Shown: positions 1-64,000 of the stretch, piece after piece
Layout: the number at the start of each line of letters is the position of its first letter
Numbering within the stretch: the stretch's first letter is position 1
Assembly: GCA_031200235.1 (NCBI GenBank)
Contig: CP133595.1
Coordinates: 1,636,877 to 1,700,876 of the forward strand
DNA length: 64,000 nucleotides
Direction: 5' to 3'
From: Cuniculiplasma divulgatum
GTDB taxonomy: Archaea; Thermoplasmatota; Thermoplasmata; Thermoplasmatales; Thermoplasmataceae
Made by a program: the position numbers and the translations under genes
The notes under the pieces: model-generated
What the model was told of the DNA's origin: nothing
The model's input: the letters and a program-made list of their open reading frames with translations, nothing else
Database searches by the model: none

Positions 1-460
1 AGTATTTTTTAAAGAAATACTGCAGGTTGAAAGTATCGGGACTCATGTAGTCAAGATTCATTAAAACAAAGTTTGTCATATCGGCAGCGACCTCTTCCGG
101 GTTTCTGTCAGGAATTGTACCTTGCGGCAGGCCTGCTCCCTGGGGCAGTTTGGATGCGGAAGCAGATTTTTCAGAGCCAGTAACCGAGGATCTCACAAAG
201 AGATGCACGAAACCATTCTGCAGGAATGCTATCTCTTCATGTTCAGCGGGGGCCTGGCTGGGAGCTCCAGAGGAGCTGGACGAAACATAGTGGTACAGAA
301 TGGGAGAGTGTTCGCTCATTATTGTTTCCACGAACTTTGAGGGATCGTCCCCCTTCCAGATGAGAATCTGGTTGAATGTACCCATTATGCTGTTCTGCAG
401 AGGGTATATCCTGACCTTTTCCCCCAGATCAGCAATGAGTTTTGAGATATCGGATGTCAT
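1..460 (-). CDS. Hypothetical protein, truncated by window edge
   Basis: An open frame runs on the minus strand from an ATG at 460 to the window edge, giving about 153 N-terminal residues with no stop. It begins MTSDISKLIADLGEKVRIYP. I see no signal peptide or membrane segment. A low-complexity Ser/Ala/Pro stretch (residues about 60-75 and again near 100) separates two more regular parts. No family was recognised. Codon use looks like that of neighbouring genes, which supports a real gene; the competing plus-strand frame at 122-340 is probably its shadow. Confidence 0.6.
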   Translation of the reverse strand, partial: MTSDISKLIADLGEKVRIYPLQNSIMGTFNQILIWKGDDPSKFVETIMSEHSPILYHYVSSSSSGAPSQAPAEHEEIAFLQNGFVHLFVRSSVTGSEKSASASKLPQGAGLPQGTIPDRNPEEVAADMTNFVLMNLDYMSPDTFNLQYFFKKY

Positions 461-587
461 GAATGTACGTTAGTAATTATTGGATTAATACATTCCCCTA
501 CACTGCTAGATTTCATCTCGAAGAAGCAAATGTGGCTTTGGCTGATTTTTTCGGCAATGCTTTATGCAATGGGCACATGGCTTATAT

Positions 588-1151
588 ATGTACAGACATG
601 GTTTTGTAGAGAAGGACATAGATCCGTCAACGGTGTACTCCCGCATAAAAGACATGCTGGTTGAGGACAAGTTCAACGTAACTTCGGACGAATCCAATGG
701 AAATCTTAGGGAATTGCATGCAAGGAAGTCAAACAGGGAAAGGATAGTTCTTGGAAAGGTTAGGGATGTGGATGCCATGGTGGCTGGGCAGAAGGGAAAA
801 TTCGAAGTTCAGTTGCATGCGGGAATATGGGGTCGCGATCTTGCAGTACCTGCCATTGAAGGCATTTTTACTTTTGGGGCAGCAACAGCAGCAGAAGTTC
901 ACTCAGGCCATGAATACGAACTGAATCTCTGGAAGAAGGTGGTAAACCTCATAGACCCCAGCCTGAAGATGTGTGATCTGGATGGCCTGTTGTTCAATAC
1001 GCAGGAGGACCTTGACAAGCACATGAAGACCCATCAGCAGCAGGCAATGGGATATGGATCTGGAATGGGAATGATGGGTATGGGAATGCTTGGAATGGGT
1101 ATGATGGGAATGATGGGTATGGGCATGATGGGTGGAGGATTCTGGATCTGA
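588..1151 (+). CDS. Zinc-finger-like protein with Gly/Met-rich tail
   Basis: This is a protein of about 187 residues. The first two thirds are a mixed alpha/beta region of no family I recognise. Near residue 145 a C2H2-like segment has the final F-x5-L-x2-H-x3-H spacing, but only one of the two usual cysteines (MCDLDGLLF, then HMKTH), so zinc binding is doubtful. The last 35 or so residues are almost only Gly and Met and end in GGGFWI. A frame from 564 is also open, but the ATG at 588 lies about 24 bases after a TATA-like CTTTATGC (about 559-566), fitting a leaderless start. Met-rich tails can bind copper(I) or act as flexible surfaces; both are guesses here. Confidence 0.7.
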   Translation: MYRHGFVEKDIDPSTVYSRIKDMLVEDKFNVTSDESNGNLRELHARKSNRERIVLGKVRDVDAMVAGQKGKFEVQLHAGIWGRDLAVPAIEGIFTFGAATAAEVHSGHEYELNLWKKVVNLIDPSLKMCDLDGLLFNTQEDLDKHMKTHQQQAMGYGSGMGMMGMGMLGMGMMGMMGMGMMGGGFWI

Positions 1152-1266
1152 TCCTCTGGATTCTTTTCTTCGCGGTTTACTGTTAATTCAGATATTTTGA
1201 CATCCTGATCTGGTTTAATGCATGGAGAATTTTTCGATTCAGCTATAATATCTGATATCCATGAGC

Positions 1267-1339
1267 GGGCCCGCCGGGATTCGAACCCAGGTCTTCGGCT
1301 TCGAAGGCCAACAGGATATCCTAGCTACCCCACGGGCCC
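1267..1339 (-). tRNA. tRNA-Arg (UCG)
   Basis: The 73-base minus-strand sequence folds as a complete cloverleaf. The acceptor stem is GGGCCCG/CGGGCCC, the D arm starts GGGTAGCTAGG, the anticodon stem is TTGGC/GCCGA with loop CTTCGAA, and the T arm contains GGTTCGAATCC. Anticodon positions 34-36 read UCG, so it should read CGA arginine codons. No intron or encoded CCA is visible. Confidence 0.96.
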
Positions 1340-1379
1340 TTCTTCAGTGATGGCTCTGTTGTTCTAAAGAATTGTCATT

Positions 1380-1607
1380 TCAGAGGGTTGTCTGGACGGA
1401 ATTGCCTTCTGGAAAAATATTCCTGCTCTCCCCGGTGGAAACCATATAATCATATAACGTATAGAAAGGCTTGGTTTTACCCTTTTCTACCACACGGTAT
1501 GCCGAAGCAAAGTTGAAGCAGAGCCTGCATTGCGTTACCATTCCCTCATGGAGATGGCACTGGCCGTTTAAATGGTACATGCATAAATGCTCAATTGAAC
1601 CCGTCAT
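1380..1607 (-). CDS. Small Cys/His-rich protein, putative zinc ribbon
   Basis: The 75-residue product has tightly spaced Cys and His residues in its first third (CMYHLNGQC, HLHEG, then CRLC), which suggests a small zinc-binding knuckle. The rest is polar with one short hydrophobic stretch. Its ATG lies inside the last codons of the upstream STAND-type ATPase gene, overlapping it by 17 bases, so the two are probably translated together. I do not recognise a named family. The gene is short and no homology search was possible, so a spurious frame cannot be excluded, but the motif pattern and coupling argue for a real gene. Confidence 0.55.
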   Translation of the reverse strand: MTGSIEHLCMYHLNGQCHLHEGMVTQCRLCFNFASAYRVVEKGKTKPFYTLYDYMVSTGESRNIFPEGNSVQTTL

Positions 1608-4170
1608 ATATCTGTGGCACCTTTCCCTTCAGCTGGGTATAAACTGACTTTATATATTCACCTTTTGTTGTATTCAGTTTTGCTATATCCTCATCATGCA
1701 GGCCAACAATCACTTCTGTGCCCAGCCCTATGAGTGATCTTGATTTTTCATCAATTTTAACATCCCGCAATGTACCCGCAGCCATGTGTCTCAGCAATAC
1801 AACGACGTAAGTGTAGATATAGGTATTACTTCCCTGGGGAAGGTTTTCATCCAGAAATTTTCTCAGGTCGTTCAATTTCCCTCTTGAGGCAAGTGCGATT
1901 GCGCCGGCGATCCTCGCTACGAGCAATCCCATGAAATCCCCAATTCCCTGGGCCTGTTTCATGGCAAGTTCAGCGGCTCTCATTGCCTCATCAGCATTAC
2001 CGTCTATTGCGAATTTAATGGCTCCAATGGTGTACCACAAGGGCAGGTAGTCATCAGCCTCCTGGAATGACGTAAGGAAAACCTTGTCAAGATTGGGGTT
2101 GAAATTGCCTGACTGGAATCCATCGGCTATATACTTCAGGCCGCGGCAGACAGTCTCCTGGACAGAACTTCCATTTCTCACGGCAAGGTCATACATCTCG
2201 TTAATGAAGGTAATGGCATTTTCAAGATTGAATGAATTCAGGTTTATTGTTGCCATGAACCTGAGGAACGGGTATGTCAGGTTGCTGTCGTCCACAATGC
2301 GTATGAGCTTCTGTGCGCTTGTGATGTTCTGCCGGAATTCGTCAAACCTGCCAGTGGTGTAATATATTTCACAGAGGTTGTATGTTGCGTACGCCCTGGA
2401 CACCAGGGCACCGGAAATATAGGACTTCTCAATAATTTCGGTCAGCATCTTTGCCGATTCCTCCAGCTTTCCCTGGTAACTGTATATGATTGCAATATTG
2501 TTCAGGCTGAGAAGCTCGGCCTCGTAATGTCTCATCTTCTGGTTCAGGGCCAGTGATTCCTTATAAAGGTCAAGTGCGTTGCTCAACTGGAAACTTCTCA
2601 CGCTCATGGTTCCAAGTAGGTTAAGTGCATCTGCAGTAACATCCTCGAAACCCTTCTTCTTTGCTAGGTTTCTTGCGTCCGTTGCATATTTTACCGTAAG
2701 TTCCCTGTTTTCCATATATGAATAGTCAACTGCCAGGGTCATGAGGGTCTCGGCATAATCCCTGGATTCAATGTCAAGGTGTGGCAGAAGCTCTTCGCAT
2801 AATTTCACTGATTCAGCGTATCTTCCAGCCTTCCTGTACAGTCTGGCCAGCGTTATCCTGGCAAAGACGGGCTCAACTCTTATGACACTTTCGGAATTGC
2901 ATAATTCGATGGCTTCCTTGGTCTGTCCCGCTATCTCATAGGCATAGGCAGCCAGCAGACTAAGGTGTGCACGTGCACCATCATTGCTGACCATTTTCAG
3001 GATTCTCAGGAACATTTCCGGTGAGGAGTTTATGAACGGGAGTTTCTGCCGGATTTCAGTCCACTGACCCTCCACCTCCTTCTCTATTGCCTCAGGATCT
3101 TTAACAAGAAGATAGATCTTGATTTTTGTAAGTGCAGGCAGATCATTGAATGAAGGTTGTTTAAGGAAATGGTCGGAGAGCACCTTTGATTTTTTCTCGG
3201 AAAGCGCCCCAATAACTAGGTCATTTATTCTCCTGTTCACCAGGCTGTAATTGACATCATTATGTGTTACAAAGCCAGCTTCGGTCAATCTGTCAAGAAT
3301 ATGAAGAACATCGCTTCTCTCAAGTTCCAGCATTCTGGCAATGAAGCCCGGTGAAAGTTCTTCTGACATCAGTGCAATGAGGCCCAGGATAGACAGATCG
3401 GGGTCCTCCATGTCTGCAAGTACCCTTTCCAGCCTTGTTTCAAAACTCGGTGGTATTGGGAAGAATCTGTACGTTACCTCCTCAAGCTCATTGTTGCTGT
3501 TTATTATGCCTCTTTCCTGGTAGTATTTCAGGGCATAATCTGCATATCTTATATTTCCGTTAGTAAGCCGGTAAAGCTCCTGAACAAATGAAATCGGAAG
3601 CTTGAAATGTTTCTGCCTGAGGAAATAGTTCATGTCTTCAATGTCGGGTTTTCTGAAGTTCAGCACCCATATGTTTGATTCCATTGTGACAACATTCAGG
3701 AACTTCCTCACCACATCCTGATCAAGGATCAGCTCTTCATTGAATGTTGCCATGAATATGTATCCGTTTTTCTTGCTGAGCCTGGATAGATAAACAAAGA
3801 GTTCTCGGGAAGGCTGGATCATGCTTTCAATATTGTCAAGGATAAATATGGTGTTTCTGGCCTTTTCTCCTGAAAAGTGTGAGAATATCTCCACTATCTT
3901 TGCCAAATCTCTCTCCTCAAATGTATCGAGTAGCTGATTGAGCAACTCGTTGTAGGCCTGATACTTGAGAGCTTCGTCTGAGTAAAAGGATTTTGCTCTG
4001 AAGACGTACATGCCCTTGCCCCTGGCAAATTCCTCGATGAAATTCAGGGCGGCGGTCTTTCCCCAGCCGCTCTTTCCCATAAGAAGGAACGATGTACCGG
4101 ATATCTTCGACTTGTCAATGAGATCGATGAAATAATCACTGGCTTCCCTGTAGTTGAAGACTCGTTCCAT
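1591..4170 (-). CDS. STAND-type AAA ATPase with TPR repeats
   Basis: This 859-residue protein starts with a P-loop ATPase domain: Walker A GKSGWGKT near residue 32 and a Walker B-like FILDN near 110. A winged-helix-like segment follows near residues 260-310 (LSPGFIARMLELERSDVL), then a long array of TPR-like helical pairs to the C-terminus. The layout (NTPase, winged helix, TPR) is that of STAND signalling ATPases such as MalT relatives, but I see no C-terminal LuxR-type DNA-binding domain. The start sits about 25 bases after an AT-rich box (AATAATTAAG) with no Shine-Dalgarno. The ligand or output is unknown. The overlapping small Cys/His protein may be its partner. Confidence 0.85.
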   Translation of the reverse strand: MERVFNYREASDYFIDLIDKSKISGTSFLLMGKSGWGKTAALNFIEEFARGKGMYVFRAKSFYSDEALKYQAYNELLNQLLDTFEERDLAKIVEIFSHFSGEKARNTIFILDNIESMIQPSRELFVYLSRLSKKNGYIFMATFNEELILDQDVVRKFLNVVTMESNIWVLNFRKPDIEDMNYFLRQKHFKLPISFVQELYRLTNGNIRYADYALKYYQERGIINSNNELEEVTYRFFPIPPSFETRLERVLADMEDPDLSILGLIALMSEELSPGFIARMLELERSDVLHILDRLTEAGFVTHNDVNYSLVNRRINDLVIGALSEKKSKVLSDHFLKQPSFNDLPALTKIKIYLLVKDPEAIEKEVEGQWTEIRQKLPFINSSPEMFLRILKMVSNDGARAHLSLLAAYAYEIAGQTKEAIELCNSESVIRVEPVFARITLARLYRKAGRYAESVKLCEELLPHLDIESRDYAETLMTLAVDYSYMENRELTVKYATDARNLAKKKGFEDVTADALNLLGTMSVRSFQLSNALDLYKESLALNQKMRHYEAELLSLNNIAIIYSYQGKLEESAKMLTEIIEKSYISGALVSRAYATYNLCEIYYTTGRFDEFRQNITSAQKLIRIVDDSNLTYPFLRFMATINLNSFNLENAITFINEMYDLAVRNGSSVQETVCRGLKYIADGFQSGNFNPNLDKVFLTSFQEADDYLPLWYTIGAIKFAIDGNADEAMRAAELAMKQAQGIGDFMGLLVARIAGAIALASRGKLNDLRKFLDENLPQGSNTYIYTYVVVLLRHMAAGTLRDVKIDEKSRSLIGLGTEVIVGLHDEDIAKLNTTKGEYIKSVYTQLKGKVPQIYDGFN

Positions 4171-4227
4171 TACGTATTGGGATTGGGAGGACTACTTAAT
4201 TATTTTCCATAGTGCAGTCTGCATGAA

Positions 4228-4980
4228 CTAATGCCTGCCAATCTGGATGCGCTTTCCGGATTCCGTAAGCCTTGTGGTTCCGAATTCATGCAAGCCCATG
4301 AGCTCTTCCTTGCTGAATGTGGGTCCTTCCGTGCATAGCTGTCTTCCATCTATGGAGCATGAATCGCAGATACCAATTCCACACTTCATGGTGCGTTCCA
4401 GTGAGAACTGGGCAGGGATGGGCTTATCCGCAACATAATCCAGTATGGACTTCAGCATCAGTTCTGGGCCGCATACGTACATCATGTCAAACTCATCCAG
4501 CTGTAGGGACTTAACACCATCAATGGCAAACCCTCTGATGCCTGCCGTACCATCGTCAGTAACCATTGTCACATGCCCCTCAGCAAATCTGTCTGCAAAT
4601 AGAAGATCAGATGAGGTTCTTGCAGAAACAACACCATATGCGCTGGAATCAACCAGTGGAAGAAGGCCAGCCATGCCGGACCCTCCTCCAACTACTAATT
4701 TTCTTCCTGGCTTGATGTCAAAGGGTCTTCCATATGGTCCCCTGAAAAAGATCCTGTCTCCCTTCTTGAGGCCGATCATTGCTTCGCTGGTTTCGCCATA
4801 GCTTCTGATGGTGATGCCTTTCAGGAGGCCTGTATGAGATACTGAAATGGGAATTTCGCTGTGGTCAGGCATCCACACCATGATGAACTGTCCCGGTTCA
4901 ACTTTCTGGTCCCAGCTGAACCTTATTGTTACTGTATTTCTCCCTATCCTCTCCACATCGGAAATATCCTTTACTATCAT
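4228..4980 (-). CDS. pyrK: Dihydroorotate dehydrogenase electron transfer subunit
   Basis: PyrK passes electrons from dihydroorotate dehydrogenase to NAD through FAD and a 2Fe-2S cluster, in de novo pyrimidine synthesis. The 250 residues show the flavodoxin-reductase fold order: FAD-binding beta barrel with PGQFIMVW, the GGGSGMAGL nucleotide loop near residue 98, CGPELMLKSIL near 168, and a cysteine cluster CGIGICDSCSIDGRQLC near the C-terminus for the iron-sulfur centre. It follows pyrD with a 4-base overlap, so the two subunits are coupled, as is usual for the type 1B enzyme. Confidence 0.93.
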   Translation of the reverse strand: MIVKDISDVERIGRNTVTIRFSWDQKVEPGQFIMVWMPDHSEIPISVSHTGLLKGITIRSYGETSEAMIGLKKGDRIFFRGPYGRPFDIKPGRKLVVGGGSGMAGLLPLVDSSAYGVVSARTSSDLLFADRFAEGHVTMVTDDGTAGIRGFAIDGVKSLQLDEFDMMYVCGPELMLKSILDYVADKPIPAQFSLERTMKCGIGICDSCSIDGRQLCTEGPTFSKEELMGLHEFGTTRLTESGKRIQIGRH

Positions 4981-5879
4981 TCAACAGCCACCCCGATCAT
5001 TTCAGAGATTCTGCTGAACCCTTCCGCTTCCATGAATTTCTCGAGGTCTGCTTCTATTATTGAAAATACATCTTTCCCCTGTGTGTAAAGCGCTGTGCCT
5101 ATCTGGACTGCAGAAGCACCGGCCATAACGTATTCAACAAGGTCGTTGGCGTTTTCAATTCCCCCAACACCGATTATTTCCTTCCCGGTCTCCTTTTTGA
5201 CCTCATAAACGTACCTTACGCCAACATTTTTTATGGCTGGACCGGAAAGGCCACCATATCTGTTGGTGAGAACAGCTTTCCTGGCGTGTATATCTATGGA
5301 CATTGCCCTTACGGTGTTTATGAGGACAAGCGCATCTGCCTTATGAGCGGCGTTAGCAATGTCCACTATGTTTGTGACGTTTGGGGAAAGTTTCGCGAAC
5401 ACCGGTATTTTCAGTTTTGATTTCAGCGTGGTCACTATATCCTCCACAAGCTGCGGGTCAGAACCAACCTCTGTGCCGTATCCTGCCACGTGTGGGCAGG
5501 AAAGGTTCAGCTCCACTGCAGTTGCTCCGTATTCCTCCATGTTCAGTGCCAGCTGGAGAAATTCATCTGCAGTTGCACCGAAAATACTTCCCACAATTGG
5601 TTTATTTCCACTCAGCGCAATTTCCATCTCACCCCTGAAATTTTTAATTCCGGGGTTAGCAAGACCAATGGCATTAAGAAGTCCTCCATGGATTGGCACC
5701 ACAACAGGGGGCTTGTATCCTGTCCTCTCACTGGTGCCAATGGACTTAGTAACCACTGCAGCAGCGCCTTTTTTCAGGATTTCAAGCATTGTGTATCCAT
5801 TTTCATCCAGTATTCCAGAGGCAAGCATCATTGGATTGGAAAGCCTTATTCCGGCTACGGTTGTATCAGTGTGAACCAT
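4977..5879 (-). CDS. pyrD: Dihydroorotate dehydrogenase, catalytic subunit (type 1B)
   Basis: The enzyme oxidises dihydroorotate to orotate with FMN. The 300-residue TIM-barrel carries the family hallmarks: SNPMMLASG near the N-terminus, NLSCPHVAGYGTEVG near residue 125 with the catalytic cysteine typical of class 1B, PVFAKLSPN, and a phosphate-binding GVGGIENANDLVEY near 240. Length is normal. It is the first gene of a two-gene operon with pyrK. A TATA-like AATTTATGG lies about 35 bases upstream. The carbamoyltransferase step is encoded separately at 39.2-40.6 kb. Confidence 0.95.
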   Translation of the reverse strand: MVHTDTTVAGIRLSNPMMLASGILDENGYTMLEILKKGAAAVVTKSIGTSERTGYKPPVVVPIHGGLLNAIGLANPGIKNFRGEMEIALSGNKPIVGSIFGATADEFLQLALNMEEYGATAVELNLSCPHVAGYGTEVGSDPQLVEDIVTTLKSKLKIPVFAKLSPNVTNIVDIANAAHKADALVLINTVRAMSIDIHARKAVLTNRYGGLSGPAIKNVGVRYVYEVKKETGKEIIGVGGIENANDLVEYVMAGASAVQIGTALYTQGKDVFSIIEADLEKFMEAEGFSRISEMIGVAVE

Positions 5880-5959
5880 TAAAATTGACCAGCTTCCATA
5901 GCATTACCATATCCATAAATTTTGTCAGATCTGATGCGCCCGGAATTAAATATGGGAAA

Positions 5960-6436
5960 TCAGGCATGCTCATATGCCCTGCCGTATTTCACCATTATTG
6001 AAGTTTTTTTGACAGTCTTGACATCCAGAATTCTGTCAAGGTCCTTCCTTGAGAGTCCCGGCTTCAGCTCAGGTGGTTCCAGTACACCATAAATTGTAAA
6101 GAAATACCTGTGCACCTGCTTCCTTGGGGGGCAAGGCCCGTTGTAGCCGATCTTTCCAAAATCGTTTACCCCCTGGCTCCATCCTTCTGGGGTGGTCTCC
6201 GTTTTCGGCACATTTTCAGGAAGAGACTTGACATCCGGTTTTATATTATAAATGATCCAGTGAACGAATGTTCCATGCGGGGCATCCGGGTCTTCGACAA
6301 TAAGTATAAAGGATTTGGCAGATTGTGGAGCGTCATCCCACTTGATCTCAGGTGAGACATCATTTCCATCACATGAGAATTTCTGGCTCAGCATATCCCC
6401 ATTTTTGAATCCCGTCATCTCAATCTTGAAAGTCAT
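5960..6436 (-). CDS. PEBP / YbhB-YbcL family protein
   Basis: This 158-residue protein belongs to the phosphatidylethanolamine-binding (Raf kinase inhibitor-like) family. The ligand-pocket signature DPDAPHGTFVHWIIYNI sits near residues 50-66, with GYNGPCPP near 99. Archaeal members are cytosolic and have no settled role. It is a single gene. On its strand a box CTTTTAAAAAC lies about 25-30 bases before the ATG, suggesting a leaderless transcript. Confidence 0.92.
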   Translation of the reverse strand: MTFKIEMTGFKNGDMLSQKFSCDGNDVSPEIKWDDAPQSAKSFILIVEDPDAPHGTFVHWIIYNIKPDVKSLPENVPKTETTPEGWSQGVNDFGKIGYNGPCPPRKQVHRYFFTIYGVLEPPELKPGLSRKDLDRILDVKTVKKTSIMVKYGRAYEHA

Positions 6437-6526
6437 AAATCATTATTGCAACTGTTTTTAAAAGGATATGGTCGGCTTGTATTTCATAAGGCCTGCCTTT
6501 TATCACAAGTACTGGCAAAAATTGGA

Positions 6527-7090
6527 TTAATGCGGCTCCAGGTTGTCTGCCCTGCCCTTTCTGTCCACAAGTGCAGGAAACATCTCCTGCAGTTTCTTAA
6601 TCTTGGGATTTATGACAAATCTGCAATATGCGGCACCTGCATTCTTTTCGTAATAGTTCCTGTGGTAATCTTCAGCAGGATAGAAATTCTTGAATGGCAG
6701 TACCTGTGTAACAATGGCTCGCTTGAAATGTTTCTGATCCTTAAGGCGCTTTATGAAATCAATTGCAGAATTCTTCTGAGATTCGGAGGTGTAAAATATC
6801 ACATATCTGTACTGTTCGCCAGTGTCCGCTCCCTGCTTATCAATCGAGGTAGGATCGTGGATAGAGAAGAAAATCTCCAGTATCTGCTCCAGATCAGTTA
6901 CTTCTGTGTTGAAGACAACCCGGGCAACTTCTATGTGTCCGGTATTTCCAGAACACACCTGATCATATGTGGGATTTTCCACATGCCCACCGGAATAGCC
7001 AGGGGTAACTTCTTGAATGCCCTTTATGGTTCGAAACGCAGCCTCAGTGCACCAGAAACATCCGGCACCCAGATAGATTGTCTGATTCAT
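6527..7090 (-). CDS. msrA: Peptide methionine sulfoxide reductase A
   Basis: MsrA reduces methionine-S-sulfoxide in proteins and protects against oxidation. The catalytic GCFWC motif is at residues 10-14 of 187, followed by family blocks GYSGGH, NPTYDQVCSG, and HDPTSIDKQGADTGEQYR. A further Cys in AAYCRFVINP could serve as a resolving residue. It stands alone between divergent neighbours. The start is unambiguous because the motif is close to the first Met. Confidence 0.95.
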   Translation of the reverse strand: MNQTIYLGAGCFWCTEAAFRTIKGIQEVTPGYSGGHVENPTYDQVCSGNTGHIEVARVVFNTEVTDLEQILEIFFSIHDPTSIDKQGADTGEQYRYVIFYTSESQKNSAIDFIKRLKDQKHFKRAIVTQVLPFKNFYPAEDYHRNYYEKNAGAAYCRFVINPKIKKLQEMFPALVDRKGRADNLEPH

Positions 7091-7207
7091 TTTTCCTCAG
7101 GTGACAATCACTTTATGCTTTATTAGGAGTGATGAATCAGTTTTCGTTCCCCATACTGAATTGAGACTGCGAAACTTTAAACCAACCATACGTTTTGAAC
7201 AGTATCC

Positions 7208-7702
7208 ATGAAGAGCGTGTTCAAGCAGGATAAGGCTGTGTCCCCAATAATAGCAACAATTCTGCTAATTGCAATTACCGTCACACTGGTATCGACAGCC
7301 TACACTCTGATTTCTGGATACATTCCAATCCCTTCATCCCCAACGCCTACTGCAAATCTGAACATTGCTAACCTTACCTACAGGTCATCAGGTTCAATAA
7401 ACGGTACATACGCTATTTCACTGAGTTCAGTGAACGGTAATATATCATTGGATAATATTGTCCTTCTCATCATCATGCAAAACGGAACCGTGGTTGAAGA
7501 GAATCTGGGCATGGTTCTCAATGCAGGGAAGATACAGGTGGAATCTGGCACATTGTCCATAAACATGACCGGGAATGAACCGTACCTTTCCAGCACAACG
7601 GAGATAATTGTCAATCTTGCACTATCACCCGGATATATCTCCTACGTTGCTTTGAAAGACATTAAAACAGGCGGTACTGTTGGTTCTGCTCTGGTAACAT
7701 AA
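7208..7702 (+). CDS. Archaeal type IV pilin-like secreted protein
   Basis: The 164-residue protein has a class III signal region: short positive N-terminus MKSVFKQDKAVSPIIATILL, then a hydrophobic helix to about residue 40, then a Ser/Thr/Asn-rich extracellular part predicted as beta strand. The DKAVSPIIAT pattern is the archaeal pilin N-terminal domain processed by a prepilin peptidase. No assembly ATPase or platform protein lies nearby, so any pilus machinery must be elsewhere. A TATA-like CTTTAAACC sits about 30 bases upstream. Role (adhesion or surface sensing) is not shown by sequence. Confidence 0.82.
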   Translation: MKSVFKQDKAVSPIIATILLIAITVTLVSTAYTLISGYIPIPSSPTPTANLNIANLTYRSSGSINGTYAISLSSVNGNISLDNIVLLIIMQNGTVVEENLGMVLNAGKIQVESGTLSINMTGNEPYLSSTTEIIVNLALSPGYISYVALKDIKTGGTVGSALVT

Positions 7703-7797
7703 TGGGCATCAGAAATTACCATAAGATCTTACACACAGTGCCAGCCCCAGTGGCTTTCCCACTCCAGAATCCATAAAAAAGGGTGTAAATCAGGCTC

Positions 7798-7811
7798 CAC
7801 CTGATCAGGTG
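7798..7811. promoter_or_regulatory. 14-bp perfect palindrome upstream of Amt gene
   Basis: CACCTGATCAGGTG is a perfect inverted repeat in the 218-base gap between the pilin-like gene and the ammonium transporter gene. An upstream ATCAGG at 7789-7794 can also pair with its left half. It lies well before the likely promoter (CTTATAAA about 7849), so it could be an operator or the end hairpin of the pilin transcript. Confidence 0.35.
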
Positions 7812-7920
7812 TCACATGACCAGATTAGGGAGTATGGCGCAGGTTGCTTATAAATCAACCTCTTAATAGAACCGGCATTGAATATTTATTTCCTGCGTTA
7901 TACTGAAAGATGGTGGAAGA

Positions 7921-9279
7921 TTGTCCGTTATTTTTCTTCAGGAAGGTGCCCAATTCGCGTACCAGTATCTTCTTAACAACATCTGGGTCATATTTTCAGC
8001 GCTTCTCATATTCTTGATGACCATAGCAGTGGGTTTTCTGGAAGTGGGTGAGATTGGTCTCGGTTTCTCACGAAGCCTGATGAAGACACTTTCAATAACC
8101 GCTGTGTCACTGGTTGTGATGGCATTCTTTGGTTTCAACATCGCGTTTGCCCCCACCATAAGCGGGGTAATAGGCGATCCCTTCTACATGCCGGGGCTGT
8201 TTCTTGGCGGTTTTTCATCCAGCGCAGCCGGGTTGCTTACGGGGCAGTGGTGGTCCATGTCTGCCTCATATTCAGGAACCGGGCTGATGACTGGCTCATA
8301 TTTCCTGTTCGAGGCCGCATCAGCTGCCGTTACATTCGCTCTTGTATCTGTAATATTTCTTAACAAAGTAAAATTCTCAGTTCAGGTTGCATTTTCAGTT
8401 GTATATTTCCTGTTCATATGGACCATACCTGCGTCATGGATCTGGAATCCAACAGGGTGGCTCTACACACTTGGAATGCGTGACTTTGCAGGCGGTATTG
8501 TGGTGCATGGTGCAGCAGGCATAGCCGGTCTCGCAATAGTGCTGCAGATCTGGCGTGAAGAGAGATCTTCAGGCCAGAAATCATCCACTCAGGTTCCATT
8601 CAATGTGAATGAAACCTGGCTCACCCTTGCCATTCTCCTGTTGTGGATTGGGTGGTTTGGCTTCAATGCAGGAAGTGTTTTTGCTTTCAACTCTGACGCA
8701 CTTGTTGTTGTTCTCACAACATTCCTGTCCGGTTCCATGTCATTTGTCAGCATGATGGTCGTGGCATACCTGTATACACATGAGATGCCTGGTCTGATGG
8801 ATGGCGTTAACGGTGTCCTGATGGGTCTTATTGTCATAACCCCCCTTGCCGGCTTTGTAAGTCCTGAAAGCGCAATAATACTGGGACTGGTAGCTGCGTC
8901 AATCTACTTCTTCGTTTCAAACCGGCTATCAAAGTCAAGGTGGTTTTCGGACCCAATAGGCCTGTTTCCAGGGCATCTTGTTGGTGGAATATTTAGCATC
9001 ACGATGATCGGTTTCTTTACTGAAAGCTCATTTGCAGCAGCTTCCGGGAATCCAGGCTTACCCAACGGGCTGTTCTTTGGCAGAGGTTTGTCAGCGCTGA
9101 GGCAGCTCGGCATTGAGGAACTTGGGGTGATTTCTGTTGCTGCATTTGTCTTTGTGGTATCTTTAATCACCATGATGGCAATCTCAAAGCTCATGGGCGG
9201 TATTCTGGAGGAAAGCGAAAAGGTTCCAGGCATCACCAAGGATACAACAAGGAAACATGCAACATCCGGTGGCAGGTGA
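7921..9279 (+). CDS. amt: Ammonium transporter, Amt family
   Basis: Amt proteins move ammonium across the membrane as trimers. The 452-residue protein has about eleven hydrophobic segments. The conserved block FAGGIVVHGAAGIAGLA near residue 190 holds the first channel histidine, WIGWFGFNAGS near 240 is a family signature, and GHLVGG near 345 supplies the second histidine. The frame starts at TTG 7921; the ATG at 7910 is out of frame. A purine-rich GGTGGAAGA directly precedes the TTG. No GlnK/PII gene is adjacent, which is unusual because amt and glnK are often paired. Confidence 0.9.
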   Translation: MSVIFLQEGAQFAYQYLLNNIWVIFSALLIFLMTIAVGFLEVGEIGLGFSRSLMKTLSITAVSLVVMAFFGFNIAFAPTISGVIGDPFYMPGLFLGGFSSSAAGLLTGQWWSMSASYSGTGLMTGSYFLFEAASAAVTFALVSVIFLNKVKFSVQVAFSVVYFLFIWTIPASWIWNPTGWLYTLGMRDFAGGIVVHGAAGIAGLAIVLQIWREERSSGQKSSTQVPFNVNETWLTLAILLLWIGWFGFNAGSVFAFNSDALVVVLTTFLSGSMSFVSMMVVAYLYTHEMPGLMDGVNGVLMGLIVITPLAGFVSPESAIILGLVAASIYFFVSNRLSKSRWFSDPIGLFPGHLVGGIFSITMIGFFTESSFAAASGNPGLPNGLFFGRGLSALRQLGIEELGVISVAAFVFVVSLITMMAISKLMGGILEESEKVPGITKDTTRKHATSGGR

Positions 9280-9309
9280 ATCAATCTCGCCTCAGCCGGA
9301 AGATCGACG

Positions 9310-10428
9310 TTAATTACCAGCCAGAAATTTGCTTATAATGGATGAAACATTAACAGTCTGAAAACCAAATACTGAAAATTTGCTCATATTTCTATAACTG
9401 GTCACGAGAACAGTCACCTTGTCATTTATGCTGCTATCACGCACCGCCTGATTTATTGTGGCGGCAATCAGGATGTTGTATCCGTCATCATTTGATGCAA
9501 CAAGTATCCTCTCGCAGTTGTTGAGCCTGAATGAATTTATAAGGCTCTCATCATCTGCATTCTGGTTGATCACAAGAAAGCCCTCATTGCGAAGTTTTTC
9601 AGTCTCCTGTTGCGAACGTTCCACTATGACGCATGTCTTTCCCTGCTTCTGCAGATCAGACACGTATGCATGAACAAATTCCGAATAGCCAAGAACAAGC
9701 GTATAATTCTGAAGGTTTTCAAGCTGATGCCTTTCCATCCTTACCACTACTCCTCCAAGTCTTCTCTGTATTATGGGTGTTATGAGTATTGTCATTGCCC
9801 CAAAGAATATTGCTACTCCAAGTATTGAAAGGGATATTGTAAACATTCGGGAGGTTAGTGTAATGGGGAGTATATCCCCAAATCCAAGGGTAGTGACGGT
9901 TTCTCCCGTGTAATAAAGGGCAGTTCCAATATTTGTGATTGGAGGGCTGAATTCGTTGCCGAACAGAAGAGACCCACCGACACCGTAGGATATTGTGAAG
10001 ATTATTGTTATTATGGCAACAGCAATCTCCGGACGGCCAAGAGTTACTGAAGGCATAGTATAATCCTTCCTCTGCCTGAACATAATGAAGAATATAAGAA
10101 AACTGAGGACAATCCCTACAAGTGTAAGGTGGTAGCGTCTTTCGCTGCTGAGAACGAGAAGAATAAAGGTTAAAATCAATGCTCCAAGAAGCAATCTCCA
10201 TGTCCCACGGGTCTTCTGCAACTGGAGGAAGCTAAGGACGATCAGGAAAAAGCCATCAAAAAGTGTGAAAAAGGAAAAACTTCGTTCGGCTATGATGAAG
10301 TGCAAACCGAATAAGCTTATGTGATAGGTATGGGTTGAACTGGCAAGGACGATGCCCAGCGCAATAGTAAGTAAACCCATGACTGTAAACAATATATTCA
10401 GGTTTACCTTTGGCGCGGCAGAGTTCAT
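9310..10428 (-). CDS. Potassium channel with RCK/TrkA-N domain
   Basis: This is a membrane K+ channel. Several N-terminal hydrophobic segments lead to a pore helix and the selectivity filter TLGFGD near residue 185, then an inner helix and a cytosolic Rossmann-like RCK domain (YTLVLGYSEFVHAYV onward) that gates the pore by ligand. The frame is open to 10584, but the Met at 10428 is preferred: a TATA-like CTTATTTATA lies about 27-36 bases before it. The chosen protein has 372 residues. The RCK glycine motif is G-Y-S-E, weaker than the usual GxGxxG, so NAD may not be the ligand. Confidence 0.88.
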   Translation of the reverse strand: MNSAAPKVNLNILFTVMGLLTIALGIVLASSTHTYHISLFGLHFIIAERSFSFFTLFDGFFLIVLSFLQLQKTRGTWRLLLGALILTFILLVLSSERRYHLTLVGIVLSFLIFFIMFRQRKDYTMPSVTLGRPEIAVAIITIIFTISYGVGGSLLFGNEFSPPITNIGTALYYTGETVTTLGFGDILPITLTSRMFTISLSILGVAIFFGAMTILITPIIQRRLGGVVVRMERHQLENLQNYTLVLGYSEFVHAYVSDLQKQGKTCVIVERSQQETEKLRNEGFLVINQNADDESLINSFRLNNCERILVASNDDGYNILIAATINQAVRDSSINDKVTVLVTSYRNMSKFSVFGFQTVNVSSIISKFLAGN

Positions 10429-10679
10429 GAGGATCAAATTACTGGCATGAATATAAATAAGTGCACCAGCCTTAGAGGTCACTGCCTTCGCCCAGTTCCA
10501 GGATCTAAAATGGACCTTGCAAACCAATACAATTCCTGACAATTCGATAGCATAAAGATGGAAAAATTTTGAGCCATAGGGCAAAATTTACTAAAGCATT
10601 AGCGAAAAAAGCTCCGATCTTCTAGGTGGATAAAAAGTCAGTATACATTTAGTATGAGGAAAGTTATGAATATTCAAAA

Positions 10680-11432
10680 CTATGAATACGGCGGCTGTTC
10701 TTCTCGCGATTCAGGTCTGCCTTCTATTTCTCTTTTGTTTGCCGTTTCTATTCGTTCCTTTGATACCGCAAAATATTCGGGGTTTACTTCAAAGCCGATA
10801 AAATTCCTGCTTAACTGAACAGCAGATACTCCCGTAGAGCCCACTCCCATAAACGGATCGAAAACAACGGCGCTTTCATGCGAAGCTATTTCTATTATTT
10901 TATTTAGAATTTTCAAGGGTTTTTGAGTGGGATGGGTCGGGTTTTTTACTCTTTCGCGTCCCATGCAAATTGGACTTTCAATGAAATTATGCATTTCACT
11001 TTGCCTTCCAAAGTTCCAGATATGCCCCTTATTCCACATGCACACTATGAGTTCACAGCTGTTCAGAAATCCAGCCCTGTATAGCTTGGGTGGCGGGTTC
11101 GTTTTATGCCACACGACAAATTGAAAAGTGTCAAAAAGTGGGTCGAACGCTTCGTGCCATTTTCCAATAAGATTATAACTGCAAAATGCAAATATATTTC
11201 CAGTTGGCTTAAGGATCCTTCTGAATTCATCAGCCCATTCCAGAGGAATAAAATTTTCTTTGTCCCATTCGGCTAAATCGTTATTAAACTCCTTTCTCCA
11301 GGACATCTTTATGTTGCCGGTTGAATACGGGCTGAGGTTATATGGGGGGTCCGTAAATATGAGGTCCACACTCCTGTCGGGAAGTTGCTTTATCAATTCC
11401 TTGGCGTCTCCCAGTCTCAAATCTATATTCAT
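10680..11432 (-). CDS. Orphan site-specific DNA methyltransferase (N4/N6, beta class)
   Basis: The enzyme transfers a methyl group from S-adenosylmethionine to adenine N6 or cytosine N4 in DNA. The catalytic DPPYNL is at about residues 32-37 and the AdoMet-binding block VFDPFMGVGSTG is at about 194-205, the order of beta-class enzymes. NPTHPTQKPLKIL precedes the latter, as is usual. No specificity domain or restriction endonuclease gene is adjacent, so it is an orphan. The gene is visibly richer in A and T than its neighbours and lies next to a transposon relic and a tRNA gene, which points to acquisition. Target sequence unknown. Confidence 0.9.
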   Translation of the reverse strand: MNIDLRLGDAKELIKQLPDRSVDLIFTDPPYNLSPYSTGNIKMSWRKEFNNDLAEWDKENFIPLEWADEFRRILKPTGNIFAFCSYNLIGKWHEAFDPLFDTFQFVVWHKTNPPPKLYRAGFLNSCELIVCMWNKGHIWNFGRQSEMHNFIESPICMGRERVKNPTHPTQKPLKILNKIIEIASHESAVVFDPFMGVGSTGVSAVQLSRNFIGFEVNPEYFAVSKERIETANKREIEGRPESREEQPPYS

Positions 11433-11778
11433 TTATTAGCCTCAAGACAACCATTGATACGCCTATTAAATTTGTGTTGAAAAGTTCGATTACAATCATG
11501 TCTCAAGGTTCAACGGCAGTATGCTGAATTTTGTGTGGGAGTAACCGGGACCTGATTAATGTTTTAATCGAAGTTGAAAGCAAACACCTATTGCTAGTGC
11601 GAACTGCCCAGATTTCCATATTTTGAGATCAGAATACTGACAAATTCTTCAAATGAAACCATGCATTCTTTCAGTCAGAAATTAGTAGATTTCCAATCTA
11701 CCTACGACACAAATACGTGTGAATAAAACGTATATGGTATTTTCCAAATTTTGATCAGGTTCCCCAGTATGTTAGATC
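11433..11778. other. Intergenic, AT-rich, no gene seen
   Basis: About 350 bases upstream of the methyltransferase hold no frame that looks coding on either strand. The composition is AT-rich with scattered TATA-like stretches, consistent with accessory or decaying DNA beside the TnpB relic. Confidence 0.5.
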
Positions 11779-12051
11779 TTAACCTTTCATTGATACAAAT
11801 TGATAGTATGTTTCAAGCGTGACCTCCTCCCCTATCTTTCGAAAGGGGCTTCCCGCTTCGACGGCTAGCAGCGGAACCTCCACAGGCATGAATTCCCTCC
11901 GGTCCGGGGACACTCTGCTCTCCATGCTCAACCATTGGACCTTATGGCCACAGGCACGCATGGAGCCACATGTTATCCGACCTTCTTCCATTCTGTCTGC
12001 TGGTGAGCATTGTAATGTTTCGAGAAAACATAAAAAAAGTTTCACTTTCAT
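11779..12051 (-). pseudogene. TnpB (IS200/IS605 OrfB) C-terminal relic with right end
   Basis: A minus-strand frame of 90 residues contains PVEVPLLAVEAGSPF, resembling the tail of TnpB proteins in archaeal IS605-type elements. DNA for that tail runs directly into a hairpin region (11819-11858) whose minus strand reads GGGAAGCCCC, then an AAAG stretch, then GGGGAGGAGGTCAC, the usual layout of an IS605 right end. The upstream RuvC-like domain and zinc-finger cysteines are absent or disrupted. I read it as the last fragment of a decayed insertion. The opposite frame at 11819-12094 is a shadow. Confidence 0.5.
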
Positions 12052-12131
12052 TCCCTCCCTTTCGGATGGGGATTTCCCGCTAAATTTTGGATAAATAAAT
12101 ATGATGAGAAAAACAAAATGTAATAGGGAAC

Positions 12132-12205
12132 GGGCCCGGTGGGATTCGAACCCACGATCACCGACTTAGAAGGACGGTGCCTTATCCATACTAGGCCACG
12201 GGCCC
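12132..12205 (-). tRNA. tRNA-Arg (UCU)
   Basis: The 74-base minus-strand sequence has acceptor stem GGGCCCG/CGGGCCC, D stem GCCT/AGGC, anticodon loop CTTCTAA with anticodon UCU, and T arm GTGGG-TTCGAAT-CCCAC. The anticodon stem CCGTC/GTCGG contains one U-U mismatch (30-40). No intron or encoded CCA is seen. It should read AGA and perhaps AGG arginine codons. Confidence 0.95.
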
Positions 12206-12558
12206 GTTCTCCTCAATACAGCGTTGAATTTGAAAGTTTCCATCCCATAACAACTGTTTTCCTGGCGCTCTTGGTTCTTGGAGAGTAAGTAACAACAAAC
12301 AGGTGGCTATGGGAATGATGACAGGCTCGATGTTTTATAAGGAATTCAGCTTTGATAGAGTGCATTTTATTGCTAGATCGCCAGCAAATTTAGTCCAAGC
12401 TATCGCTCTGAGAATCTGGAGAGATAAATAATCCGTCTCCCCGCATGATCTTTCAGGCTTAATGGCTTAGGTTTTATTGGGGAAAGCTGCCCTAAATGAA
12501 GTTTCGTAGGCCAGTCTGAAAATCCTTAATATGATCCTTAGCATAGAAAACTTCAGAT
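12206..12558. other. Intergenic upstream of pcc1
   Basis: No coding frame is convincing in these 350 bases. Near the right end an AT-rich AATCCTTAATATG (about 12520-12532) is placed about 27-30 bases before the pcc1 ATG and is a likely TATA box. Nothing else was identified. Confidence 0.5.
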
Positions 12559-12807
12559 ATGGAAGATCTACATTCCCCATTCCAGATTAGAATAATTCTT
12601 GAAAAAGAGAAATATTCAGACTACATTCAGGCAATCCGGCCTGATCTGGATACACACGTGGGTCGTTCAAGAACATGGCTGGAGGAAGACAGTGAAAGTT
12701 TCTATATTTATATACGGTCTCCTGATACAGTTGCACTGAGGGCGGCTCTTGGATCCATATCAAGGTGGTTCAAGGTAGTTAGGGAAGTTATGGAGGTAGT
12801 AAGTTAA
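12559..12807 (+). CDS. pcc1: KEOPS complex subunit Pcc1
   Basis: Pcc1 is the small dimerising subunit of KEOPS, which makes the t6A modification at tRNA position 37. The 82 residues fit the family length and pattern: an N-terminal beta strand (QIRIILE), a helix (YIQAIRPDL), a strand pair, and the C-terminal block SPDTVALRAALGSISRWFKVV. It opens an operon with prefoldin beta, its stop overlapping the next ATG by one base; this pcc1-prefoldin neighbourhood is common in archaea. Confidence 0.82.
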   Translation: MEDLHSPFQIRIILEKEKYSDYIQAIRPDLDTHVGRSRTWLEEDSESFYIYIRSPDTVALRAALGSISRWFKVVREVMEVVS

Positions 12808-13181
12808 TGGAACCGAATTTAAGTCAATATATCCAGAATCAGCTAAAGCAGGCACAGCAGCTTGAGACCCAGATAGAACAGGTTGCCACACAGAAATACC
12901 AGCTGGATCTAAGGATAAAGGAAATAGACAAAACCCTGAAGGAACTCCAGACCATAGGTGCTGAAACGCCTGTTTACAAGAGTGTTGGAAACATCCTTTA
13001 CAGGGTTGAGGACAAGCAGAAGCTTGTTGATGATCTCTCAGAACAGAAGGAACTCAGCGAGATACGTATCAAGACTCTGGAGAAGCAGCAGAAAACTCTG
13101 GAAGATAAGTACAAGGAGCTTGAGACCCTGATTCAGCAGAGATATCAGGAGGAAACCCAGAAAAGAGGTACTTCACAGTGA
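12807..13181 (+). CDS. pfdB: Prefoldin subunit beta
   Basis: Prefoldin is a jellyfish-shaped chaperone of two alpha and four beta subunits that hands unfolded proteins to the thermosome. The 124-residue protein has the beta-subunit layout: an N-terminal coiled coil rich in Gln/Glu/Lys, a central hairpin TPVYKSVGNILYRVE near residues 53-67, and a second coiled coil to the end. Its stop overlaps the GTG start of mptA by four bases, so three genes form one coupled operon. Confidence 0.92.
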   Translation: MEPNLSQYIQNQLKQAQQLETQIEQVATQKYQLDLRIKEIDKTLKELQTIGAETPVYKSVGNILYRVEDKQKLVDDLSEQKELSEIRIKTLEKQQKTLEDKYKELETLIQQRYQEETQKRGTSQ

Positions 13182-14083
13182 TCGATCTGGTTGATGTTCA
13201 GGCTGAGAAGCCAAAGATTTCCATTCCAATTACAAGCGTCGGACTCAAGGGCATCACATATCCTGTCAGAGTAAGCCGTGACAACAGGGAAATAGATCTT
13301 CTGACAAGGATTGACATTTATGTTGACCTGCCTGCGGACAGGAAAGGGGCTGATTTTTCAAGAAAAATTGAGGCCATAAATGAGATCATTTTGGAGAACG
13401 GAGTGGTGCCAAGCATAGAGGACCTCAGTCTTCGTATTGCTGAGAAGGTGCTCCAGAAACTGCCTTATTCCACACAATGCAGGGTCACTGTATCAGCTGA
13501 TTACATGCGAGAGAAAAAATCAAAAAATGGAAACAGCCGCATCATTGTGCCTTACAAACTGGAAGGTGAATCAGTTCTTCGAAGAAACGGGGAATCCCAC
13601 AAAATGGTTGGTGTGAATGTCACGGGCTTGAATGCATGCCCATGTGCCATGGAAACCACGCGTGCGCTTATTTCACGCGATTTCCCAGGAAATGATCAAA
13701 TCCTGAACAGAATTCCTTCAATAACACACAACCAGAGGAACCATGTCAGATTGATGGTTCAGGCTCCAGCTGGCAGGAGTATAGAGGCAGACGATCTCAT
13801 AGGGATATGCGAGAAAGTCCTGGGAGGATCACTGCACTCACTTCTCAAAAGGATTGATGAGGGCGAACTGGTTTACAACGCACACAAGAATCCAAAGTTC
13901 GTTGAGGACATTGTTCGGGATATTGCCGCAGAGATCCTGCCAAGATACAGTGATTTTCCAGACGGTACCAGGGTCATTGTTTCATCAGAGAGCGAGGAAA
14001 GTATACACCCGCATAACGCTTATGCTGAAATCGACACCACTCTAGGCGAGCTGAGATCAAGCATTTCCAAACTGGATCACTGA
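13178..14083 (+). CDS. mptA: GTP cyclohydrolase MptA (FolE2-like)
   Basis: MptA opens GTP to 7,8-dihydroneopterin 2',3'-cyclic phosphate, the first step of archaeal methanopterin/folate-like pterin synthesis. The 301-residue protein matches the FolE2/COG1469 family, with the metal-binding CPCAMETTR near residue 152 and NQRNHVRLMVQAPAG near 186. The start is GTG at 13178, overlapping the pfdB stop. MptD (dihydroneopterin aldolase) is encoded at 27.4 kb. Its 3' end overlaps the convergent MBL gene by 27 bases. Confidence 0.93.
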   Translation: MIDLVDVQAEKPKISIPITSVGLKGITYPVRVSRDNREIDLLTRIDIYVDLPADRKGADFSRKIEAINEIILENGVVPSIEDLSLRIAEKVLQKLPYSTQCRVTVSADYMREKKSKNGNSRIIVPYKLEGESVLRRNGESHKMVGVNVTGLNACPCAMETTRALISRDFPGNDQILNRIPSITHNQRNHVRLMVQAPAGRSIEADDLIGICEKVLGGSLHSLLKRIDEGELVYNAHKNPKFVEDIVRDIAAEILPRYSDFPDGTRVIVSSESEESIHPHNAYAEIDTTLGELRSSISKLDH

Positions 14084-14674
14084 TCCGTGACCGGGCAGTA
14101 TCCACGATGGCTTCATGCCCAGTATAGTTTCTTTTGATCTAAGGGCTTCGTCATAATCGATTGTAAAGGCTCTATTTACAGTTATTTCTGTTCCTTTCTT
14201 CAGGAGCGCATCCCCCACAAATATCGCTCTATGCTTTTCAACGTAGTATGATGTACTTCCCGGCGTATGCCCGTGTGTAGCAACTGGAGTTATTCCTTCA
14301 ATGCTGAGTTCCGATACAGGATGAACATCGCTGACTGGCTCTGTTCTGGAAATACCAGCAACCATCCTTGAGATCAGAGATTTAGCTGGCTTTACATTTG
14401 CTTTTCCCCTGACCACATCCACCTCCAGATCAGGCACGTAAACCGTCGGTGAGAAGCGGGAATAAATCATCGCCAATCCGCCTATATGGTCTGGATGGTA
14501 GTGGGTAATAAGTACAACATCGGGTTTCATCTTCATATTCTCATAGAATGCTATTATCTTGTGCCCGGATGATTTCATTCCAGCATCAACCAGGATGTTA
14601 AGGTCCCCAATCTTCAGTGAGTAGCAGTGAGCCGTAGTACCCGGAATCTGCTTTATATCCTCCGGCAGGTTCAA
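14057..14674 (-). CDS. MBL-fold metallo-hydrolase
   Basis: A metallo-beta-lactamase-fold enzyme of 205 residues. The metal-binding motif HYHPDHIGG is at about residues 58-66, with further ligands THGHTPG near 133, an Asp in FVGDALL near 152, and a final PGHG near 196. The family is broad (glyoxalase II-like hydrolases). It is the last gene of the riboflavin operon and its ATG overlaps the ribH stop by four bases, so a role linked to flavin precursors is possible but not shown. Confidence 0.88.
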   Translation of the reverse strand: MNLPEDIKQIPGTTAHCYSLKIGDLNILVDAGMKSSGHKIIAFYENMKMKPDVVLITHYHPDHIGGLAMIYSRFSPTVYVPDLEVDVVRGKANVKPAKSLISRMVAGISRTEPVSDVHPVSELSIEGITPVATHGHTPGSTSYYVEKHRAIFVGDALLKKGTEITVNRAFTIDYDEALRSKETILGMKPSWILPGHGSVIQFGNA

Positions 14675-15078
14675 AGTTCAGACAACCTCTTCAGCATTTT
14701 TGCCACACTTTCAACGGCATCCCTTGCCATCTCTATCCTGGCCTGTGCCTGAAGCCTGGTCTGGTTCGGGCCTGAAATCCCAAGTGCAACAGGTTTTGAA
14801 TATTCAACAGAAAGATCTTCTATCTTCCTGGCAGCATTCTGCATTATTATCTGATCATGGTCCGTCTCACCCTTTATGACCGCCCCCAGTGTAACTGCTC
14901 CGTCCACATCCTTCTTCTCCAGGATCTTTTTTACGCCCAGAGGAATGTCAAAGGTTCCGGGCACCTTGAGAACATGCGTTACCTCAAGATTCATGAAGGC
15001 AGCATGCTCCTGCGCTCTCTGCAGCATCATCATGGTTATGTCATAATTATATTCCGATACAACAATTCCTATCTTCAT
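14671..15078 (-). CDS. ribH: 6,7-dimethyl-8-ribityllumazine synthase
   Basis: RibH condenses the pyrimidine intermediate with dihydroxybutanone phosphate to lumazine, the direct precursor of riboflavin. The 135 residues show the family blocks: a VPGTFDIPLGVKKIL segment near residues 44-58, the phosphate-binding GAVIKGETDHD near 76-86 with its catalytic His, and PVALGIS near 113. It sits between ribC (14-base gap) and the MBL gene. Confidence 0.94.
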   Translation of the reverse strand: MKIGIVVSEYNYDITMMMLQRAQEHAAFMNLEVTHVLKVPGTFDIPLGVKKILEKKDVDGAVTLGAVIKGETDHDQIIMQNAARKIEDLSVEYSKPVALGISGPNQTRLQAQARIEMARDAVESVAKMLKRLSEL

Positions 15079-15092
15079 TTCTTACAACTCCA

Positions 15093-15584
15093 TCAGTGTC
15101 TGATTCCTGTGTTTTTTGGCTCTTCTACTGAGCCCACATCTTCGTATCCCTGTCTCAGCCCCTTTCCGGCATTTTCTGTCAGTTTCCCGGGCCTGAATAT
15201 GAGATTATAGGCATTCAGTGCATGTTCCCGTGCTCTTCTTTCGGATAGCCAGGCCAGTTCAGATGGGCTTGAAGCCTCATCTTCATGCACAAATACCTCT
15301 ATGACATGTCTGTTGGTCATCAATTGAACCTGCATGATTCCCATGGAGGCCACCTGTGCTGAGATCTTATCCACCGGTTTGGCTCCTGGCATTCCACAGG
15401 CGATCACTATGTCACACTGCTGTTCCTCAATTAGTTTCTTGGCTGCAACTGGAATGTCCTTTATGCCGGGTACAGTGTACCTGACGGTAACAAAACCTGT
15501 CCCCGTGGAATTGAGCTCATCTATTATGGCCGATCCCATGTCGAATCTTGCAAAGGTTGTGTCTACAACTCCGAATTTTTTCAA
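15093..15584 (-). CDS. ribC: Riboflavin synthase, archaeal type
   Basis: The archaeal enzyme dismutates two lumazine molecules to riboflavin and is related to lumazine synthase, not to bacterial RibE. The 163-residue protein has FGVVDTTFARFDMG at the N-terminus, TVPGIKDIPVAAKKLIEE near 40, CDIVIACGMPG near 58 and a conserved HVIEVFVHEDE near 94-104. It overlaps ribL by four bases and precedes ribH, matching pathway order. Confidence 0.92.
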   Translation of the reverse strand: MKKFGVVDTTFARFDMGSAIIDELNSTGTGFVTVRYTVPGIKDIPVAAKKLIEEQQCDIVIACGMPGAKPVDKISAQVASMGIMQVQLMTNRHVIEVFVHEDEASSPSELAWLSERRAREHALNAYNLIFRPGKLTENAGKGLRQGYEDVGSVEEPKNTGIRH

Positions 15585-16012
15585 ATTCCACCCTCTATAA
15601 CCTCAAGGAGCCTCTTTCTCACGTCTGAACTCCCCCTGTACTTTGAAGCATTGAATCCTGAAATCCTGACAACCTCAGTGTCAAGCCCCATCTCCCGGCA
15701 TCTGGCTTTAATAGTCTCGGGATTAAACTTCTGATCGTAACCCAGCGTTATGATATTTGGTCTAAGCTCCCTGACAGTCTGGAACATATCTCCCTCATGG
15801 CCAAGGACTGCCATGTCAACAGGCTTCAACTGGGCCACTATGGCCATTCTGGATTCTTCGTCAAAAATCGGCTTCTTTCCGTTTTTAATGGCCGTGGAAT
15901 CCCTGGCAACTACAACCACAAGTTCATCTCCGAGCTTTTTAGATTCGGTGAGATAGTGAATATGTCCAAGATGAATTATGTCAAAAACTCCCGTAGCCAT
16001 GACCCTGATCAT
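15581..16012 (-). CDS. ribL: FAD synthase (cytidylyltransferase-like)
   Basis: RibL adenylates FMN to FAD in archaea. The nucleotidyltransferase signature HLGH is at residues 15-18 within ATGVFDIIHLGHIHYL, and a later GYDQKFNPETI corresponds to the family's second conserved block. At 143 residues it has normal length. The frame overlaps ribB by 32 bases; starting at the second Met (16000) would cut that to 20. The operon therefore contains both the pathway to riboflavin and the last step to FAD, while the kinase between them (ribK) is at 35.9 kb. Confidence 0.92.
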   Translation of the reverse strand: MIRVMATGVFDIIHLGHIHYLTESKKLGDELVVVVARDSTAIKNGKKPIFDEESRMAIVAQLKPVDMAVLGHEGDMFQTVRELRPNIITLGYDQKFNPETIKARCREMGLDTEVVRISGFNASKYRGSSDVRKRLLEVIEGGI

Positions 16013-16682
16013 TCGCCCACTGGTCGATGATGTATTTTCCTTCTATAAATGTTAGCGAATGTTCTCCTGCAAATTTCCTGGCTTTGTCATGGGAAAGAGA
16101 ATAGCCATTGTCATCAAGCATCTCAACAATTGTTGCCGAGGGAATGAGGCCAGCACTTTCAACAAGGTATGTACTGAGTTCGGTGTGTCCTCTTCTTCTG
16201 GCGAAGTATCCATCCCTTGCAATCAGGAGTATCACATGCCCCGGAATTCTGAACTGGCTCGAGAAAATATCCCGTGCTGTACCGTTATATGCAGGAAGGG
16301 CCTGCAGATAGGACGCGAATGCCGAAATGGTGAATGCCCTGTCTCTGTCAGGGACGCCAGTGAATGTGTTCCTGTGATTTATTGTCACGGAAAATGAGCT
16401 GTTGGTATCATATCTCAGATCTGAAGTGTCAAGTACCTTCTGCCCAAGTCCAAGATGCTCCCTGTAAAAATCCTCGATGAAAGGCAGGCCTATCTTGGCT
16501 GCATCAGTCTCCTTCATGGTGGTGCAGATGAGGCCGCCACCATTTTTCCTCATGAATTTCATTGCTTCAATATTGACGAATTGTGATGGAAAAACTATAT
16601 CTGTTTCGCCCTCCCTATCCTGGGAATCAAAGATCAGGATGGGTTTACCTGACTTCAGGCTCTGAATGGCTTCTGATATCAT
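15981..16682 (-). CDS. ribB: 3,4-dihydroxy-2-butanone 4-phosphate synthase
   Basis: RibB turns ribulose 5-phosphate into the four-carbon unit of riboflavin plus formate. The 233-residue protein carries the Mg-binding acidic loop DREGETDIVFPSQFV near residues 22-36, GGGLICTTM near 49, and the C-terminal RRGHTELSTYLVESAGL near 166-182. It is the first gene of ribB-ribL-ribC-ribH-MBL. The ATG lies about 20 bases after a TATA box, so the operon mRNA is probably leaderless. Confidence 0.95.
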   Translation of the reverse strand: MISEAIQSLKSGKPILIFDSQDREGETDIVFPSQFVNIEAMKFMRKNGGGLICTTMKETDAAKIGLPFIEDFYREHLGLGQKVLDTSDLRYDTNSSFSVTINHRNTFTGVPDRDRAFTISAFASYLQALPAYNGTARDIFSSQFRIPGHVILLIARDGYFARRRGHTELSTYLVESAGLIPSATIVEMLDDNGYSLSHDKARKFAGEHSLTFIEGKYIIDQWANDQGHGYGSF

Positions 16683-16700
16683 AAAATTGAATTGCAGGGC

Positions 16701-16710
16701 TATTTATAAA
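16701..16710 (-). promoter_or_regulatory. TATA box of the riboflavin operon
   Basis: On the minus strand the sequence reads TTTATAAATA, about 20-25 bases before the ribB ATG, the right place for a leaderless start. The divergent acetyltransferase gene begins on the other side, so this 29-base spacer may serve both directions. It is the natural place for the regulator RbkR to act. Confidence 0.6.
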
Positions 16711-16711
16711 A

Positions 16712-17242
16712 TTGATGGTAATTACTCTGAATTGGGTTAATATGTATTTGAAAAGATTATCTTACCTAGCGCATTATGGTCTGGTGAAGATCGTCCCCTT
16801 TCAGGCATCACATCTAGATGGCATAGTATTACTTGAACTGAGGGCATTTCCTGTGGGCCCTTACACACGGAGAATGCTTGAACATGTTTTCAGAAATCCG
16901 CAGGCATTCAGCCTTGTTGCTGTTGAGGATGAAAGTGTTGTGGGCTATGTGGTGGCTCTGCCCCTTGGAGATCAATCGGCAGATATAGAGAGCATAGCGG
17001 TTGATCCAGACTATCAGGGAACGGGAACGGGAGGTTTACTGCTTGACGCCATAGAGAGGGAGATGTCTTCGAGAGGTTTTTTGAATTCTGTTCTTGAGGT
17101 CAGGGACAGAAACATTCAGGCAATTAATTTTTACAGAAAACATGGCTACGAGATCACGGAGCACATGCCAAAGTACTATCACGAGCTTTACGAGGGATCA
17201 AGAGGAGCTTATCGCATGATAAAGGACCTCAAGAAGAATTGA
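16712..17242 (+). CDS. GNAT N-acetyltransferase, RimI-like
   Basis: The protein belongs to the GNAT acetyl-CoA-dependent acetyltransferases. Recognisable blocks are SVVGYVVALPLG, then ADIESIAVDPDYQGTGTGGLLL with the acetyl-CoA pyrophosphate loop (Q-G-T-G-T-G), and AINFYRKHGYE near the end. Archaeal relatives acetylate protein N-termini. The longest frame starts at 16712, but the first 24 residues do not resemble the family; GTG 16784 (VKIVPFQASHLDG) or ATG 16742 are better candidates, giving about 152 or 166 residues. Confidence 0.88.
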   Translation: MMVITLNWVNMYLKRLSYLAHYGLVKIVPFQASHLDGIVLLELRAFPVGPYTRRMLEHVFRNPQAFSLVAVEDESVVGYVVALPLGDQSADIESIAVDPDYQGTGTGGLLLDAIEREMSSRGFLNSVLEVRDRNIQAINFYRKHGYEITEHMPKYYHELYEGSRGAYRMIKDLKKN

Positions 17243-17249
17243 CGTGGAA

Positions 17250-18404
17250 TCAGTGAATGATTCCAAGGAGTTCCTTTACGCGATCAATTCTTGCCAATCT
17301 CGATGAAACTATGATGGATTTTTTCTCAAGAGTTTCCCTGAGAGTCCTTATGAGTGGAGAAAGGCTCGTTACATCTGCCAGTTCATTGTCACTGAGCACA
17401 TTCATATCTGATTTGACCCGCCCGGGGCCAGCAAAATCCAGTGGCGGAATGACATCAATTATGTATTCCCATTCCTCAAGGTCGCTTTTAATGAGTGCAT
17501 CCTTTATCAATGTCAGCAGTTCCGATGTATAATGAAATCTCAAGACTGGTTTGTGCAAATTTCTGTTCATTATCTGCGTTGATATCATACTGGTATCGTG
17601 TGATATTATTGAATAAAAGTTATTGTCAGTCATTGAAAACGGATGCCTGAACTTATCAATGTTCTGGTCTATGGCATATGCGCTCATTATCTGTGCAATT
17701 CGAGATGTCTTGTGAAAATAAACAGAACTGTACATCAATATCCTCGAAATCAAAATGGATTCAAGTGTACCGATACCCTTTTCCTCAATGGCCACGTCAT
17801 CCCCCACAATTTTAGCAACATTGAGTATCCTCCTGTGATCTACGTTCCCCATGGCAACACCAGTGTACATGGCATCTCGCCTTAGGTAGTCCAATTCATC
17901 AACATCAATGGGACCGCTCACCAGTCTTGAAATGAGTCTTTTCGATCTCGATTTAAACAATAGAACATCAGCTACGTCATGAGGACTGATGCCTATACTC
18001 TCAAGGACCCCAGGTATACTGCTGCCGGAGAAATCACCCTGCCCTAGTATTATCTTAACTCCAGCGTGGAGGTGATCCAGGCCAGTGATCTTCTCAAATG
18101 TTTCTTCCGCTCCATGACTCAGTGGTGGATGGCCAATGTCGTGGAGCAGTGATGCCACAATAAAGAGGTCTCTCTCCTCAATTTCAAGGGTGTCTGCAAA
18201 CATCTGGGCCAGGTACATCGAACCAAGTGAATGCTCAAACCTTGTATGATTGGCTCCCGGAAATACAAGATGGCACATTCCAAGCTGCCTGATGTATCTC
18301 AATCTCTGAAATTCTGGGGTGTCAATGATCATCTGCAGATTGTATGGAACTTTAACGGGGCCGTTTATTGGATCCTGGATAATTTTGAAGGTATTGTTTG
18401 CCAT
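17250..18404 (-). CDS. HD-domain phosphohydrolase (dNTPase-like)
   Basis: The HD superfamily metal-dependent phosphohydrolase signature is clear: HTRFEHSLGS, then LLHDIGHPPLSH (HD motif), then DELDYLRRDAMYTG with a later metal-ligand Asp. The N-terminal block IIQDPINGPV and TPEFQRLRYIRQLG are typical of dGTPase/SAMHD1-like enzymes, so deoxynucleotide triphosphate hydrolysis is likely. The frame extends to 18512, but the chosen Met at 18404 (MANNTFKI) matches the family start. A TATA-like AGATATAAC near 18530 leaves the longer form possible. Confidence 0.9.
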   Translation of the reverse strand: MANNTFKIIQDPINGPVKVPYNLQMIIDTPEFQRLRYIRQLGMCHLVFPGANHTRFEHSLGSMYLAQMFADTLEIEERDLFIVASLLHDIGHPPLSHGAEETFEKITGLDHLHAGVKIILGQGDFSGSSIPGVLESIGISPHDVADVLLFKSRSKRLISRLVSGPIDVDELDYLRRDAMYTGVAMGNVDHRRILNVAKIVGDDVAIEEKGIGTLESILISRILMYSSVYFHKTSRIAQIMSAYAIDQNIDKFRHPFSMTDNNFYSIISHDTSMISTQIMNRNLHKPVLRFHYTSELLTLIKDALIKSDLEEWEYIIDVIPPLDFAGPGRVKSDMNVLSDNELADVTSLSPLIRTLRETLEKKSIIVSSRLARIDRVKELLGIIH

Positions 18405-18504
18405 TTTGACTTCACAGAGCCTGTTGAATGGATAGGTTATGAGGACATAACATTTTTTCCCATTCAAAACTGTACCAAAATCATAAAGAACTTCCCGATT
18501 ATGA

Positions 18505-18942
18505 ATGCCCATGGTATTATTTCCAGTTATATCTTATGTTGATCTCATAGTGGTCCTTGTAGTGGCGTGGATACTGGCGTCATTTCCTATTTACGTCGCA
18601 GGAAAGATAATTTCTGGTAAGGACACATCCTTTGGCAGCGCAATGATTGCTGCACTAATTGGGCCTGTTGTCACGCTTTTCTTCTTCATAGTTATTACCG
18701 CTGTTTTATCTCCATTTCTTCTGGGTTTCGCCGGTGTCATCGGCGCCATATTTGCCATATTTGCCCTGAGTTACCTGTATGGCGCGCTCTTCAGGACCCA
18801 TCTCCTTGGAGGTTTTGCAATAGCAGTGCTGTCCCTGATAATAACGTTCATTGTTTTCGCCATAATATCATTCATTGCGGTACTGCTGTCTGGTACGCCG
18901 GTGGTGGGTCCGGTTCCACATATCCCTTCCTTTAGCCATTGA
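18505..18942 (+). CDS. Hypothetical four-helix membrane protein
   Basis: The 145-residue protein is almost wholly hydrophobic, with about four transmembrane segments (residues about 10-32, 45-72, 75-95, 100-128) and a short Pro/His tail. I do not recognise a family. It is divergent from the HD-domain gene and has no close partner. A short conserved-looking loop AGKIISGKDTSFGSA follows the first helix. Confidence 0.72.
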   Translation: MPMVLFPVISYVDLIVVLVVAWILASFPIYVAGKIISGKDTSFGSAMIAALIGPVVTLFFFIVITAVLSPFLLGFAGVIGAIFAIFALSYLYGALFRTHLLGGFAIAVLSLIITFIVFAIISFIAVLLSGTPVVGPVPHIPSFSH

Positions 18943-19050
18943 AGTCCTTCAATAATCCAAAAACTTGAACATATTTCGAACGTGCGTCAGATAAAAATAC
19001 TTTCAATGGATACAGCCGAAGTTTAGAAACGATATTTTCAGGAGGTCATT

Positions 19051-19365
19051 ATGGAAGTAGAGGAACTCACGGCGACAATGGGCAAATATTATGGTGCAAG
19101 AATAGTAACTGCTATTGTGGGCATAGAGGCCGACGTTAACAAGGTTGAAAGCATTGCAGGCAGCATTGTGAAATTCAAGAACGTCGAGGATGTCTTTGTG
19201 GTTACTGGTGATTATGATATTTTGTTGAAAGTAAGATTTCCGGACTATGAAGAGTTCCAGGGGTTCCTTGTTAACGACCTCGGAAGGATAGATGGAATTA
19301 AGAGGACCAGGACGATGATGGTTCTCACAATAAAGAAGGAAATGGGACAAAAAATAGGAGAATGA
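19051..19365 (+). CDS. Stand-alone AsnC/Lrp ligand-binding (RAM) domain protein
   Basis: The 104 residues correspond to the effector-binding half of Lrp/AsnC regulators with no helix-turn-helix. The VTAIVGIEADVNKVESIAG start and VFVVTGDYDILLKVRF centre (including the conserved G-D-Y-D) are typical. Such proteins bind amino acids and may pair with full-length Lrp proteins. A strong Shine-Dalgarno AGGAGGT (19040-19046) precedes the ATG, unusual in this window. It overlaps the next gene by four bases. Confidence 0.85.
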   Translation: MEVEELTATMGKYYGARIVTAIVGIEADVNKVESIAGSIVKFKNVEDVFVVTGDYDILLKVRFPDYEEFQGFLVNDLGRIDGIKRTRTMMVLTIKKEMGQKIGE

Positions 19366-19628
19366 GGCATATGGATAGCAAATTGTTTGAAGAGGTGCTG
19401 TATTTGTTGGATGAACTGGCACAGGACACAACAGTTCCGAAAAATGTAAGGAAAACAGCCCAGGATTCCAAAACTCGACTGCAGAATGACAAGGAGAGTC
19501 TTGATATCAGATGTGCAACAGCCGTGTCCTTGCTGGATGACATGGCTAATGATCCAAATGTTCCCTCACACGGGAGAGCTGCGCTTTATACAGTCATCAG
19601 CAGGCTTGAGGCTCTGGCTAAATCCTGA
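19362..19628 (+). CDS. UPF0147 family protein
   Basis: An 88-residue all-helical protein of the archaeal UPF0147 family. LLDELAQDTTVPKNVRKTA in the first half is echoed by LLDDMANDPNVPSHGRAA in the second, suggesting two repeats of a VP-N-V/S helical hairpin. The function is unknown. Its ATG overlaps the stop of the RAM-domain gene (ATGA), so the two are co-translated. Confidence 0.85.
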   Translation: MRHMDSKLFEEVLYLLDELAQDTTVPKNVRKTAQDSKTRLQNDKESLDIRCATAVSLLDDMANDPNVPSHGRAALYTVISRLEALAKS

Positions 19629-19771
19629 TTTTCTGTCAAAATTCCGATTTTCGTAAGCTTCAAGTGTATTTTATTCGACTATTTAATTTTTATCAAACAA
19701 AAGGTTCATATATTGCTAATTATAAAATATAGTCAGATATATATAGCATTATAATATTTCAAATCGATCTA

Positions 19772-20128
19772 ATGGTACTATCTGAAGTAAATGACAAACT
19801 GGCAAGGTATCTGATAATATCGGACATACCTCGAAGTGTGGCCTATACACTTGTCTACATACGCGACAAGGGCGAGGTCACGAGCGTTGAAATTGAGAGA
19901 GAAACTGGATTGCGCCAGCCGGAAGTATCCATAGCCATGCAGTGGCTCAGAAGAAAGGGCTGGATTAACAAAAGGAACATGAAGAAAGAAGGGAAAGGCA
20001 GGCCGGTCCACGGTTACAGGCTATCTAAAGAATTCAATGAAATACTTGATGAAATTATTGGTGAGCTTGCAAACAAAATTAGCGAAATAAATGAAAACAT
20101 TGAGCAGCTGAAAACCTTCAGGGATTAA
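19772..20128 (+). CDS. Winged helix-turn-helix regulator
   Basis: A 118-residue DNA-binding protein of a family widespread in archaea, recognised by DIPRSVAYTLVYI, then EIERETGLRQPEVSIAMQWL (recognition helix) and KGRPVHGYRL (wing). The C-terminus is a coiled coil (ELANKISEINENIEQL) for dimerisation. The upstream 140 bases are very AT-rich with several TATA-like runs and a loose dyad, so autoregulation is possible. Its target is unknown. The 3' end overlaps convergent rpiA by 11 bases. Confidence 0.86.
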   Translation: MVLSEVNDKLARYLIISDIPRSVAYTLVYIRDKGEVTSVEIERETGLRQPEVSIAMQWLRRKGWINKRNMKKEGKGRPVHGYRLSKEFNEILDEIIGELANKISEINENIEQLKTFRD

Positions 20129-20837
20129 AATTCTTAAAATTCAAGGTCCTGATGCCATCCTGGCCAGCCACAATGGCCATGGTGGCAAGGTTTGAAAACA
20201 GTCCAACTTCCATAACACCAGGTATCATCTTGATCTTTCTTTCCATTTCCGGTGGATTCTTTATTATTCCAAAATCGCAATCCATCACCATGTTTCCGTT
20301 ATCTGTACGGTACTTCCCATTCTCCCTGAAGATGCAAATTCCACCGATCTTTTCAACCTGGTTTCGCGTCATCTGGTTCAGATAAGGAAGGACCTCTACA
20401 GGGACCCTGAATGTTCCAATGCCATTCTCTTTTAGTTTACTCTCATCTGCTATTATACAGACATTCCTGCTGTTGTAGGCCACTATCTTCTCTCTGAGAA
20501 GTGCCCCTCCGCCGCCCTTGACAAGATTGCCTGAACCATCCATCTCATCTGCGCCATCCACATCAAGATCAACGTTTCCTGCGTAATCTTCTTCAACATT
20601 CACGCCTGCTGCCCTGGCCCTCTCCGAACTTTCTATTGATGTTGCAACACCCCTGATCCTGACGCCCTGGGCAACAAGATCCTTCAGTGCGTCTATGAAA
20701 TAATTCACAGTAGAACCTGTTCCTATCCCCAGTACCATTCCGTCTCTGACAAGTTTCAGGGCTTCAATTGCTGCCGCTTTTTTCATTTCTTCGGGAGTCA
20801 CTGTTGGAAAATCCATGGAAGGATTTAAGAATTTCAT
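20118..20837 (-). CDS. rpiA: Ribose-5-phosphate isomerase A
   Basis: RpiA interconverts ribose 5-phosphate and ribulose 5-phosphate, feeding nucleotide and (through ribulose 5-phosphate) riboflavin synthesis. The 239-residue protein has GIGTGSTVNYFIDAL near residue 37, DVDGADEMDGSGNLVKGGGG near 92-111 with the catalytic Asp pair, and LREKIVAY. Translation may start at the first Met or at Met8 (20816). Confidence 0.94.
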   Translation of the reverse strand: MKFLNPSMDFPTVTPEEMKKAAAIEALKLVRDGMVLGIGTGSTVNYFIDALKDLVAQGVRIRGVATSIESSERARAAGVNVEEDYAGNVDLDVDGADEMDGSGNLVKGGGGALLREKIVAYNSRNVCIIADESKLKENGIGTFRVPVEVLPYLNQMTRNQVEKIGGICIFRENGKYRTDNGNMVMDCDFGIIKNPPEMERKIKMIPGVMEVGLFSNLATMAIVAGQDGIRTLNFKNFNP

Positions 20838-20946
20838 GAAAAATCCGACATTTTTCGCTAAAAAGATAATAATGAAGAATTTCCTTGAACGTATTAGCCA
20901 ATGCTCTCAGAACCCTCACAAACTTTACATCCATGGTGCAATATTC

Positions 20947-21462
20947 ATGGGATTCAAGATGGTGATGGAAAAAAAATCCTGGAAAGATTCATTCACAGAA
21001 TTGCAGAGGCTCGTGCTTCCTCCGGACACAAACATTTTCAGTGACCTCTATGGTGGAAGGCTTGTTGAATGGATAGACAATGTCGCAGCCATTGTTGCGG
21101 CAAAGCACTCTCGCCGGAGAACTGTTACGGGTAGCATTGACAGTCTCTTTTTCCTCTCTCCAATACACATGGGGGATATAGTGCACCTTACCGGAAGGAT
21201 AAATTATGTAACAAGGTCCACAATGGAGATAGAAGTCGATGTGTATTCAGAAGAAGGCCTAACCGGAGAGAAAAGTTTCACAACCACCTGTTTCCTGACA
21301 TACGTTGCCATAAATCAGGACAGCAGGCCCACTGAGGTGCCAGGACTCATACTTGAGACCGAAGATGAAATCCAGAGGTTCAAGCAGGGAGAAGCCAGAA
21401 GTGTGGCCAGGCATCAGAATCTGGTTGAGGCCAAGAAAAAACTCACGGATTTCTCCCAGTGA
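20947..21462 (+). CDS. Acyl-CoA thioesterase, hotdog fold
   Basis: A YciA/ACOT-like hotdog thioesterase. LVLPPDTNIFSDLYGGRLVEWIDN contains the family motif with the catalytic Asp helix, and SIDSLFFLSPIHMGDIVHL is the second conserved block. The frame is open from 20815, but that would overlap rpiA in the divergent direction; the Met at 20947 (MGFKMVMEKK) lies about 20-25 bases after CTTTACATCC and is preferred, giving 171 residues. It hydrolyses acyl-CoA; substrate not predictable. Confidence 0.87.
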   Translation: MGFKMVMEKKSWKDSFTELQRLVLPPDTNIFSDLYGGRLVEWIDNVAAIVAAKHSRRRTVTGSIDSLFFLSPIHMGDIVHLTGRINYVTRSTMEIEVDVYSEEGLTGEKSFTTTCFLTYVAINQDSRPTEVPGLILETEDEIQRFKQGEARSVARHQNLVEAKKKLTDFSQ

Positions 21463-21498
21463 TCAGTCATTGCGGGTAATGATCGAGGGCAGCGTTCT

Positions 21499-21539
21499 GT
21501 GGACACCGTCCGTCCATTGAAACAGTTTAGATTGTCCAC
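21499..21539. repeat. Inverted repeat after thioesterase gene
   Basis: GTGGACA (21499-21505) and TGTCCAC (21533-21539) form a perfect 7-bp inverted repeat with a 27-base spacer, starting 36 bases after the thioesterase stop. It may be an end-of-transcript hairpin or a regulatory site for the following operon. Confidence 0.35.
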
Positions 21540-21636
21540 TGTCCGTTGCTTCATTTTAAAAGCATCCATAACCTTGTGCACTTCAATACATTATGCATAA
21601 ATAAATGCCATATTATCTAAATTCAAACATCAAAAA

Positions 21637-21651
21637 GAATCCGAAGGATTC
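21637..21651. promoter_or_regulatory. Inverted repeat before the T4SS-like operon
   Basis: GAATCC-GAA-GGATTC is a perfect 6-bp inverted repeat with a three-base centre, about 20 bases upstream of the TATA box at 21671-21680. In that position a bound protein could block or recruit transcription factors, so it is a candidate operator. Confidence 0.4.
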
Positions 21652-21670
21652 AGTGGGCAAAATCAAATTA

Positions 21671-21680
21671 TTTTTTATAC
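21671..21680 (+). promoter_or_regulatory. TATA box of the T4SS-like operon
   Basis: TTTTTTATAC is centred about 26 bases before the ATG at 21703, with no Shine-Dalgarno in between, fitting a leaderless operon transcript starting at or just before the first codon. Confidence 0.6.
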
Positions 21681-21702
21681 AACCTTGTCATTTAATTAAT
21701 GA

Positions 21703-21984
21703 ATGGTATTTAATACACTTAGTATATTAATAGCACAAATTGCCACAAGTGCACAGTTGACCACCATTGTCAACAGGCTTTACGAAGTGGTAATATCCAT
21801 ATCCGCTGTCATAATAGCCGTTCTCTGGATTCCAATAGCCATAAGTTTCTTCGGCTCAGACGAGAACCGTCGCTTTGAAGCCAGGGCACGGCTCAAGAAT
21901 GCACTGATTGGGACCTTCATCTATGTTGTGGCCATCAGCGGAGTTCTCTATGCTGTTGTAAACTACATTGTGACCGGTTCATGA
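21703..21984 (+). CDS. VirB2/TrbC-like (CedA1/TedC-like) pilin candidate
   Basis: The 93-residue protein has a hydrophobic N-terminal stretch ending in IATSAQ, which could be a signal-peptidase site, then two transmembrane helices (about residues 27-50 and 68-90) joined by a charged loop FFGSDENRRFEARARLKN. Two helices joined by a positively charged cytosolic loop is the architecture of VirB2/TrbC conjugative pilins and the archaeal CedA1/TedC proteins. The sequence alone is too short for a firm family call; the case rests on topology and its place directly before VirB6-like and VirB4-like genes, one base apart from the next ATG. Confidence 0.6.
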   Translation: MVFNTLSILIAQIATSAQLTTIVNRLYEVVISISAVIIAVLWIPIAISFFGSDENRRFEARARLKNALIGTFIYVVAISGVLYAVVNYIVTGS

Positions 21985-21985
21985 G

Positions 21986-23041
21986 ATGATTGGATATCAG
22001 GAGCTAACCCAGATCATTCTTTACGCGGTGAAGGCCCTCACCCAGATCTACACGCCTCTTCTGAATCTGATCTGGAATTTTGCCATAAAATACGGTCTTC
22101 AGGGCAACATGGCGTATCTGGGCTTTGCAATGGGAAACAGGTCGTATATGGACCTGTATTCATACCTTTACGGAAACATCTTTCCGGCAATGATCAGCCT
22201 TGTGCTAGGGTTATCAGCCATATTTCTTATAGCCGGATCGGGAAACGGTCCTGGTACGGTATACAGAAACCAGCTCATCAGGATATTTCTTTCCATAACG
22301 GTGGCAGCAGGTTCCATGGCAATAATGTCACTGCTTCTATCAGGGCTTCAGGTGCCATTTGAAGTACTCTTTGACAGGGGCAATGTGGACTGGTACAGCT
22401 TTTACAGTGTTTTCAGCTCAGGCGCCGTAGCTGGTGCGGGTAGCCAATCCTCAACTGTATCAGTAATTGCCAGGTTCCTTCTTCTTTCAGCATACTTCAT
22501 TGCAGTCACATCCCTCCTGGCAATCCTTGTTTTCCGTCAGGCCCTGATGATCCTCTTCATACTCATAATGCCTGTGCTAACAATTCTGGCCTGCCTTGAC
22601 ATTGGAGTTAAATATGCCAAAATGGCCTGGGAGCTTGTCCTGGAATTCATGTTCTTTCCATTTGCTGTTATGCTTTCTCTGATGCTTGCAAGAATATTTT
22701 CTGCGGATGTGGTGCTGAATCTTGCATTCCTGTTCCTCCCGTCTATTCTTCCTGGATACCTCATGTTTTCAGGAAGAAATCTTTCCACGGCTCCAGTGAT
22801 GAGTTTCATTGGGGGCATGACCCTAGGTGGAATAGCATCAAGAACTGCCGGTGTTGCCACATCATTCATGGATACAGCCAGCACAGGTAATCCAGTAAGG
22901 GCGATGTCATCAATTGCGCTGGCACCTGCGGCCGACTACAGGCTTGTGTCAGGAATTAAGGCGGGGAAAATGGATAAGAAACCCTTCCTTGAGGATGTAA
23001 AGAATGAGGAACTGAAATATCGCAAAGGGTATCAGGGATGA
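21986..23041 (+). CDS. VirB6/TrbL-like (CedA-like) polytopic membrane protein
   Basis: The 351-residue protein has about six transmembrane segments between residues 65 and 265, including a dense core (LLILSA-type helix, then LMILFILIMPVLTILACL), followed by a charged cytosolic tail that ends KYRKGYQG. In T4SS, VirB6/TrbL forms the inner-membrane channel, and CedA is its proposed archaeal counterpart. I see no diagnostic short motif, so the call relies on topology, length and its tight coupling: it starts one base after the pilin-like stop and overlaps the ATPase ATG by four bases. Confidence 0.6.
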   Translation: MIGYQELTQIILYAVKALTQIYTPLLNLIWNFAIKYGLQGNMAYLGFAMGNRSYMDLYSYLYGNIFPAMISLVLGLSAIFLIAGSGNGPGTVYRNQLIRIFLSITVAAGSMAIMSLLLSGLQVPFEVLFDRGNVDWYSFYSVFSSGAVAGAGSQSSTVSVIARFLLLSAYFIAVTSLLAILVFRQALMILFILIMPVLTILACLDIGVKYAKMAWELVLEFMFFPFAVMLSLMLARIFSADVVLNLAFLFLPSILPGYLMFSGRNLSTAPVMSFIGGMTLGGIASRTAGVATSFMDTASTGNPVRAMSSIALAPAADYRLVSGIKAGKMDKKPFLEDVKNEELKYRKGYQG

Positions 23042-25116
23042 TAAGGCAGCGAATCCCGACAAATATCCTGAACTATCAGCCAACATTGCTGGGCATAGAA
23101 ATCTGGAGGCTGCTGTCGGTCTTTATGCTTGCAGTGATCTCATTTCTACTGTACAGGCTGACAGGAAACTATGCGTCACTGTTTGTAATGTTCCCGGTTA
23201 TCCTTATAATCTTCAAATTCCGCAATCACACTATTCTGGAAGTTTTCATTGGATGGGCGGGATATACCATGGGAAGGAAGACTGTAGAAAATCGATCCAG
23301 CATAAGGATTACAGACCACGGAGAAATTACCACATTCGCTATGGGCAGTTCGTTTTTCACCATTACCGAAATAGAGGGAATAGACATCCTGGAGATGCGG
23401 AACAGCGAGCAGTACAGAATCTATAATTCACTGGAGAAAATCATTAATGATGCAGAGATGAAACTTAGTTTCCTGACAATTTCCATGGCCGATCATGGGG
23501 AATACCCCGGATATGGCCAGCAAAGAATCCGGAACTTCGCTATTGTGCAGGACCAGCGTTCATTTAAAAACGGATTGGATGAAGAAATAGTATTACTTAC
23601 GGAAAAAATCAGAAGTGGTCTGGATTCCATGGGTTTTACCCTTAGAGGTGCCGGTATTGTCCAGCTACAGGAAATACTGGCTGAGGACGGTTACAGGCAG
23701 TCAGGAAATACCGGGAGTTCTGATTCCGTTGCTGTAGGTTCAATGGAGATGATTTCACTGATCCGCAGGTACAGGCATTTCAATAAGTCTTCAAGATATT
23801 TTGCATATCTTTCACTGAAGGATTCCAACTATGAATTAGGGTCTTCATATATTGAGGTACTCAGATCAATGGGAATAGATTTTGCCATCACTGTATCATC
23901 TAAAAATGTGGAAGTAGCTCATTCCTCGGAATATTTGAAGCGCATCATAGCTGAGAGGTCCGCAGAAATGAGAAATGCCGGTTCAAGTTACACAAATTCC
24001 GGCAACAGGCTGAAGCTTCAGGTGCAGGACGGAAAGCATATGCTTGAACTTCTGCAGAGCAGTGGCATTCGTCCCACAATAGCAACTGCGACCCTGAGAA
24101 TATTTGCGGATCATCCTGCAATTCTTAAGGAAAACATCTCAAGGGTGGAAAATGCCATAAAAAAAATCGGACTTGAATTTGTATCAATAAGTGCTGGGTG
24201 GAGGATTTCAGGTAACTCCATACCAATTGGCATAGAACCTCACGTTAATTACCTGATGAACACAAGATCAGTCTCATCCATTCTTCCGTTTCTATCAGCG
24301 GGTAATGCACAAAGACATGGCATAAGGCTGGGTTATGATGATCTTAACGAACAACCTGTTTATCTGGATTTTTTCAGGGGACCATCGCACAATTCGATTA
24401 TACTGGGAGAAACAGGATCAGGAAAGTCATTCTTTGCCAAGTATATAATCTCACGATACATGGAGCAAAGGAGTGATCTGTCAATAATCATCTTTGATCC
24501 ACTTGAAGAATACAGCTGCTCATTTTTCAAATCTAACTGTTCAGTCATCGAGGTCAATGATATGGAAGATGTCAGTAGCCTGCGTGAAAGTATTACCAAG
24601 ACATGGGAAAATAATCACAATTCCAGTGAATCTTCCCGCATATCTGTTGTGCGACCGGGCACAGTCAAAGACGAATCGTGGGATAGCAGACTGCATGGGA
24701 TATTAAGTGCAGTAATGAACACAACGGACGTTCTATCTGGAAACAAGATAGTCATATTGGATGAATGCCATCTCTTTCTCAAAAGCAGGGCCAACACTCA
24801 GATTCTGGATTCTCTTGTGAGGCATTCAAGGCACTCCGGAACTGCCATAATCAGCATATCTCAGAACGTGACGGATTTCATGGCGAATGAAAGTCGTTCC
24901 ATAATCTATAACAGTGCCAATATCTTCCTCTTCAGGACCAGAAGCCTGACGGAAAGCTATGTGGAGGCGCTCAAGCTTGATGATTTCGACATTGAGCCTC
25001 CTGAAACACTGGCTGGTGGAAAAGGGTACTCCTACTCAGAATGTATTTATTCCGATGGCAACTATGCCAGAAAATTACGTATTCTTCCAGATTCCGGAGA
25101 GAATTATCCCACCTGA
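23038..25116 (+). CDS. VirB4-family ATPase with N-terminal VirB3-like membrane region (CedB-like)
   Basis: The 692-residue protein begins with two transmembrane helices (about residues 23-62) after an amphipathic start, resembling VirB3/PrgI, often fused to VirB4. A long middle domain follows, then a HerA/VirB4-type motor: Walker A GETGSGKS at 457-464, Walker B VILDE with D575-E576, and a sensor-like ISISQNVTDFM near 605. VirB4 ATPases power pilus assembly and DNA or protein transfer; CedB drives DNA import in Sulfolobales. This is the strongest member of the three-gene operon. No relaxase, VirD4 coupling protein, or tyrosine/serine recombinase is seen nearby. Confidence 0.85.
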   Translation: MIRQRIPTNILNYQPTLLGIEIWRLLSVFMLAVISFLLYRLTGNYASLFVMFPVILIIFKFRNHTILEVFIGWAGYTMGRKTVENRSSIRITDHGEITTFAMGSSFFTITEIEGIDILEMRNSEQYRIYNSLEKIINDAEMKLSFLTISMADHGEYPGYGQQRIRNFAIVQDQRSFKNGLDEEIVLLTEKIRSGLDSMGFTLRGAGIVQLQEILAEDGYRQSGNTGSSDSVAVGSMEMISLIRRYRHFNKSSRYFAYLSLKDSNYELGSSYIEVLRSMGIDFAITVSSKNVEVAHSSEYLKRIIAERSAEMRNAGSSYTNSGNRLKLQVQDGKHMLELLQSSGIRPTIATATLRIFADHPAILKENISRVENAIKKIGLEFVSISAGWRISGNSIPIGIEPHVNYLMNTRSVSSILPFLSAGNAQRHGIRLGYDDLNEQPVYLDFFRGPSHNSIILGETGSGKSFFAKYIISRYMEQRSDLSIIIFDPLEEYSCSFFKSNCSVIEVNDMEDVSSLRESITKTWENNHNSSESSRISVVRPGTVKDESWDSRLHGILSAVMNTTDVLSGNKIVILDECHLFLKSRANTQILDSLVRHSRHSGTAIISISQNVTDFMANESRSIIYNSANIFLFRTRSLTESYVEALKLDDFDIEPPETLAGGKGYSYSECIYSDGNYARKLRILPDSGENYPT

Positions 25117-25362
25117 TTACAGTGTAGAGGTCGAATCCTCTTCCTTTATTTTGTCCTGAACGAGAACAAGTTCCAGAACGCCAAAAATAACCATTGGTAT
25201 AACGAAAGAGGTAAGACCAACATCGGCCCATGTATTGAAGACGATGGACCAGGCAACATAAAATCCCGCCCCTATAAATAGGAGGCCAAATCCGACAAAT
25301 TTACCCCAGAAGTGCCTTTTCCACCCTGATAAGGGCACCATTGAAATCTCGTTCTTTGCCAT
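25117..25362 (-). CDS. Small two-helix membrane protein
   Basis: The 81-residue protein has two transmembrane helices (about 23-41 and 52-68) and an acidic/polar tail DKIKEEDSTSTL. Its stop abuts the stop of the VirB4-like gene with no spacer on the opposite strand. No family recognised. It could be a bystander or an extra membrane part of the neighbouring system. Confidence 0.65.
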   Translation of the reverse strand: MAKNEISMVPLSGWKRHFWGKFVGFGLLFIGAGFYVAWSIVFNTWADVGLTSFVIPMVIFGVLELVLVQDKIKEEDSTSTL

Positions 25363-25540
25363 AATCTATATGGACGATTATCAAAAGGTATTATTTCATT
25401 GTATCGCTGAAGTCCCCCTGACAATGCTGAAAGCTGCCAGCAATGAATTTTGTTGATTCAAACCGTACAAACCATACTGAACTTGCCCGGATGTGAATTT
25501 TCCCCAGAAGAATTTTAATCTTGATCACGAATATGGGGTG

Positions 25541-26494
25541 ATGCTCCATTCCCAGGAATATGCTATTCAGGCAAGGAACATTGTGAAATCATACGACGGC
25601 AGACATAATGCTGTGGATGGCATATCATTCGATGTTGCAAAAGGCGAAATTTACGGTCTCCTAGGCAAGAATGGAGCTGGAAAGAGCACCACCATTAAGA
25701 TGCTCACCACACTCATAAAACCAACATCCGGAACAATAGAGGTGCTTGGTATGGAACCATTCAGACAGTCCATCCAGATACGGAAGCGTATTGGAGTGGT
25801 GCAGCAGTCTGAATCCTTCGACTTTGCCACAGTGGAGAACAACCTCAGGATATACGGGATGCTCTGGGAGGTTCCACGTGAGGTTGTGAGTGCAAGAATC
25901 GAAGAGCTTTTGGATCTATTTGAGCTGACAGAATTCCGCAAGGTCCGTGCTTTTGAGCTTTCTGGCGGACAGAAGAAGAAACTGCAGGTAGCAAGGGAAC
26001 TGGTTCACGACATGGATATCCTGTTTCTGGATGAGCCCACTGTTGGCATGGACCCTATAATGAGAAGGCGGATACTCGACAGCATCAAGGACAGGGTAAA
26101 AAACGGACTAACAGTCCTTTTCACGACGCATTTTCTGGAAGAGGCGGACTACATCTGTGACAGAATAGCAATTATGTCGGAGGGGAAAATCAGGGTGGAA
26201 GGGACGTCGTCAGAATTAAAGGAAAAATACGGAGGGCTCAGGACCCTGGAGATCATAACAAGGGAGAACGAATCGCCAGATGGGATGGATCGTCTCCGGG
26301 AGCAACTGGTTTCTTCTGATCTTGCCAGCGAAGTTAAGGGGCAGGGCAAAACCATAACAATTCTGGGCAAGTCCATTTCGCGAAACCTGGACCAGATACT
26401 TTCTTCATTGAAAACTCAGGGAATAAATATTGACAGCATCAACCTGAGAGATGCAACCCTGGATGATGTTTTCATAGAGGTGGTGAATTCCTGA
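25541..26494 (+). CDS. ABC transporter ATP-binding protein, DrrA/NodI-like
   Basis: The ATPase of an ABC-2-type exporter. Walker A GKNGAGKST, signature LSGGQKKKLQVAREL, Walker B ILFLDEPTVGMDP and the H-loop TTHFLEEADY are all present, and a C-terminal extension fits the DrrA subfamily. An upstream GTG (25493) keeps the frame open, but the ATG at 25541 is preferred because an AT-rich AATTTTAATC lies about 25 bases before it. It overlaps the permease gene by one base (TGATG). Confidence 0.93.
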   Translation: MLHSQEYAIQARNIVKSYDGRHNAVDGISFDVAKGEIYGLLGKNGAGKSTTIKMLTTLIKPTSGTIEVLGMEPFRQSIQIRKRIGVVQQSESFDFATVENNLRIYGMLWEVPREVVSARIEELLDLFELTEFRKVRAFELSGGQKKKLQVARELVHDMDILFLDEPTVGMDPIMRRRILDSIKDRVKNGLTVLFTTHFLEEADYICDRIAIMSEGKIRVEGTSSELKEKYGGLRTLEIITRENESPDGMDRLREQLVSSDLASEVKGQGKTITILGKSISRNLDQILSSLKTQGINIDSINLRDATLDDVFIEVVNS

Positions 26495-27267
26495 TGCATG
26501 CGCCTGCATTCCTGAGACTGACCTATCGGAATATCAGGGTGAACATGGATCTGGGAACCATGATATTCATGCTAGGCCTTCCAGCACTTTATCTACTGGT
26601 AATGGGAACAATGCTCCAGAACATAATTCCTGGTGTGGAACTCAATTCCTCAAGGGTATCATACACACATTTCCTTGGCCCAGGGATAGTTGCTATGCAG
26701 ACCCTGACGGCAGGAAATATTGGCGGCGGGATGCTATGGAGTGACAGGAGATGGGGGATGTTCGAGCAGCTTCTTGTGGGTCCCTTCAAGAGAACGGATT
26801 ACCTCCTTGGAATAATAATGGTGGCAATCATCTTCGCCGTCGCCGGGAGCCTTATAATGCTGGGCCTTTCAGTTTCAATATCAGGCGGCTTTATCCTGTC
26901 TTGGATCTCAGTCTCACTTACCCTTTTCTCCATCATACTTGGAACTATGCTCTTCTCATCGCTGTTTCTCATTATATCAACGCTTGCCAAAACCATGCAA
27001 ACATACAACACAATCACCATCGCCCTGTTCTTCGTGCTGGATTTCGCCAGTTCGGCATTTTACCCAATCCCGACAACCAGCGACGCAGTGATCAGGGCAA
27101 TATCTCTTAGCAATCCCCTGACATACATTGTTGATGTGACACGAACTGCACTCATTGGCGTACCTGACACAACCACTTACATGTATGCCATCGCCATGTT
27201 AGTTCTGACCATAGTGTTGTTTGCAATTGCCAGGCTACTTTACAGAACTGTGAGAAGTGGGGTCTAA
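26494..27267 (+). CDS. ABC-2 type permease
   Basis: The 257-residue membrane partner of the preceding ATPase, with six hydrophobic segments. FLGPGIVAMQTLTAGNIGGGMLWSDRR near residue 55 and SAFYPIPTT near 190 match the DrrB/ABC-2 family (the P-x-x-T block precedes the last helices, followed by NPLTYIVDVTRTAL). Substrate unknown; relatives export drugs, lipids or polysaccharides. Confidence 0.92.
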   Translation: MHAPAFLRLTYRNIRVNMDLGTMIFMLGLPALYLLVMGTMLQNIIPGVELNSSRVSYTHFLGPGIVAMQTLTAGNIGGGMLWSDRRWGMFEQLLVGPFKRTDYLLGIIMVAIIFAVAGSLIMLGLSVSISGGFILSWISVSLTLFSIILGTMLFSSLFLIISTLAKTMQTYNTITIALFFVLDFASSAFYPIPTTSDAVIRAISLSNPLTYIVDVTRTALIGVPDTTTYMYAIAMLVLTIVLFAIARLLYRTVRSGV

Positions 27268-27376
27268 AACGGTACTTTTCCCTGGATCACAATTGAAGCA
27301 GAACAGCCTGTTCACTTAAAGTTCTCTGTGGCAGTCTGCATATACATCGAAAAATGTTTATGAGTATCCTTGCAAT

Positions 27377-27751
27377 ATGGTACAAGCGATGCGCGATCCG
27401 GCTTCTAAATTTTTCAATTGTACTGACAGGGAGAGAGCCATATTCGAGGCGGGTATTAAATTGGGTACAATCTACCACCAGTATGTGGGGGCACCCCTGA
27501 ACCTCAGCAACGTGGAATCGCTGGAGAAGGCAATCGAAGAGAGCGCCATGGTTCAGCCATTTGTTGAGGAAGCGCATGTCAAGATCGACAAGGAGATAAT
27601 ATCAAAGAAGCAGGGAGTTTACAAGTATATCACTCTGGCCGGGGAAATGCTGAATGTTACCATAGTAATCAAATACAATGACGAAAATATTACAGCAAGG
27701 CTCAGGTACGTTCCGGAGATAGATTACCCGCTGATGTATGTGGAAGGATGA
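27377..27751 (+). CDS. mptD: Dihydroneopterin aldolase, archaeal MptD type
   Basis: MptD cleaves dihydroneopterin to 6-hydroxymethyl-dihydropterin in archaeal pterin synthesis and is unrelated to bacterial FolB. The 124-residue protein has the family pattern: KFFNCTDRERAIFEAGIKLG near residue 10, GTIYHQYVGAPLNLSNVESL, LEKAIEESAMVQPFVEEAHV with conserved Glu/Gln. The first Met or Met5 could be the start. It forms a probable operon with the THEP1-like gene (8-base gap) and trm1. Confidence 0.9.
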   Translation: MVQAMRDPASKFFNCTDRERAIFEAGIKLGTIYHQYVGAPLNLSNVESLEKAIEESAMVQPFVEEAHVKIDKEIISKKQGVYKYITLAGEMLNVTIVIKYNDENITARLRYVPEIDYPLMYVEG

Positions 27752-27759
27752 TGTTATAA

Positions 27760-28302
27760 ATGGCAGTTAAAATCGGCATTACAGGGCCCGTGGGATCAAT
27801 AAAAGCAGAAGCCCTTCACAAGATAATAGACATGCTTGAAAAGGATGGGACAGTTGTTCAGGGAGTTCTTGTATCGGAGATAACAGAACACGGCAAGCTT
27901 CTGGGCTATTCGCTCTTTGACATCAGTACCAAGAAGAAGATTACGTTTGCCCAGGCTGGCATAATCTCCCGGATCAAGATAGACAAGCTGGGTGTGGATA
28001 CACGCCTTCTTGAGGAGATTCTTGTCCCCAGTCTTCAAAAGGCCAGGGAAAGCGCTGATGTTATTGTTATCGATGAGATAGGTAAACTTGAAAATACCAC
28101 AAGAAACATTCAGGAAGAAATAGAGACAACCCTGAAGTCAGAAAAACCTCTCATTGTCACGCTTCACAAAAAATCCAGAAACCCTGTTTTGCAGGAGATC
28201 AGGGCACTTGAGGGGATCCGCGTTTTCGATATAACGCCCATCAACAAGAGCACGCTTCCATTCAAGGTTCTCAGGGTCATAAGAGGGGAAGAAGGACCAT
28301 AA
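27760..28302 (+). CDS. THEP1-like NTPase with degenerate P-loop
   Basis: The 180-residue protein matches the archaeal nucleoside-triphosphatase THEP1 family: VKIGITGPVG at the start, DVIVIDEIGKLE (Walker B) near residue 100, and KPLIVTLHKKSRNPVLQEI. The Walker A, normally GxxGxGKT/S, reads GPVGSIKAEAL, with Ile where Gly and Ala where Thr/Ser are expected. Nucleotide hydrolysis is therefore doubtful. Shine-Dalgarno-like GGAAGG precedes the ATG. Confidence 0.82.
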   Translation: MAVKIGITGPVGSIKAEALHKIIDMLEKDGTVVQGVLVSEITEHGKLLGYSLFDISTKKKITFAQAGIISRIKIDKLGVDTRLLEEILVPSLQKARESADVIVIDEIGKLENTTRNIQEEIETTLKSEKPLIVTLHKKSRNPVLQEIRALEGIRVFDITPINKSTLPFKVLRVIRGEEGP

Positions 28303-29364
28303 TTGATCATAAAGGAAGGGTTTGCAAGGATATCTGTTCCTGAGACTCACAGCAGAAAAGGTCCGGGAACAAGATCAGCCGGCTTTTACAACAATGAACA
28401 GGTAATTAACAGGGATCTGACCATCCTTGTGCTTTCAAAGCTCAGGCCGAAAAACTATCTTGATGGCTTTGGGGCAACCGGCGTGAGGGCAATTCGGGTA
28501 GCAGTTGAACTCGGAATCGAATCATCTATTTCCGAGATAAATACAATTTCCGTACGGAAAATAGAAGAGAATCTCGCAATGAACAATGTCACAGCGTCCG
28601 TCCATAAGGAGCCCTTTCAATCAGTGGTATCAAAGGGACTGTATGATTTCATTGATATTGATCCCTACGGTTCAGCAGTGCCCTATCTGGATGTGGCTCT
28701 GTCATCTGTAAAGAACGGGGGGTATCTTGGCATAACTGCAACAGATCTGTCTGTCTTGACAGGTTCAGTGCCATCCAAAACAAGGAGAAAGTACGGCGCA
28801 TTCATTGCCAACGATGCTCACCGTCACGAAGCCGGTATCAGGTTGATGCTTGCGGATGTGGTCAAGCGTGCTGCGTCCATGGACCGCTACATAACTCCCA
28901 TCATCTCCTTCTGGCACGGTCATTTTTACAGAATTATCGTCAGAGTCAGGAACGGATCAATGAAGGCAGACAGATCCCTTGATCTGGTTTCAACAGTGAA
29001 TTTCAATAAAATGTATTCAAATTACTATGAGGACATTGAACAGGGGCCCGTATGGAAAGGCGATCTGGAGGATTTCTCCATCATTACAGAGTCGCTCGCA
29101 CTTCGGCCCGGATCTGTTTTGGAAACGTCCGTTAACTTCGCGTCCAAAATTATTGACGAGAACGCATCGCTGATGTTCTTTGAGATAACTGATGCGGCAA
29201 GGTCAATGGGCATGAGTCTTCCCAGGGTGAATGATCTTATAGAAGAACTTGGTAAAACTGGCTTCAGCGCGTACAGAACACACTTTTCTACAACTGGAAT
29301 AAAGTTCTCCGGTACATGGCAGCAGTTTACTGAAGCATTTGTCTCGGCATTGCGGAAGACATAA
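28303..29364 (+). CDS. trm1: tRNA (guanine-N2) dimethyltransferase Trm1
   Basis: Trm1 makes N2,N2-dimethylguanosine at tRNA position 26 with AdoMet. The 353-residue protein has the AdoMet motif YLDGFGATGVRAIRVA near residue 51, the catalytic DIDPYGSAVPYLDVAL near 113, and the TGSVPSKTRRKYGA block near 145. The start is TTG at 28303, directly after the stop of the upstream gene, with GAGGGGAAGAAGG as a ribosome site. Confidence 0.93.
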   Translation: MIIKEGFARISVPETHSRKGPGTRSAGFYNNEQVINRDLTILVLSKLRPKNYLDGFGATGVRAIRVAVELGIESSISEINTISVRKIEENLAMNNVTASVHKEPFQSVVSKGLYDFIDIDPYGSAVPYLDVALSSVKNGGYLGITATDLSVLTGSVPSKTRRKYGAFIANDAHRHEAGIRLMLADVVKRAASMDRYITPIISFWHGHFYRIIVRVRNGSMKADRSLDLVSTVNFNKMYSNYYEDIEQGPVWKGDLEDFSIITESLALRPGSVLETSVNFASKIIDENASLMFFEITDAARSMGMSLPRVNDLIEELGKTGFSAYRTHFSTTGIKFSGTWQQFTEAFVSALRKT

Positions 29365-29757
29365 TCCAATATGGAAATAAATTCACGCTGTCAGGTGATT
29401 ACAGCTTCACATATTACTGAGCATAAGTGGCAATTCAAACATGGTTTCAAATGATAAGAGCATGGCTTCTGCAGTCCTATGGGCAGGGAAGCCAGTTAAC
29501 TTGCAATGAGGATGAACTGCTGTAAATCTCTTTAAATCTCAGGTCACAGGATACTATGTCCGTAGGCAGGCGGAAGTCCTGACCTGTGCAATTCTATCAA
29601 ATGGAAGAAGATGCATTAAGGCCTTCTTTCGGCATGACGGGCTGCTGAGACTAATCATGACTTCACTATGCCTTTATTATGGTAGGGCATTATTTTATTT
29701 ATTGTAAATTATATCCAACAAAAAGTTTATTATAATACACAAATTGAAGCTATTGGA
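29365..29757. other. Intergenic with one strong hairpin
   Basis: No coding frame is convincing. It contains the hairpin listed at 29540-29586 and, at its right end, an AT-rich stretch with TTTATTATAATAC about 25 bases before the next ATG, the likely promoter of the membrane protein gene at 29758. Confidence 0.5.
29540..29586 (+). ncRNA. Structured RNA or terminator candidate
   Basis: CAGGTCA (29540-29546) pairs perfectly with TGACCTG (29580-29586). After a two-base bulge, GGA pairs with TCC, and the enclosed loop can form a further four-pair hairpin CTAT/GTAG around GTCC. This is more structure than a simple terminator and lacks a U-run. It could be the 3' end of the trm1 transcript or a small RNA. 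No known family recognised. Confidence 0.3.
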
Positions 29758-31035
29758 ATGCACAGGTGGATTCAGTACCTTGGTATAGTGATAATTCTGT
29801 TCTCATTCTTCTTAGCGGCATTCTCTGCCTCTGATGTATACAGCCAACAGATTATATCTGGCAACTTCAGCCAGGACAGCACCGGCATCTACATATCTCC
29901 AGAAATCAACATATGGATAAGAAGTACGGGGGAAATTCAATGGTCATCATCTTTACACGATGCGGAGTTCTATCTCATACCTGCCTCAAAGATTTCTGAA
30001 CTGAACAGAAACGATGCAGGCCATCTAGCTATCCCTCCCATAAAATATGCAGGTGGAACAGATACATATCTCTACCAGGATCTCTCCGGCTCGTATTATG
30101 TCGTTGCAATATCCGCAGAAAACCCTTCAAGTTACACAACATATATCTTCAGCCACCCACCATATACGTCTGATGAACTGGTTGGTGGGCCAAATAACTA
30201 CAACACTGCACAGCACGTTTTAATTTATTCGGTACTTCTGATTTTTTTGGGATTTTCAATGATTTTTGCAGAACCTACCATGATTAAGGCAAGAAGGATC
30301 AGGTCGAAAGGTGATTCATTATCAAGATTAACCCTGAACTATTTCCACAAAAGAATGCGCGGATTTGCAAGTTCAGTTAACGCACACAGAGTGGTATCCT
30401 TGATACTTGTTCTTATCATGATCTTCGCTCTTTTCACCATTGCTCAGGGTCGGTCAGTACCAAAGGTATTTCCGATCCTTCCAGTAGAAACCGTGCATGG
30501 TTCAAATCTTTCGGGGAATTATACTGATAATCTTTCATTTTGGGCTTATTCACCCGCTGTTTCTGCTAAATACTTTGCCACCATGATTGGGCCGCTCCCA
30601 CGATACGGCGGCATAAATTCATCCACAATTTATGTGTGGGACTACAGCGTAACGATAATTAAGATTGCACAGAACACCTCATTTCCGTGGTCTCAACAGA
30701 CTCTCATTATCAGCAACGTCACAGTTTCTATTGGGGAATATTTGCTTCCTTTCCGCGAGAATAAATGGGATTCTGGACTGGTGTACTTCAACGGAGGCGT
30801 GGTAACAAATCCGTCCGGAACTTTTGATACTGGAAGTGAATACGGTATTGAGGTAGAGCCAGTAAACGAAATATCCTGCAACATTCCGGACGGTAATTAT
30901 ACAATGAACATCCATATCAGACTTGAACCTGTGAGTGTTATAGGACCATACCACATAAACGGAAAAGAAACAAGCATTGGAATTACTTTTCCTGTATACA
31001 TTAATAACAGCAATGTAATCAACAATTCTGTCTGA
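29758..31035 (+). CDS. Hypothetical surface membrane protein with three helices
   Basis: The 425-residue protein has an N-terminal helix (residues about 5-26), an extracellular-looking domain of about 130 residues, a second helix near 155-175, a basic stretch (IKARRIRSKGD, FHKRMRG), a third helix near 215-233, then a large Ser/Thr/Asn-rich domain with many N-x-S/T sites. This suggests two outside domains joined through a short inside loop. Family unknown. An AT-rich promoter precedes the ATG and no partner gene is adjacent. Confidence 0.75.
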   Translation: MHRWIQYLGIVIILFSFFLAAFSASDVYSQQIISGNFSQDSTGIYISPEINIWIRSTGEIQWSSSLHDAEFYLIPASKISELNRNDAGHLAIPPIKYAGGTDTYLYQDLSGSYYVVAISAENPSSYTTYIFSHPPYTSDELVGGPNNYNTAQHVLIYSVLLIFLGFSMIFAEPTMIKARRIRSKGDSLSRLTLNYFHKRMRGFASSVNAHRVVSLILVLIMIFALFTIAQGRSVPKVFPILPVETVHGSNLSGNYTDNLSFWAYSPAVSAKYFATMIGPLPRYGGINSSTIYVWDYSVTIIKIAQNTSFPWSQQTLIISNVTVSIGEYLLPFRENKWDSGLVYFNGGVVTNPSGTFDTGSEYGIEVEPVNEISCNIPDGNYTMNIHIRLEPVSVIGPYHINGKETSIGITFPVYINNSNVINNSV

Positions 31036-31532
31036 AATTCAGTCATAATTATTACGGGACAGGCCGGCTGTACTACCTTCGTTGTCCTATCCAACTTCAA
31101 CTCTCATTTCAGGAAGTTTTTGTACACCCATGGCCAGATATTGAATCATTCCATTGTTGACAGCTGGATCCTGTATCGATCATTTAACAGCCTGATTCTC
31201 CGCCTGAGCGAAATTGCGAAAGGTTATTTTGCTGTTTTTTTATAATTTCAAAAATGAAGGTATTTTCAGCATCCTCTGCCGGATTCAAGGGAAAATATCT
31301 TCCATGCAGCCAATGAAATTGAGTTATAATTCTTGAGCAGGAAGGCTCTGATCTCCAAAGAGGAGAGTTTGTAAGAAACACATGGGGGCGCTGAAACTAC
31401 GGATATGCCGGTATCTCCATATTTCTCCAGCAGTTTCCCTGACTGGCTTAATTCGACCTGGTCAATGAAGTTCAATTCAAAAGAATCCTGATTGCGATAC
31501 TAATAAAAGCACACGATCATTTCCCGACAGGA
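31036..31532. other. Intergenic, no supported gene
   Basis: About 500 bases with several short open frames on both strands, none with clear codon bias, motif or a credible start. A TATA-like TAATAAAAGC about 28 bases before the prenyltransferase ATG marks that gene's promoter. The stretch may contain relics, but I cannot name any. Confidence 0.45.
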
Positions 31533-32351
31533 ATGAATCCTTGGTTGAAAATTATCCGCCCTGTTAATGGCATCATGGGTGTCGTGGCCACATTCATATC
31601 AGGGTTCATAGGCGCAGGTTTCAGCTTTGTGGATTTCTTACGTTTTATCATAATTGCAGCACTGGCGGTCTTTCTTGTCACTTCAGGTGGCAATATCATA
31701 AATGATGTGGTTGATGTTGACACTGACAGGATCAATCATCCTCACAGACCACTGGTTACAGGACAGATAAGCATTAAATCCGCAAAGACAGGAGTTGCAG
31801 TAATGTTTGCTGCTGCAATAGTAATATCAGTTATTCTGATTACCCCACTTGCAGGTGCCGTGGTTGTAATAGCCGAAGCTTTCCTGCTTGGATATGAGTT
31901 GAAGACAAAGAAGCTGGGCCTGTCTGGAAACGTGATGATAAGTGTGCTTGTTGGCCTCATCTTCATATTCGGCGGTATAGCTGTCAATTCAATAGACAGA
32001 ATGCTCATTCTGTTCCTCATGGCAACCCTGGCAAATCTTTCCCGGGAGGTTATAAAGGATATTCAGGACATAAAGGGAGACGTGGACAGGATGACGCTTC
32101 CCAAAAAGCGTGGCGTAAAGTTCGCCGCATATTTCGCCTCCACTTCGGTAATTCTAGCAGTGATAATATCCTATTTTCCGTATTACCTTAAAATATTTGG
32201 CATATATTACCTCATATCTGTTGCCTTCTCCGATGCCCTGTTCCTTGCTTCTGTGGCAATGATTCCAAGGGATCCGGAAAAGAGCCAGCAGGTATCAAAA
32301 CTGGCCATGATCATTGGTCTGGCTTCATTCGCAGTGGGCGGTATATCTTGA
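31533..32351 (+). CDS. Digeranylgeranylglyceryl phosphate synthase (UbiA family)
   Basis: This membrane prenyltransferase adds the second geranylgeranyl chain to GGGP, building the archaeal diether lipid core. The 272 residues hold about eight hydrophobic helices, the first Asp-rich motif NDVVDVDTDRINHPHRPL near residue 56 and the second DIQDIKGD near 185, both Mg/diphosphate-binding sites. It overlaps the GGGP synthase gene by four bases, so two successive lipid steps are encoded together. Confidence 0.93.
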   Translation: MNPWLKIIRPVNGIMGVVATFISGFIGAGFSFVDFLRFIIIAALAVFLVTSGGNIINDVVDVDTDRINHPHRPLVTGQISIKSAKTGVAVMFAAAIVISVILITPLAGAVVVIAEAFLLGYELKTKKLGLSGNVMISVLVGLIFIFGGIAVNSIDRMLILFLMATLANLSREVIKDIQDIKGDVDRMTLPKKRGVKFAAYFASTSVILAVIISYFPYYLKIFGIYYLISVAFSDALFLASVAMIPRDPEKSQQVSKLAMIIGLASFAVGGIS

Positions 32352-33103
32352 ACGTGTACTCAGAAATCCTTGAAAGGTTGAAAAAGCAGAAGATCCACAT
32401 GACTCTCATTGACCCTGCAAAGCAGGCTCCGGAACAGTCTGCTGATATTGCCCAAGAAGCCGAAAGGGCTGGTACGGACTACATAATGATCGGTGGTTCA
32501 ACTGAAATTGACAGGAACAGGATGGACCAGACCATCCGTGAGATAAAGAAAAAATGCGGAAGGAAGATTGTAATATTTCCCGGATCGTCCGCGATGATCA
32601 GTCCCCATGCCGATGCCATATATTTCATGAGCCTGCTTAATTCCCGGTCACCGGAATTTCTTTTCAGACACCAGGTGAGGGCTGCGCCTCACCTGAAAAA
32701 AATGGGGATTGAAACAATTCCCATGGGCTACCTGGTCTTCTATCCAGGCATGACGGTTGGGAAAGTTGGTGAGGCGGACCTTCTTGACGGCAACGATCCG
32801 GTTCCTGCTGTATCATATTCACTTGCGGCTGAAATGATGGGCATGAAGCTTATATATCTTGAATCGGGCAGCGGATCCCCTTCCACGGTATCTTCGGCCG
32901 TAATCTCTGCAGTAAAGCACGAAACCTCAGTACCAATAATAGTTGGAGGAGGCATAAGGGATTCAGAAACCGCCAGGGAGATTGCAGAATCCGGAGCAGA
33001 CATAATTGTGACAGGCACAATTGTGGAAGGATGTACGGACATATACCAGAGACTGATGCCAATAATCAAGGCTGTACATTCCAGCAATATGAATAGATTT
33101 TAA
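32348..33103 (+). CDS. Geranylgeranylglyceryl phosphate synthase
   Basis: GGGP synthase joins geranylgeranyl diphosphate to sn-glycerol 1-phosphate, the first committed step of archaeal membrane lipids. The 251-residue TIM barrel has HMTLIDPAKQ near residue 17, YIMIGGSTEID near 45, FPGSSAMISPHADA near 76, YLESGSGSP near 170 and VGGGIRDSETAREI near 198, all family signatures for phosphate and prenyl binding. The start is TTG at 32348 in the overlap with the upstream gene. Confidence 0.95.
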   Translation: MNVYSEILERLKKQKIHMTLIDPAKQAPEQSADIAQEAERAGTDYIMIGGSTEIDRNRMDQTIREIKKKCGRKIVIFPGSSAMISPHADAIYFMSLLNSRSPEFLFRHQVRAAPHLKKMGIETIPMGYLVFYPGMTVGKVGEADLLDGNDPVPAVSYSLAAEMMGMKLIYLESGSGSPSTVSSAVISAVKHETSVPIIVGGGIRDSETAREIAESGADIIVTGTIVEGCTDIYQRLMPIIKAVHSSNMNRF

Positions 33104-33125
33104 TTTCCAATAACACTAAGGAGCC

Positions 33126-33371
33126 ATGCCTGTTGTGGTCATAAAGGTGGAATACCTTCCGGGTGTTGAGGATCCAGAAGCGCTCACAATTCTCAAGAAT
33201 CTCAATATTCTGGGATATGGAGGTGTGAAATCGGTGCAGACATCAAAATCATACCAGCTGAACGTTCAAGGCAGTGAATCTGAGGCAAAGAAAATAGCTG
33301 AAGATGTTGCGGAAAAGATACTCACTAACCCGGTGATTCAGAAATATTCAATAAGGATACTGAAAAAATGA
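33126..33371 (+). CDS. purS: Phosphoribosylformylglycinamidine synthase subunit PurS
   Basis: PurS is the small structural subunit of the three-part FGAM synthase of purine synthesis. The 81 residues show the family pattern VEYLPGVEDPEALTI, LGYGGVKSVQTSK and a C-terminal amphipathic strand. It overlaps purL by four bases. The glutaminase subunit purQ is not next to it in this window. Confidence 0.92.
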   Translation: MPVVVIKVEYLPGVEDPEALTILKNLNILGYGGVKSVQTSKSYQLNVQGSESEAKKIAEDVAEKILTNPVIQKYSIRILKK

Positions 33372-35674
33372 CGGAAGCTGCTGAAACACAGAATAAGGTG
33401 CGGATTCTCGGCAAGGCTCCTCAGTACTTAGAGAAACTGAGTCAGTCCATGTCTCTGGGGCTGTCTCAGGAGGAAATGATAATGCTCCAGAACTACTTTG
33501 AAGGAATTGGCAGGGACCCCACAGATGTGGAGATGCAGGCAATGGCACAGGCCTGGAGCGAACACTGCTGCTACAAATCGTCAAAATTCTATCTCCGCAA
33601 ATATTTTGGCGGACTGGAAAAACATGATGCCATTCTTGCAATGGAGGATGATGCAGGAGTTGTCGCATTCGATGATGATTATGCATATGTCCTGAAAATG
33701 GAGAGCCATAACCACCCAAGCGCCATTGAGCCATATGGTGGTGCGGCAACGGGAGTTGGCGGCATAATCAGGGATGTCCTCTGCATGGGGGCGCAGCCCA
33801 TTGCACTTGTTGACTCAATATATTTTGGCGAAGTCTGGGCAGAAGAATGGAAGGAAAAGACACTGCATCCAAGGTTCATCCTGAACAGTGTTGTTGGCGG
33901 CATCAGGGATTACGGAAACAGGGTTGGCTTACCAAACGTTGCCGGATCTGTGGACTTCGACCGTTCATTTAATCATTCTCCACTGGTCAACGCAGGCTGC
34001 ATTGGCATTGTTCGCAAAGATGGTATAATAAGGAGCTTTGTATCAAAGCCCGGTGACATTTTTGTCCTGGCTGGTGGAAGGACGGGCCGTGATGGGATTC
34101 ATGGAGTAAACTTCGCCTCGGCAAATCTCCAGGAGAAAAGCGGGAAGAATAAATCTGTGGTCCAGCTGGGAAACCCAATTGTGAAGGAACCCCTGATACA
34201 CGCGGTCCTCGAGGCAAGTGACGCGCATATAGTGGACGGCATGAAAGATTTAGGCGGCGGGGGTCTCTCCAGCTCTGTTGGAGAAATGTGTCTCTCAGGT
34301 GGCGTTGCCGCTGAGATCGACCTTGAAAACGTTCTACTGAAGGAACCTGCAATGCAGCCGTGGGAAATATGGATCAGCGAGAGCCAGGAAAGGATGCTCA
34401 TGGCAATTGATCCTTCAAACCTGCCTGAGCTTTCAATGATTTTCGAAAAGTGGGACATAGAATTTTCTGTTATAGGAAGAATTGTGGAGGGAAATAATCT
34501 CATCATTCGCCATAATGGATTAACTGTGCTGGACCTCGATCTGGATTTCCTGACATCGGGGCCCGTATACTGCAGGAACTATGAGATGCCAGACAAGAAA
34601 ATTATAGACTATGTACTTCCTGCCGAGAATTTCAACCTCAAGGAATTGCTGATGAAATTCCTTGCGAACCCGGAAAACTGCGCACGTTTCAACATAACAA
34701 GGCAGTATGATCACACAGTGCGTGGAAGCACTGTTATAAGGCCACTGTCCGGGGAGCCGAACCACGAGACCCACTCGGATGCCGCCATCATTAAGCCGGT
34801 GGAACAATCCAACCGCGGCCTTGCCATCACTGCAGGTTCCAGATATGACATGGTGGCAATTGATCCTCTTGCTGGGACCCTGGCCACAATGACTGAGGCA
34901 TACCTGAATATACTGGCCACAGGAAGCATGCCCAACTCGGTGGTGGATTGCATAAATCTTGGTAATCCTGAAGATCCCATCATAATGGGGCAGCTTGTGC
35001 AGATATCATCTGCAATATCTGAATTCTGCAGGAAACTGGCACTTCCTGTTGTTGCAGGAAATGTGAGCCTTTACAACCAGTATTCTGGAACAGACATCAA
35101 GCCTGTTCCCAACATTATGATGGTTGGAATCACTCCTGATGTTGCGCATGCAGTAAGCACAGATTTCAAGAAAGCTGGTAGCTCAATATACATTATAGGT
35201 AAGGAATCATCGTCACTTGGCGGAAGCCGACTCCTGAAGTTTCTGGGAATCAAGTCATCATCTGTACCGTGGTTTGACATGGAAGAACTGGCATCCATCT
35301 CAGGGCCATTCATCAGGGCAGCAGGCATGGATCTTATTCTTGCAGCCCATGATATTTCGTCAGGCGGGCTAATTCAGGCTCTGCTGGAAATGTCATTCGG
35401 TTCAGGCATAGGATTCAGTGTGGACCTTTCAGAAATTTCTCCGGCACGAACCATAGAGAAGCTGTTCTCAGAGGGAGGGGAGCGCATCCTGGTTGAGGTT
35501 TCACAGGAAAATGACGAAAAGTTCATGGAAATGCTTGACGGCATACAGATCACCCGTATAGGCAGCACCATTGAAAACAGCATCACCATAAAGGATCTGC
35601 AGATGCCGGTTCTGGATGGAACCGTTGAAGAGTTCAGGGAAGCCTGGGTACACGGGCTTGACAATTACATTTAG
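33368..35674 (+). CDS. purL: Phosphoribosylformylglycinamidine synthase subunit PurL
   Basis: PurL is the ATP-dependent synthetase that converts FGAR to FGAM with ammonia from PurQ. The 768-residue length fits the small (non-fused) PurL. Key blocks are AQAWSEHCCYKSSKF near residue 65, the metal and substrate block HNHPSAIEPYGGAATGVGG near 117-135, and a second half-repeat with AGNVSLYNQ and HDISSGGL. It lies between purS and an 88-residue unknown in one operon. Confidence 0.95.
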   Translation: MTEAAETQNKVRILGKAPQYLEKLSQSMSLGLSQEEMIMLQNYFEGIGRDPTDVEMQAMAQAWSEHCCYKSSKFYLRKYFGGLEKHDAILAMEDDAGVVAFDDDYAYVLKMESHNHPSAIEPYGGAATGVGGIIRDVLCMGAQPIALVDSIYFGEVWAEEWKEKTLHPRFILNSVVGGIRDYGNRVGLPNVAGSVDFDRSFNHSPLVNAGCIGIVRKDGIIRSFVSKPGDIFVLAGGRTGRDGIHGVNFASANLQEKSGKNKSVVQLGNPIVKEPLIHAVLEASDAHIVDGMKDLGGGGLSSSVGEMCLSGGVAAEIDLENVLLKEPAMQPWEIWISESQERMLMAIDPSNLPELSMIFEKWDIEFSVIGRIVEGNNLIIRHNGLTVLDLDLDFLTSGPVYCRNYEMPDKKIIDYVLPAENFNLKELLMKFLANPENCARFNITRQYDHTVRGSTVIRPLSGEPNHETHSDAAIIKPVEQSNRGLAITAGSRYDMVAIDPLAGTLATMTEAYLNILATGSMPNSVVDCINLGNPEDPIIMGQLVQISSAISEFCRKLALPVVAGNVSLYNQYSGTDIKPVPNIMMVGITPDVAHAVSTDFKKAGSSIYIIGKESSSLGGSRLLKFLGIKSSSVPWFDMEELASISGPFIRAAGMDLILAAHDISSGGLIQALLEMSFGSGIGFSVDLSEISPARTIEKLFSEGGERILVEVSQENDEKFMEMLDGIQITRIGSTIENSITIKDLQMPVLDGTVEEFREAWVHGLDNYI

Positions 35675-35683
35675 GTGTGAAAA

Positions 35684-35950
35684 ATGGTGGAAGACATTTA
35701 CGTTAAGAGGGAATATCTAAAGGATCAGGATGTTACAGTTGAAACAAACTACAGGCTAGGGTTTGACGCCGACAGGACCTGCGGTTTCTCAAGGGTGTTC
35801 AAGGGACGGCTGGATGATAAGCCGGAAGATGAAAATTACGAGATCTACCAGGAACTTTATGAATGCGGACTTAACAGTGAAGAGGTTGAAAAAAGGCACA
35901 TGAAGGTCGTTCAGGAAATTCTGGAAGGGAGGATAGACGTAGATTTCTAG
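35684..35950 (+). CDS. Conserved-looking small protein after purL
   Basis: The 88-residue acidic protein follows purL by nine bases and is probably in the same transcript. It contains GFDADRTCGFSRVFKGRLDD and a helical C-terminal half (EIYQELYECGLNSEEVEKRHMKVV in two pieces) with two Cys. I do not recognise the family; its position suggests a part in purine metabolism or its control. It overlaps the convergent riboflavin kinase gene by four bases. Confidence 0.7.
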   Translation: MVEDIYVKREYLKDQDVTVETNYRLGFDADRTCGFSRVFKGRLDDKPEDENYEIYQELYECGLNSEEVEKRHMKVVQEILEGRIDVDF

Positions 35951-36636
35951 TTAAATGGGCCTTCAATGTCCACTATTATCTTCTGGCCATCCTCAAGATG
36001 AAGTTTTTCCCTGAGGTACTCTGGCGATATTATTTCCATGACGTCGCTGTAGACAGATCTTTCCGGGAAGATTACCGCACATACAGTCCCGTTCAGCTGT
36101 CCACGGAAGCATTTTACTGGCCCGTAGGTTCTATCTTCAGTGGTGAACCCGTCAATATGGATTCCGTCCATGGTTCTCAGTTTCCTCAGTGAAATTTCAT
36201 GGGACGGATCGATTTTAACATTCAGGGTGCCAAGAAATGGTATGTATCCAAGTTTTTCCTGGAACTGGATTACGTAATACTTCCTTGAAATGTAATATCT
36301 TCCTTCACCAAGGCCACTCTGTACAGTTCCGGCAAGTTTCATCTTCGTCGGCTTTTCCAGTATTATTCCCAGGTCCGTGTATTCTCTCATAAGTAGATCC
36401 ATTCCTCTGGCTGTGATGGAAATCTCCTGTCGTCTTCCATTCATCTGCCTGGTTATCAGGCCTTCTTTAAGGAGATCAAGGATGAGCCGTGATGCGGTTT
36501 GCTGGCTTATTCCCATAAACTTTCCAAGATCTCCGGACGAAAGGGAGACCTGTTGTTTCGATCCGCCAATGGTCTTGATGGACTTTATGGCCCAGTACCT
36601 GTAATAAGGAAGTTCCGATGTCATTGTGATTGTCAC
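35947..36636 (-). CDS. rbkR: CTP-dependent riboflavin kinase with HTH domain (RbkR)
   Basis: The 229-residue protein fuses an N-terminal winged HTH (LGKFMGISQQTASRLILDLLKEGLI, residues about 36-60) to an archaeal CTP-dependent riboflavin kinase domain (GRYYISRKYY, GYIPFLGTLNVKI, then the C-terminal LREKLHLEDGQKIIVDI). RbkR proteins phosphorylate riboflavin to FMN and also act as transcription factors for rib genes. It supplies the kinase step missing from the rib operon at 14-16.7 kb and probably regulates it. Start could be Met1 or Met5. Confidence 0.92.
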   Translation of the reverse strand: MTITMTSELPYYRYWAIKSIKTIGGSKQQVSLSSGDLGKFMGISQQTASRLILDLLKEGLITRQMNGRRQEISITARGMDLLMREYTDLGIILEKPTKMKLAGTVQSGLGEGRYYISRKYYVIQFQEKLGYIPFLGTLNVKIDPSHEISLRKLRTMDGIHIDGFTTEDRTYGPVKCFRGQLNGTVCAVIFPERSVYSDVMEIISPEYLREKLHLEDGQKIIVDIEGPFN

Positions 36637-36675
36637 CTGATTCAGGGGGCGGTATTCTTTTTTGCCATCCCGGCA

Positions 36676-37041
36676 TTAACTGGAGATATCTATCCTGCTT
36701 TTTCCCCTTATGGAAAATGTCCTGATACCATTGGACCGTGCCCTCTCCGTGAGCTCCCTGTCGTTGGTGAGAATGGCAGCCTCATATGCCAGGGCAATAT
36801 TCAGTATGCAGTCATCGCCTGACCCCTCGGATTCCACAATCTGAAATTTTGAGGCCATTTTCAGGGCACCGGAGGCTTCAGGAAGGCGGGTTGAAAGACC
36901 AACCAGCTCATCCAAGACACACTTTGGTATGAGAATTTTTCTTATCTCCGGAAACTCCAGAAGTTGCGCCCTTATGTCAACACGGTTCCTGATGGCATAA
37001 ATCAGGCTATTAGTGTCGACAAATATGACTCCAGAGGACAT
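36676..37041 (-). CDS. PIN-domain ribonuclease, Fcf1/VapC9-like
   Basis: A PIN-domain nuclease of about 121 residues. The acidic metal site is visible as FVDTNSLIYAI at the N-terminus, CVLDELVGL near 47, and DDCILNIA plus ILTNDRELTERARSNGI in the second half. The spacing and position next to aIF2-beta match the archaeal Fcf1-like proteins thought to act in rRNA processing; no antitoxin is adjacent. The frame extends to 37077, but the Met at 37041 starts just after the aIF2-beta stop. Confidence 0.87.
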   Translation of the reverse strand: MSSGVIFVDTNSLIYAIRNRVDIRAQLLEFPEIRKILIPKCVLDELVGLSTRLPEASGALKMASKFQIVESEGSGDDCILNIALAYEAAILTNDRELTERARSNGIRTFSIRGKSRIDISS

Positions 37042-37045
37042 GTGT

Positions 37046-37672
37046 TTATTGCTTCTCCCGGTCACGTACCTCAGCAATGGCCGTGTTGTTTCTTATCCTT
37101 TTAATCAGCACCTTTACGGTCTCGCCCTTCTTCACCCCGGGAACAAATATATTGAAACCCCTGTAAAATGCTCGTCCTTCTCCCGAGCTTCCCACCTTGG
37201 TGATCTCCACGGTGTATTCTTTTCCTTCCTCTATGGTTGTTTCATCATCCCTTGCATCACTTACAACCCTTATGGGATGCTGGGCTCCGCAGGCCTTACA
37301 CGCCAGAACATAGGTTCTTCCTATCTTCTGTATTTCCGTATCAGGTGAGTGACATTCATAGCAGAACAGGTAGGAATCCATATACTGCTTTATCTTGGAA
37401 GAGATCTGGTCGCCTGATATCTTCCTGTTTATAATTAGCCGTTTGCCGGATATGGTAACGCCAATCCCGAATTCCGTCATCAGGAATTTTGCGATGTGTT
37501 TGGGATCGCGGTTCATCATGTCAGCAATGTCAATGAAGTTCCTGATTATTGTTGCCTTCCCCTCCTGTATCACATCTGGATCTGGAATCTGGAGCCTCTG
37601 CTGGTTCATATTTGATTTTGAAAGCACATTTTCGGCTTTCTTAAGCAATTTTTCATAATCCTGATTATCCAT
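37046..37672 (-). CDS. Translation initiation factor aIF2-beta with TRAM domain
   Basis: The beta subunit of archaeal IF2, which helps deliver initiator tRNA. The core shows PDPDVIQEGKATIIRNF and the zinc ribbon CYEC ... CKACG near residues 103-128. A C-terminal TRAM domain (EGKEYTVEITKVGSSGEGRA, residues about 145-205) is added, as in some Thermoplasmata factors. It is immediately upstream of the PIN-domain gene. Confidence 0.93.
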   Translation of the reverse strand: MDNQDYEKLLKKAENVLSKSNMNQQRLQIPDPDVIQEGKATIIRNFIDIADMMNRDPKHIAKFLMTEFGIGVTISGKRLIINRKISGDQISSKIKQYMDSYLFCYECHSPDTEIQKIGRTYVLACKACGAQHPIRVVSDARDDETTIEEGKEYTVEITKVGSSGEGRAFYRGFNIFVPGVKKGETVKVLIKRIRNNTAIAEVRDREKQ

Positions 37673-38032
37673 GGTATGGTCATTATTAGGGCGTTAATAA
37701 CCTTAGATCATGGCATTAACATGAGAAAGGAAGCAAATTCGGAAAATTTGTATCTGGGATATTCCCTTGACGATCATGCTTTTTACGGTAATAGGCGGGA
37801 AATTTTGCAGTTTTCATAACTTTAATATGTAGTATAAATAATAAAAATGTACAAGGTATTGACCAGCATAAATCATCAAATAAAGCAAAGTTGTAATGAA
37901 ATTTGATTTATGCTTGAAAATAGTCAGTTTTAACTGCATTAGAATAATACTATTGTCATTACATCTCGCGAAAAATGTATGTACACAGAAAAAAATTTAA
38001 ATACATATAACGTTATAATCTTAAGAACAGAA
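37673..38032. other. Intergenic upstream of RHH/FtsZ-like operon
   Basis: An AT-rich stretch with no coding frame. It contains the inverted repeat at 37865-37914 and, further right, the TATA-like AAATACATATAAC (about 37996-38008) placed 25-30 bases before TTG 38033. Confidence 0.55.
37865..37914. repeat. 11-bp perfect inverted repeat
   Basis: AGCATAAATCA (37865-37875) and TGATTTATGCT (37904-37914) are exact reverse complements with a 28-base AT-rich spacer. The repeat lies about 120 bases before the double RHH gene. RHH proteins bind short repeats, so it could be an autoregulatory site; a terminator for something upstream is less likely because aIF2-beta runs the other way. Confidence 0.4.
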
Positions 38033-38449
38033 TTGACTCTTGACAACAAAGATACCAAACTGACCATCCGCATTGCGGACGAAGACCTACGGGAAATAGA
38101 TGAATTCCTGGCCAGTAACCAGCGGTTTGGGAGTCGATCCGAATTCATTAGACATTCAGTTCTGGATTACATTTCCAGAACTCGCGTTGGAATAATAGAT
38201 CAATCAGAGCCTGGACTCAAACTCAGCAAGAACATGGACACTATCATAACATCCGCAGTTCAGAAAGGCTTTTTCAAGACAAAGGAAGAGGTCATAGAAA
38301 TGCTGCTGGAACGAGCAATGAAGAACAACGCTCTGCACGAAATACTATCAGAGAAACTTCAGAGTTACAGTTCAGTTGTTGAAGACCTGGAGAAATTCGA
38401 TTCTCTTCAGGATAAATTGGGGATAAATGCTGCCAAGAAAAGAATATAG
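38033..38449 (+). CDS. Double ribbon-helix-helix regulator, CdrS/CdrL-like
   Basis: A CopG/Arc-type DNA-binding protein. The first RHH unit is TKLTIRIADEDLREIDEFL followed by FGSRSEFIRHSVLDYI; a second looks like GLKLSKNMDTIITSAVQ with FKTKEEVIEMLLERAM. The frame is open from ATG 37979, but TTG 38033 lies 25-30 bases after the best TATA box and just before the domain, giving 138 residues. It is 13 bases before a tubulin/FtsZ-like gene, echoing the cdrS-ftsZ2 pair of haloarchaea, where the RHH protein controls division genes. Confidence 0.8.
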   Translation: MTLDNKDTKLTIRIADEDLREIDEFLASNQRFGSRSEFIRHSVLDYISRTRVGIIDQSEPGLKLSKNMDTIITSAVQKGFFKTKEEVIEMLLERAMKNNALHEILSEKLQSYSSVVEDLEKFDSLQDKLGINAAKKRI

Positions 38450-38462
38450 GAAAGGTGCATAA

Positions 38463-39236
38463 ATGGAAACAATAAGTGTTCAGAACATAGAGGGCGTTGT
38501 CAAAGGTCTCATAAGGAAATACTATTCCGAGAGAATGGATAACGTTGTCATAGCTTTTGGAACTGCAGGAGACAAAGTCCTGAGAAACATAAGGCCTCTT
38601 CAGATACGGAGGACAGTCTACCGATCTGTCCAGTTGAAGAAGGAACGGGCGGTTTCACCAACGGTGCAGGCCCAGGATGCCGAGATAATACTGGCAGAGC
38701 CTGAGCCAGTTAAGGTTTCCATCATATCCAGAGAGGAATATGAGTATAGAAAGAACATTGATCAGTTTGATTGCTGGCAGGATCCACTGGAAGCGGCTAC
38801 CGTTAACACCACATTCATTGAAGGCTCTGGTGATGCTGAGGCCACGGCAAGGGAACTCCTCTGTGAAGTGGAGAAATCCAATTCCTACATACTCATAAGC
38901 GGGTTTGGCGGTGATTTCGCTCAGGATCTGCACATGGCATTTTCACTTCTTCTCAAGGAAAGAAACATTCCCCATCTGAACGTTATAATAAAGCCATCCA
39001 GAGAAGACTTAAAAAGAAGGAAGACTGCAGAAAGCGGAATCAAGAAGCTTGAAGCCGCCTGTGGAAAGCCAAGGATTTATGACAATGAGAGGCTCATAGA
39101 GAAAAACAAGGAATATGCCCGAGAGAAAGATGGCGTAATAAGAAAAATAAATGTCAGAATCGCCAGGGACGTAGAGGTCTATTCCACAAGGCTCTCCAAT
39201 GCCTCTGAACTTTTAAAATACCAGCTGTCAGCCTAA
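38463..39236 (+). CDS. Divergent FtsZ/tubulin-like protein lacking the GGGTGTG loop
   Basis: The 257-residue protein follows FtsZ order at low identity. [18 protein letters not shown] (residues 26-43) resembles the first nucleotide loop. [13 protein letters not shown] (near 143-155) sits where FtsZ has [30 protein letters not shown] (near 170-189) matches the strand and helix TKPF-x-EG-x-R-x-x-x-A, and [11 protein letters not shown] matches VIPNDRLL. The C-terminal domain of FtsZ is absent. GTP binding would have to be altered or lost. I infer a polymer partner or regulator of cell division; no search was run to confirm the family. Confidence 0.6.
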
Positions 39237-39709
39237 ACAAGGCTGGCAGTTATCTCCCTTTCATTCATAGTTCTTTCACAGAAGTTGCACCTGATGAGAA
39301 GAGGCTTTTTGCTAATGAGACTGAACTCCCCCTGCACAGGTTCTTTCATGTTTGTAATGCAATTGGCATTGGAACATTTTACTATCCCAACAATTCTCTG
39401 GGGTAGCTCCACAGGAAATTTCTCTATGATCTCATAGTTGCTCACTATGCTGATGGTGGCGTCCGGCGCAATAAGTGAAATCTTATCCACCTCGAACTTC
39501 TCAAGATCCCTGTTCTCTATCTTTATGACATCCTTGGTACCCAGCCTCTTGGATGTCACTCTGATGCCAATGCTGATGGAGTTCTCAACGTGATCATCTA
39601 TTTTCAGTATTGAAAGAACCCTCAGCGCTTTTCCAGGCGGAATATGATCAATTACAGTGCCGTCTTTTATCTTTGAAATTTTTAAGGTCTGTTCATCCAT
39701 TTCATTCAC
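39233..39709 (-). CDS. pyrI: Aspartate carbamoyltransferase regulatory subunit
   Basis: PyrI binds nucleotide effectors and controls PyrB. The 158-residue protein has the N-terminal allosteric region ([20 protein letters not shown]) and the C-terminal zinc domain with CSNANC (C-x4-C) and CNFC (C-x2-C) ligands. Its start overlaps the pyrB stop by four bases. The 3' end overlaps the FtsZ-like gene by four bases on the other strand. Confidence 0.95.
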
Positions 39710-40644
39710 CCCAGAATAAGTGATATTATTGCCATCCTAACCGGAACACCGTTATTGGCCTGCCTGAAATATGCTGCCTTAGGTGATGAATCAACATCGG
39801 GAGAGATTTCATCGACCCTTGGAAGTGGATGCATTATGATGGATTTTTCCTTCATTGCTGAAACCGTTTCAGAATTTATCTTGTATGAGCCTATGACACT
39901 CTGGTACTCATTGGGATCTGAAAATCTCTCCTTCTGAATTCTTGTAACGTAAAGCACATCAGTTTCCGGCAGCACCTCAGAAAGATTCTCGGTAACATTC
40001 AGCTTGAAATCCGCCGGCAGCATGGAAACAACATGGTCCGGCATCTTGAGAATTGGTGGTGCAACAAGGTTCACTCTGGCATTGAATCTTGAAAGAGCAA
40101 GCACAAGGGAGTGCACCGTTCTTCCGTACCTCAGGTCTCCTACAATTGTTACGGTCTTTCCACTGATTCCACCAAGTTCCTTTCGGATTGTGTACAGATC
40201 AAGAACGGTCTGAGTGGGATGCTGCCCTGATCCGTCACCGGCATTCACAATAGGTTTGGATGTAAATCTGGAGGCCAGCCTTGCTGCACCCTCCATTGGA
40301 TGCCTGATTACAATTATATCAGAATATCCCTCTGCCATCCTCACTGTGTCCGCAAGTGTTTCACCCTTGGCCACGGATGATGACTTTGCCTCAGGAACAC
40401 TTATTACGGAACCTCCGAGCCTCTGCATGGCACTCTCAAATGAGAGCCTGGTTCTGGTGCTTGGCTCGTAAAAGAAAGTTGCCATAATCTTTCCTTTCAT
40501 AAGTTCAAGCGGTTTGCCTGACTTGAGTGATTTCTCCATGTTTTCTGCGGCCTTGAAAATCTCTGAAAGTTCATCGTCACCGATGTCGTTGATGGACACA
40601 ACGCTTTTATTTCTTAACATCGGGATGTTGCATTGTGCCGCCAA
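39706..40644 (-). CDS. pyrB: Aspartate carbamoyltransferase catalytic subunit
   Basis: PyrB joins carbamoyl phosphate and aspartate, the committed step of pyrimidine synthesis. The 312 residues show [20 protein letters not shown] near residue 58 (carbamoyl phosphate site), [12 protein letters not shown] near 142 and [10 protein letters not shown] near 270. It forms a pyrBI operon and works with pyrD/pyrK at 4.2-5.9 kb. Confidence 0.96.
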
Positions 40645-41115
40645 TTAATAATCTTTGCAGGTTCCAACAGCATAATATTTGGGATGGCTCGCATCTGCAC
40701 TAAATGCCTTCAGCTCTAATATATGAAGAGGTTCGGTGCATTTTCTGCATGATTACTGGCATTCAAGTATTGCAATCCGAAAATTTCTGAATTGTTGCAT
40801 TAGAAACAATGCCTGGAAGTTAAAAATCAGTGTGCAGGAATAAGGCCACTGACTTTGAAGAAAATTGGAACATAAAGCATCCATTACAGTACGGTAGTCA
40901 GAATTGACGCTGGAAGTCTGGCCACAATGATTTCCTGTGAGATTTTGTTTTCATTATACCTGACCTGTCTGTCCATCTAATTGATTCACGGGTTAACAGA
41001 ATGCGTACATTAGATGATCAAGTGAGGTCGCACATGTTACAATCGTCGCCAGCCATAGGACAAATGTGCCCCTCTGTCAGTACATTTTTAAGGTTTCTGT
41101 CCCTCATGCAAGGTG
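40645..41115. other. Intergenic, no gene seen
   Basis: About 470 bases between divergent pyrB and the HMG-CoA reductase gene. No coding frame or tRNA is seen. A TATA-like CATTTTTAAGG (about 41083-41093) sits 25-30 bases before the reductase ATG. Short boxes resembling C/D guide RNAs were looked for but not found convincingly. Confidence 0.5.
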
Positions 41116-42387
41116 ATGTCCGGAAAAACTTCAGAGATTTCAGGCTTCTATAAACTGACGCCAGAAGAAAGGGCCCAGGTTGTTGCGAGATTTGCTGGCC
41201 TTAATGACTCCGACATTGAAGAAATCTCAAAGACTGGTTCACTTCCTCTTGACCTCGCTGACAAACTCATTGAAAATGTCATTTCAACGGTCGAACTGCC
41301 AGTTGGAATTGCAGTCAACTTCCTCATTAATGGCAGGGATTATCTCATACCCATGGCCATAGAAGAAGCCTCTGTTGTGGCTGCATGCAGCAACGCTGCC
41401 AAGATAGCGCGTGCATCTGGGGGCTTCCAGTCAACATCCTCTGATCCTGTCATGATAGGGCAGGTGCAGCTCATGGGTTGCGGAGATTTTGGAAAAGTGC
41501 GGGAAGCCGTTGAAGAACATAAGGGTGAAATTCTTGACCTGGCCAACAGCAGGAGCAGGACTCTTTCATCCATGAAAGCAGGAGCAAGGGATGTGGAGAT
41601 CCGGAAGATCAACGACCCAGAAGGAAGCATAGTTCTTCATCTGAAGGTAGATGTACGTGATGCAATGGGGGCAAATGTGGTCAACAGCATGTGCGAAGCT
41701 GTTGCACCCTTCCTTGAGAGTATTACAGGATGCAAGACGAACCTGAGGATTTTGAGCAATCTCACGCCAGACAGGATAGCACGTTCAAAAGCAAAGTTCA
41801 GGAAAGATCTCATAGGGGGAGAAGAGGTTGTGAAGAGGATCATAAGGTCCTATGAAATGGCGGACGTCGATCCCTACCGCGCTGCCACGCATAACAAAGG
41901 CATCATGAACGGTGTTGACGCCGTGATCCTTGCAACCATGAACGACTGGCGTTCTGCGGAAGCTAATGCTCATACCTATAATAATCTGAGCGGACACCTT
42001 TCACTTACTAGGTACAGCCAGGATGAGAATGGAGACCTGATCGGTGAAATTGAAATCCCTGTGGCAGTTGGTACTGTTGGTGGCTCTACAAACACAGTCA
42101 AAAAGGCGGCAATATTCCGAAAGATACTGAGTGTGGGTTCTTCATCAGAATTTGCTCAGGTTCTGGCAGCAGTTGGTCTTGCACAGAATTTTGCTGCACT
42201 GCGGGCTCTGTCTGCAGAGGGCATTCAGAAGGGGCATATGGGGCTGCATGCCAGGAGTCTTGCCGTGTCCGTTGGAGCAAAGGGGAACGAAATTGACCGA
42301 ATAAGTGAAACCATGGTAAGCGAGGGAAATATAAGCATGGCAAGAGCCCGGGATTTACTGGAATCAATAAGAAAATCAAGTGCCTGA
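41116..42387 (+). CDS. hmgA: Hydroxymethylglutaryl-CoA reductase, class II-like
   Basis: The enzyme makes mevalonate for isoprenoid lipids. The 423-residue protein has ENVISTVELPVGIAVNFL (catalytic Glu region), PMAIEEASVVAACSNAAK, the cofactor-binding block DAMGANVVNSMCEAVAPFL near 180, and the C-terminal GLHARSLAV with the catalytic His. Length and blocks fit class II enzymes (Pseudomonas type) known from Thermoplasma. A GTG directly before the ATG is in frame; the ATG fits the TATA spacing better. Confidence 0.94.
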   Translation: MSGKTSEISGFYKLTPEERAQVVARFAGLNDSDIEEISKTGSLPLDLADKLIENVISTVELPVGIAVNFLINGRDYLIPMAIEEASVVAACSNAAKIARASGGFQSTSSDPVMIGQVQLMGCGDFGKVREAVEEHKGEILDLANSRSRTLSSMKAGARDVEIRKINDPEGSIVLHLKVDVRDAMGANVVNSMCEAVAPFLESITGCKTNLRILSNLTPDRIARSKAKFRKDLIGGEEVVKRIIRSYEMADVDPYRAATHNKGIMNGVDAVILATMNDWRSAEANAHTYNNLSGHLSLTRYSQDENGDLIGEIEIPVAVGTVGGSTNTVKKAAIFRKILSVGSSSEFAQVLAAVGLAQNFAALRALSAEGIQKGHMGLHARSLAVSVGAKGNEIDRISETMVSEGNISMARARDLLESIRKSSA

Positions 42388-42495
42388 ATCTGCCTTTCTA
42401 TTTTCAGCCGATTTTGATCGTAAATTTGGGAGGGATCTTCATACATTTCATGGAGAGGCAGAACTCACCGAATTTATTTATATGCAGATAAAATC

Positions 42496-43257
42496 ATGCA
42501 GCTAGGTAAATTAATGGACCAGAGTGTTGAGGATATAATCGAAAATGGCGACAAATTCTTCCAGAAAGACAAGCTCATAGATGCCATAAGAGAATACCAG
42601 AAAGCTTTCGATCTTGTGGGAAAGGAGGAAAATGATGACACTGCCGATCTCGCATATAAATTATCGCAGGCTTACAACTCCCTTGAAAGCAAGAATGACC
42701 AGAATTCAAGGAAATTTGCCGAAATTTCACTATCAATTCACAGAAAAAATGGAGAGAAGGAACTGGAAGTTATGGACCTGATCAATCTGGGTTACATCGA
42801 GCTCGATGCATCAAAGAAAGAGGAGGGTGAGGCGTTCTTCAACGAAGCCCTGATGCTCTCAGATTCCCTTAAGGACCCCTTCCTGTTCTGCACTTCCCTG
42901 AATGCCATTGCAGAAATGAAGGCCGCTTCCGCAAAAACCAGAAATGAGGCTTCTAAAATGTACGAACAGGTTCTTAAGATATCCGAAGAGACTGAAGACT
43001 GGGAGAATTTCTTTGAGGCAAAACGTGGGCAGATAGGAATAATCCGCTCCGGTGGCGAAGAAGAAAAGGCGCTTCAGTCAGCCATGGAAGCTCTTGACAA
43101 AATAGACAAAATCGCGTCAGGAATCAAGAACAAGAAAGAAAAGAAGGAATTTCGCAAATCGCTTTCTTTCATATACGATCTGGCTTCAGACATAGCCATG
43201 GAGCTGGAAAATGTTGAGGAAGCCATAAAGATCGCCCAGAGGTCAAACCAGGACTGA
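42496..43257 (+). CDS. TPR-like helical repeat protein
   Basis: The 253-residue protein is all helical, highly charged, and shows TPR-like pairs: GDKFFQKDKLIDAIREYQKAF near residue 18, DLINLGYIELDASKKEEGEAF near 95 and several weaker units. No enzyme domain or membrane segment. The start at 42496 is 26 bases after GAATTTATTTATAT, so it is probably leaderless. A scaffold or adaptor role is typical; partner unknown. Confidence 0.78.
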   Translation: MQLGKLMDQSVEDIIENGDKFFQKDKLIDAIREYQKAFDLVGKEENDDTADLAYKLSQAYNSLESKNDQNSRKFAEISLSIHRKNGEKELEVMDLINLGYIELDASKKEEGEAFFNEALMLSDSLKDPFLFCTSLNAIAEMKAASAKTRNEASKMYEQVLKISEETEDWENFFEAKRGQIGIIRSGGEEEKALQSAMEALDKIDKIASGIKNKKEKKEFRKSLSFIYDLASDIAMELENVEEAIKIAQRSNQD

Positions 43258-43287
43258 GCCTGGATTAATCCAACAATCATCAAAGCC

Positions 43288-43785
43288 CTACGATTTTTTT
43301 TCCATGCTGCGGTTTGACCATCTTGTACCGACTTCATTAAGGTATTCTTTGATGTCTATACCCTCGTCGGACATGACGGAAAGAAGAGCGGTTTCAAAAC
43401 TGATATACTTCATGGGTTGGAGAACTTCTCTTGCCCTGGTTATGGCCTCCTTCTTGGTGAGCTTCCCTGAAGCGGATATTGCTTCCAGAAGCCTGTCCAC
43501 GAGAGGCCTGTCCCCAGATTCCTGGAAAAGTTGATCACGTGTGACCGAGAAATCAAGCGGAACAATTATTCCGGAGGTGCTGAAATTTGGAACGTAAGCG
43601 CTGTCTTTCTTCACCAGTATGCCCTCCTTCACCGCCGCTTCAAGGAATTCCTTGACCGTTTCAGGATCAATCAGGTTTTTCTTGAAGGACAGCGAGGTGA
43701 TAAAATCCTGCTGTGTATAGGATGCTGCACCCTTTTTAGAATTGGATACAATGGCCACAAGCTTCCTGGCAAAATCCTTGTTCAT
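43288..43785 (-). CDS. DUF2240 family protein
   Basis: A 165-residue archaeal protein of the DUF2240 (COG3612) type. The N-terminal half looks like a winged-helix domain (DFARKLVAIVSNSKKGAASY, TVKEFLEAAVKEGILV), and the C-terminal half contains the family block MKYISFETALLSVMSDEGIDI. Function unknown; nucleic-acid binding is plausible from the fold pattern. Confidence 0.8.
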   Translation of the reverse strand: MNKDFARKLVAIVSNSKKGAASYTQQDFITSLSFKKNLIDPETVKEFLEAAVKEGILVKKDSAYVPNFSTSGIIVPLDFSVTRDQLFQESGDRPLVDRLLEAISASGKLTKKEAITRAREVLQPMKYISFETALLSVMSDEGIDIKEYLNEVGTRWSNRSMEKKS

Positions 43786-43860
43786 TTTCCCCTGCTAATC
43801 AGTACAGTCCATAAATACATTATGAGTTAAAGCCGCAGGCCGCCAGGTCATCATGTGCAT

Positions 43861-45630
43861 TCAAGCATCACCGTACTGGATGTTATAGAGGCTGGAGAAG
43901 AGCCCCTCCTTCTTCATCAGTTCCTTGAATGTCCCCTCCTCTGCTATGCTCCCATCCTTGAGTACCACGACCCTGTCCACCAGAACAATCATTGAGAACC
44001 TGTGAGTTATGAGAATGAGTGTTTTTTCCTTCACGAATTCCCTGAGCGCCTCTATTATGAGCTTCTCAGAATACGGATCGATCTGTGAAGTCGGTTCATC
44101 CAGTATGAGTATTTCTGGATCACGTGCAAATGCCCGGAGTATGGAGACCGCCTGGCGCTGGCCCTCGGAAAGGTTTCTTCCCATTTCCCCCACATTGGTG
44201 TCTATTCCCTGGGGCAGGGACGAAAAGATATCGGCAAGTCCAAACCTGCTGATAAGTTCAAGAACATGTTCCCTTGTTATGCCGGGGTCCACGAATATTA
44301 TATTCTCCAGTACTGTGCCCCTGAACAGGAAAGGGTCCTGCAGAACCGGTGTCATGAGCTTCCTGTAGCTCCTTGTGGAGATTGAGATCAGATCCCTGCC
44401 GTCTATGAGTATCCCGCCAGCCTCAGGCCTGTAGAATTTCAGCAGAAGATTGGATAGGGTGGTTTTCCCGGCCCCTGTGTGCCCAACCACTGCAACCTTC
44501 TCACCCTTCCTTATGGTAAGGTGAATATTCTCAAGGGCATTCCCTTCACCATATGAGAAAGACATTCCTTTGATCACAATTGAATCCTTGAACTGGACCT
44601 GGCTTTCGCTTTCCTCAGGCTCCTTATCTTTTGGCTGGTCAATTATTCCGTATATCCTGCTTATTCCCACAAGTGAAGACTGATAGGAGTTATAAAGCTG
44701 GGAAAGCTGAATTACGGGATCAAAGAACTCCTGGACGTAGACAACGAATGCAACCAGAATTCCCACTGAAGTAACGCCGTGTATTAGCTGCAATGCCCCG
44801 GCAAGAAGAACAATGGCAATGCCGGCAGCCTCTATGATCCTGACAGATGCCCCGTAAGCGGAGGATAACCTGGATGCCTTCATATTGGCCCTGAAATTCC
44901 GGTCGTTCAGGACCCTGAAGTTATCCTCAGTTCTCTTCTCCACATTGAACGCCTTTATGGTGCGAATGGCAGAAATGTTCTCTGCAAGGTTCCCTGTTAT
45001 GGCCGCAATGGTCTTCCTTGTTCTGAGATAATTCTGCCTCACCCTGGGCTGAATAGACATGGTGAATGCCATCAGGACAGGAATTATGATGAGGGCATAG
45101 AGTGTCAGGTTGAAGTCCTTGTAGAACATAATTGATATGGAGACAATCACTGTGGATATTCCCGCAATGACAGAAGGGAGCTGGAAAGTCAGGAACTCGC
45201 TCAGAGTTTCGGCGTCATTTGTTATCCTGCTGATGAGGTACCCGGTCTTCACCTTGCTGTAGAACGCCTCCGGCACGTACTGCAGGCTCTGGAAGGCTCG
45301 GTCCCTCAGGCTCTTTATCTCCTTCTGCGCCAGCACAGTTGAGCTGATGGTACGAATCCGGTTTGAGAAAAACTGAACCAGGTAAAGAAGAAAGAATAAG
45401 GATGCGAACAGCTCAAGGTGGAACACATTTCTTGCAATAATGGCGTTGACCGCAAAGCCAAGCATCAGCGGATATAGTGTTCCTGCAATTGCCGTTATCA
45501 AGACAGTTGTGACCAGGGCGGCACTGTCCCGTCTCATCTGGAATATCTCCCGAACCATTCTCCGGAAAGATCCAGAGCCCCTGGCAGTCTTTATGATCTG
45601 ATCCTCCAGTTCTTCATATGTCTGAGGCAT
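43861..45630 (-). CDS. ABC exporter half-transporter, subunit with full catalytic site
   Basis: Six-helix membrane domain followed by an ATPase: Walker A VGHTGAGKTT, signature LSEGQRQAVSI and Walker B ILILDEPTSQID with the catalytic Glu. It pairs with the upstream gene as a heterodimeric exporter. The frame is open from GTG 45663, but ATG 45630 (MPQTYEELED) has a GGGGTGGG ribosome site and reduces overlap with the partner gene to 17 bases; it gives 589 residues. Substrate not predictable (lipid, drug or peptide). Confidence 0.92.
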   Translation of the reverse strand: MPQTYEELEDQIIKTARGSGSFRRMVREIFQMRRDSAALVTTVLITAIAGTLYPLMLGFAVNAIIARNVFHLELFASLFFLLYLVQFFSNRIRTISSTVLAQKEIKSLRDRAFQSLQYVPEAFYSKVKTGYLISRITNDAETLSEFLTFQLPSVIAGISTVIVSISIMFYKDFNLTLYALIIIPVLMAFTMSIQPRVRQNYLRTRKTIAAITGNLAENISAIRTIKAFNVEKRTEDNFRVLNDRNFRANMKASRLSSAYGASVRIIEAAGIAIVLLAGALQLIHGVTSVGILVAFVVYVQEFFDPVIQLSQLYNSYQSSLVGISRIYGIIDQPKDKEPEESESQVQFKDSIVIKGMSFSYGEGNALENIHLTIRKGEKVAVVGHTGAGKTTLSNLLLKFYRPEAGGILIDGRDLISISTRSYRKLMTPVLQDPFLFRGTVLENIIFVDPGITREHVLELISRFGLADIFSSLPQGIDTNVGEMGRNLSEGQRQAVSILRAFARDPEILILDEPTSQIDPYSEKLIIEALREFVKEKTLILITHRFSMIVLVDRVVVLKDGSIAEEGTFKELMKKEGLFSSLYNIQYGDA

Positions 45631-47386
45631 TTCCCACCCCTGTGTAGCTGATTCCTGCACCACTGGTTATGCCTTCAAGATCCCTGCTGATGTCCATCAC
45701 AGGTACGATTCTGCCTTCGTCCAGTTTCCACACTCTGTCTGCAAACTTCAGAGCTGAAATGCGGTGCGTAACAAGGAGCACAGTAATGTCTCTCAGATCC
45801 TTTCTGATATTCCTGAAGATCCTGAGCTCCGTATCAGGATCCACACTGGAGGTGGCATCATCAAGAATAAGCAGTGATGGATGCGAAACAATGGCCCTTG
45901 CCAAAGCGACCCTCTGCTTCTGGCCGCCGGACAGTGTGATTCCTCTCTCTCCCACCTGCGTATCGTAAGCATCGGGAAGTGATTCAATGAAATCGGCTAT
46001 CTCAGCAGTACGCGCTGCATCCCTTACACTGTCGTCTCCAACATCTTCGTTCCCGAATGCTATATTCTCACGGATTGTCCCGGAGAGAAGATTTATCTCT
46101 TGAGGAACCAGGGAAACAGCTGATCGCAGATTCGCCAGTGGAATCCTGGAAATTTCGGTTGAGCCGATGTACAGGTTCCCCTCATCCGGGTCATAGAATC
46201 TAGGAATCAGGCCTGTTAGCGTTGTTTTCCCTGTTCCCGTCTTTCCGGTGATGGCCGCAAACTCACCCTTTGGTACCACCATGCTTACGCTGTCCAGTAT
46301 CTTCCTTCCATCCCGGATGAAGGTCACATCCTGAATCCTGAGGTCTCCATCAGGACGAACCCTGTCGCGGGTATCCACATCCTCTTCATCCGTTGAATCC
46401 GTCAGCAAAGAAACCCTTTCTATTCCGGCCCTGGCGTTCTCGGAGAATACTATGAGCCTTCCGAATGAGCTCACGGGTGAACTCATCACGCTGAAAATGT
46501 TTACGGCAGCAACAAGTGGCCCCACGTCGGAAGCAGATATAACATCGATATATCCTCCATATATCAGAATGGCCGTGGCTGCAGCGCTCACTATGAGAGG
46601 CATCAGGTTGTTGTAAAACCCCCGCAGCCTGGCAACCTCGATGTACTCGTCATAATAACTTTCAGTGGTGTCGGAGAACCTCCCGATTTCAAGATCCTCG
46701 GCAGAGAATCCTCTCACCACGCGGTTCCCAACAATGTTCTCCTGCAGCCTTTCATTCATCTGGCCGTAGTATGTCCTTATGCGTCTCCACCTGGATCTCT
46801 GCTTTCTCTGGAATGCCATTCCTGCATAGATAAGCAGGGGAACTGAAAGCAGGAAGATGAGGGCAAAGTAAGGATTGATGGTGAGAAGAAAATAGAGGGC
46901 AAAGACAATGAGAAATATTGTTGGAAGCATCTGGGAAAACAGCATGTTAAGGAAATTTCTTATGGCATGAATGTCCATGGTTGTTCTTGAAAGGAGATCC
47001 CCGGAAGTCTGCGTCTCGAAAAATTTGAACCTCTTCCTCATAAGGTGGTGAAATACTGAATCTCTCATGCTGAATTCAAATCTCTGGCTTATGTACTGTG
47101 AGCCATAGCTCACAACAAACTGCAGGCCACCGGTAATTGAAGAGACAATAATTATGAGAATGGAAACATGCAGGACACCGGAATAGCTCATGGATTCAAT
47201 GGCTGTAACTGCATCTCCAATATACACAGGAATCAGAAGCCGGGTAGCTGAGGCAAACATGCCTGCGGCAATGACTGAGATCATTACCGGCCACTTGCCG
47301 GCCAGGTACTTCGCAGCAAAGATCATGGGGTAAAAAACACCCAGAAACCCCCTGAATCTCATAAGCATGTCCCTGAACTTACTCAT
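45614..47386 (-). CDS. ABC exporter half-transporter, subunit with degenerate site
   Basis: A 590-residue ABC exporter half with six hydrophobic segments and an ATPase domain. Walker A is TGKTGTGKTT, signature LSGGQKQRVALARAI, but Walker B ends LLILDDATSSVD, with Asp replacing the catalytic Glu. One impaired and one complete site is typical of heterodimeric exporters such as TM287/288. It overlaps the partner gene. Confidence 0.93.
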   Translation of the reverse strand: MSKFRDMLMRFRGFLGVFYPMIFAAKYLAGKWPVMISVIAAGMFASATRLLIPVYIGDAVTAIESMSYSGVLHVSILIIIVSSITGGLQFVVSYGSQYISQRFEFSMRDSVFHHLMRKRFKFFETQTSGDLLSRTTMDIHAIRNFLNMLFSQMLPTIFLIVFALYFLLTINPYFALIFLLSVPLLIYAGMAFQRKQRSRWRRIRTYYGQMNERLQENIVGNRVVRGFSAEDLEIGRFSDTTESYYDEYIEVARLRGFYNNLMPLIVSAAATAILIYGGYIDVISASDVGPLVAAVNIFSVMSSPVSSFGRLIVFSENARAGIERVSLLTDSTDEEDVDTRDRVRPDGDLRIQDVTFIRDGRKILDSVSMVVPKGEFAAITGKTGTGKTTLTGLIPRFYDPDEGNLYIGSTEISRIPLANLRSAVSLVPQEINLLSGTIRENIAFGNEDVGDDSVRDAARTAEIADFIESLPDAYDTQVGERGITLSGGQKQRVALARAIVSHPSLLILDDATSSVDPDTELRIFRNIRKDLRDITVLLVTHRISALKFADRVWKLDEGRIVPVMDISRDLEGITSGAGISYTGVGNASDI

Positions 47387-47473
47387 TAAATATACGACCT
47401 TCTAAATATATGTCGCTAATTTCATCAAAGGAATTAATGTTTTCCAGTGATTCGTATAATCTCCTATGGGAGA

Positions 47474-48367
47474 TCATGAAGAGGTTAGGGTGATGTAAAG
47501 GTTCTCGAGATTTGTCTGTGGCTTCACCCATCTGATCCTGAATCCCTGCGCTGAGAGATAGTTGATCACATCAGAATTTGAAGTGCCTGACCTCAACCTG
47601 AACATTGCGCTTTTCCCATCCACGAAGGTCTGGTCCGCCATATGGTCAGGTAGTGAAACCTTCCCTGCAGGATCCTCAAATTCTATTTCTATTATATTTT
47701 CTGAGGGTGAATTGATGGTGTCATGGACAATATCACCTTTGTTGATGATAATCACTCTGTCGCATATCTCCTGCGCCTCGTAGATGAGGTGAGTGCTAAG
47801 TATGATTATCCTTTCCTTGCTCTGATTCAGGGATTTTATAAGGTCCCTCATCTCCTTCATTCCCCTGGGATCAAGGCCGAATGTGGGTTCGTCGAGAATT
47901 ATTATGTGTGGATCACTGATGAGGGCGCAGGCAAGGCTTAACCTCTGTTTCATACCACGAGAAAAATTGCCTGTCTTCCTTCCAATATATTCCACAATAC
48001 CTGTCATCCGGGAAACACGCTGTATTTCTGAATTGAGATTCTTTTCCGTTACACCCTTGACCCTGCCCACAAATTTCAGCGTTTCAAGAGCAGTCAGGTA
48101 GGGATAAAACTCCGGCTGCTCCACAAGGGCACCAACATCCATGAGAGCTTTTTCCGGCTCATCGGAAACATTTATGCCATTTAGCAGAGCAACACCTTCA
48201 GTGGGTTTCACTATGTTTGTGAGAATCTTCAGCAGGGTTGTCTTTCCTGCTCCATTGGGCCCCAGTATTCCAATGCATCCAGGTTCCTGAAGGTTCAGGC
48301 TTACCTCATTAAGGGCCCTTACATCTCGGTAATTCTTTGTGACTTTTTCCACCAGAACTGAGGGCAT
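47474..48367 (-). CDS. ABC transporter ATP-binding protein (ABC-2 exporter)
   Basis: A 297-residue ATPase with Walker A GPNGAGKTTLLKIL, signature FSRGMKQRLSLACAL (Arg replaces one usual Gly, as in CcmA/BcrA-type proteins) and Walker B IIILDEPTFGLDP. It couples to the ABC-2 permease encoded upstream, whose stop overlaps this ATG by one base. Together with the secreted protein at 49.2 kb it forms a three-gene operon. Confidence 0.93.
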   Translation of the reverse strand: MPSVLVEKVTKNYRDVRALNEVSLNLQEPGCIGILGPNGAGKTTLLKILTNIVKPTEGVALLNGINVSDEPEKALMDVGALVEQPEFYPYLTALETLKFVGRVKGVTEKNLNSEIQRVSRMTGIVEYIGRKTGNFSRGMKQRLSLACALISDPHIIILDEPTFGLDPRGMKEMRDLIKSLNQSKERIIILSTHLIYEAQEICDRVIIINKGDIVHDTINSPSENIIEIEFEDPAGKVSLPDHMADQTFVDGKSAMFRLRSGTSNSDVINYLSAQGFRIRWVKPQTNLENLYITLTSS

Positions 48368-49209
48368 TATTTCACCTCCTTCCTGTCAAATATGATAAGG
48401 GCTGCTGCGAATGATACTATGGCGTATGCAACCATGACACCGATGGAAGTGTACAGGGTGCCCACCGTGGCTGGAGCGAATGTGGATGATGAGGTGGAAA
48501 ATGGATTTGTTGAAATGTTGAGGTAAACCTTTTCCATGGCGTCTGCTGCCACGTTGAGGAGATAGTATGGCGTGGTCTTGTAGAGAAATTCCACTATTAT
48601 TTCATAAGCATTGAAAACCAGGAAATAAATGAGAAATACCGTTATGTAAGCATAGGTGTTCTTGTTGAAAATGCTGCTGATGAGGAACGTGAAAGCGGTA
48701 ATGGAAAATACGAATATGAGAAGAAGCCCCAGGGACTGGTAAAATGGAAGAAGAAGGGGACCCGGAAACAGGTACTCGAAAACTGCTGCCTGGAATGCAA
48801 CATAGATCAATACTGTTATGAATGTAACAGCCACGGCAGCCAGGTACTTGGAAATCAGCAGAGTGACCCTTCCAATGGGAAGCGGGAAGATATGAAATGC
48901 GGTCTTGTTTTCTATCTCGCTTGATATTGCTGTTGATCCGAAAAACACAGAAGCAAACACGGGAAGGTCAAGCAGCACGAATGCCCAGAGATATCCAAAT
49001 ATTTCCTCCTTTCCAGAATTCCCAAGTGCTGACAGGAGGCCCTTAGGTATGATAAGGTCAAGCCTGTTGATGTACTTCAATGAAAAATATGTAAGCAGTA
49101 CTGAAACTAGGATGGCAATTATGAGCATCAGGTAAAAACTCTTTGATCTGTAGTAATTCCTGAAATAGTAGGCAGTGGCTACCCTGAGTGTTCGGGCCGT
49201 CCCAGTCAT
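48367..49209 (-). CDS. ABC-2 type permease
   Basis: A membrane protein with six hydrophobic segments, the channel partner of the following ATPase. FFGSTAISSEIENKTAFHIFP near residue 80 and the following PIGRVTLLISKYLA are typical of ABC-2 permeases of the NosY/BcrB type. The frame is open to 49230, which would overlap the upstream gene; Met 49209 (MTGTARTLRVA) with GGAAGGGATC as ribosome site is preferred, giving 280 residues. Confidence 0.9.
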   Translation of the reverse strand: MTGTARTLRVATAYYFRNYYRSKSFYLMLIIAILVSVLLTYFSLKYINRLDLIIPKGLLSALGNSGKEEIFGYLWAFVLLDLPVFASVFFGSTAISSEIENKTAFHIFPLPIGRVTLLISKYLAAVAVTFITVLIYVAFQAAVFEYLFPGPLLLPFYQSLGLLLIFVFSITAFTFLISSIFNKNTYAYITVFLIYFLVFNAYEIIVEFLYKTTPYYLLNVAADAMEKVYLNISTNPFSTSSSTFAPATVGTLYTSIGVMVAYAIVSFAAALIIFDRKEVK

Positions 49210-49213
49210 GAAT

Positions 49214-50056
49214 TCACAGATCCCTTCCATTAAGATTCAAAGGTGCGTTACCCAACAGCCTTGTAAGATTTCCATTAAGGTAATTCATCCCAACAGACAT
49301 GGTAACATTCAACTCAGTACCGCTCAGGGATACCGAAGTTACATTACTGATGAAGCTGACGGCCTTAAAAGCGTTCTGTGCAATGGTAAGGTTGCTGAAC
49401 ACAACCTGAAAACTGGAGGAATTATAGAAAATGTTTCCTGTAAATGACCGGAAATAAGCGTTGGAATAGTTCACGTATATGGAGACATTTGATCCAGATT
49501 TGAAATATGCGGATTCCTTTGCACTGAAACTCTTTCCGCCAGTCATTGCTGATATTGAGTACTCGACACTTCTCAGGGTGCCAATGGACACAGTGGTGCC
49601 TGAAAGTTCAGCTATGTAAATTGTGTTATTATGTATGAAACTGCTGAGATTTATGGCGTTCAACGCGTGAATACTGGACAGGTTGCCCAGCGTACTGTTA
49701 AGGGATATTGAGATATTTGAAAGATAATATATCCTGTATCCGTCATAGGATTTCAGGTAGGTTGGCGTAACTGAAAATGATGTATTCCCCGAATTGTTTG
49801 ATCCGGCGCCAGATAAAACGCTTGAGACCTGGTTGACTCCGATGTTTATGACTATTCCCGTGTTATTTCCAGAATTGAACAAATAGAATTGTGTTCCATT
49901 GTAATCAGCCCTTATGACTGCCGAGGAATTTTCAGGTACGAAATTGATCATGGAAGGGTTTGATGTTGTAAATGATCGGTAGGCAATATATCCGCTGGGC
50001 ACAGCAACTCCAACGGCTATTATTATGACTATTATCGCCTTGAGAAGAGGCTTCAT
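49214..50056 (-). CDS. Membrane-anchored Asn/Ser-rich surface protein
   Basis: The 280-residue protein has one N-terminal helix (LLKAIIVIIIAVGVAVPSG) and a large outside domain rich in Asn, Ser and Thr with many N-x-S/T sequons, predicted beta strand. No family recognised. It is the first gene of an operon with an ABC-2 permease and ATPase; it may be an accessory or cargo-interacting part of that exporter, though this is inference from position. Confidence 0.72.
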   Translation of the reverse strand: MKPLLKAIIVIIIAVGVAVPSGYIAYRSFTTSNPSMINFVPENSSAVIRADYNGTQFYLFNSGNNTGIVINIGVNQVSSVLSGAGSNNSGNTSFSVTPTYLKSYDGYRIYYLSNISISLNSTLGNLSSIHALNAINLSSFIHNNTIYIAELSGTTVSIGTLRSVEYSISAMTGGKSFSAKESAYFKSGSNVSIYVNYSNAYFRSFTGNIFYNSSSFQVVFSNLTIAQNAFKAVSFISNVTSVSLSGTELNVTMSVGMNYLNGNLTRLLGNAPLNLNGRDL

Positions 50057-50159
50057 GATTAGATATTTAACTTACTTATTTAAACCTGGATCATGATCCT
50101 TTTGATCAATTCTCTTCCATTAATAAGGAACAAGCTTGATTTGAGCTATACAGTTCCTA

Positions 50160-50600
50160 ATGTCCCATTATATGGGAACAGCGCCATGGAGAAAATTTAT
50201 TCATATTGCTGGTGATCTTCTCAGGCAGGAGAATCGCATGGACGTGGACAGGAGAATAATCGACATAATGGAAGACTGGCTGAGGGATGGCAACAGCAAC
50301 ATTGATGAGCTGGCCGACGTGGATGATGCAAGCTGGATAGGCCTCATAGAATCCAAATTAAGCGAAGCCGAGAAGGATCTCGTCAGCCTTCCCGATGCGG
50401 CATTTTCCAAGCTCATGGGCTTTCTCAACTTCATGAGCAGTGTTGCAAAGACTCTTCCGCATATCACCACCATCATCAGCTCATTTCTAACCAGGATCAA
50501 GAAAATACTGGAAGCTGTGGCAAAAGCCCTGGGTGTGACTTCATATTCAATCTCCGTGGGAGTTCCGTTCTACCTGAACTTCAGTATGAATTTCTCGTAA
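50160..50600 (+). CDS. Hypothetical helical protein
   Basis: The 146-residue product is mostly helical: a charged first half (DVDRRIIDIMEDWLRDG, ELADVDDASW) and a more hydrophobic amphipathic second half (FLNFMSSVAKTLPHITTIIS, then SISVGVPFYLNFSMNF). No family recognised. Codon use looks normal. It stands alone between divergent genes; the second half may be membrane-associated. Confidence 0.6.
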   Translation: MSHYMGTAPWRKFIHIAGDLLRQENRMDVDRRIIDIMEDWLRDGNSNIDELADVDDASWIGLIESKLSEAEKDLVSLPDAAFSKLMGFLNFMSSVAKTLPHITTIISSFLTRIKKILEAVAKALGVTSYSISVGVPFYLNFSMNFS

Positions 50601-50622
50601 TAGTGCTGCGGTCAGAGTGGGC

Positions 50623-51012
50623 CTACCTTCCTGGATTTGGATTTGCACTGGCAGTATTTGAATGGCGCGGAGGTTTCCATGCCATACCCATGATGCCACC
50701 AATGAGCGCAATCAGGAATCCCACAAAAAGACCACCGGACGTTCCGTACCAGCTTGCAGTGGCCATTATTATAATGAGTGCGCCGTAAATAACGTGCCTC
50801 TTACGATCCAGGAAAAGTGTCGTGCTGAATATTAATATCATCAGGCCCCAGAATGTTCCGAGGGAAACTTCCAGCAGATCGTTACTGGAATACGTTCCAT
50901 TCTTCAGCAGTATGTAAAGCCCGATGATTCCAACAAGGAGTATGATAAGACCACCTACAGCGGATACAACAGACGAATCCAGAGGCGATTCCTTAAGATT
51001 CTTCCACGACAC
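50623..51012 (-). CDS. Hypothetical four-helix membrane protein
   Basis: The 129-residue protein has four predicted transmembrane helices (about residues 14-35, 48-66, 70-88, 90-110) and a Pro/Asn-rich tail. A conserved-looking DRKRHVIYGALIIIMATASW lies in the third. No family recognised, and no operon partner. Confidence 0.68.
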   Translation of the reverse strand: MSWKNLKESPLDSSVVSAVGGLIILLVGIIGLYILLKNGTYSSNDLLEVSLGTFWGLMILIFSTTLFLDRKRHVIYGALIIIMATASWYGTSGGLFVGFLIALIGGIMGMAWKPPRHSNTASANPNPGR

Positions 51013-51113
51013 AGATGATCATTGCTTTCACATATTTAATGAAAACATCTAATTACTGTCCGGTCACTGAACAACGCTATGGTTTTACATAATTATGCCA
51101 TAAATTCGAGCCC

Positions 51114-51209
51114 ATGGAGGTTCTGCCAGAAACCTTTGAAGTGGAGATGTCCCTGCGAAAGCCGGAAGAAGTAGCCAAGATACCCGTACCTTTCAGAACC
51201 AGGGATTGA
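51114..51209 (+). CDS. Possible 31-residue microprotein
   Basis: ATG 51114 opens 31 codons to TGA 51209; the product begins MEVLPETFEVEMSLRKPEEV and ends PFRTRD. Third-position use resembles real genes and GTTTTACATAATT (about 51081-51093) is about 25 bases upstream as a TATA candidate. Too short to prove from sequence; it may instead be a relic of a longer gene. Confidence 0.3.
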   Translation: MEVLPETFEVEMSLRKPEEVAKIPVPFRTRD

Positions 51210-51280
51210 AATTGGCAGAAATGCATGGTAAAATCATAATAAATCATGAAAAAAGGAAATGAGAATATGAAAGAGGTGTG

Positions 51281-51303
51281 CCCCCGCCGTGGCCAGGCGG
51301 GGG
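51281..51303 (-). terminator. GC-rich hairpin after the archaellin gene
   Basis: CCCCCGCC (51281-51288) and GGCGGGGG (51296-51303) form a perfect 8-bp stem with a 7-base loop, 12 bases beyond the archaellin stop. It probably marks or protects the 3' end of an abundant mRNA. No U-run follows, so classical termination is not certain. It also resembles an IS605 right-end hairpin, but no transposase remnant accompanies it. Confidence 0.5.
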
Positions 51304-51315
51304 ACATCGAGGTGT

Positions 51316-52041
51316 CTACTGCAGCGTGATTGTGTGAGTTGTGAACGAATCCGGGGCATAGAAATCGATCACGGCTGGTGCACCCTGTTCAGGAGTAATT
51401 TGTCCCGATACAGCCTGATTCTGAGTGATATTCACACCGAATGTGTTGGTCACATTAAATATGACCGCGGCTGTGTCTCCAGGAGACAGGACGGGGTAGC
51501 TAGCCGTAAGAGAATTCACCGGATCGCTTTCCACTAGCACTCCATAACTGGTCGAATCATGGTGTGTTGCGCTCAAGAGTGACCAGACTGAATTACCAAA
51601 TAGGTTATCTGTACCACTCTGCGCAACGCTGGCAAATATGGAACTGTTGTATACCAGGACGGCAGTAATACCGTTGATGGTGAGAGTAACTGATACATTT
51701 GCCAGATTCACCGAACTTCCCCCAGTGTTATCACTGAGGAAAATTGCCACATATTCCACACCTCCGGCTTCAGCAGGGGTGGATCCATCATAGCCGAGTA
51801 TCTGATCCACCACTATACCAGTGGAGACCTGCCTTATTGTAGTTGTTCCCGTGGAATCAGCCCTCTGCTGCAGAATACCTGCAGTATGTATGAGGACGGA
51901 TGCAGCCACGGCAGCAACAAGAACAAGGGCTATGAATATTATGAGCACCCCTATGCCGGTTTCCGCTCTATCATCTTCGTCAAAGGAGAACTGCCTTTTC
52001 AGGAACCTTCTCACCCTGACGAGATCATATTTTAGTGACAT
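51316..52041 (-). CDS. Archaellin (archaeal flagellin)
   Basis: The main filament protein of the archaellum. After a short basic leader, [20 protein letters not shown] and [20 protein letters not shown] are the conserved archaellin N-terminal helix and following block; the processing site should be just before the GIGVLI segment. The remaining 180 residues are a beta-rich surface domain with sequons. The gene is alone: no FlaI, FlaJ or prepilin peptidase genes are in the window. A TATA box TTTATATAC (52095-52103 region) and GAGGT upstream of the ATG support a leadered transcript. Confidence 0.92.
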
Positions 52042-52093
52042 ATTGCATTAAACCTCTTTCTTGCCTGCTGTATGAGCTTATGTAGATGGGTAT

Positions 52094-52107
52094 GTTTGTA
52101 TATAAAC
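52094..52107. promoter_or_regulatory. Near-palindromic TATA box between archaellin and integrase-like genes
   Basis: GTTTGTATATAAAC reads nearly the same on both strands. On the minus strand it is 50-60 bases before the archaellin ATG; on the plus strand about 35-45 bases before the GTG of the next gene. It could serve either or both. Confidence 0.45.
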
Positions 52108-52138
52108 AGCCTAACGCTGGGAACGAAATTATTTCGCA

Positions 52139-53119
52139 GTGGCTGGAAACAGCATGCATCATGCCTACACAGCATCATACCGTTTACATGCACAGATTCA
52201 TATGGTATATCCTGCAAAAAACCAATATGAGATCAAGGGCACATACAATCTGGATATCATGTTGAGCGGAGATGACAAGAGGTTCATAGTAAAGAGTGTG
52301 GAGAATGGATACAAGGTCAGCGACCTGGCAAAGATGTTCAATGTTACACCACGCCGGGTGCAGCAGATCCTCAAGGAGGATCTCAATGGCGGATCTGACA
52401 GGAAGAAATTTGCATCGCTGACTGCTGAGGAGGCTAGGGAGATAGAGGATCTCTGGGTTAATTACAAGATAGGTTCCAGGACAATATACTATCTCATGAA
52501 GAGCAAGGGGAAGAATGTCTCATACTACCAGATATACAACTTCATGAGAAACAAGAACATGATAAAATCCAAGGCCATGCAATCGTCAGGACAGAAAAAC
52601 AAATATGAAGACAGGCCGCTCTCAACCATCTACGTGGATTACCACCAGTCAAACATGGAATCGCCCTATGCCGTTGTCTGCGTGGATATGGCAACCAAGA
52701 AGATACTTTCAATGGTGGAATCCAGAAAGATAACCAAGGAGCTGATGCAGAAGCTGGCAGACAGCATGGGGCAGTTCATTGTCAGCACAAACATGACTGT
52801 GCAGCATATGCACCTGAGAAGTGGAGTGCTGAGCATACTGTATGGTGCCACAGACCTGAAATATTACATGAAGAGAAAGGGCATCGAGGAGGTTACGCCA
52901 GATAAGCACGGAAACAGGATACACCTGGCACTTTCAAGACTCTGGCAGAATTATGACAGGTTCAGGTGGACATTCGAATCACCTGAAGCTTTCATATACT
53001 GGTACAACAACAGGCCAATAGTGGACAAGAGCCAGAACAGGGTTACAACGCCAAATGAGATAATGGATCGTTTCCTGGTGGAACATGGAAACATCCCCAT
53101 GGCAAGCGGATCATCCTGA
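52139..53119 (+). CDS. IS481/rve integrase-fold protein with lost catalytic residues
   Basis: An N-terminal HTH (GYKVSDLAKMFNVTPRRVQQIL) is followed by an integrase-like core and the usual tail YWYNNRPIVDKSQNRVTTPNEIM. The first catalytic Asp is kept (YVDYHQ, D167 counted from GTG 52139), but the block that should read H-S-D-x-G is MHLRSG (224-229) and the region that should hold the last Glu reads GNRIHLALSRLWQNY. Two of three DDE residues seem lost. The start is uncertain: GTG 52139, ATG 52154, ATG 52202 and ATG 52259 are all in frame. The 3' end overlaps the next gene by nine bases, leaving no room for a terminal repeat. Confidence 0.8.
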   Translation: MAGNSMHHAYTASYRLHAQIHMVYPAKNQYEIKGTYNLDIMLSGDDKRFIVKSVENGYKVSDLAKMFNVTPRRVQQILKEDLNGGSDRKKFASLTAEEAREIEDLWVNYKIGSRTIYYLMKSKGKNVSYYQIYNFMRNKNMIKSKAMQSSGQKNKYEDRPLSTIYVDYHQSNMESPYAVVCVDMATKKILSMVESRKITKELMQKLADSMGQFIVSTNMTVQHMHLRSGVLSILYGATDLKYYMKRKGIEEVTPDKHGNRIHLALSRLWQNYDRFRWTFESPEAFIYWYNNRPIVDKSQNRVTTPNEIMDRFLVEHGNIPMASGSS

Positions 53120-53863
53120 ACCGTTGAAGTACTTTGCAGCGAATCTGTAGGGTCCCTCACCTTCCAGGATCGTGAATTCAACGGAATATGTTTTATCAAG
53201 ATTCTCAATGGTCATCACATCATCCCTTGGTCCTGATGCAACTATCCTGCCATCCCTGATCAGGACAACCCTGTCACATATCCTGTACAGTAGATTAACG
53301 TCGTGAAGCACAACGATTATGTTCTTACCGGAATCTCTGAGTTTTCTCAGTATGTCGATAACCCTGATCTCCTTGTCAACATCAAGGAACGCTGTAGGTT
53401 CGTCAAGGAGGAGTATATCCGCATCCTGGTAGATAGCCGCTGCAATGAGCGCAAGGCGCCTCTCACCACCACTGATCTCGTTGAATGGCCTTTTTTCAAG
53501 GTCACCTATGCCGCAAACTTCCAGAACATCCCTGACCGCTGATTTCTCATTCTCCAGGCTGTACCCGGAAATTGACACAACCTCCCCGACAGTGAAATTG
53601 AAGGGTTCCGAGACCTCCTGGCTCACCACGGAAATCCTCCTGGAGATCTCCCTTGGACCCATTCCTGTCAGGCTTTTGCCCCCAATAACAACATCACCGG
53701 ACGTGATCCGGTGGAAACCATAGAGGGCCCTGAGCAATGTTGATTTTCCTGAACCATTTCTTCCGCCTATTCCGGTGATTGTTCCCTCTTCAGCTCTAAA
53801 AGAAACATCCTGAAGTGAGAACTTTCCCCTGTTGAAAACAAGGTTCCTGGCCTCAAGATACAT
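53111..53863 (-). CDS. ABC ATPase of cobalamin/iron-complex uptake (BtuD/FepC-like)
   Basis: A 250-residue ATPase with Walker A GGRNGSGKSTLL, signature ISGGERRLALIAAAI and Walker B ILLLDEPTAFLDVD. It powers import by the adjacent FecCD-type permease. The frame opens at 53914, but Met 53863 (MYLEARNLVF) with an AGAGGT ribosome site, overlapping the permease stop by 11 bases, is the likely start. Location beside cobamide genes suggests B12-type substrates. Confidence 0.93.
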   Translation of the reverse strand: MYLEARNLVFNRGKFSLQDVSFRAEEGTITGIGGRNGSGKSTLLRALYGFHRITSGDVVIGGKSLTGMGPREISRRISVVSQEVSEPFNFTVGEVVSISGYSLENEKSAVRDVLEVCGIGDLEKRPFNEISGGERRLALIAAAIYQDADILLLDEPTAFLDVDKEIRVIDILRKLRDSGKNIIVVLHDVNLLYRICDRVVLIRDGRIVASGPRDDVMTIENLDKTYSVEFTILEGEGPYRFAAKYFNGSG

Positions 53864-54929
53864 AATTACCTCTGGAGATGCGGTTAAGGAGGTACATGAA
53901 GAACGGTACACCAATTATTCCTGTTACAATTCCAACAGGAATCACCTCTCCGTGGACAGCAGTGCGCGCAAGGTCATTGGAGACTAGCAGGAAAACAGCC
54001 CCTAGAATTGCTGAGGCAGGAACAACCTTCCTGTTGCTCCCGCCATAGATTATCCTGGATACATGCGGTATTATGAGGCCAACGAATCCTATGAGGCCGC
54101 TAATGGAGACAGCAGCTGACACGCCTATGGTTGTTACAACCAGGGCAAGCAGTTTTGTTCTTTCCACCGATACACCGATGGACTGGGCATGAGCTTCACC
54201 CATCTGCAGGGCATCAAGTTCCCTGGACATGAATGTCAGCACAATGCCTGATGCGGTTACGATCAGCGCAACGATTGTGATCTCTCCCCATGTGATTCCG
54301 CTGAGTGATCCAAGTAGCCAGGCAAATGCCTCATTCTGGAGTTTCCTGCTGGTGAAAAGCATAAGCCCCACAATGGCAGATATGAACAGGGAGATGGCAA
54401 TGCCTGAAAGCAACAGATATATTGGGGGCACCTTCCCCGATCTGAAGGATACCATGTAGACTACAATCACCACTGCCAGCGAGCATATGAAAGCCAGGAA
54501 CTGGACACTGTAAGCCCCGAACAGATCCGTGTTTGTGGCAAGGGCTATTATGGCACCAAGGGTGGCACCGCTTGATATTCCAATTATGTATGGCTCAGTT
54601 ATGGGATTCTTGAATACGCTCTGGACAGATGCCCCGCCCATGCCAAGGGCAGCCCCAACGAACACTGCCCCGAGAATTTCCGGCTCCCTGATAAGAACAA
54701 TTATGTTGTACTGAATTACCGTGAATCCGGAATTGAAGTAGGATCCTGCCAAAGGAATCTGGCTGAGATAAATCCTGGAAATGGCAACTGGAGAAATTGT
54801 GACTGCACCGATGTACGATGAGAAAATAATAGCAGCAGCCAGAAGAAAAATGGATAGCGCCGCCTTTACAAGCAGGGCAGGCATTTTGCTGAACCTTATA
54901 ATTTCCGATATCCTGTTATGCAGTTCCAT
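53853..54929 (-). CDS. FecCD/BtuC-type permease
   Basis: A 358-residue membrane protein with about ten helices. The family block GGASVQSVFKNPITEPYIIG near residue 98 and ISGLIGFVGLIIPHVSRII near 280 (site of ATPase contact) are clear. It forms an uptake operon with a binding protein and ATPase, overlapping both. Substrate (cobamide, heme or siderophore) is inferred from neighbours only. Confidence 0.94.
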   Translation of the reverse strand: MELHNRISEIIRFSKMPALLVKAALSIFLLAAAIIFSSYIGAVTISPVAISRIYLSQIPLAGSYFNSGFTVIQYNIIVLIREPEILGAVFVGAALGMGGASVQSVFKNPITEPYIIGISSGATLGAIIALATNTDLFGAYSVQFLAFICSLAVVIVVYMVSFRSGKVPPIYLLLSGIAISLFISAIVGLMLFTSRKLQNEAFAWLLGSLSGITWGEITIVALIVTASGIVLTFMSRELDALQMGEAHAQSIGVSVERTKLLALVVTTIGVSAAVSISGLIGFVGLIIPHVSRIIYGGSNRKVVPASAILGAVFLLVSNDLARTAVHGEVIPVGIVTGIIGVPFFMYLLNRISRGNYVS

Positions 54930-56019
54930 TTATCCCTTCCTCGGGAGAAGGTGAAAGGTGTATCCCGGTGTAACCGCTGAATGAAGTTACGTTATCCAGG
55001 CTTATATAATCTGGATAGAACTTTTCACCAAGCCAGAACAGGATGTATATTGTCCGGAAATCATTTTCGTTCATGAAATTGTCATTGGCTATTCTTATGG
55101 CGTGATCATGTATCTGGCTGAGGTAGCCCGGTACGCTCTGGTTGAAACTGCTCTGGTTATAGTACTGATCAAGCACTATCCACTGGGGCGTCAGGTTTTC
55201 TATCTGCGATGATGAGAGGTCCGGGTATCCACTTTCTGTTACAACATTCCTGAGATGGTCAAGACTGAAGATTATGTTGATGAATGTATTATTTCCTGCT
55301 GTGTAAAGCCCAACAGACCCGGGTCCAAGATCATAGAACACGGAAGTCTCGTTTCCATGTATCCTGGACGTATCACTGTGCAATATTGCAAGGTTTTCAT
55401 TCATCCAGGCGTTTACCTTTGTTGCATTGCTGTAGGTATTGGTCAGGTTGCCAAGTTCACTGTTCTGATGTTCTATCTGCGTCATGTTATTCGGATCGAA
55501 GATGAAGAATGGTATATTCAGAACATTCACTATCTGATTTATGACCTGAGGCGTGAAGTATCCGATGGTGGACATAACGGCATCCGGTGACAGATTTGCT
55601 ATTTCCTCAACGGAAAAGGACGTTTCCTCTATGTAGATAACCTTTACATCAGGCGGCGGAGTTGGGTAGGTTGAATACTGATCCACCCCAACAACTGTTC
55701 GATTGTATGCGCCCAGAGCATACAACGTTGTGGTAACTGACGGGATGAGAGATACTATCCGCTTCAGGGAGTGATTTATAACAAGGCTTCCGCCAAGGGA
55801 ATTCGGGAGATACACGAAACTATCTGAGTTTGCTAGGTTAACGGCAATACTTTGCCCTGAAGAATCATTAACATAGACAAGGGACACAGTGTCAAGGGAA
55901 ATGGACGACGATTTACTGGAACTGTCATTTCTATAAATTACAAAGCCTGAGACTCCGGCCACAATTACCACTACAACGGCAATAATGGCAATAAGTGTTC
56001 TTCCAGCAGGGGATTGCAT
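54916..56019 (-). CDS. Periplasmic-type binding protein (BtuF-like), membrane-anchored
   Basis: A 367-residue protein with an N-terminal helix (LIAIIAVVVVIVAGVSGFVIY) and two lobes of the PF01497 fold: KRIVSLIPSVTTTLYALGA near 108 and SVEEIANLSPDAVMSTIGY near 155. It captures substrate outside the cell and delivers it to the permease. It is the first gene of the uptake operon. The gap to the divergent APC permease contains a 16-bp palindrome. Confidence 0.91.
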   Translation of the reverse strand: MQSPAGRTLIAIIAVVVVIVAGVSGFVIYRNDSSSKSSSISLDTVSLVYVNDSSGQSIAVNLANSDSFVYLPNSLGGSLVINHSLKRIVSLIPSVTTTLYALGAYNRTVVGVDQYSTYPTPPPDVKVIYIEETSFSVEEIANLSPDAVMSTIGYFTPQVINQIVNVLNIPFFIFDPNNMTQIEHQNSELGNLTNTYSNATKVNAWMNENLAILHSDTSRIHGNETSVFYDLGPGSVGLYTAGNNTFINIIFSLDHLRNVVTESGYPDLSSSQIENLTPQWIVLDQYYNQSSFNQSVPGYLSQIHDHAIRIANDNFMNENDFRTIYILFWLGEKFYPDYISLDNVTSFSGYTGIHLSPSPEEGINGTA

Positions 56020-56122
56020 CAGAGCATCACTCCACGCAACAATGAGTTTCTAAAGCGCTTCCTTGCGGTAATTTTCAGACTACGTTCGTTTCTGTTCATT
56101 TTTAACCTCACTTCAGTATTTG

Positions 56123-56138
56123 GTGAAGTTAACTTCAC
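56123..56138. promoter_or_regulatory. 16-bp perfect palindromic operator candidate
   Basis: GTGAAGTTAACTTCAC is a perfect palindrome in the 174-base space between the divergent uptake operon and the APC permease gene. An extra half-site CACTTCA lies at 56109-56115. It sits just before a TATA-like stretch of the APC gene. This strongly suggests a dimeric repressor or activator site; the regulator is unknown. Confidence 0.6.
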
Positions 56139-56193
56139 TATTTTAAAGTTCGCTTGAAAACATTTATGAGAAGGTAATCATACATGCGATGAG

Positions 56194-57552
56194 ATGCATA
56201 AAGTGATTAGCAGTGAGAATGTAAGTTCATACCAGGCCTTTTTTCAGGGTCTTTCCTCCTCAGGGCCAATGCTGAATATATTTGGACTGTTTCCTGTCAT
56301 AGTTGCCATGGCCCTTGGGTCTTCATTCATTGTTATTGTTATTTCTATCATTCTGGGTTTTCTCTCAGTTTATACGGGCTATTCCTTCAGCAAGCACATA
56401 AGATCCAACGGGGGTTACTACAGCTATGTTGCGAAATTTATGGGAAAAGACCTTGGCATGTTCACCGCATCTGTTTACTTCTTCTACAGCATTCTTGCAA
56501 TTCCGTCAGTGGTTCTCTTCCTGGTTTACTTCACCGGTTATGTTTTTCCGGAAACCCTTAGGGCTGGCCTGTATGGGGAAGTATTTCTATCTCTGATCTT
56601 TGTTTCAGCTATTATGGCGGTATTCATGAGTGGTTTCAGGCAGACAATGAGGTTCATAATGATCCTGTCTGGGCTGGAAATATTGGTTGTTATGGCTTTC
56701 ACAGTGTACGTTGGCCTGTTCTTCAGGTCACCATCCATTGACTATGCTCCTGCTTCCAATGTTATTGGTGCTCTCCCCTTCGGGATTCTTGCCTTTGCCG
56801 GCATTGGTTCCTCAATATTTCTTTCAGAGAATACCAGGTCCTGGAGAAGAACAGTTAACAGATCGATTCTGTACTCATTCCTTACCCTGGCCTTTCTCAT
56901 GGCTGTTCCGGCTGCCGTCATATCCTACAGGATGGGAACAGCAATGGAAATCGGGTATGCCGCTGATCCGCTAAGCATATTCCAAAGCTTTGGCATGGCG
57001 GGTCACATACTGGGCATGATCATGATGATTATTGCAATGGCCAGTGCATTCAATCTTGCACTGGGATACCTGAATGCTTTCCGGCATGCTGTGTCCAGAA
57101 TGGTATCCGATCATGTCATCACTGATCCTGGATCAATTTTCAGCCGGAACCTCTGGATAACTGTTCTGTTAATTACGCTTCCACCGGTGGTAATCCTTGA
57201 GGCCAGTGTGGGTAGCTACACAGGTTTTGTGATGGTAACGGGCACTGTAGGCCTTGCATTTCTGTTTGTACATGCTGTTACAAATTCCGCTCTTGTTAGG
57301 CTCTTTGGCAGCACACGTGATTACTGGCGCGCTGTGATCCCAATTGTCTCAACACTGACGTTTGTTTTCATAATCATACAGGAGACCATATCAGGAGGGA
57401 TGGTCAGGTACTCTGCATATGCCGTTATTTTCATTGTGATTTTTTCCGTGTTTGCAGTTGCCACAAAGAAATACCTTTTCGCTCCATCATACAGGAAAAT
57501 GAATTTTTCAGACATTCCCATGGAATTCAATGATGAAGCTTCTGATTCCTGA
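56194..57552 (+). CDS. APC superfamily amino acid permease
   Basis: A 452-residue membrane protein with about twelve helices. FSKHIRSNGGYYSYVAKFMG near residue 68 (the G-G-x-Y-x-Y block of APC transporters) and FGILAFAGIGSSIFLSENTR near 197 support the family. A leaderless start is likely from TTTATGAG 25-30 bases upstream. Substrate unknown. Its end overlaps convergent cobY by 26 bases. Confidence 0.88.
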   Translation: MHKVISSENVSSYQAFFQGLSSSGPMLNIFGLFPVIVAMALGSSFIVIVISIILGFLSVYTGYSFSKHIRSNGGYYSYVAKFMGKDLGMFTASVYFFYSILAIPSVVLFLVYFTGYVFPETLRAGLYGEVFLSLIFVSAIMAVFMSGFRQTMRFIMILSGLEILVVMAFTVYVGLFFRSPSIDYAPASNVIGALPFGILAFAGIGSSIFLSENTRSWRRTVNRSILYSFLTLAFLMAVPAAVISYRMGTAMEIGYAADPLSIFQSFGMAGHILGMIMMIIAMASAFNLALGYLNAFRHAVSRMVSDHVITDPGSIFSRNLWITVLLITLPPVVILEASVGSYTGFVMVTGTVGLAFLFVHAVTNSALVRLFGSTRDYWRAVIPIVSTLTFVFIIIQETISGGMVRYSAYAVIFIVIFSVFAVATKKYLFAPSYRKMNFSDIPMEFNDEASDS

Positions 57553-58075
57553 GGTCTGATGGCTCATTGATGTTTACACAGAATTCCACCGGTACTTCTA
57601 CGGATGAATAAGATTCCTGACTGTTCCCTGGAGGTGTTCTGAAAACGCTGATTCCAACATATTGTCCCAGCTGGAGAACTGTAATGACTTCATCCTTCAT
57701 TGAAAGTGTATAAATTATAGCTTCAGTGAGCGCTTCCATGTTGTATATATATACATCAGCGGGAAGGACCAGCACAGGATATCTCTTAACAGTGCCAAGA
57801 CATTCCACCAGATCCTGAGGATATCCTCTTCCTGATGATGTGTATTTTTTTATGCCATTGAGATCACAGTAGCTGCAGGTCCCAGGGGTATTTTGGCTGC
57901 AGCACACCAGAAGATCGGCTGTCAGCGACAATCCGAAAGTAATGATTCTCTGGATCATCGGTATTTCATCCACCCTGATCAGTGCCTTTTCAGGATTGCC
58001 CATTCTGGTCCCAAGCCCTCCTGCCATTATGACTGTAGTACCGCAAACAGGGTTAGATGACGTGTTCATGTTCAT
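57527..58075 (-). CDS. cobY: Adenosylcobinamide-phosphate guanylyltransferase CobY
   Basis: CobY activates adenosylcobinamide phosphate with GTP, replacing bacterial CobU in archaea. The 182-residue protein has the nucleotidyltransferase start VIMAGGLGTRMGNPEKALI near residue 15, and a later PVLVLPADVYIYNMEALTEA with the metal-binding Asp. The MobA-like family is broad, but small size and the surrounding cob genes favour CobY. Confidence 0.85.
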   Translation of the reverse strand: MNMNTSSNPVCGTTVIMAGGLGTRMGNPEKALIRVDEIPMIQRIITFGLSLTADLLVCCSQNTPGTCSYCDLNGIKKYTSSGRGYPQDLVECLGTVKRYPVLVLPADVYIYNMEALTEAIIYTLSMKDEVITVLQLGQYVGISVFRTPPGNSQESYSSVEVPVEFCVNINEPSDLRNQKLHH

Positions 58076-58096
58076 TCAGCATAATGCTTATCTATT

Positions 58097-58106
58097 TCTT
58101 TTTAAT
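58097..58106 (+). promoter_or_regulatory. TATA box of the TPP-riboswitch transcript
   Basis: TTCTTTTTAATG lies about 22-28 bases before the first base of the aptamer, so transcription likely starts right at the riboswitch 5' end. Confidence 0.5.
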
Positions 58107-58121
58107 GAGGGAAACAGTCAG

Positions 58122-58203
58122 TTCCGGGGAGCTTTAAAAAGCTGAGAGGACCGTTCGGTCGACCCTTAGAACCTGATCCAGGTAATGCTGGCGGAGGGAA
58201 AGA
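58122..58203 (+). promoter_or_regulatory. TPP riboswitch (THI element)
   Basis: The thiamine pyrophosphate aptamer is recognised by its conserved segments: GGGGAGC, then CTGAGAGG, GACCCTTAGAACCTGAT, CAGGTAATGCTGGCGGAGGG. P2 can form AGCTT/AAGCT, P3 GACC/GGTC, and P4 CCTG/CAGG. The final GGAGGG doubles as a ribosome-binding sequence for the small ORF starting at 58205. Binding of TPP should lock this segment in the aptamer and reduce translation. Archaeal TPP riboswitches are known from Thermoplasma before transporter genes. Confidence 0.95.
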
Positions 58204-58204
58204 A

Positions 58205-58276
58205 ATGAGATTCGATATTCGATACGGAAGTACTGGAAAGTTATTGGGATATTTTGTTGTCGGGAGGTTTTTCTGA
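58205..58276 (+). CDS. 23-residue leader peptide ORF coupled to the transporter
   Basis: ATG 58205 opens 23 codons (MRFDIRYGSTGKLLGYFV, then VGRFF) ending TGA 58274-58276. The stop overlaps the MFS ATG (TGATG). Its ribosome site, GGAGGG at 58193-58198, is the last conserved part of the TPP aptamer, six bases before the ATG. The MFS gene has its own GGGAGG at 58262-58267 inside the ORF. The layout suggests the aptamer controls leader translation and, through coupling, the transporter. Confidence 0.5.
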   Translation: MRFDIRYGSTGKLLGYFVVGRFF

Positions 58277-59556
58277 TGGCCATTAACCGTGGTCACAGAT
58301 CCCTTATCCTCTCAACAACGGCCAGCTTCTTTATGTGGGGTATTATAGGAACGATAGCTCCACTTTCACTGTCGTTTCCATTCCTTGTGTCAGTGCCCAG
58401 ATTTGTCAGCACTGAAATACTTATAGTGGGTCCAATATTCATAATGCTTGGAAACGTCCTGATGGGCATTGTTGCAGATCGTATTGGCAGGAAAAAGGTT
58501 TTCATTGTGACCATGATCAGTTACGGCCTGGGGGTCATACTCATAACCATAGCCTTCAGTGTTCCTCTGTTGATTCTTGGACTGGTATTGTCTGAGTTTG
58601 GAGTTGGTGGGGAAGAACCAACAGGCCTCGCCTTAATTGCTGAAGATTTCCCTTCTGAAACAAGGTCGAAGTTCCTCACACTGGTGGCAAATTTCGACAA
58701 CATAGGCAGTGCATTCATCTCAGGCATCTTCATTGTGGAATCCACTCTGGCAATATACCTTCATCCCTACCTCACAAGCCTGTTTGGTTCACTTTCCTCA
58801 GAAGGTGATCTGACATTTCGCTTCATTCTGATGGTCTCTGCAGCGGCCCTCATAATAATCATGGTGTATTCCCGGATCACATTGCCGGAATCATACAGGT
58901 GGCTGCAGTCTAAGGGGAAGAGCAAGGAGGCTGCGCATGAAAAATCCATGCTTGGCATCAGGGATTCCGAAGCCAGTATACCAATGGTTCCATTCAGGAT
59001 TACGCTGCCAATCCTCATGGCCATGGGAATATCACAGTACCTCACATTCGGGCTTATGGCATACATAGTTGGGCCCTATGAGTTTCCATCAGAAACTCCC
59101 ACCCTTACATTTGTTGCAATGGTTGGGGCCTCTGCAGCAGGCTTCCTGGCAATGTACCTCATAAACAGGGAGCGCAGGATTTACACACTTGCGTCGTTCC
59201 TGGGAGGGACAATCACAATTGCCATAATCCTTGACCTTGCATCACATCTTGCTTCAATGATTGTTTTTCTCCCGCTGCTGTTTCTCAACATGATGTTCAG
59301 CGAGTTTGCGTGGGCATCACGAACAACACTGGAACCAGAACTTGTCCCAACCAGGATGAGGTCAAGTGCAATCGGCATCATACGGCTCGCTCCCATGATT
59401 GGATATACAGTTTCGGTGTACCTTACAGCATCTCTGAATCTCTCTCAGTTCCTGTACTATAATCTGGGCCTGTGGCTTCTGGGGTTGGGATCTGCAGTAG
59501 CCTGGTTCCTGCTGGGGTACGAGACAAGAAATGTAAACATAGACTATGGTATGTGA
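58276..59556 (+). CDS. MFS transporter under TPP riboswitch, putative thiamine uptake
   Basis: A 426-residue major facilitator with twelve helices. Motif A appears as GIVADRIGRKKVF near residue 64, and RIGRK-type loops plus the central cytosolic loop are typical of the family; PESYRWLQSKGK after helix six resembles sugar-porter members. Control by a TPP riboswitch implies thiamine or a thiamine precursor as substrate. MFS-type ThiT1/ThiT2 transporters have been proposed in Thermoplasma on the same grounds. It ends three bases from convergent cobS. Confidence 0.88.
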   Translation: MAINRGHRSLILSTTASFFMWGIIGTIAPLSLSFPFLVSVPRFVSTEILIVGPIFIMLGNVLMGIVADRIGRKKVFIVTMISYGLGVILITIAFSVPLLILGLVLSEFGVGGEEPTGLALIAEDFPSETRSKFLTLVANFDNIGSAFISGIFIVESTLAIYLHPYLTSLFGSLSSEGDLTFRFILMVSAAALIIIMVYSRITLPESYRWLQSKGKSKEAAHEKSMLGIRDSEASIPMVPFRITLPILMAMGISQYLTFGLMAYIVGPYEFPSETPTLTFVAMVGASAAGFLAMYLINRERRIYTLASFLGGTITIAIILDLASHLASMIVFLPLLFLNMMFSEFAWASRTTLEPELVPTRMRSSAIGIIRLAPMIGYTVSVYLTASLNLSQFLYYNLGLWLLGLGSAVAWFLLGYETRNVNIDYGM

Positions 59557-59558
59557 GG

Positions 59559-60329
59559 TCAGGCAATGGCAACAAGATGAAAAATGACGTATGGTAGCAT
59601 GGCGGAGATTACCAGGAAGAGGACTCTGGCAATCTCTCCGGAAAAACCCAGTATGTCACCATTTATGCCACCAAATGATCGATCCAGGCTGCCGATTATA
59701 AACACGTATATGACAAGAGCCAGGGCGGATCCAATCAGAAAGATCCATGACGTGAACAGGGAAATCATTGCAAGAATCAGGATGTTAACATATATGGCCT
59801 GGTTCTGCAACGCCATGATTTTCTGGAAATTCACAAAAAGCCCATCCTGGAACAGGGGTTTTCCAATCCTGAGGCCCAGCATATAACTTGTCTTGGAAAG
59901 TACCTCTGAAATTATTATCACTGCAGCACCAGTGTTCCTGTTGAACGTTGTCAGGACTGCGAATAAAAGAAGATATATGATAAAAGCTGATCCAAATCCA
60001 CCGGCTCCCAGGAAATGATCCTTGAGTATCTCCTTTCTGCGTTCTCTGTTCTCCCTGACCATCAAGGCGTCTCCGGTATCCAGCACACCGTCCATGTGGT
60101 TGAATCCGGACATTACAAGAATTGCTGCAACTGCTCCGGCTGATGCCAGAAGGGGACCATTGGTGGTGAAAAGTATGAAGTATACCGCAGATGCCACAGC
60201 ACCATTAATAAAAGCAGGAACGAAGAACCACAGTGCCATGCTTTCACCAAATCTCTGGCATCTGGCGGGAATGATACTGAAGAAAGATATGGCGCATAGA
60301 ATGCCGGATGAGGTATTCCCCTTACTCAC
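59559..60329 (-). CDS. cobS: Adenosylcobinamide-GDP ribazoletransferase
   Basis: CobS joins adenosylcobinamide-GDP and alpha-ribazole, finishing the cobamide. The 256-residue membrane protein carries the acidic family motif GFNHMDGVLDTGDALM near residue 75 and GGINGDILGFSGEIAR near 225. Length is normal. It works with CobY (upstream step) and CobT (ribazole phosphate supply) encoded nearby. Confidence 0.93.
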   Translation of the reverse strand: MSKGNTSSGILCAISFFSIIPARCQRFGESMALWFFVPAFINGAVASAVYFILFTTNGPLLASAGAVAAILVMSGFNHMDGVLDTGDALMVRENRERRKEILKDHFLGAGGFGSAFIIYLLLFAVLTTFNRNTGAAVIIISEVLSKTSYMLGLRIGKPLFQDGLFVNFQKIMALQNQAIYVNILILAMISLFTSWIFLIGSALALVIYVFIIGSLDRSFGGINGDILGFSGEIARVLFLVISAMLPYVIFHLVAIA

Positions 60330-60697
60330 AGTTATGTATGAGCTTCTGAATCTAAATATTTGTCATGACACATTCTGGAAACCAGATGTGGAGGAAGAAG
60401 TGCAGCATTAATCTGTCGTTTGCGAGCCTGGGGAAAAATTGGAAGTTTGCAGTGTACGGGTCACTGCCTCTCTCATATGACATGGCAATAGCAGATGCTT
60501 ATCCTGTGTCAACAGAACGCAACAGGATCCAGTAATGATCCAGGAGCACCATAAAAAACATGAACAGATTCTACCTCCTCGGATAAAGGAGGGCTTCCTC
60601 CCAGTAGAGGCTTGCGGATAATGTAACGAGACGGCCGGGTACATCTATCCATTATGTATTCAAGTCTTCTGCAGGATGGAGGAGACTTGGCAGATTA
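60330..60697. other. Intergenic with IS605-end relic
   Basis: About 370 bases between divergent cobS and cobD. It holds the hairpin region at 60566-60610 resembling an IS605 right end. No B12-box or other cobalamin riboswitch pattern is seen. No coding frame is convincing. Confidence 0.5.
60566..60610 (-). mobile_element. IS200/IS605-type right-end relic
   Basis: On the minus strand the sequence reads GGGAGGAAGCCCTCC, then TTTATCC, then GAGGAGGTAGAATC, the same architecture as the right end beside the TnpB relic at 11.8 kb (GAAGCCC..., A/T loop, GGGGAGGAGGT). The frame leading into it ends EEALLYPRR, a possible TnpB tail, but no transposase body remains. GGAGG/CCTCC segments can pair in two exclusive ways. 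Confidence 0.4.
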
Positions 60698-61786
60698 ATG
60701 AATGGCAGGGCACTTAAAATGAATAAAAAAGGGATGCATGGCGGTAACATCTGGTCAGCGGCCAGGCGGCTTGGGGTGAAAGCTGGCGAACTGCTGGACT
60801 TCAGTTCAAACCTCAACGACTTTCCAGTTTCATATCCAGAAGGCATATTGGGAAATCTGGATCTTTTGCGGGCATATCCCGATCCCGATCACGGAATATA
60901 CCTGAAGAACCTTGCTGCGTATCTTGGGGTTTCGTCTGATAATATCTTGCTTGGGCCAGGCCTTACCCATATGATATACAAGTTCTGCCAGGTCAGCCGA
61001 TCCCAGGGCGCTCTAATAATAGACCCATCATTCTCCGAGTATGAGGCTGGCTGTTCTGCATCCTCTATTCCTGTATATCATGCAGGCAGCATTCAGGAGA
61101 TTCTTGAAGCAAGTTCATTAAGGAATTATAACATTGTATTTCTGGCAAGCCCTTCAAATCCAGTGGGCAATATAATTGCCTGGCCAGATATGCAGGAAAT
61201 CCTCTCGGCAGCCGAAAGAAGTAATTTTACGGTCTTTCTGGACGAAGCATTCGCGGATTTTGCCTCTGATTATGACAGAACCAGGGCATGCATGGAGGCC
61301 GCAGAGAATCCAAATCTTGTTGTGGGACGGTCCCTGACGAAGCTTTTTGGCTTAGCATCCCTCAGGGTAGGACTAGTGGTCTGTAACAGGGAAAACATAG
61401 ACAGGATTTCTGGTGTTATGGAGCCCTGGTCTGTGGGGCAGGATGCACTTGAATTTGTAATGGCCATGAACTACGGGCAGTTTTCCCGCCTGCCAGAAAT
61501 AACGGTGAGGGAAAGACTCTGGATGACGTCTGCTCTATCCAATCTTGGCTTTCATACTGCAGGAGCTCCGCGGGCAAATTACTTTGTTGTAAGAATCCCG
61601 GATGCCGTAGACGTTCAGGAGCTTGAATCGTTTCTCAACGCAAGGAACATTCTCGTGAAGATGATAAATGATGTAGAGGGATCAGGAAAATTCTGCCGTA
61701 TAGCTGTGAAAAGGCATGAATACAACGTGATTCTTGTGGAGTCCTTCAGAAGTTTCATTAATTCCATTGGAGAGCAGGATGACTGA
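60698..61786 (+). CDS. cobD: L-threonine-O-3-phosphate decarboxylase CobD
   Basis: CobD makes (R)-1-aminopropan-2-yl phosphate for the cobamide side chain, with PLP. The family N-terminal block MHGGNIWSAARRLG and LLDFSSNLNDFP are present; the PLP lysine lies in VVGRSLTKLFGLASLRVG near residue 225. HisC-like enzymes share the fold, but the HGGN start and neighbours favour CobD. Starts at 60698, 60719 (MNKKGMHGG) and 60734 are all in frame; CACTTAAAAT upstream of 60734 favours one of the later two. Confidence 0.88.
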   Translation: MNGRALKMNKKGMHGGNIWSAARRLGVKAGELLDFSSNLNDFPVSYPEGILGNLDLLRAYPDPDHGIYLKNLAAYLGVSSDNILLGPGLTHMIYKFCQVSRSQGALIIDPSFSEYEAGCSASSIPVYHAGSIQEILEASSLRNYNIVFLASPSNPVGNIIAWPDMQEILSAAERSNFTVFLDEAFADFASDYDRTRACMEAAENPNLVVGRSLTKLFGLASLRVGLVVCNRENIDRISGVMEPWSVGQDALEFVMAMNYGQFSRLPEITVRERLWMTSALSNLGFHTAGAPRANYFVVRIPDAVDVQELESFLNARNILVKMINDVEGSGKFCRIAVKRHEYNVILVESFRSFINSIGEQDD

Positions 61787-62723
61787 TGCAAACCTTTACG
61801 GTTTTATGCTTGCTGTGTCCATCCTGCTTGCCGCACTGGCAGTGGACAGGATCCTTGGAGAATATCCTACCTCTGTGCATCCGGTTGTGTGGATTGGCAC
61901 AGCCATAGGAAAACTGGATCCAGTTTACAGGAAGATAGGGGGATTCCTGGGTGGGTTCCTTTTTGTGATCACCGTGGAGGCCATATTCATAATTCCCCTG
62001 TATGCAGTTATCCACTACCTGACACCTTTTGTAATCCTTCAGGCAATCCTGATCATATTCTTCCTGAAAGCGACATTCTCCATCAGGGGCATGAATGACC
62101 ATGTGAGGCCCATAATTTCTGCCCTTGAATCAGGTGATATTGAATCTGCCAGGAAACATCTCTCAATGGTGGTGCGGAGAGATACCTCGGGAATGGAATC
62201 TGGACTCATATGCTCAGCTGCAATTGAAACCGTCTCAGAAGGATTTGTTGACGGCGTGCTGTCGCCTCTATTCTACTTTTCAATTTTTGGGCTCGCAGGA
62301 GCACTGTTCTTCAGGATAGCAAACACATTTGACTCAAATATTGCCTACAAGGATGCAAGAAATTTTTCCTTCGGGAAGTTCGCTGCAATTCTTGACACCA
62401 TTTTGAACTACATTCCCGCCAGGCTAAGCGCACTTATCATATATTCAGTGGCATCGGCAATGCGAATCAAACCGGCATCCTATGATATGATGCCAGCAGC
62501 CGCAGTACCCGACAGCACCAATGCAGGCTGGCCAATGGGTTCAATGTCAAACTGCCTTGGGGTAAGGCTGGAAAAGAAGGGCGAGTATGTGTTCAACCCT
62601 GATTACAGGAATCCCGGCGTAGATGACGTGAAAAAGGCGCTGTCAATTTTCACTTTTGCCTCATATCTGTCGGTCCTGATTCTACTGCTGCCATTGATGA
62701 TATTCATTTATACGGCTCTATGA
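61779..62723 (+). CDS. cbiB: Adenosylcobinamide-phosphate synthase CbiB
   Basis: CbiB is an inner-membrane enzyme that joins the aminopropanol (phosphate) arm to cobyric acid. The protein has several helices; DRILGEYPTSVHPVVWIGTAI near the start, SMVVRRDTSGMESGLICSAAIET near 128 and the later NTFDSNIAYKD are family blocks. The frame opens at 61734 inside cobD; ATG 61779 with GGAG upstream, overlapping the cobD stop by eight bases, is the likely start (314 residues). Confidence 0.93.
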   Translation: MTDANLYGFMLAVSILLAALAVDRILGEYPTSVHPVVWIGTAIGKLDPVYRKIGGFLGGFLFVITVEAIFIIPLYAVIHYLTPFVILQAILIIFFLKATFSIRGMNDHVRPIISALESGDIESARKHLSMVVRRDTSGMESGLICSAAIETVSEGFVDGVLSPLFYFSIFGLAGALFFRIANTFDSNIAYKDARNFSFGKFAAILDTILNYIPARLSALIIYSVASAMRIKPASYDMMPAAAVPDSTNAGWPMGSMSNCLGVRLEKKGEYVFNPDYRNPGVDDVKKALSIFTFASYLSVLILLLPLMIFIYTAL

Positions 62724-62732
62724 TTTCAGTAC

Positions 62733-63728
62733 ATGCAGACAAATCAGGAAGGGAAAATATTTCTTCTTCTGGCAGGCAGTACCTCGGTTTCAAAGATCCC
62801 GGGAATAACGGCCGCAGGTGCTACTCCAGAACTCTCATTTTTGACCCCTGCTGTGGATGCAGAAATCCTCACCGAGGGCAGGCCTCTGAGCATGAATGAC
62901 CCTCCCATGACACCAGATGGCATCCCAACGCCATCAATCATAACCCGGGCCTGCCTTAAAGTTGCATCTCTCTGGCCACTGGTAATAAATGCAGGCATGG
63001 CCCACAAGCCCGGATCGATATTCATGGAAACAGGGCTAGAACCTGCAGGGAATCCTGTAAACGGCGAAGCTCTGCCTCAACTGGACAGGGCTATCAAAAC
63101 GGGCATAGAAATTGGAAAATTCCTGTCCAGAACCTTCAGTGACCTGTACATAGCTGAATCTGTCCCGGGCGGCACCACCACTGCATATCTCGTTCTCAGG
63201 GCAATGGGCTACAGCGTTGAAACAAGCAGCAGCCTGAAGATGGGCTCTGACGACATCAAGGAAGACCTGTGGCACACCCTGACATCAGGGAAGGAGACCA
63301 GAAAATTGAGTCCACTTGATGCGGTCAGAAGATACGGTGATTATATGATGGCATTAGCGCTGGGGTTGAGCAGGGGAGCTTCAGGGAGCCGGCTCCACTA
63401 CTGCGGAGGCACGCAGATGGCCACTGTTTTCGAGCTCGACAGAACCATAAATAATCCCACTGCAGGCCGGGATGTTATTACAACCGGCTGGGTAATTGAT
63501 CATAAACCGGATACCATGAAGAAGCTTGTCAGGGAACAAAATCTTGTGAGAACCGATATTTCATTCCATGATTCTCCCTTTGAGGGGCTCCGTAAATACG
63601 ACGAAGGACACGTGAGGGAGGGAGCCGGCATGGGTGGATCATATTATCTGGCATCCTCTGTCAGTGGCCGAAAGGAAATAATGGAAGAGATCAACAGTGT
63701 CTACGGGGAACTTGCACAGGTCAGATAG
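62733..63728 (+). CDS. cobT: CobT-type phosphoribosyltransferase, archaeal (UPF0284)
   Basis: The archaeal CobT family makes alpha-ribazole phosphate from NaMN and a lower-ligand base. The 331-residue protein has AGSTSVSKIPGITAAGATPEL near residue 15 (split here as two runs), PGGTTTAYLVLRAMGY near 150, and HYCGGTQMATVFEL near 220. It follows cbiB by nine bases, closing a cobD-cbiB-cobT operon. The base used is not shown. Confidence 0.9.
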   Translation: MQTNQEGKIFLLLAGSTSVSKIPGITAAGATPELSFLTPAVDAEILTEGRPLSMNDPPMTPDGIPTPSIITRACLKVASLWPLVINAGMAHKPGSIFMETGLEPAGNPVNGEALPQLDRAIKTGIEIGKFLSRTFSDLYIAESVPGGTTTAYLVLRAMGYSVETSSSLKMGSDDIKEDLWHTLTSGKETRKLSPLDAVRRYGDYMMALALGLSRGASGSRLHYCGGTQMATVFELDRTINNPTAGRDVITTGWVIDHKPDTMKKLVREQNLVRTDISFHDSPFEGLRKYDEGHVREGAGMGGSYYLASSVSGRKEIMEEINSVYGELAQVR

Positions 63729-63800
63729 GATACGCGCATAGCCCTGTGACATTCTTCACGTCTTCAATACCATCAGGAAAGGCAATCATTTCCATGGAAA

Positions 63801-63810
63801 CATTTTATAA
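63801..63810 (+). promoter_or_regulatory. TATA box of the SRP RNA gene
   Basis: CATTTTATAA is centred about 25 bases before the predicted RNA start near 63829, as expected for archaeal promoters of stable RNAs. Confidence 0.6.
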
Positions 63811-63828
63811 TTGATTACCAATTGCAAT

Positions 63829-64000
63829 GAGCCGGACTTGGCCGGGAAGCCAGACACTTCCTGTTACCCGAAGCCTACATGCGGGGGCGACAGCCGGGAA
63901 AGGGCAACCAGACTTCTGGCAGGCCCTGTGGAATCAATGACGTTCTGTCCCTTCGGATCGAAGGTTCGGGAATTGCAGATCGAAGGAACTGCAGATCCCG
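63829..64000 (+). ncRNA. SRP RNA (7S), 5' part, cut by window edge
   Basis: The sequence after TATA matches the 5' domain of archaeal signal recognition particle RNA: GGCCGGGAAGCC, then TTCCTGTTACCCGAAG, then ACATGCGGGGGCGACAGCC, in the order of helices 2-4. The typical length is about 300 bases, so roughly the 3' half, including the helix 8 binding site of SRP54, lies beyond the window. Confidence 0.85.

Follow-up and report, generated by a model that had tools for sequence, protein, structure and literature searches.

A conserved chromosomal operon of Thermoplasmatales with the parts of a minimal type IV secretion system, a strong candidate for DNA exchange

Does a compact operon in the chromosome of Cuniculiplasma divulgatum encode a pilus through which these archaea exchange DNA, and does it belong to the cell or to a mobile element? 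The locus occupies positions 21703-25116, on the plus strand, of the window, that is, the whole stretch of 64,000 nucleotides analyzed here, and consists of three adjacent open reading frames that encode, in this order, a pilin, a polytopic membrane protein and a VirB4-type ATPase. A sequence-only reading had likened it to the Ced and Ted systems, which share the same three core parts, namely, a pilin, a VirB6-like protein and a VirB4-type ATPase (PMC9905601).

The three genes and their products

The genes for the pilin (21703-21984, 93 aa), the VirB6-like protein (21986-23041, 351 aa) and the ATPase (23038-25116, 692 aa) are separated by a gap of one base and then by an ATGA overlap of four bases, and hydropathy analysis assigns two, six and two transmembrane helices, respectively, to their products. 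Thus, the original description of three tightly coupled genes encoding a two-helix pilin-like protein, a six-helix membrane protein and an ATPase with two N-terminal helices holds in full. A TATA-box-like element is recognizable in the sequence at 21671-21680 on the plus strand, about 27 nt 5' of the pilin ATG, implying that the pilin gene would be the start of a leaderless transcript; a T/A-rich TATA element was seen by eye at a similar distance from the pilin gene in many relatives.

Judging from profile matches, the 93-aa protein is a pilin of the VirB2/T4SS_pilin type, folded as a hairpin of two helices whose charged loop (D53...R63) is conserved. The window pilin itself scores 26.3 bits against T4SS_pilin PF18895 (E = 7.7e-6), 0.3 bits short of the curated cut-off of 26.6; the model is matched by 33 of the 34 relatives, which upholds the VirB2-like assignment, and more distant relatives from Aciduliprofundum-like genomes exceed the cut-off. 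The Mbov_0395 conjugal pilin model, derived from a mycoplasma integrative conjugative element (ICE), is matched by 18 of 33 relatives (best E-value, 9e-8). The AF2 model of the pilin (pLDDT 81) was uninformative in a Foldseek search, the two-helix hairpin resembling unrelated transporters. By eye, the N-terminus of the window pilin is short and lacks an obvious signal peptide; some relatives (family f3) carry a long N-terminal signal-like segment.

The 351-aa protein can be classified tentatively, by fold rank, as a VirB6-like polytopic membrane protein, at no significant sequence or fold E-value. Its AF2 model (pLDDT 71.6), in which the low-confidence C-terminal tail is probably disordered, places chains of the R388 type IV secretion system (T4SS) stalk/IMC complex at ranks 1-4 among 350,542 PDB chains, with E-values of at least 0.16; the best match is 8rtd_L (probability 0.96). 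Sequence-family searches gave no match. The VirB6-like assignment of this six-helix protein is suggested by the rank of the four top PDB matches and finds no counterpart at the level of sequence families. The NCBIfam Ced models matched neither the pilin nor the VirB6-like protein, and PDB sequence searches with profiles of these two proteins retrieved no T4SS pilus chain or other T4SS chain. Alignment by hhalign to the single R388 VirB6, VirB2 and VirB3 proteins produced nothing significant, two control pairs being equally poor; of the R388 proteins tried, VirB4 alone aligned, with the ATPase (E = 3e-4).

The 692-aa protein is a VirB4-type ATPase with, to judge by its sequence, intact catalytic motifs. 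The Walker A motif is GETGSGKS (457-464) and the Walker B motif ends at D575-E576, with G457, T459-K463 and E576 invariant among 16 relatives. The protein matches NF045971 (1.5e-29), NF045975 (5.7e-24) and TIGR00929 (5.5e-11), its best PDB match is VirB4 4ag5 (1.9e-13), and the CD1110 VirB4 model is matched by all 16 relatives, in each of which VirB4 models dominate. The matches to the CedB model (1e-7, 31 bits, cut-off 700) and the CedD model (0.009, 14.7 bits, cut-off 600) lie far below threshold, and the locus holds a single VirB4-type ATPase rather than a CedB/CedD-type pair. Assignment to HerA was rejected: the HerA repair-helicase model NF040819 is absent from the matches of this protein, and a separate HerA is encoded in the same genome (C1:512847-514319; NF040819 E-value, 1.1e-41). 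The VirB4-type ATPase with these Walker motifs was correctly recognized from the start.

The N-terminal part of the ATPase (23038-23367, plus strand) contains transmembrane segments at residues 20-38 and 41-59, the first preceded by a PTLLG motif, and had been compared with VirB3 or PrgI. VirB3 PF05101 gives no match in the window ATPase itself, is found just below its cut-off in one relative, L106 (E = 1.6e-4, 22.4 bits, cut-off 23.9), and is weaker in two others (0.057 and 0.078); the TcpE model is matched by the N-terminus in one relative, and PrgI was never matched. About half of the relatives encode the first ~230 residues as a separate ORF. Independently of the other evidence, these matches weakly suggest that the helices are VirB3-like, leaning to VirB3/TcpE, and the window ATPase is likely to be a VirB3-VirB4 fusion.

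Conservation and chromosomal setting

Among the 35 genomes of the family that are at least 90% complete, 34 encode the pilin, in one copy each, and all 14 genera are represented. The three-gene order recurs across the family, in keeping with the sequence-only reading, and the operon is present in other families of Thermoplasmata as well. It usually occupies the same chromosomal position, with the same flanks across many genera: the upstream thioesterase gene (20815-21462, plus strand), which adjoins the operon in most of the 26 loci, is a conserved flank that marks the usual site and lies outside the system. A convergent gene for an 81-aa protein with two transmembrane segments (25117-25362, minus strand) adjoins the operon in 25 loci. 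A role for this gene as an additional, fifth part of the system or as a counterpart of CedA2 was rejected, because it also occurs in genomes that lack the operon and stays apart from the operon in those where the latter has been relocated; we judge it to be a conserved bystander.

All three genes are under strong purifying selection, with dN/dS values of 0.05 to 0.18, and their conservation is not a chance effect. The distances of the three proteins correlate best with each other (rho from 0.59 to 0.76) and less with those of most flanking genes. The system may be dispensable because one family genome, 96% complete, lacks both the pilin and VirB4.

The components resemble the transfer proteins of mycoplasma and CD1110-type ICEs, and the locus could accordingly be viewed as a remnant or a resident of an integrated conjugative element or plasmid. 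We regard this as extremely unlikely and reject the mobile-element interpretation: the operon is single-copy, resides at the same site across many genera and is found in 34 of the 35 genomes, its proteins have no relatives on viral contigs and distant matches only on plasmids, and PF03432, the sole relaxase family searched, has no match anywhere in the genome. An ICE would be expected to carry an integrase or relaxase and to show a variable insertion site and a patchy distribution; the conserved site, the near-universal occurrence and the lack of a PF03432 match are at odds with this.

The same setting bears on two other functions. T4SS lineages have turned to the export of proteins time and again (PMC12857230), and some members of Thermoplasmatales are reported to serve as hosts of nanosized archaea (PMC8975820), so that effectors might be delivered to neighbors or symbionts; no effector or immunity gene is linked to the operon and a whole family keeps the three-gene arrangement unchanged, which makes protein secretion highly unlikely. 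A conjugation-type pilus that acts mainly in adhesion, aggregation or biofilm formation, with no passage of DNA, is unlikely, too. In its favor, in families f5 and f13, a gene for a large, Ig/PKD-rich surface protein lies immediately upstream of the pilin gene; a genome of Aciduliprofundum size encodes five paralogous pilins, of which four are greatly extended at the N-terminus, suggesting surface attachment; and some bacterial T4SSs without VirD4 build adhesive pili (PMC12857230). Against this, the window's own genome and most family members lack a gene of this kind next to the operon, and Thermoplasmatales have type IV pili for adhesion in any case (PMC12448462).

Relation to known transfer systems

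Among the closest known systems are Ted and Ced, and most likely the operon works as they do; the likeness is one of parts and proposed function rather than established homology with CedA or CedA1/TedC. Ted of Thermoproteales (TedC pilin, TedA, TedB) similarly combines a VirB2-like pilin, a VirB6-like channel and a VirB4-type ATPase, is chromosomal and has no relaxase (for our locus, VirB6 is assigned by fold rank and the relaxase search covered PF03432), and the long N-terminal signal-like segment of TedC recurs in some family f3 pilins. Unlike Ted, the genes here form one tight operon, the N-terminus of the ATPase looks VirB3-like, and genes for ParA, Rad50 or HerA are absent from its side. 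Ced of Sulfolobales (CedA, CedA1, CedA2, CedB, CedD), a UV-inducible system for DNA import that acts together with Ups pili, has the same core functions; the short N-terminus of the window pilin resembles unprocessed CedA1, and the splitting off of the VirB4 N-terminal domain in about half of the relatives is reminiscent of CedB/CedD. In contrast to Ced, the ATPase matches VirB4 models (1.5e-29) far better than those of CedB (1e-7) and CedD (0.009), and there is no CedA2 candidate.

Two bacterial systems are also similar. The mycoplasma ICE module (pilin-like Mbov_0395, VirB4 Mbov_0397) provides the best NCBIfam match of the pilin and the second-best of the ATPase, pairs a VirB6-like gene with VirB4 and lacks VirB1 and VirB8 (PMC12857230), and on both sides the hosts are wall-less monoderm cells; it belongs to a mobile element with a VirD4 gene, whereas the present locus is fixed in the chromosome. 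The MPF_FATA-related T4SSs of Patescibacteria comprise PF18895 pilins, VirB4, VirB6 and VirB3, and are domesticated and mostly devoid of a relaxase (PMC12102498). They differ in that here VirB1 and VirB8 neighbors are absent, most genomes have a single pilin, and a VirB3-VirB4 fusion, not found in those systems (PMC12102498), is likely.

In Cuniculiplasma itself, VirB4, multipass and membrane proteins of one cluster (CSP5_1185-1189), together with VirD4, were named as type IV secretion components by Golyshina et al. in 2016 (PMC5155288). This cluster, in the same archaeal order, is very probably the orthologous locus, so the claim that such an operon had no precedent among Thermoplasma-like genomes does not stand; in the accessible text of that account, the components are annotated and the cluster is given no pilin, Ced/Ted-like or DNA-exchange interpretation. 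We read the locus as a variant of known T4SS or conjugation-type machinery that would work like Ced/Ted.

Proposed function and direction of transfer

The VirB2-type pilin, the VirB4 ATPase, a polytopic partner with a VirB6-like predicted fold, the fixed gene order, the purifying selection and the lack of a mobile-element context are established as far as sequence goes. We propose, with a probability of about 0.65 that applies equally to DNA exchange between cells as the function, that the operon is a chromosomally domesticated minimal T4SS, part of the core gene set in Thermoplasmatales and in some of their relatives within Thermoplasmata, that exchanges DNA between cells; that it forms a T4SS-type pilus or channel is considered highly probable. 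VirB6 would serve as the platform or pore in the membrane, beneath which the VirB3-like helices would dock a VirB4 hexamer. Driven by ATP hydrolysis, VirB4 would pull the hairpin pilins out of the membrane; these would be stacked, probably together with lipid, to form a thin pilus, and the charged loop would line its lumen. On contact with a neighboring cell, DNA would pass between the cells for recombinational repair, probably as single strands, the form proposed for Ced/Ted. Against this proposal, cryoEM of two Thermoplasmatales describes type IV pili and archaella and uses none of the T4SS or conjugation terms for which it was searched, so that a pilus of the T4SS kind is yet to be observed.

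Import had been judged the more likely direction of transfer from the absence of a relaxase, VirD4 or integrase nearby. This deduction fails: two VirD4/TrwB-like ATPases, both matching TrwB_AAD_bind and one matching TraG-D_C above the cut-off, are encoded elsewhere in the genome, unlinked to the operon, and no direction follows from the lack of a VirD4 or relaxase gene close by. Nothing in the sequence demonstrates import as opposed to export. Export in the manner of chromosomal conjugation, with the unlinked ATPases bringing DNA to VirB4/VirB6 and the cell acting as the donor, is a possible sub-case of DNA exchange that overlaps our preferred explanation. Relatives of one of these ATPases occur in 46 of 61 genomes, and in family f3 a related one is encoded directly downstream of VirB4, but four genomes (G013, G029, G021 and G022) keep the operon with no match to that protein, and no PF03432 MOB relaxase was found; we consider export rather unlikely. 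By analogy with Ced, import is slightly favored because no relaxase (PF03432) was found, and we tentatively place it, as the main direction, somewhat below an even chance.

A bolder formulation of the DNA-exchange proposal, which we put just short of an even chance, is that this is a third archaeal system of the Ced/Ted class: a DNA-exchange organelle that is ancestral in Thermoplasmata, is passed on vertically and depends on neither VirD4 nor a relaxase. In it, a VirB3-VirB4 fusion would provide a component that archaea have been said to lack. VirB3 homologues have been reported as absent in archaea (PMC11868833), and the window locus points to a VirB3-like domain there. DNA exchange by this operon would carry chromosomal DNA-exchange pili from the crenarchaeal orders (Ced/Ted) to the wall-less Thermoplasmata. 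The cell envelope of these archaea is simple, with no S-layer and no cell wall, and the apparatus could therefore be near the minimum for cell-to-cell DNA transfer.

In populations of Ferroplasma, genomes are mosaic and recombination is frequent, and the accessible text of that account names no DNA-transfer machinery (PMC2704941). Within this family, a T4SS locus that nearly all genomes carry in a single copy offers a concrete candidate for recombination of this type that can be tested by knock-out, and we consider the operon a strong candidate for the means by which these archaea swap DNA. If the bolder formulation is true, the ancestral DNA-exchange organelle would explain the frequent homologous recombination in Ferroplasma populations.

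Components of the operon

The operon comprises three forward-strand genes, for a pilin (93 aa, two predicted transmembrane helices; window 21703-21984), a VirB6-like protein (351 aa, six predicted helices; 21986-23041) and a VirB4-type ATPase (692 aa, two predicted helices; 23038-25116). A single base separates the first two genes, and the second and third overlap by four bases. The sequence-only reading had placed the genes and their spacing correctly, along with the Walker A and Walker B residues of the ATPase, most of which are invariant among relatives. A TATA-like element lies ~27 nt before the pilin ATG, and many relatives have a similar one at roughly that spacing, pointing to a leaderless transcript that would start at the pilin gene.

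The assignment of the ATPase to the VirB4 type, already made from the sequence, holds: it matches VirB4 models (CD1110, 1.5e-29; Mbov_0397, 5.7e-24; TIGR00929, 5.5e-11) compared with 1e-7 for CedB and 0.009 for CedD among the Ced models, all 16 relatives tested match CD1110, the closest PDB relative is VirB4 (4ag5, 1.9e-13), and HerA proper is a separate gene of the source genome (C1:512847-514319, outside the window). The N-terminus is likely, albeit not proved, to be a VirB3-like domain, given that Pfam VirB3 (PF05101) matches that of one relative (locus L106, E = 1.6e-4) and two others at E near 0.06-0.08, TcpE matches one relative (E = 0.0098), and PTLLG aligns, not significantly, with PTILG of R388 VirB3. 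Roughly half of the relatives encode the ATPase as two ORFs, with a break within the VirB4 N-terminal domain that separates a 2TM protein of ~230 aa from an ATPase of ~430-540 aa, an arrangement reminiscent of CedB and CedD of Sulfolobales, whose N-termini superpose on different portions of that domain (PMC11868833).

The pilin matches T4SS_pilin (PF18895) with E = 7.7e-6, 0.3 bits under the curated cut-off, which Aciduliprofundum-like relatives surpass; 33 of 34 pilin relatives match this family, and Mbov_0395, the pilin model from mycoplasma ICEs, matches 18 of 33. AF2 predicts a two-helix hairpin, whose conserved loop is charged and, by its sequence, net basic. Across the proteins of 43 loci, the median identity is 0.48 for the pilin vs about 0.22 for VirB4 and VirB6; such slow divergence beside two fast-diverging partners is unusual for a surface-exposed pilin. 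Genome G040 (L105:4826-9685) carries five tandem pilin paralogs adjoining VirB6/VirB4, four with large N-terminal extensions, an array that resembles those of Patescibacteria. The 351-aa protein matched no sequence family; for its AF2 model (pLDDT 71.6), the best four Foldseek hits among 350,542 PDB chains all belong to the R388 T4SS stalk/IMC, with non-significant E-values, a ranking that chance does not readily explain.

Distribution and inheritance

VirB4 matches were detected in 53 of the 61 genomes (own and relatives), the weakest possibly representing other motors. The pilin is present in one copy in 34 of the 35 family genomes that are at least 90% complete, covering 14 of 14 genera, and its range extends to further families within the order and the class; the genomes listed for several other Thermoplasmatota families lack it. 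In the distant family f13, the pilin and VirB6 genes adjoin each other, with VirB4 nearby. One family member, G219 (96% complete), lacks both pilin and VirB4, apparently through loss or an assembly gap.

A check of synteny proved positive: the flanking thioesterase and downstream genes recur at many relatives' loci, and the operon occupies another position in a few lineages (e.g. L052, L056, L057, L074). The dN/dS values of the operon genes are 0.05-0.18, and the protein distances of the three correlate mutually at 0.59-0.76, above their correlation with most flanking genes. Together with the distribution, this is the pattern expected of a domesticated core locus; a mobile element was rejected given the single copy in 34 of 35 genomes, the common flanks and the dN/dS range.

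Neighbors and partners elsewhere

The lack of a nearby VirD4 had been taken as a pointer to import, an argument not supported in that form, given two VirD4/TrwB-like P-loop ATPases encoded elsewhere in the source genome, away from the operon (L079:7339-9549 and L080:7637-9550), with similar C-terminal regions. Downstream of the former lies a gene whose product shows, by eye, a Fic-like motif (FQDGNGIIAR), and the latter is overlapped by a 310-aa gene of unassigned family. One of these ATPases has relatives in 46 of 61 genomes; four genomes (G013, G029, G021, G022) possess the operon and no such relative, so VirD4 is probably not obligatory.

The convergent gene adjoining VirB4 (window 25117-25362) encodes a two-TM protein with invariant Y35, W38, W45, D47 and G49 that occurs in 19 of the 20 genomes examined; tested as a system component, it was judged a bystander, with no linkage to T4SS. 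In distant families and one family member, a large secreted protein is encoded directly upstream of the pilin (L093:8295-9899, L094:7607-9325, L097:5756-8008, L105:9693-11927, L057:11717-13852); it has a C-terminal TM helix, a short tail on the cytosolic side that by eye resembles a winged helix and, in several members, Ig/PKD-like repeats, and is possibly an adhesin or sensor. In family f3 (L063:8908-11785, L065, L070, L071, L072), genes for a VirD4/HerA-like ATPase and a GINS-like protein (Sld5, E = 0.0034) come after the operon, which adjoins topoisomerase VI-like genes (by eye).

Relation to known systems and a proposed role

Contrary to the initial expectation of novelty in a Thermoplasma-like genome, VirB4, VirD4 and associated membrane proteins of Cuniculiplasma were listed as type IV secretion components by Golyshina et al. 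2016 (PMC5155288), and E-plasma has been noted to encode a VirB4 (PMC10354927). Type IV pili and archaella are the subject of a 2025 cryoEM study of filaments in Thermoplasmatales, in which none of the T4SS and conjugation terms searched for occurs. Our literature searches found no paper uniting the Thermoplasmatales components as a DNA-exchange system; as far as these searches reach, the pilin assignment, the likely VirB3-like fusion, the family-wide fixed locus and the probable VirD4 independence are new.

The same three core components make up Ced and Ted, described as domesticated T4SS derivatives (PMC9905601), and the operon would work like them. We do not claim membership in Ced because the operon lacks the CedB/CedD feature. 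The Ced analogy, together with the lack of a match to the relaxase family PF03432 in the source genome, leans weakly to import as the direction of transfer. The three genes are demonstrably present and conserved; we propose that VirB4 would assemble a VirB2-type pilus on VirB6 and that, upon cell contact, this pilus would serve the transfer of DNA, presumably single-stranded, from cell to cell for recombination.
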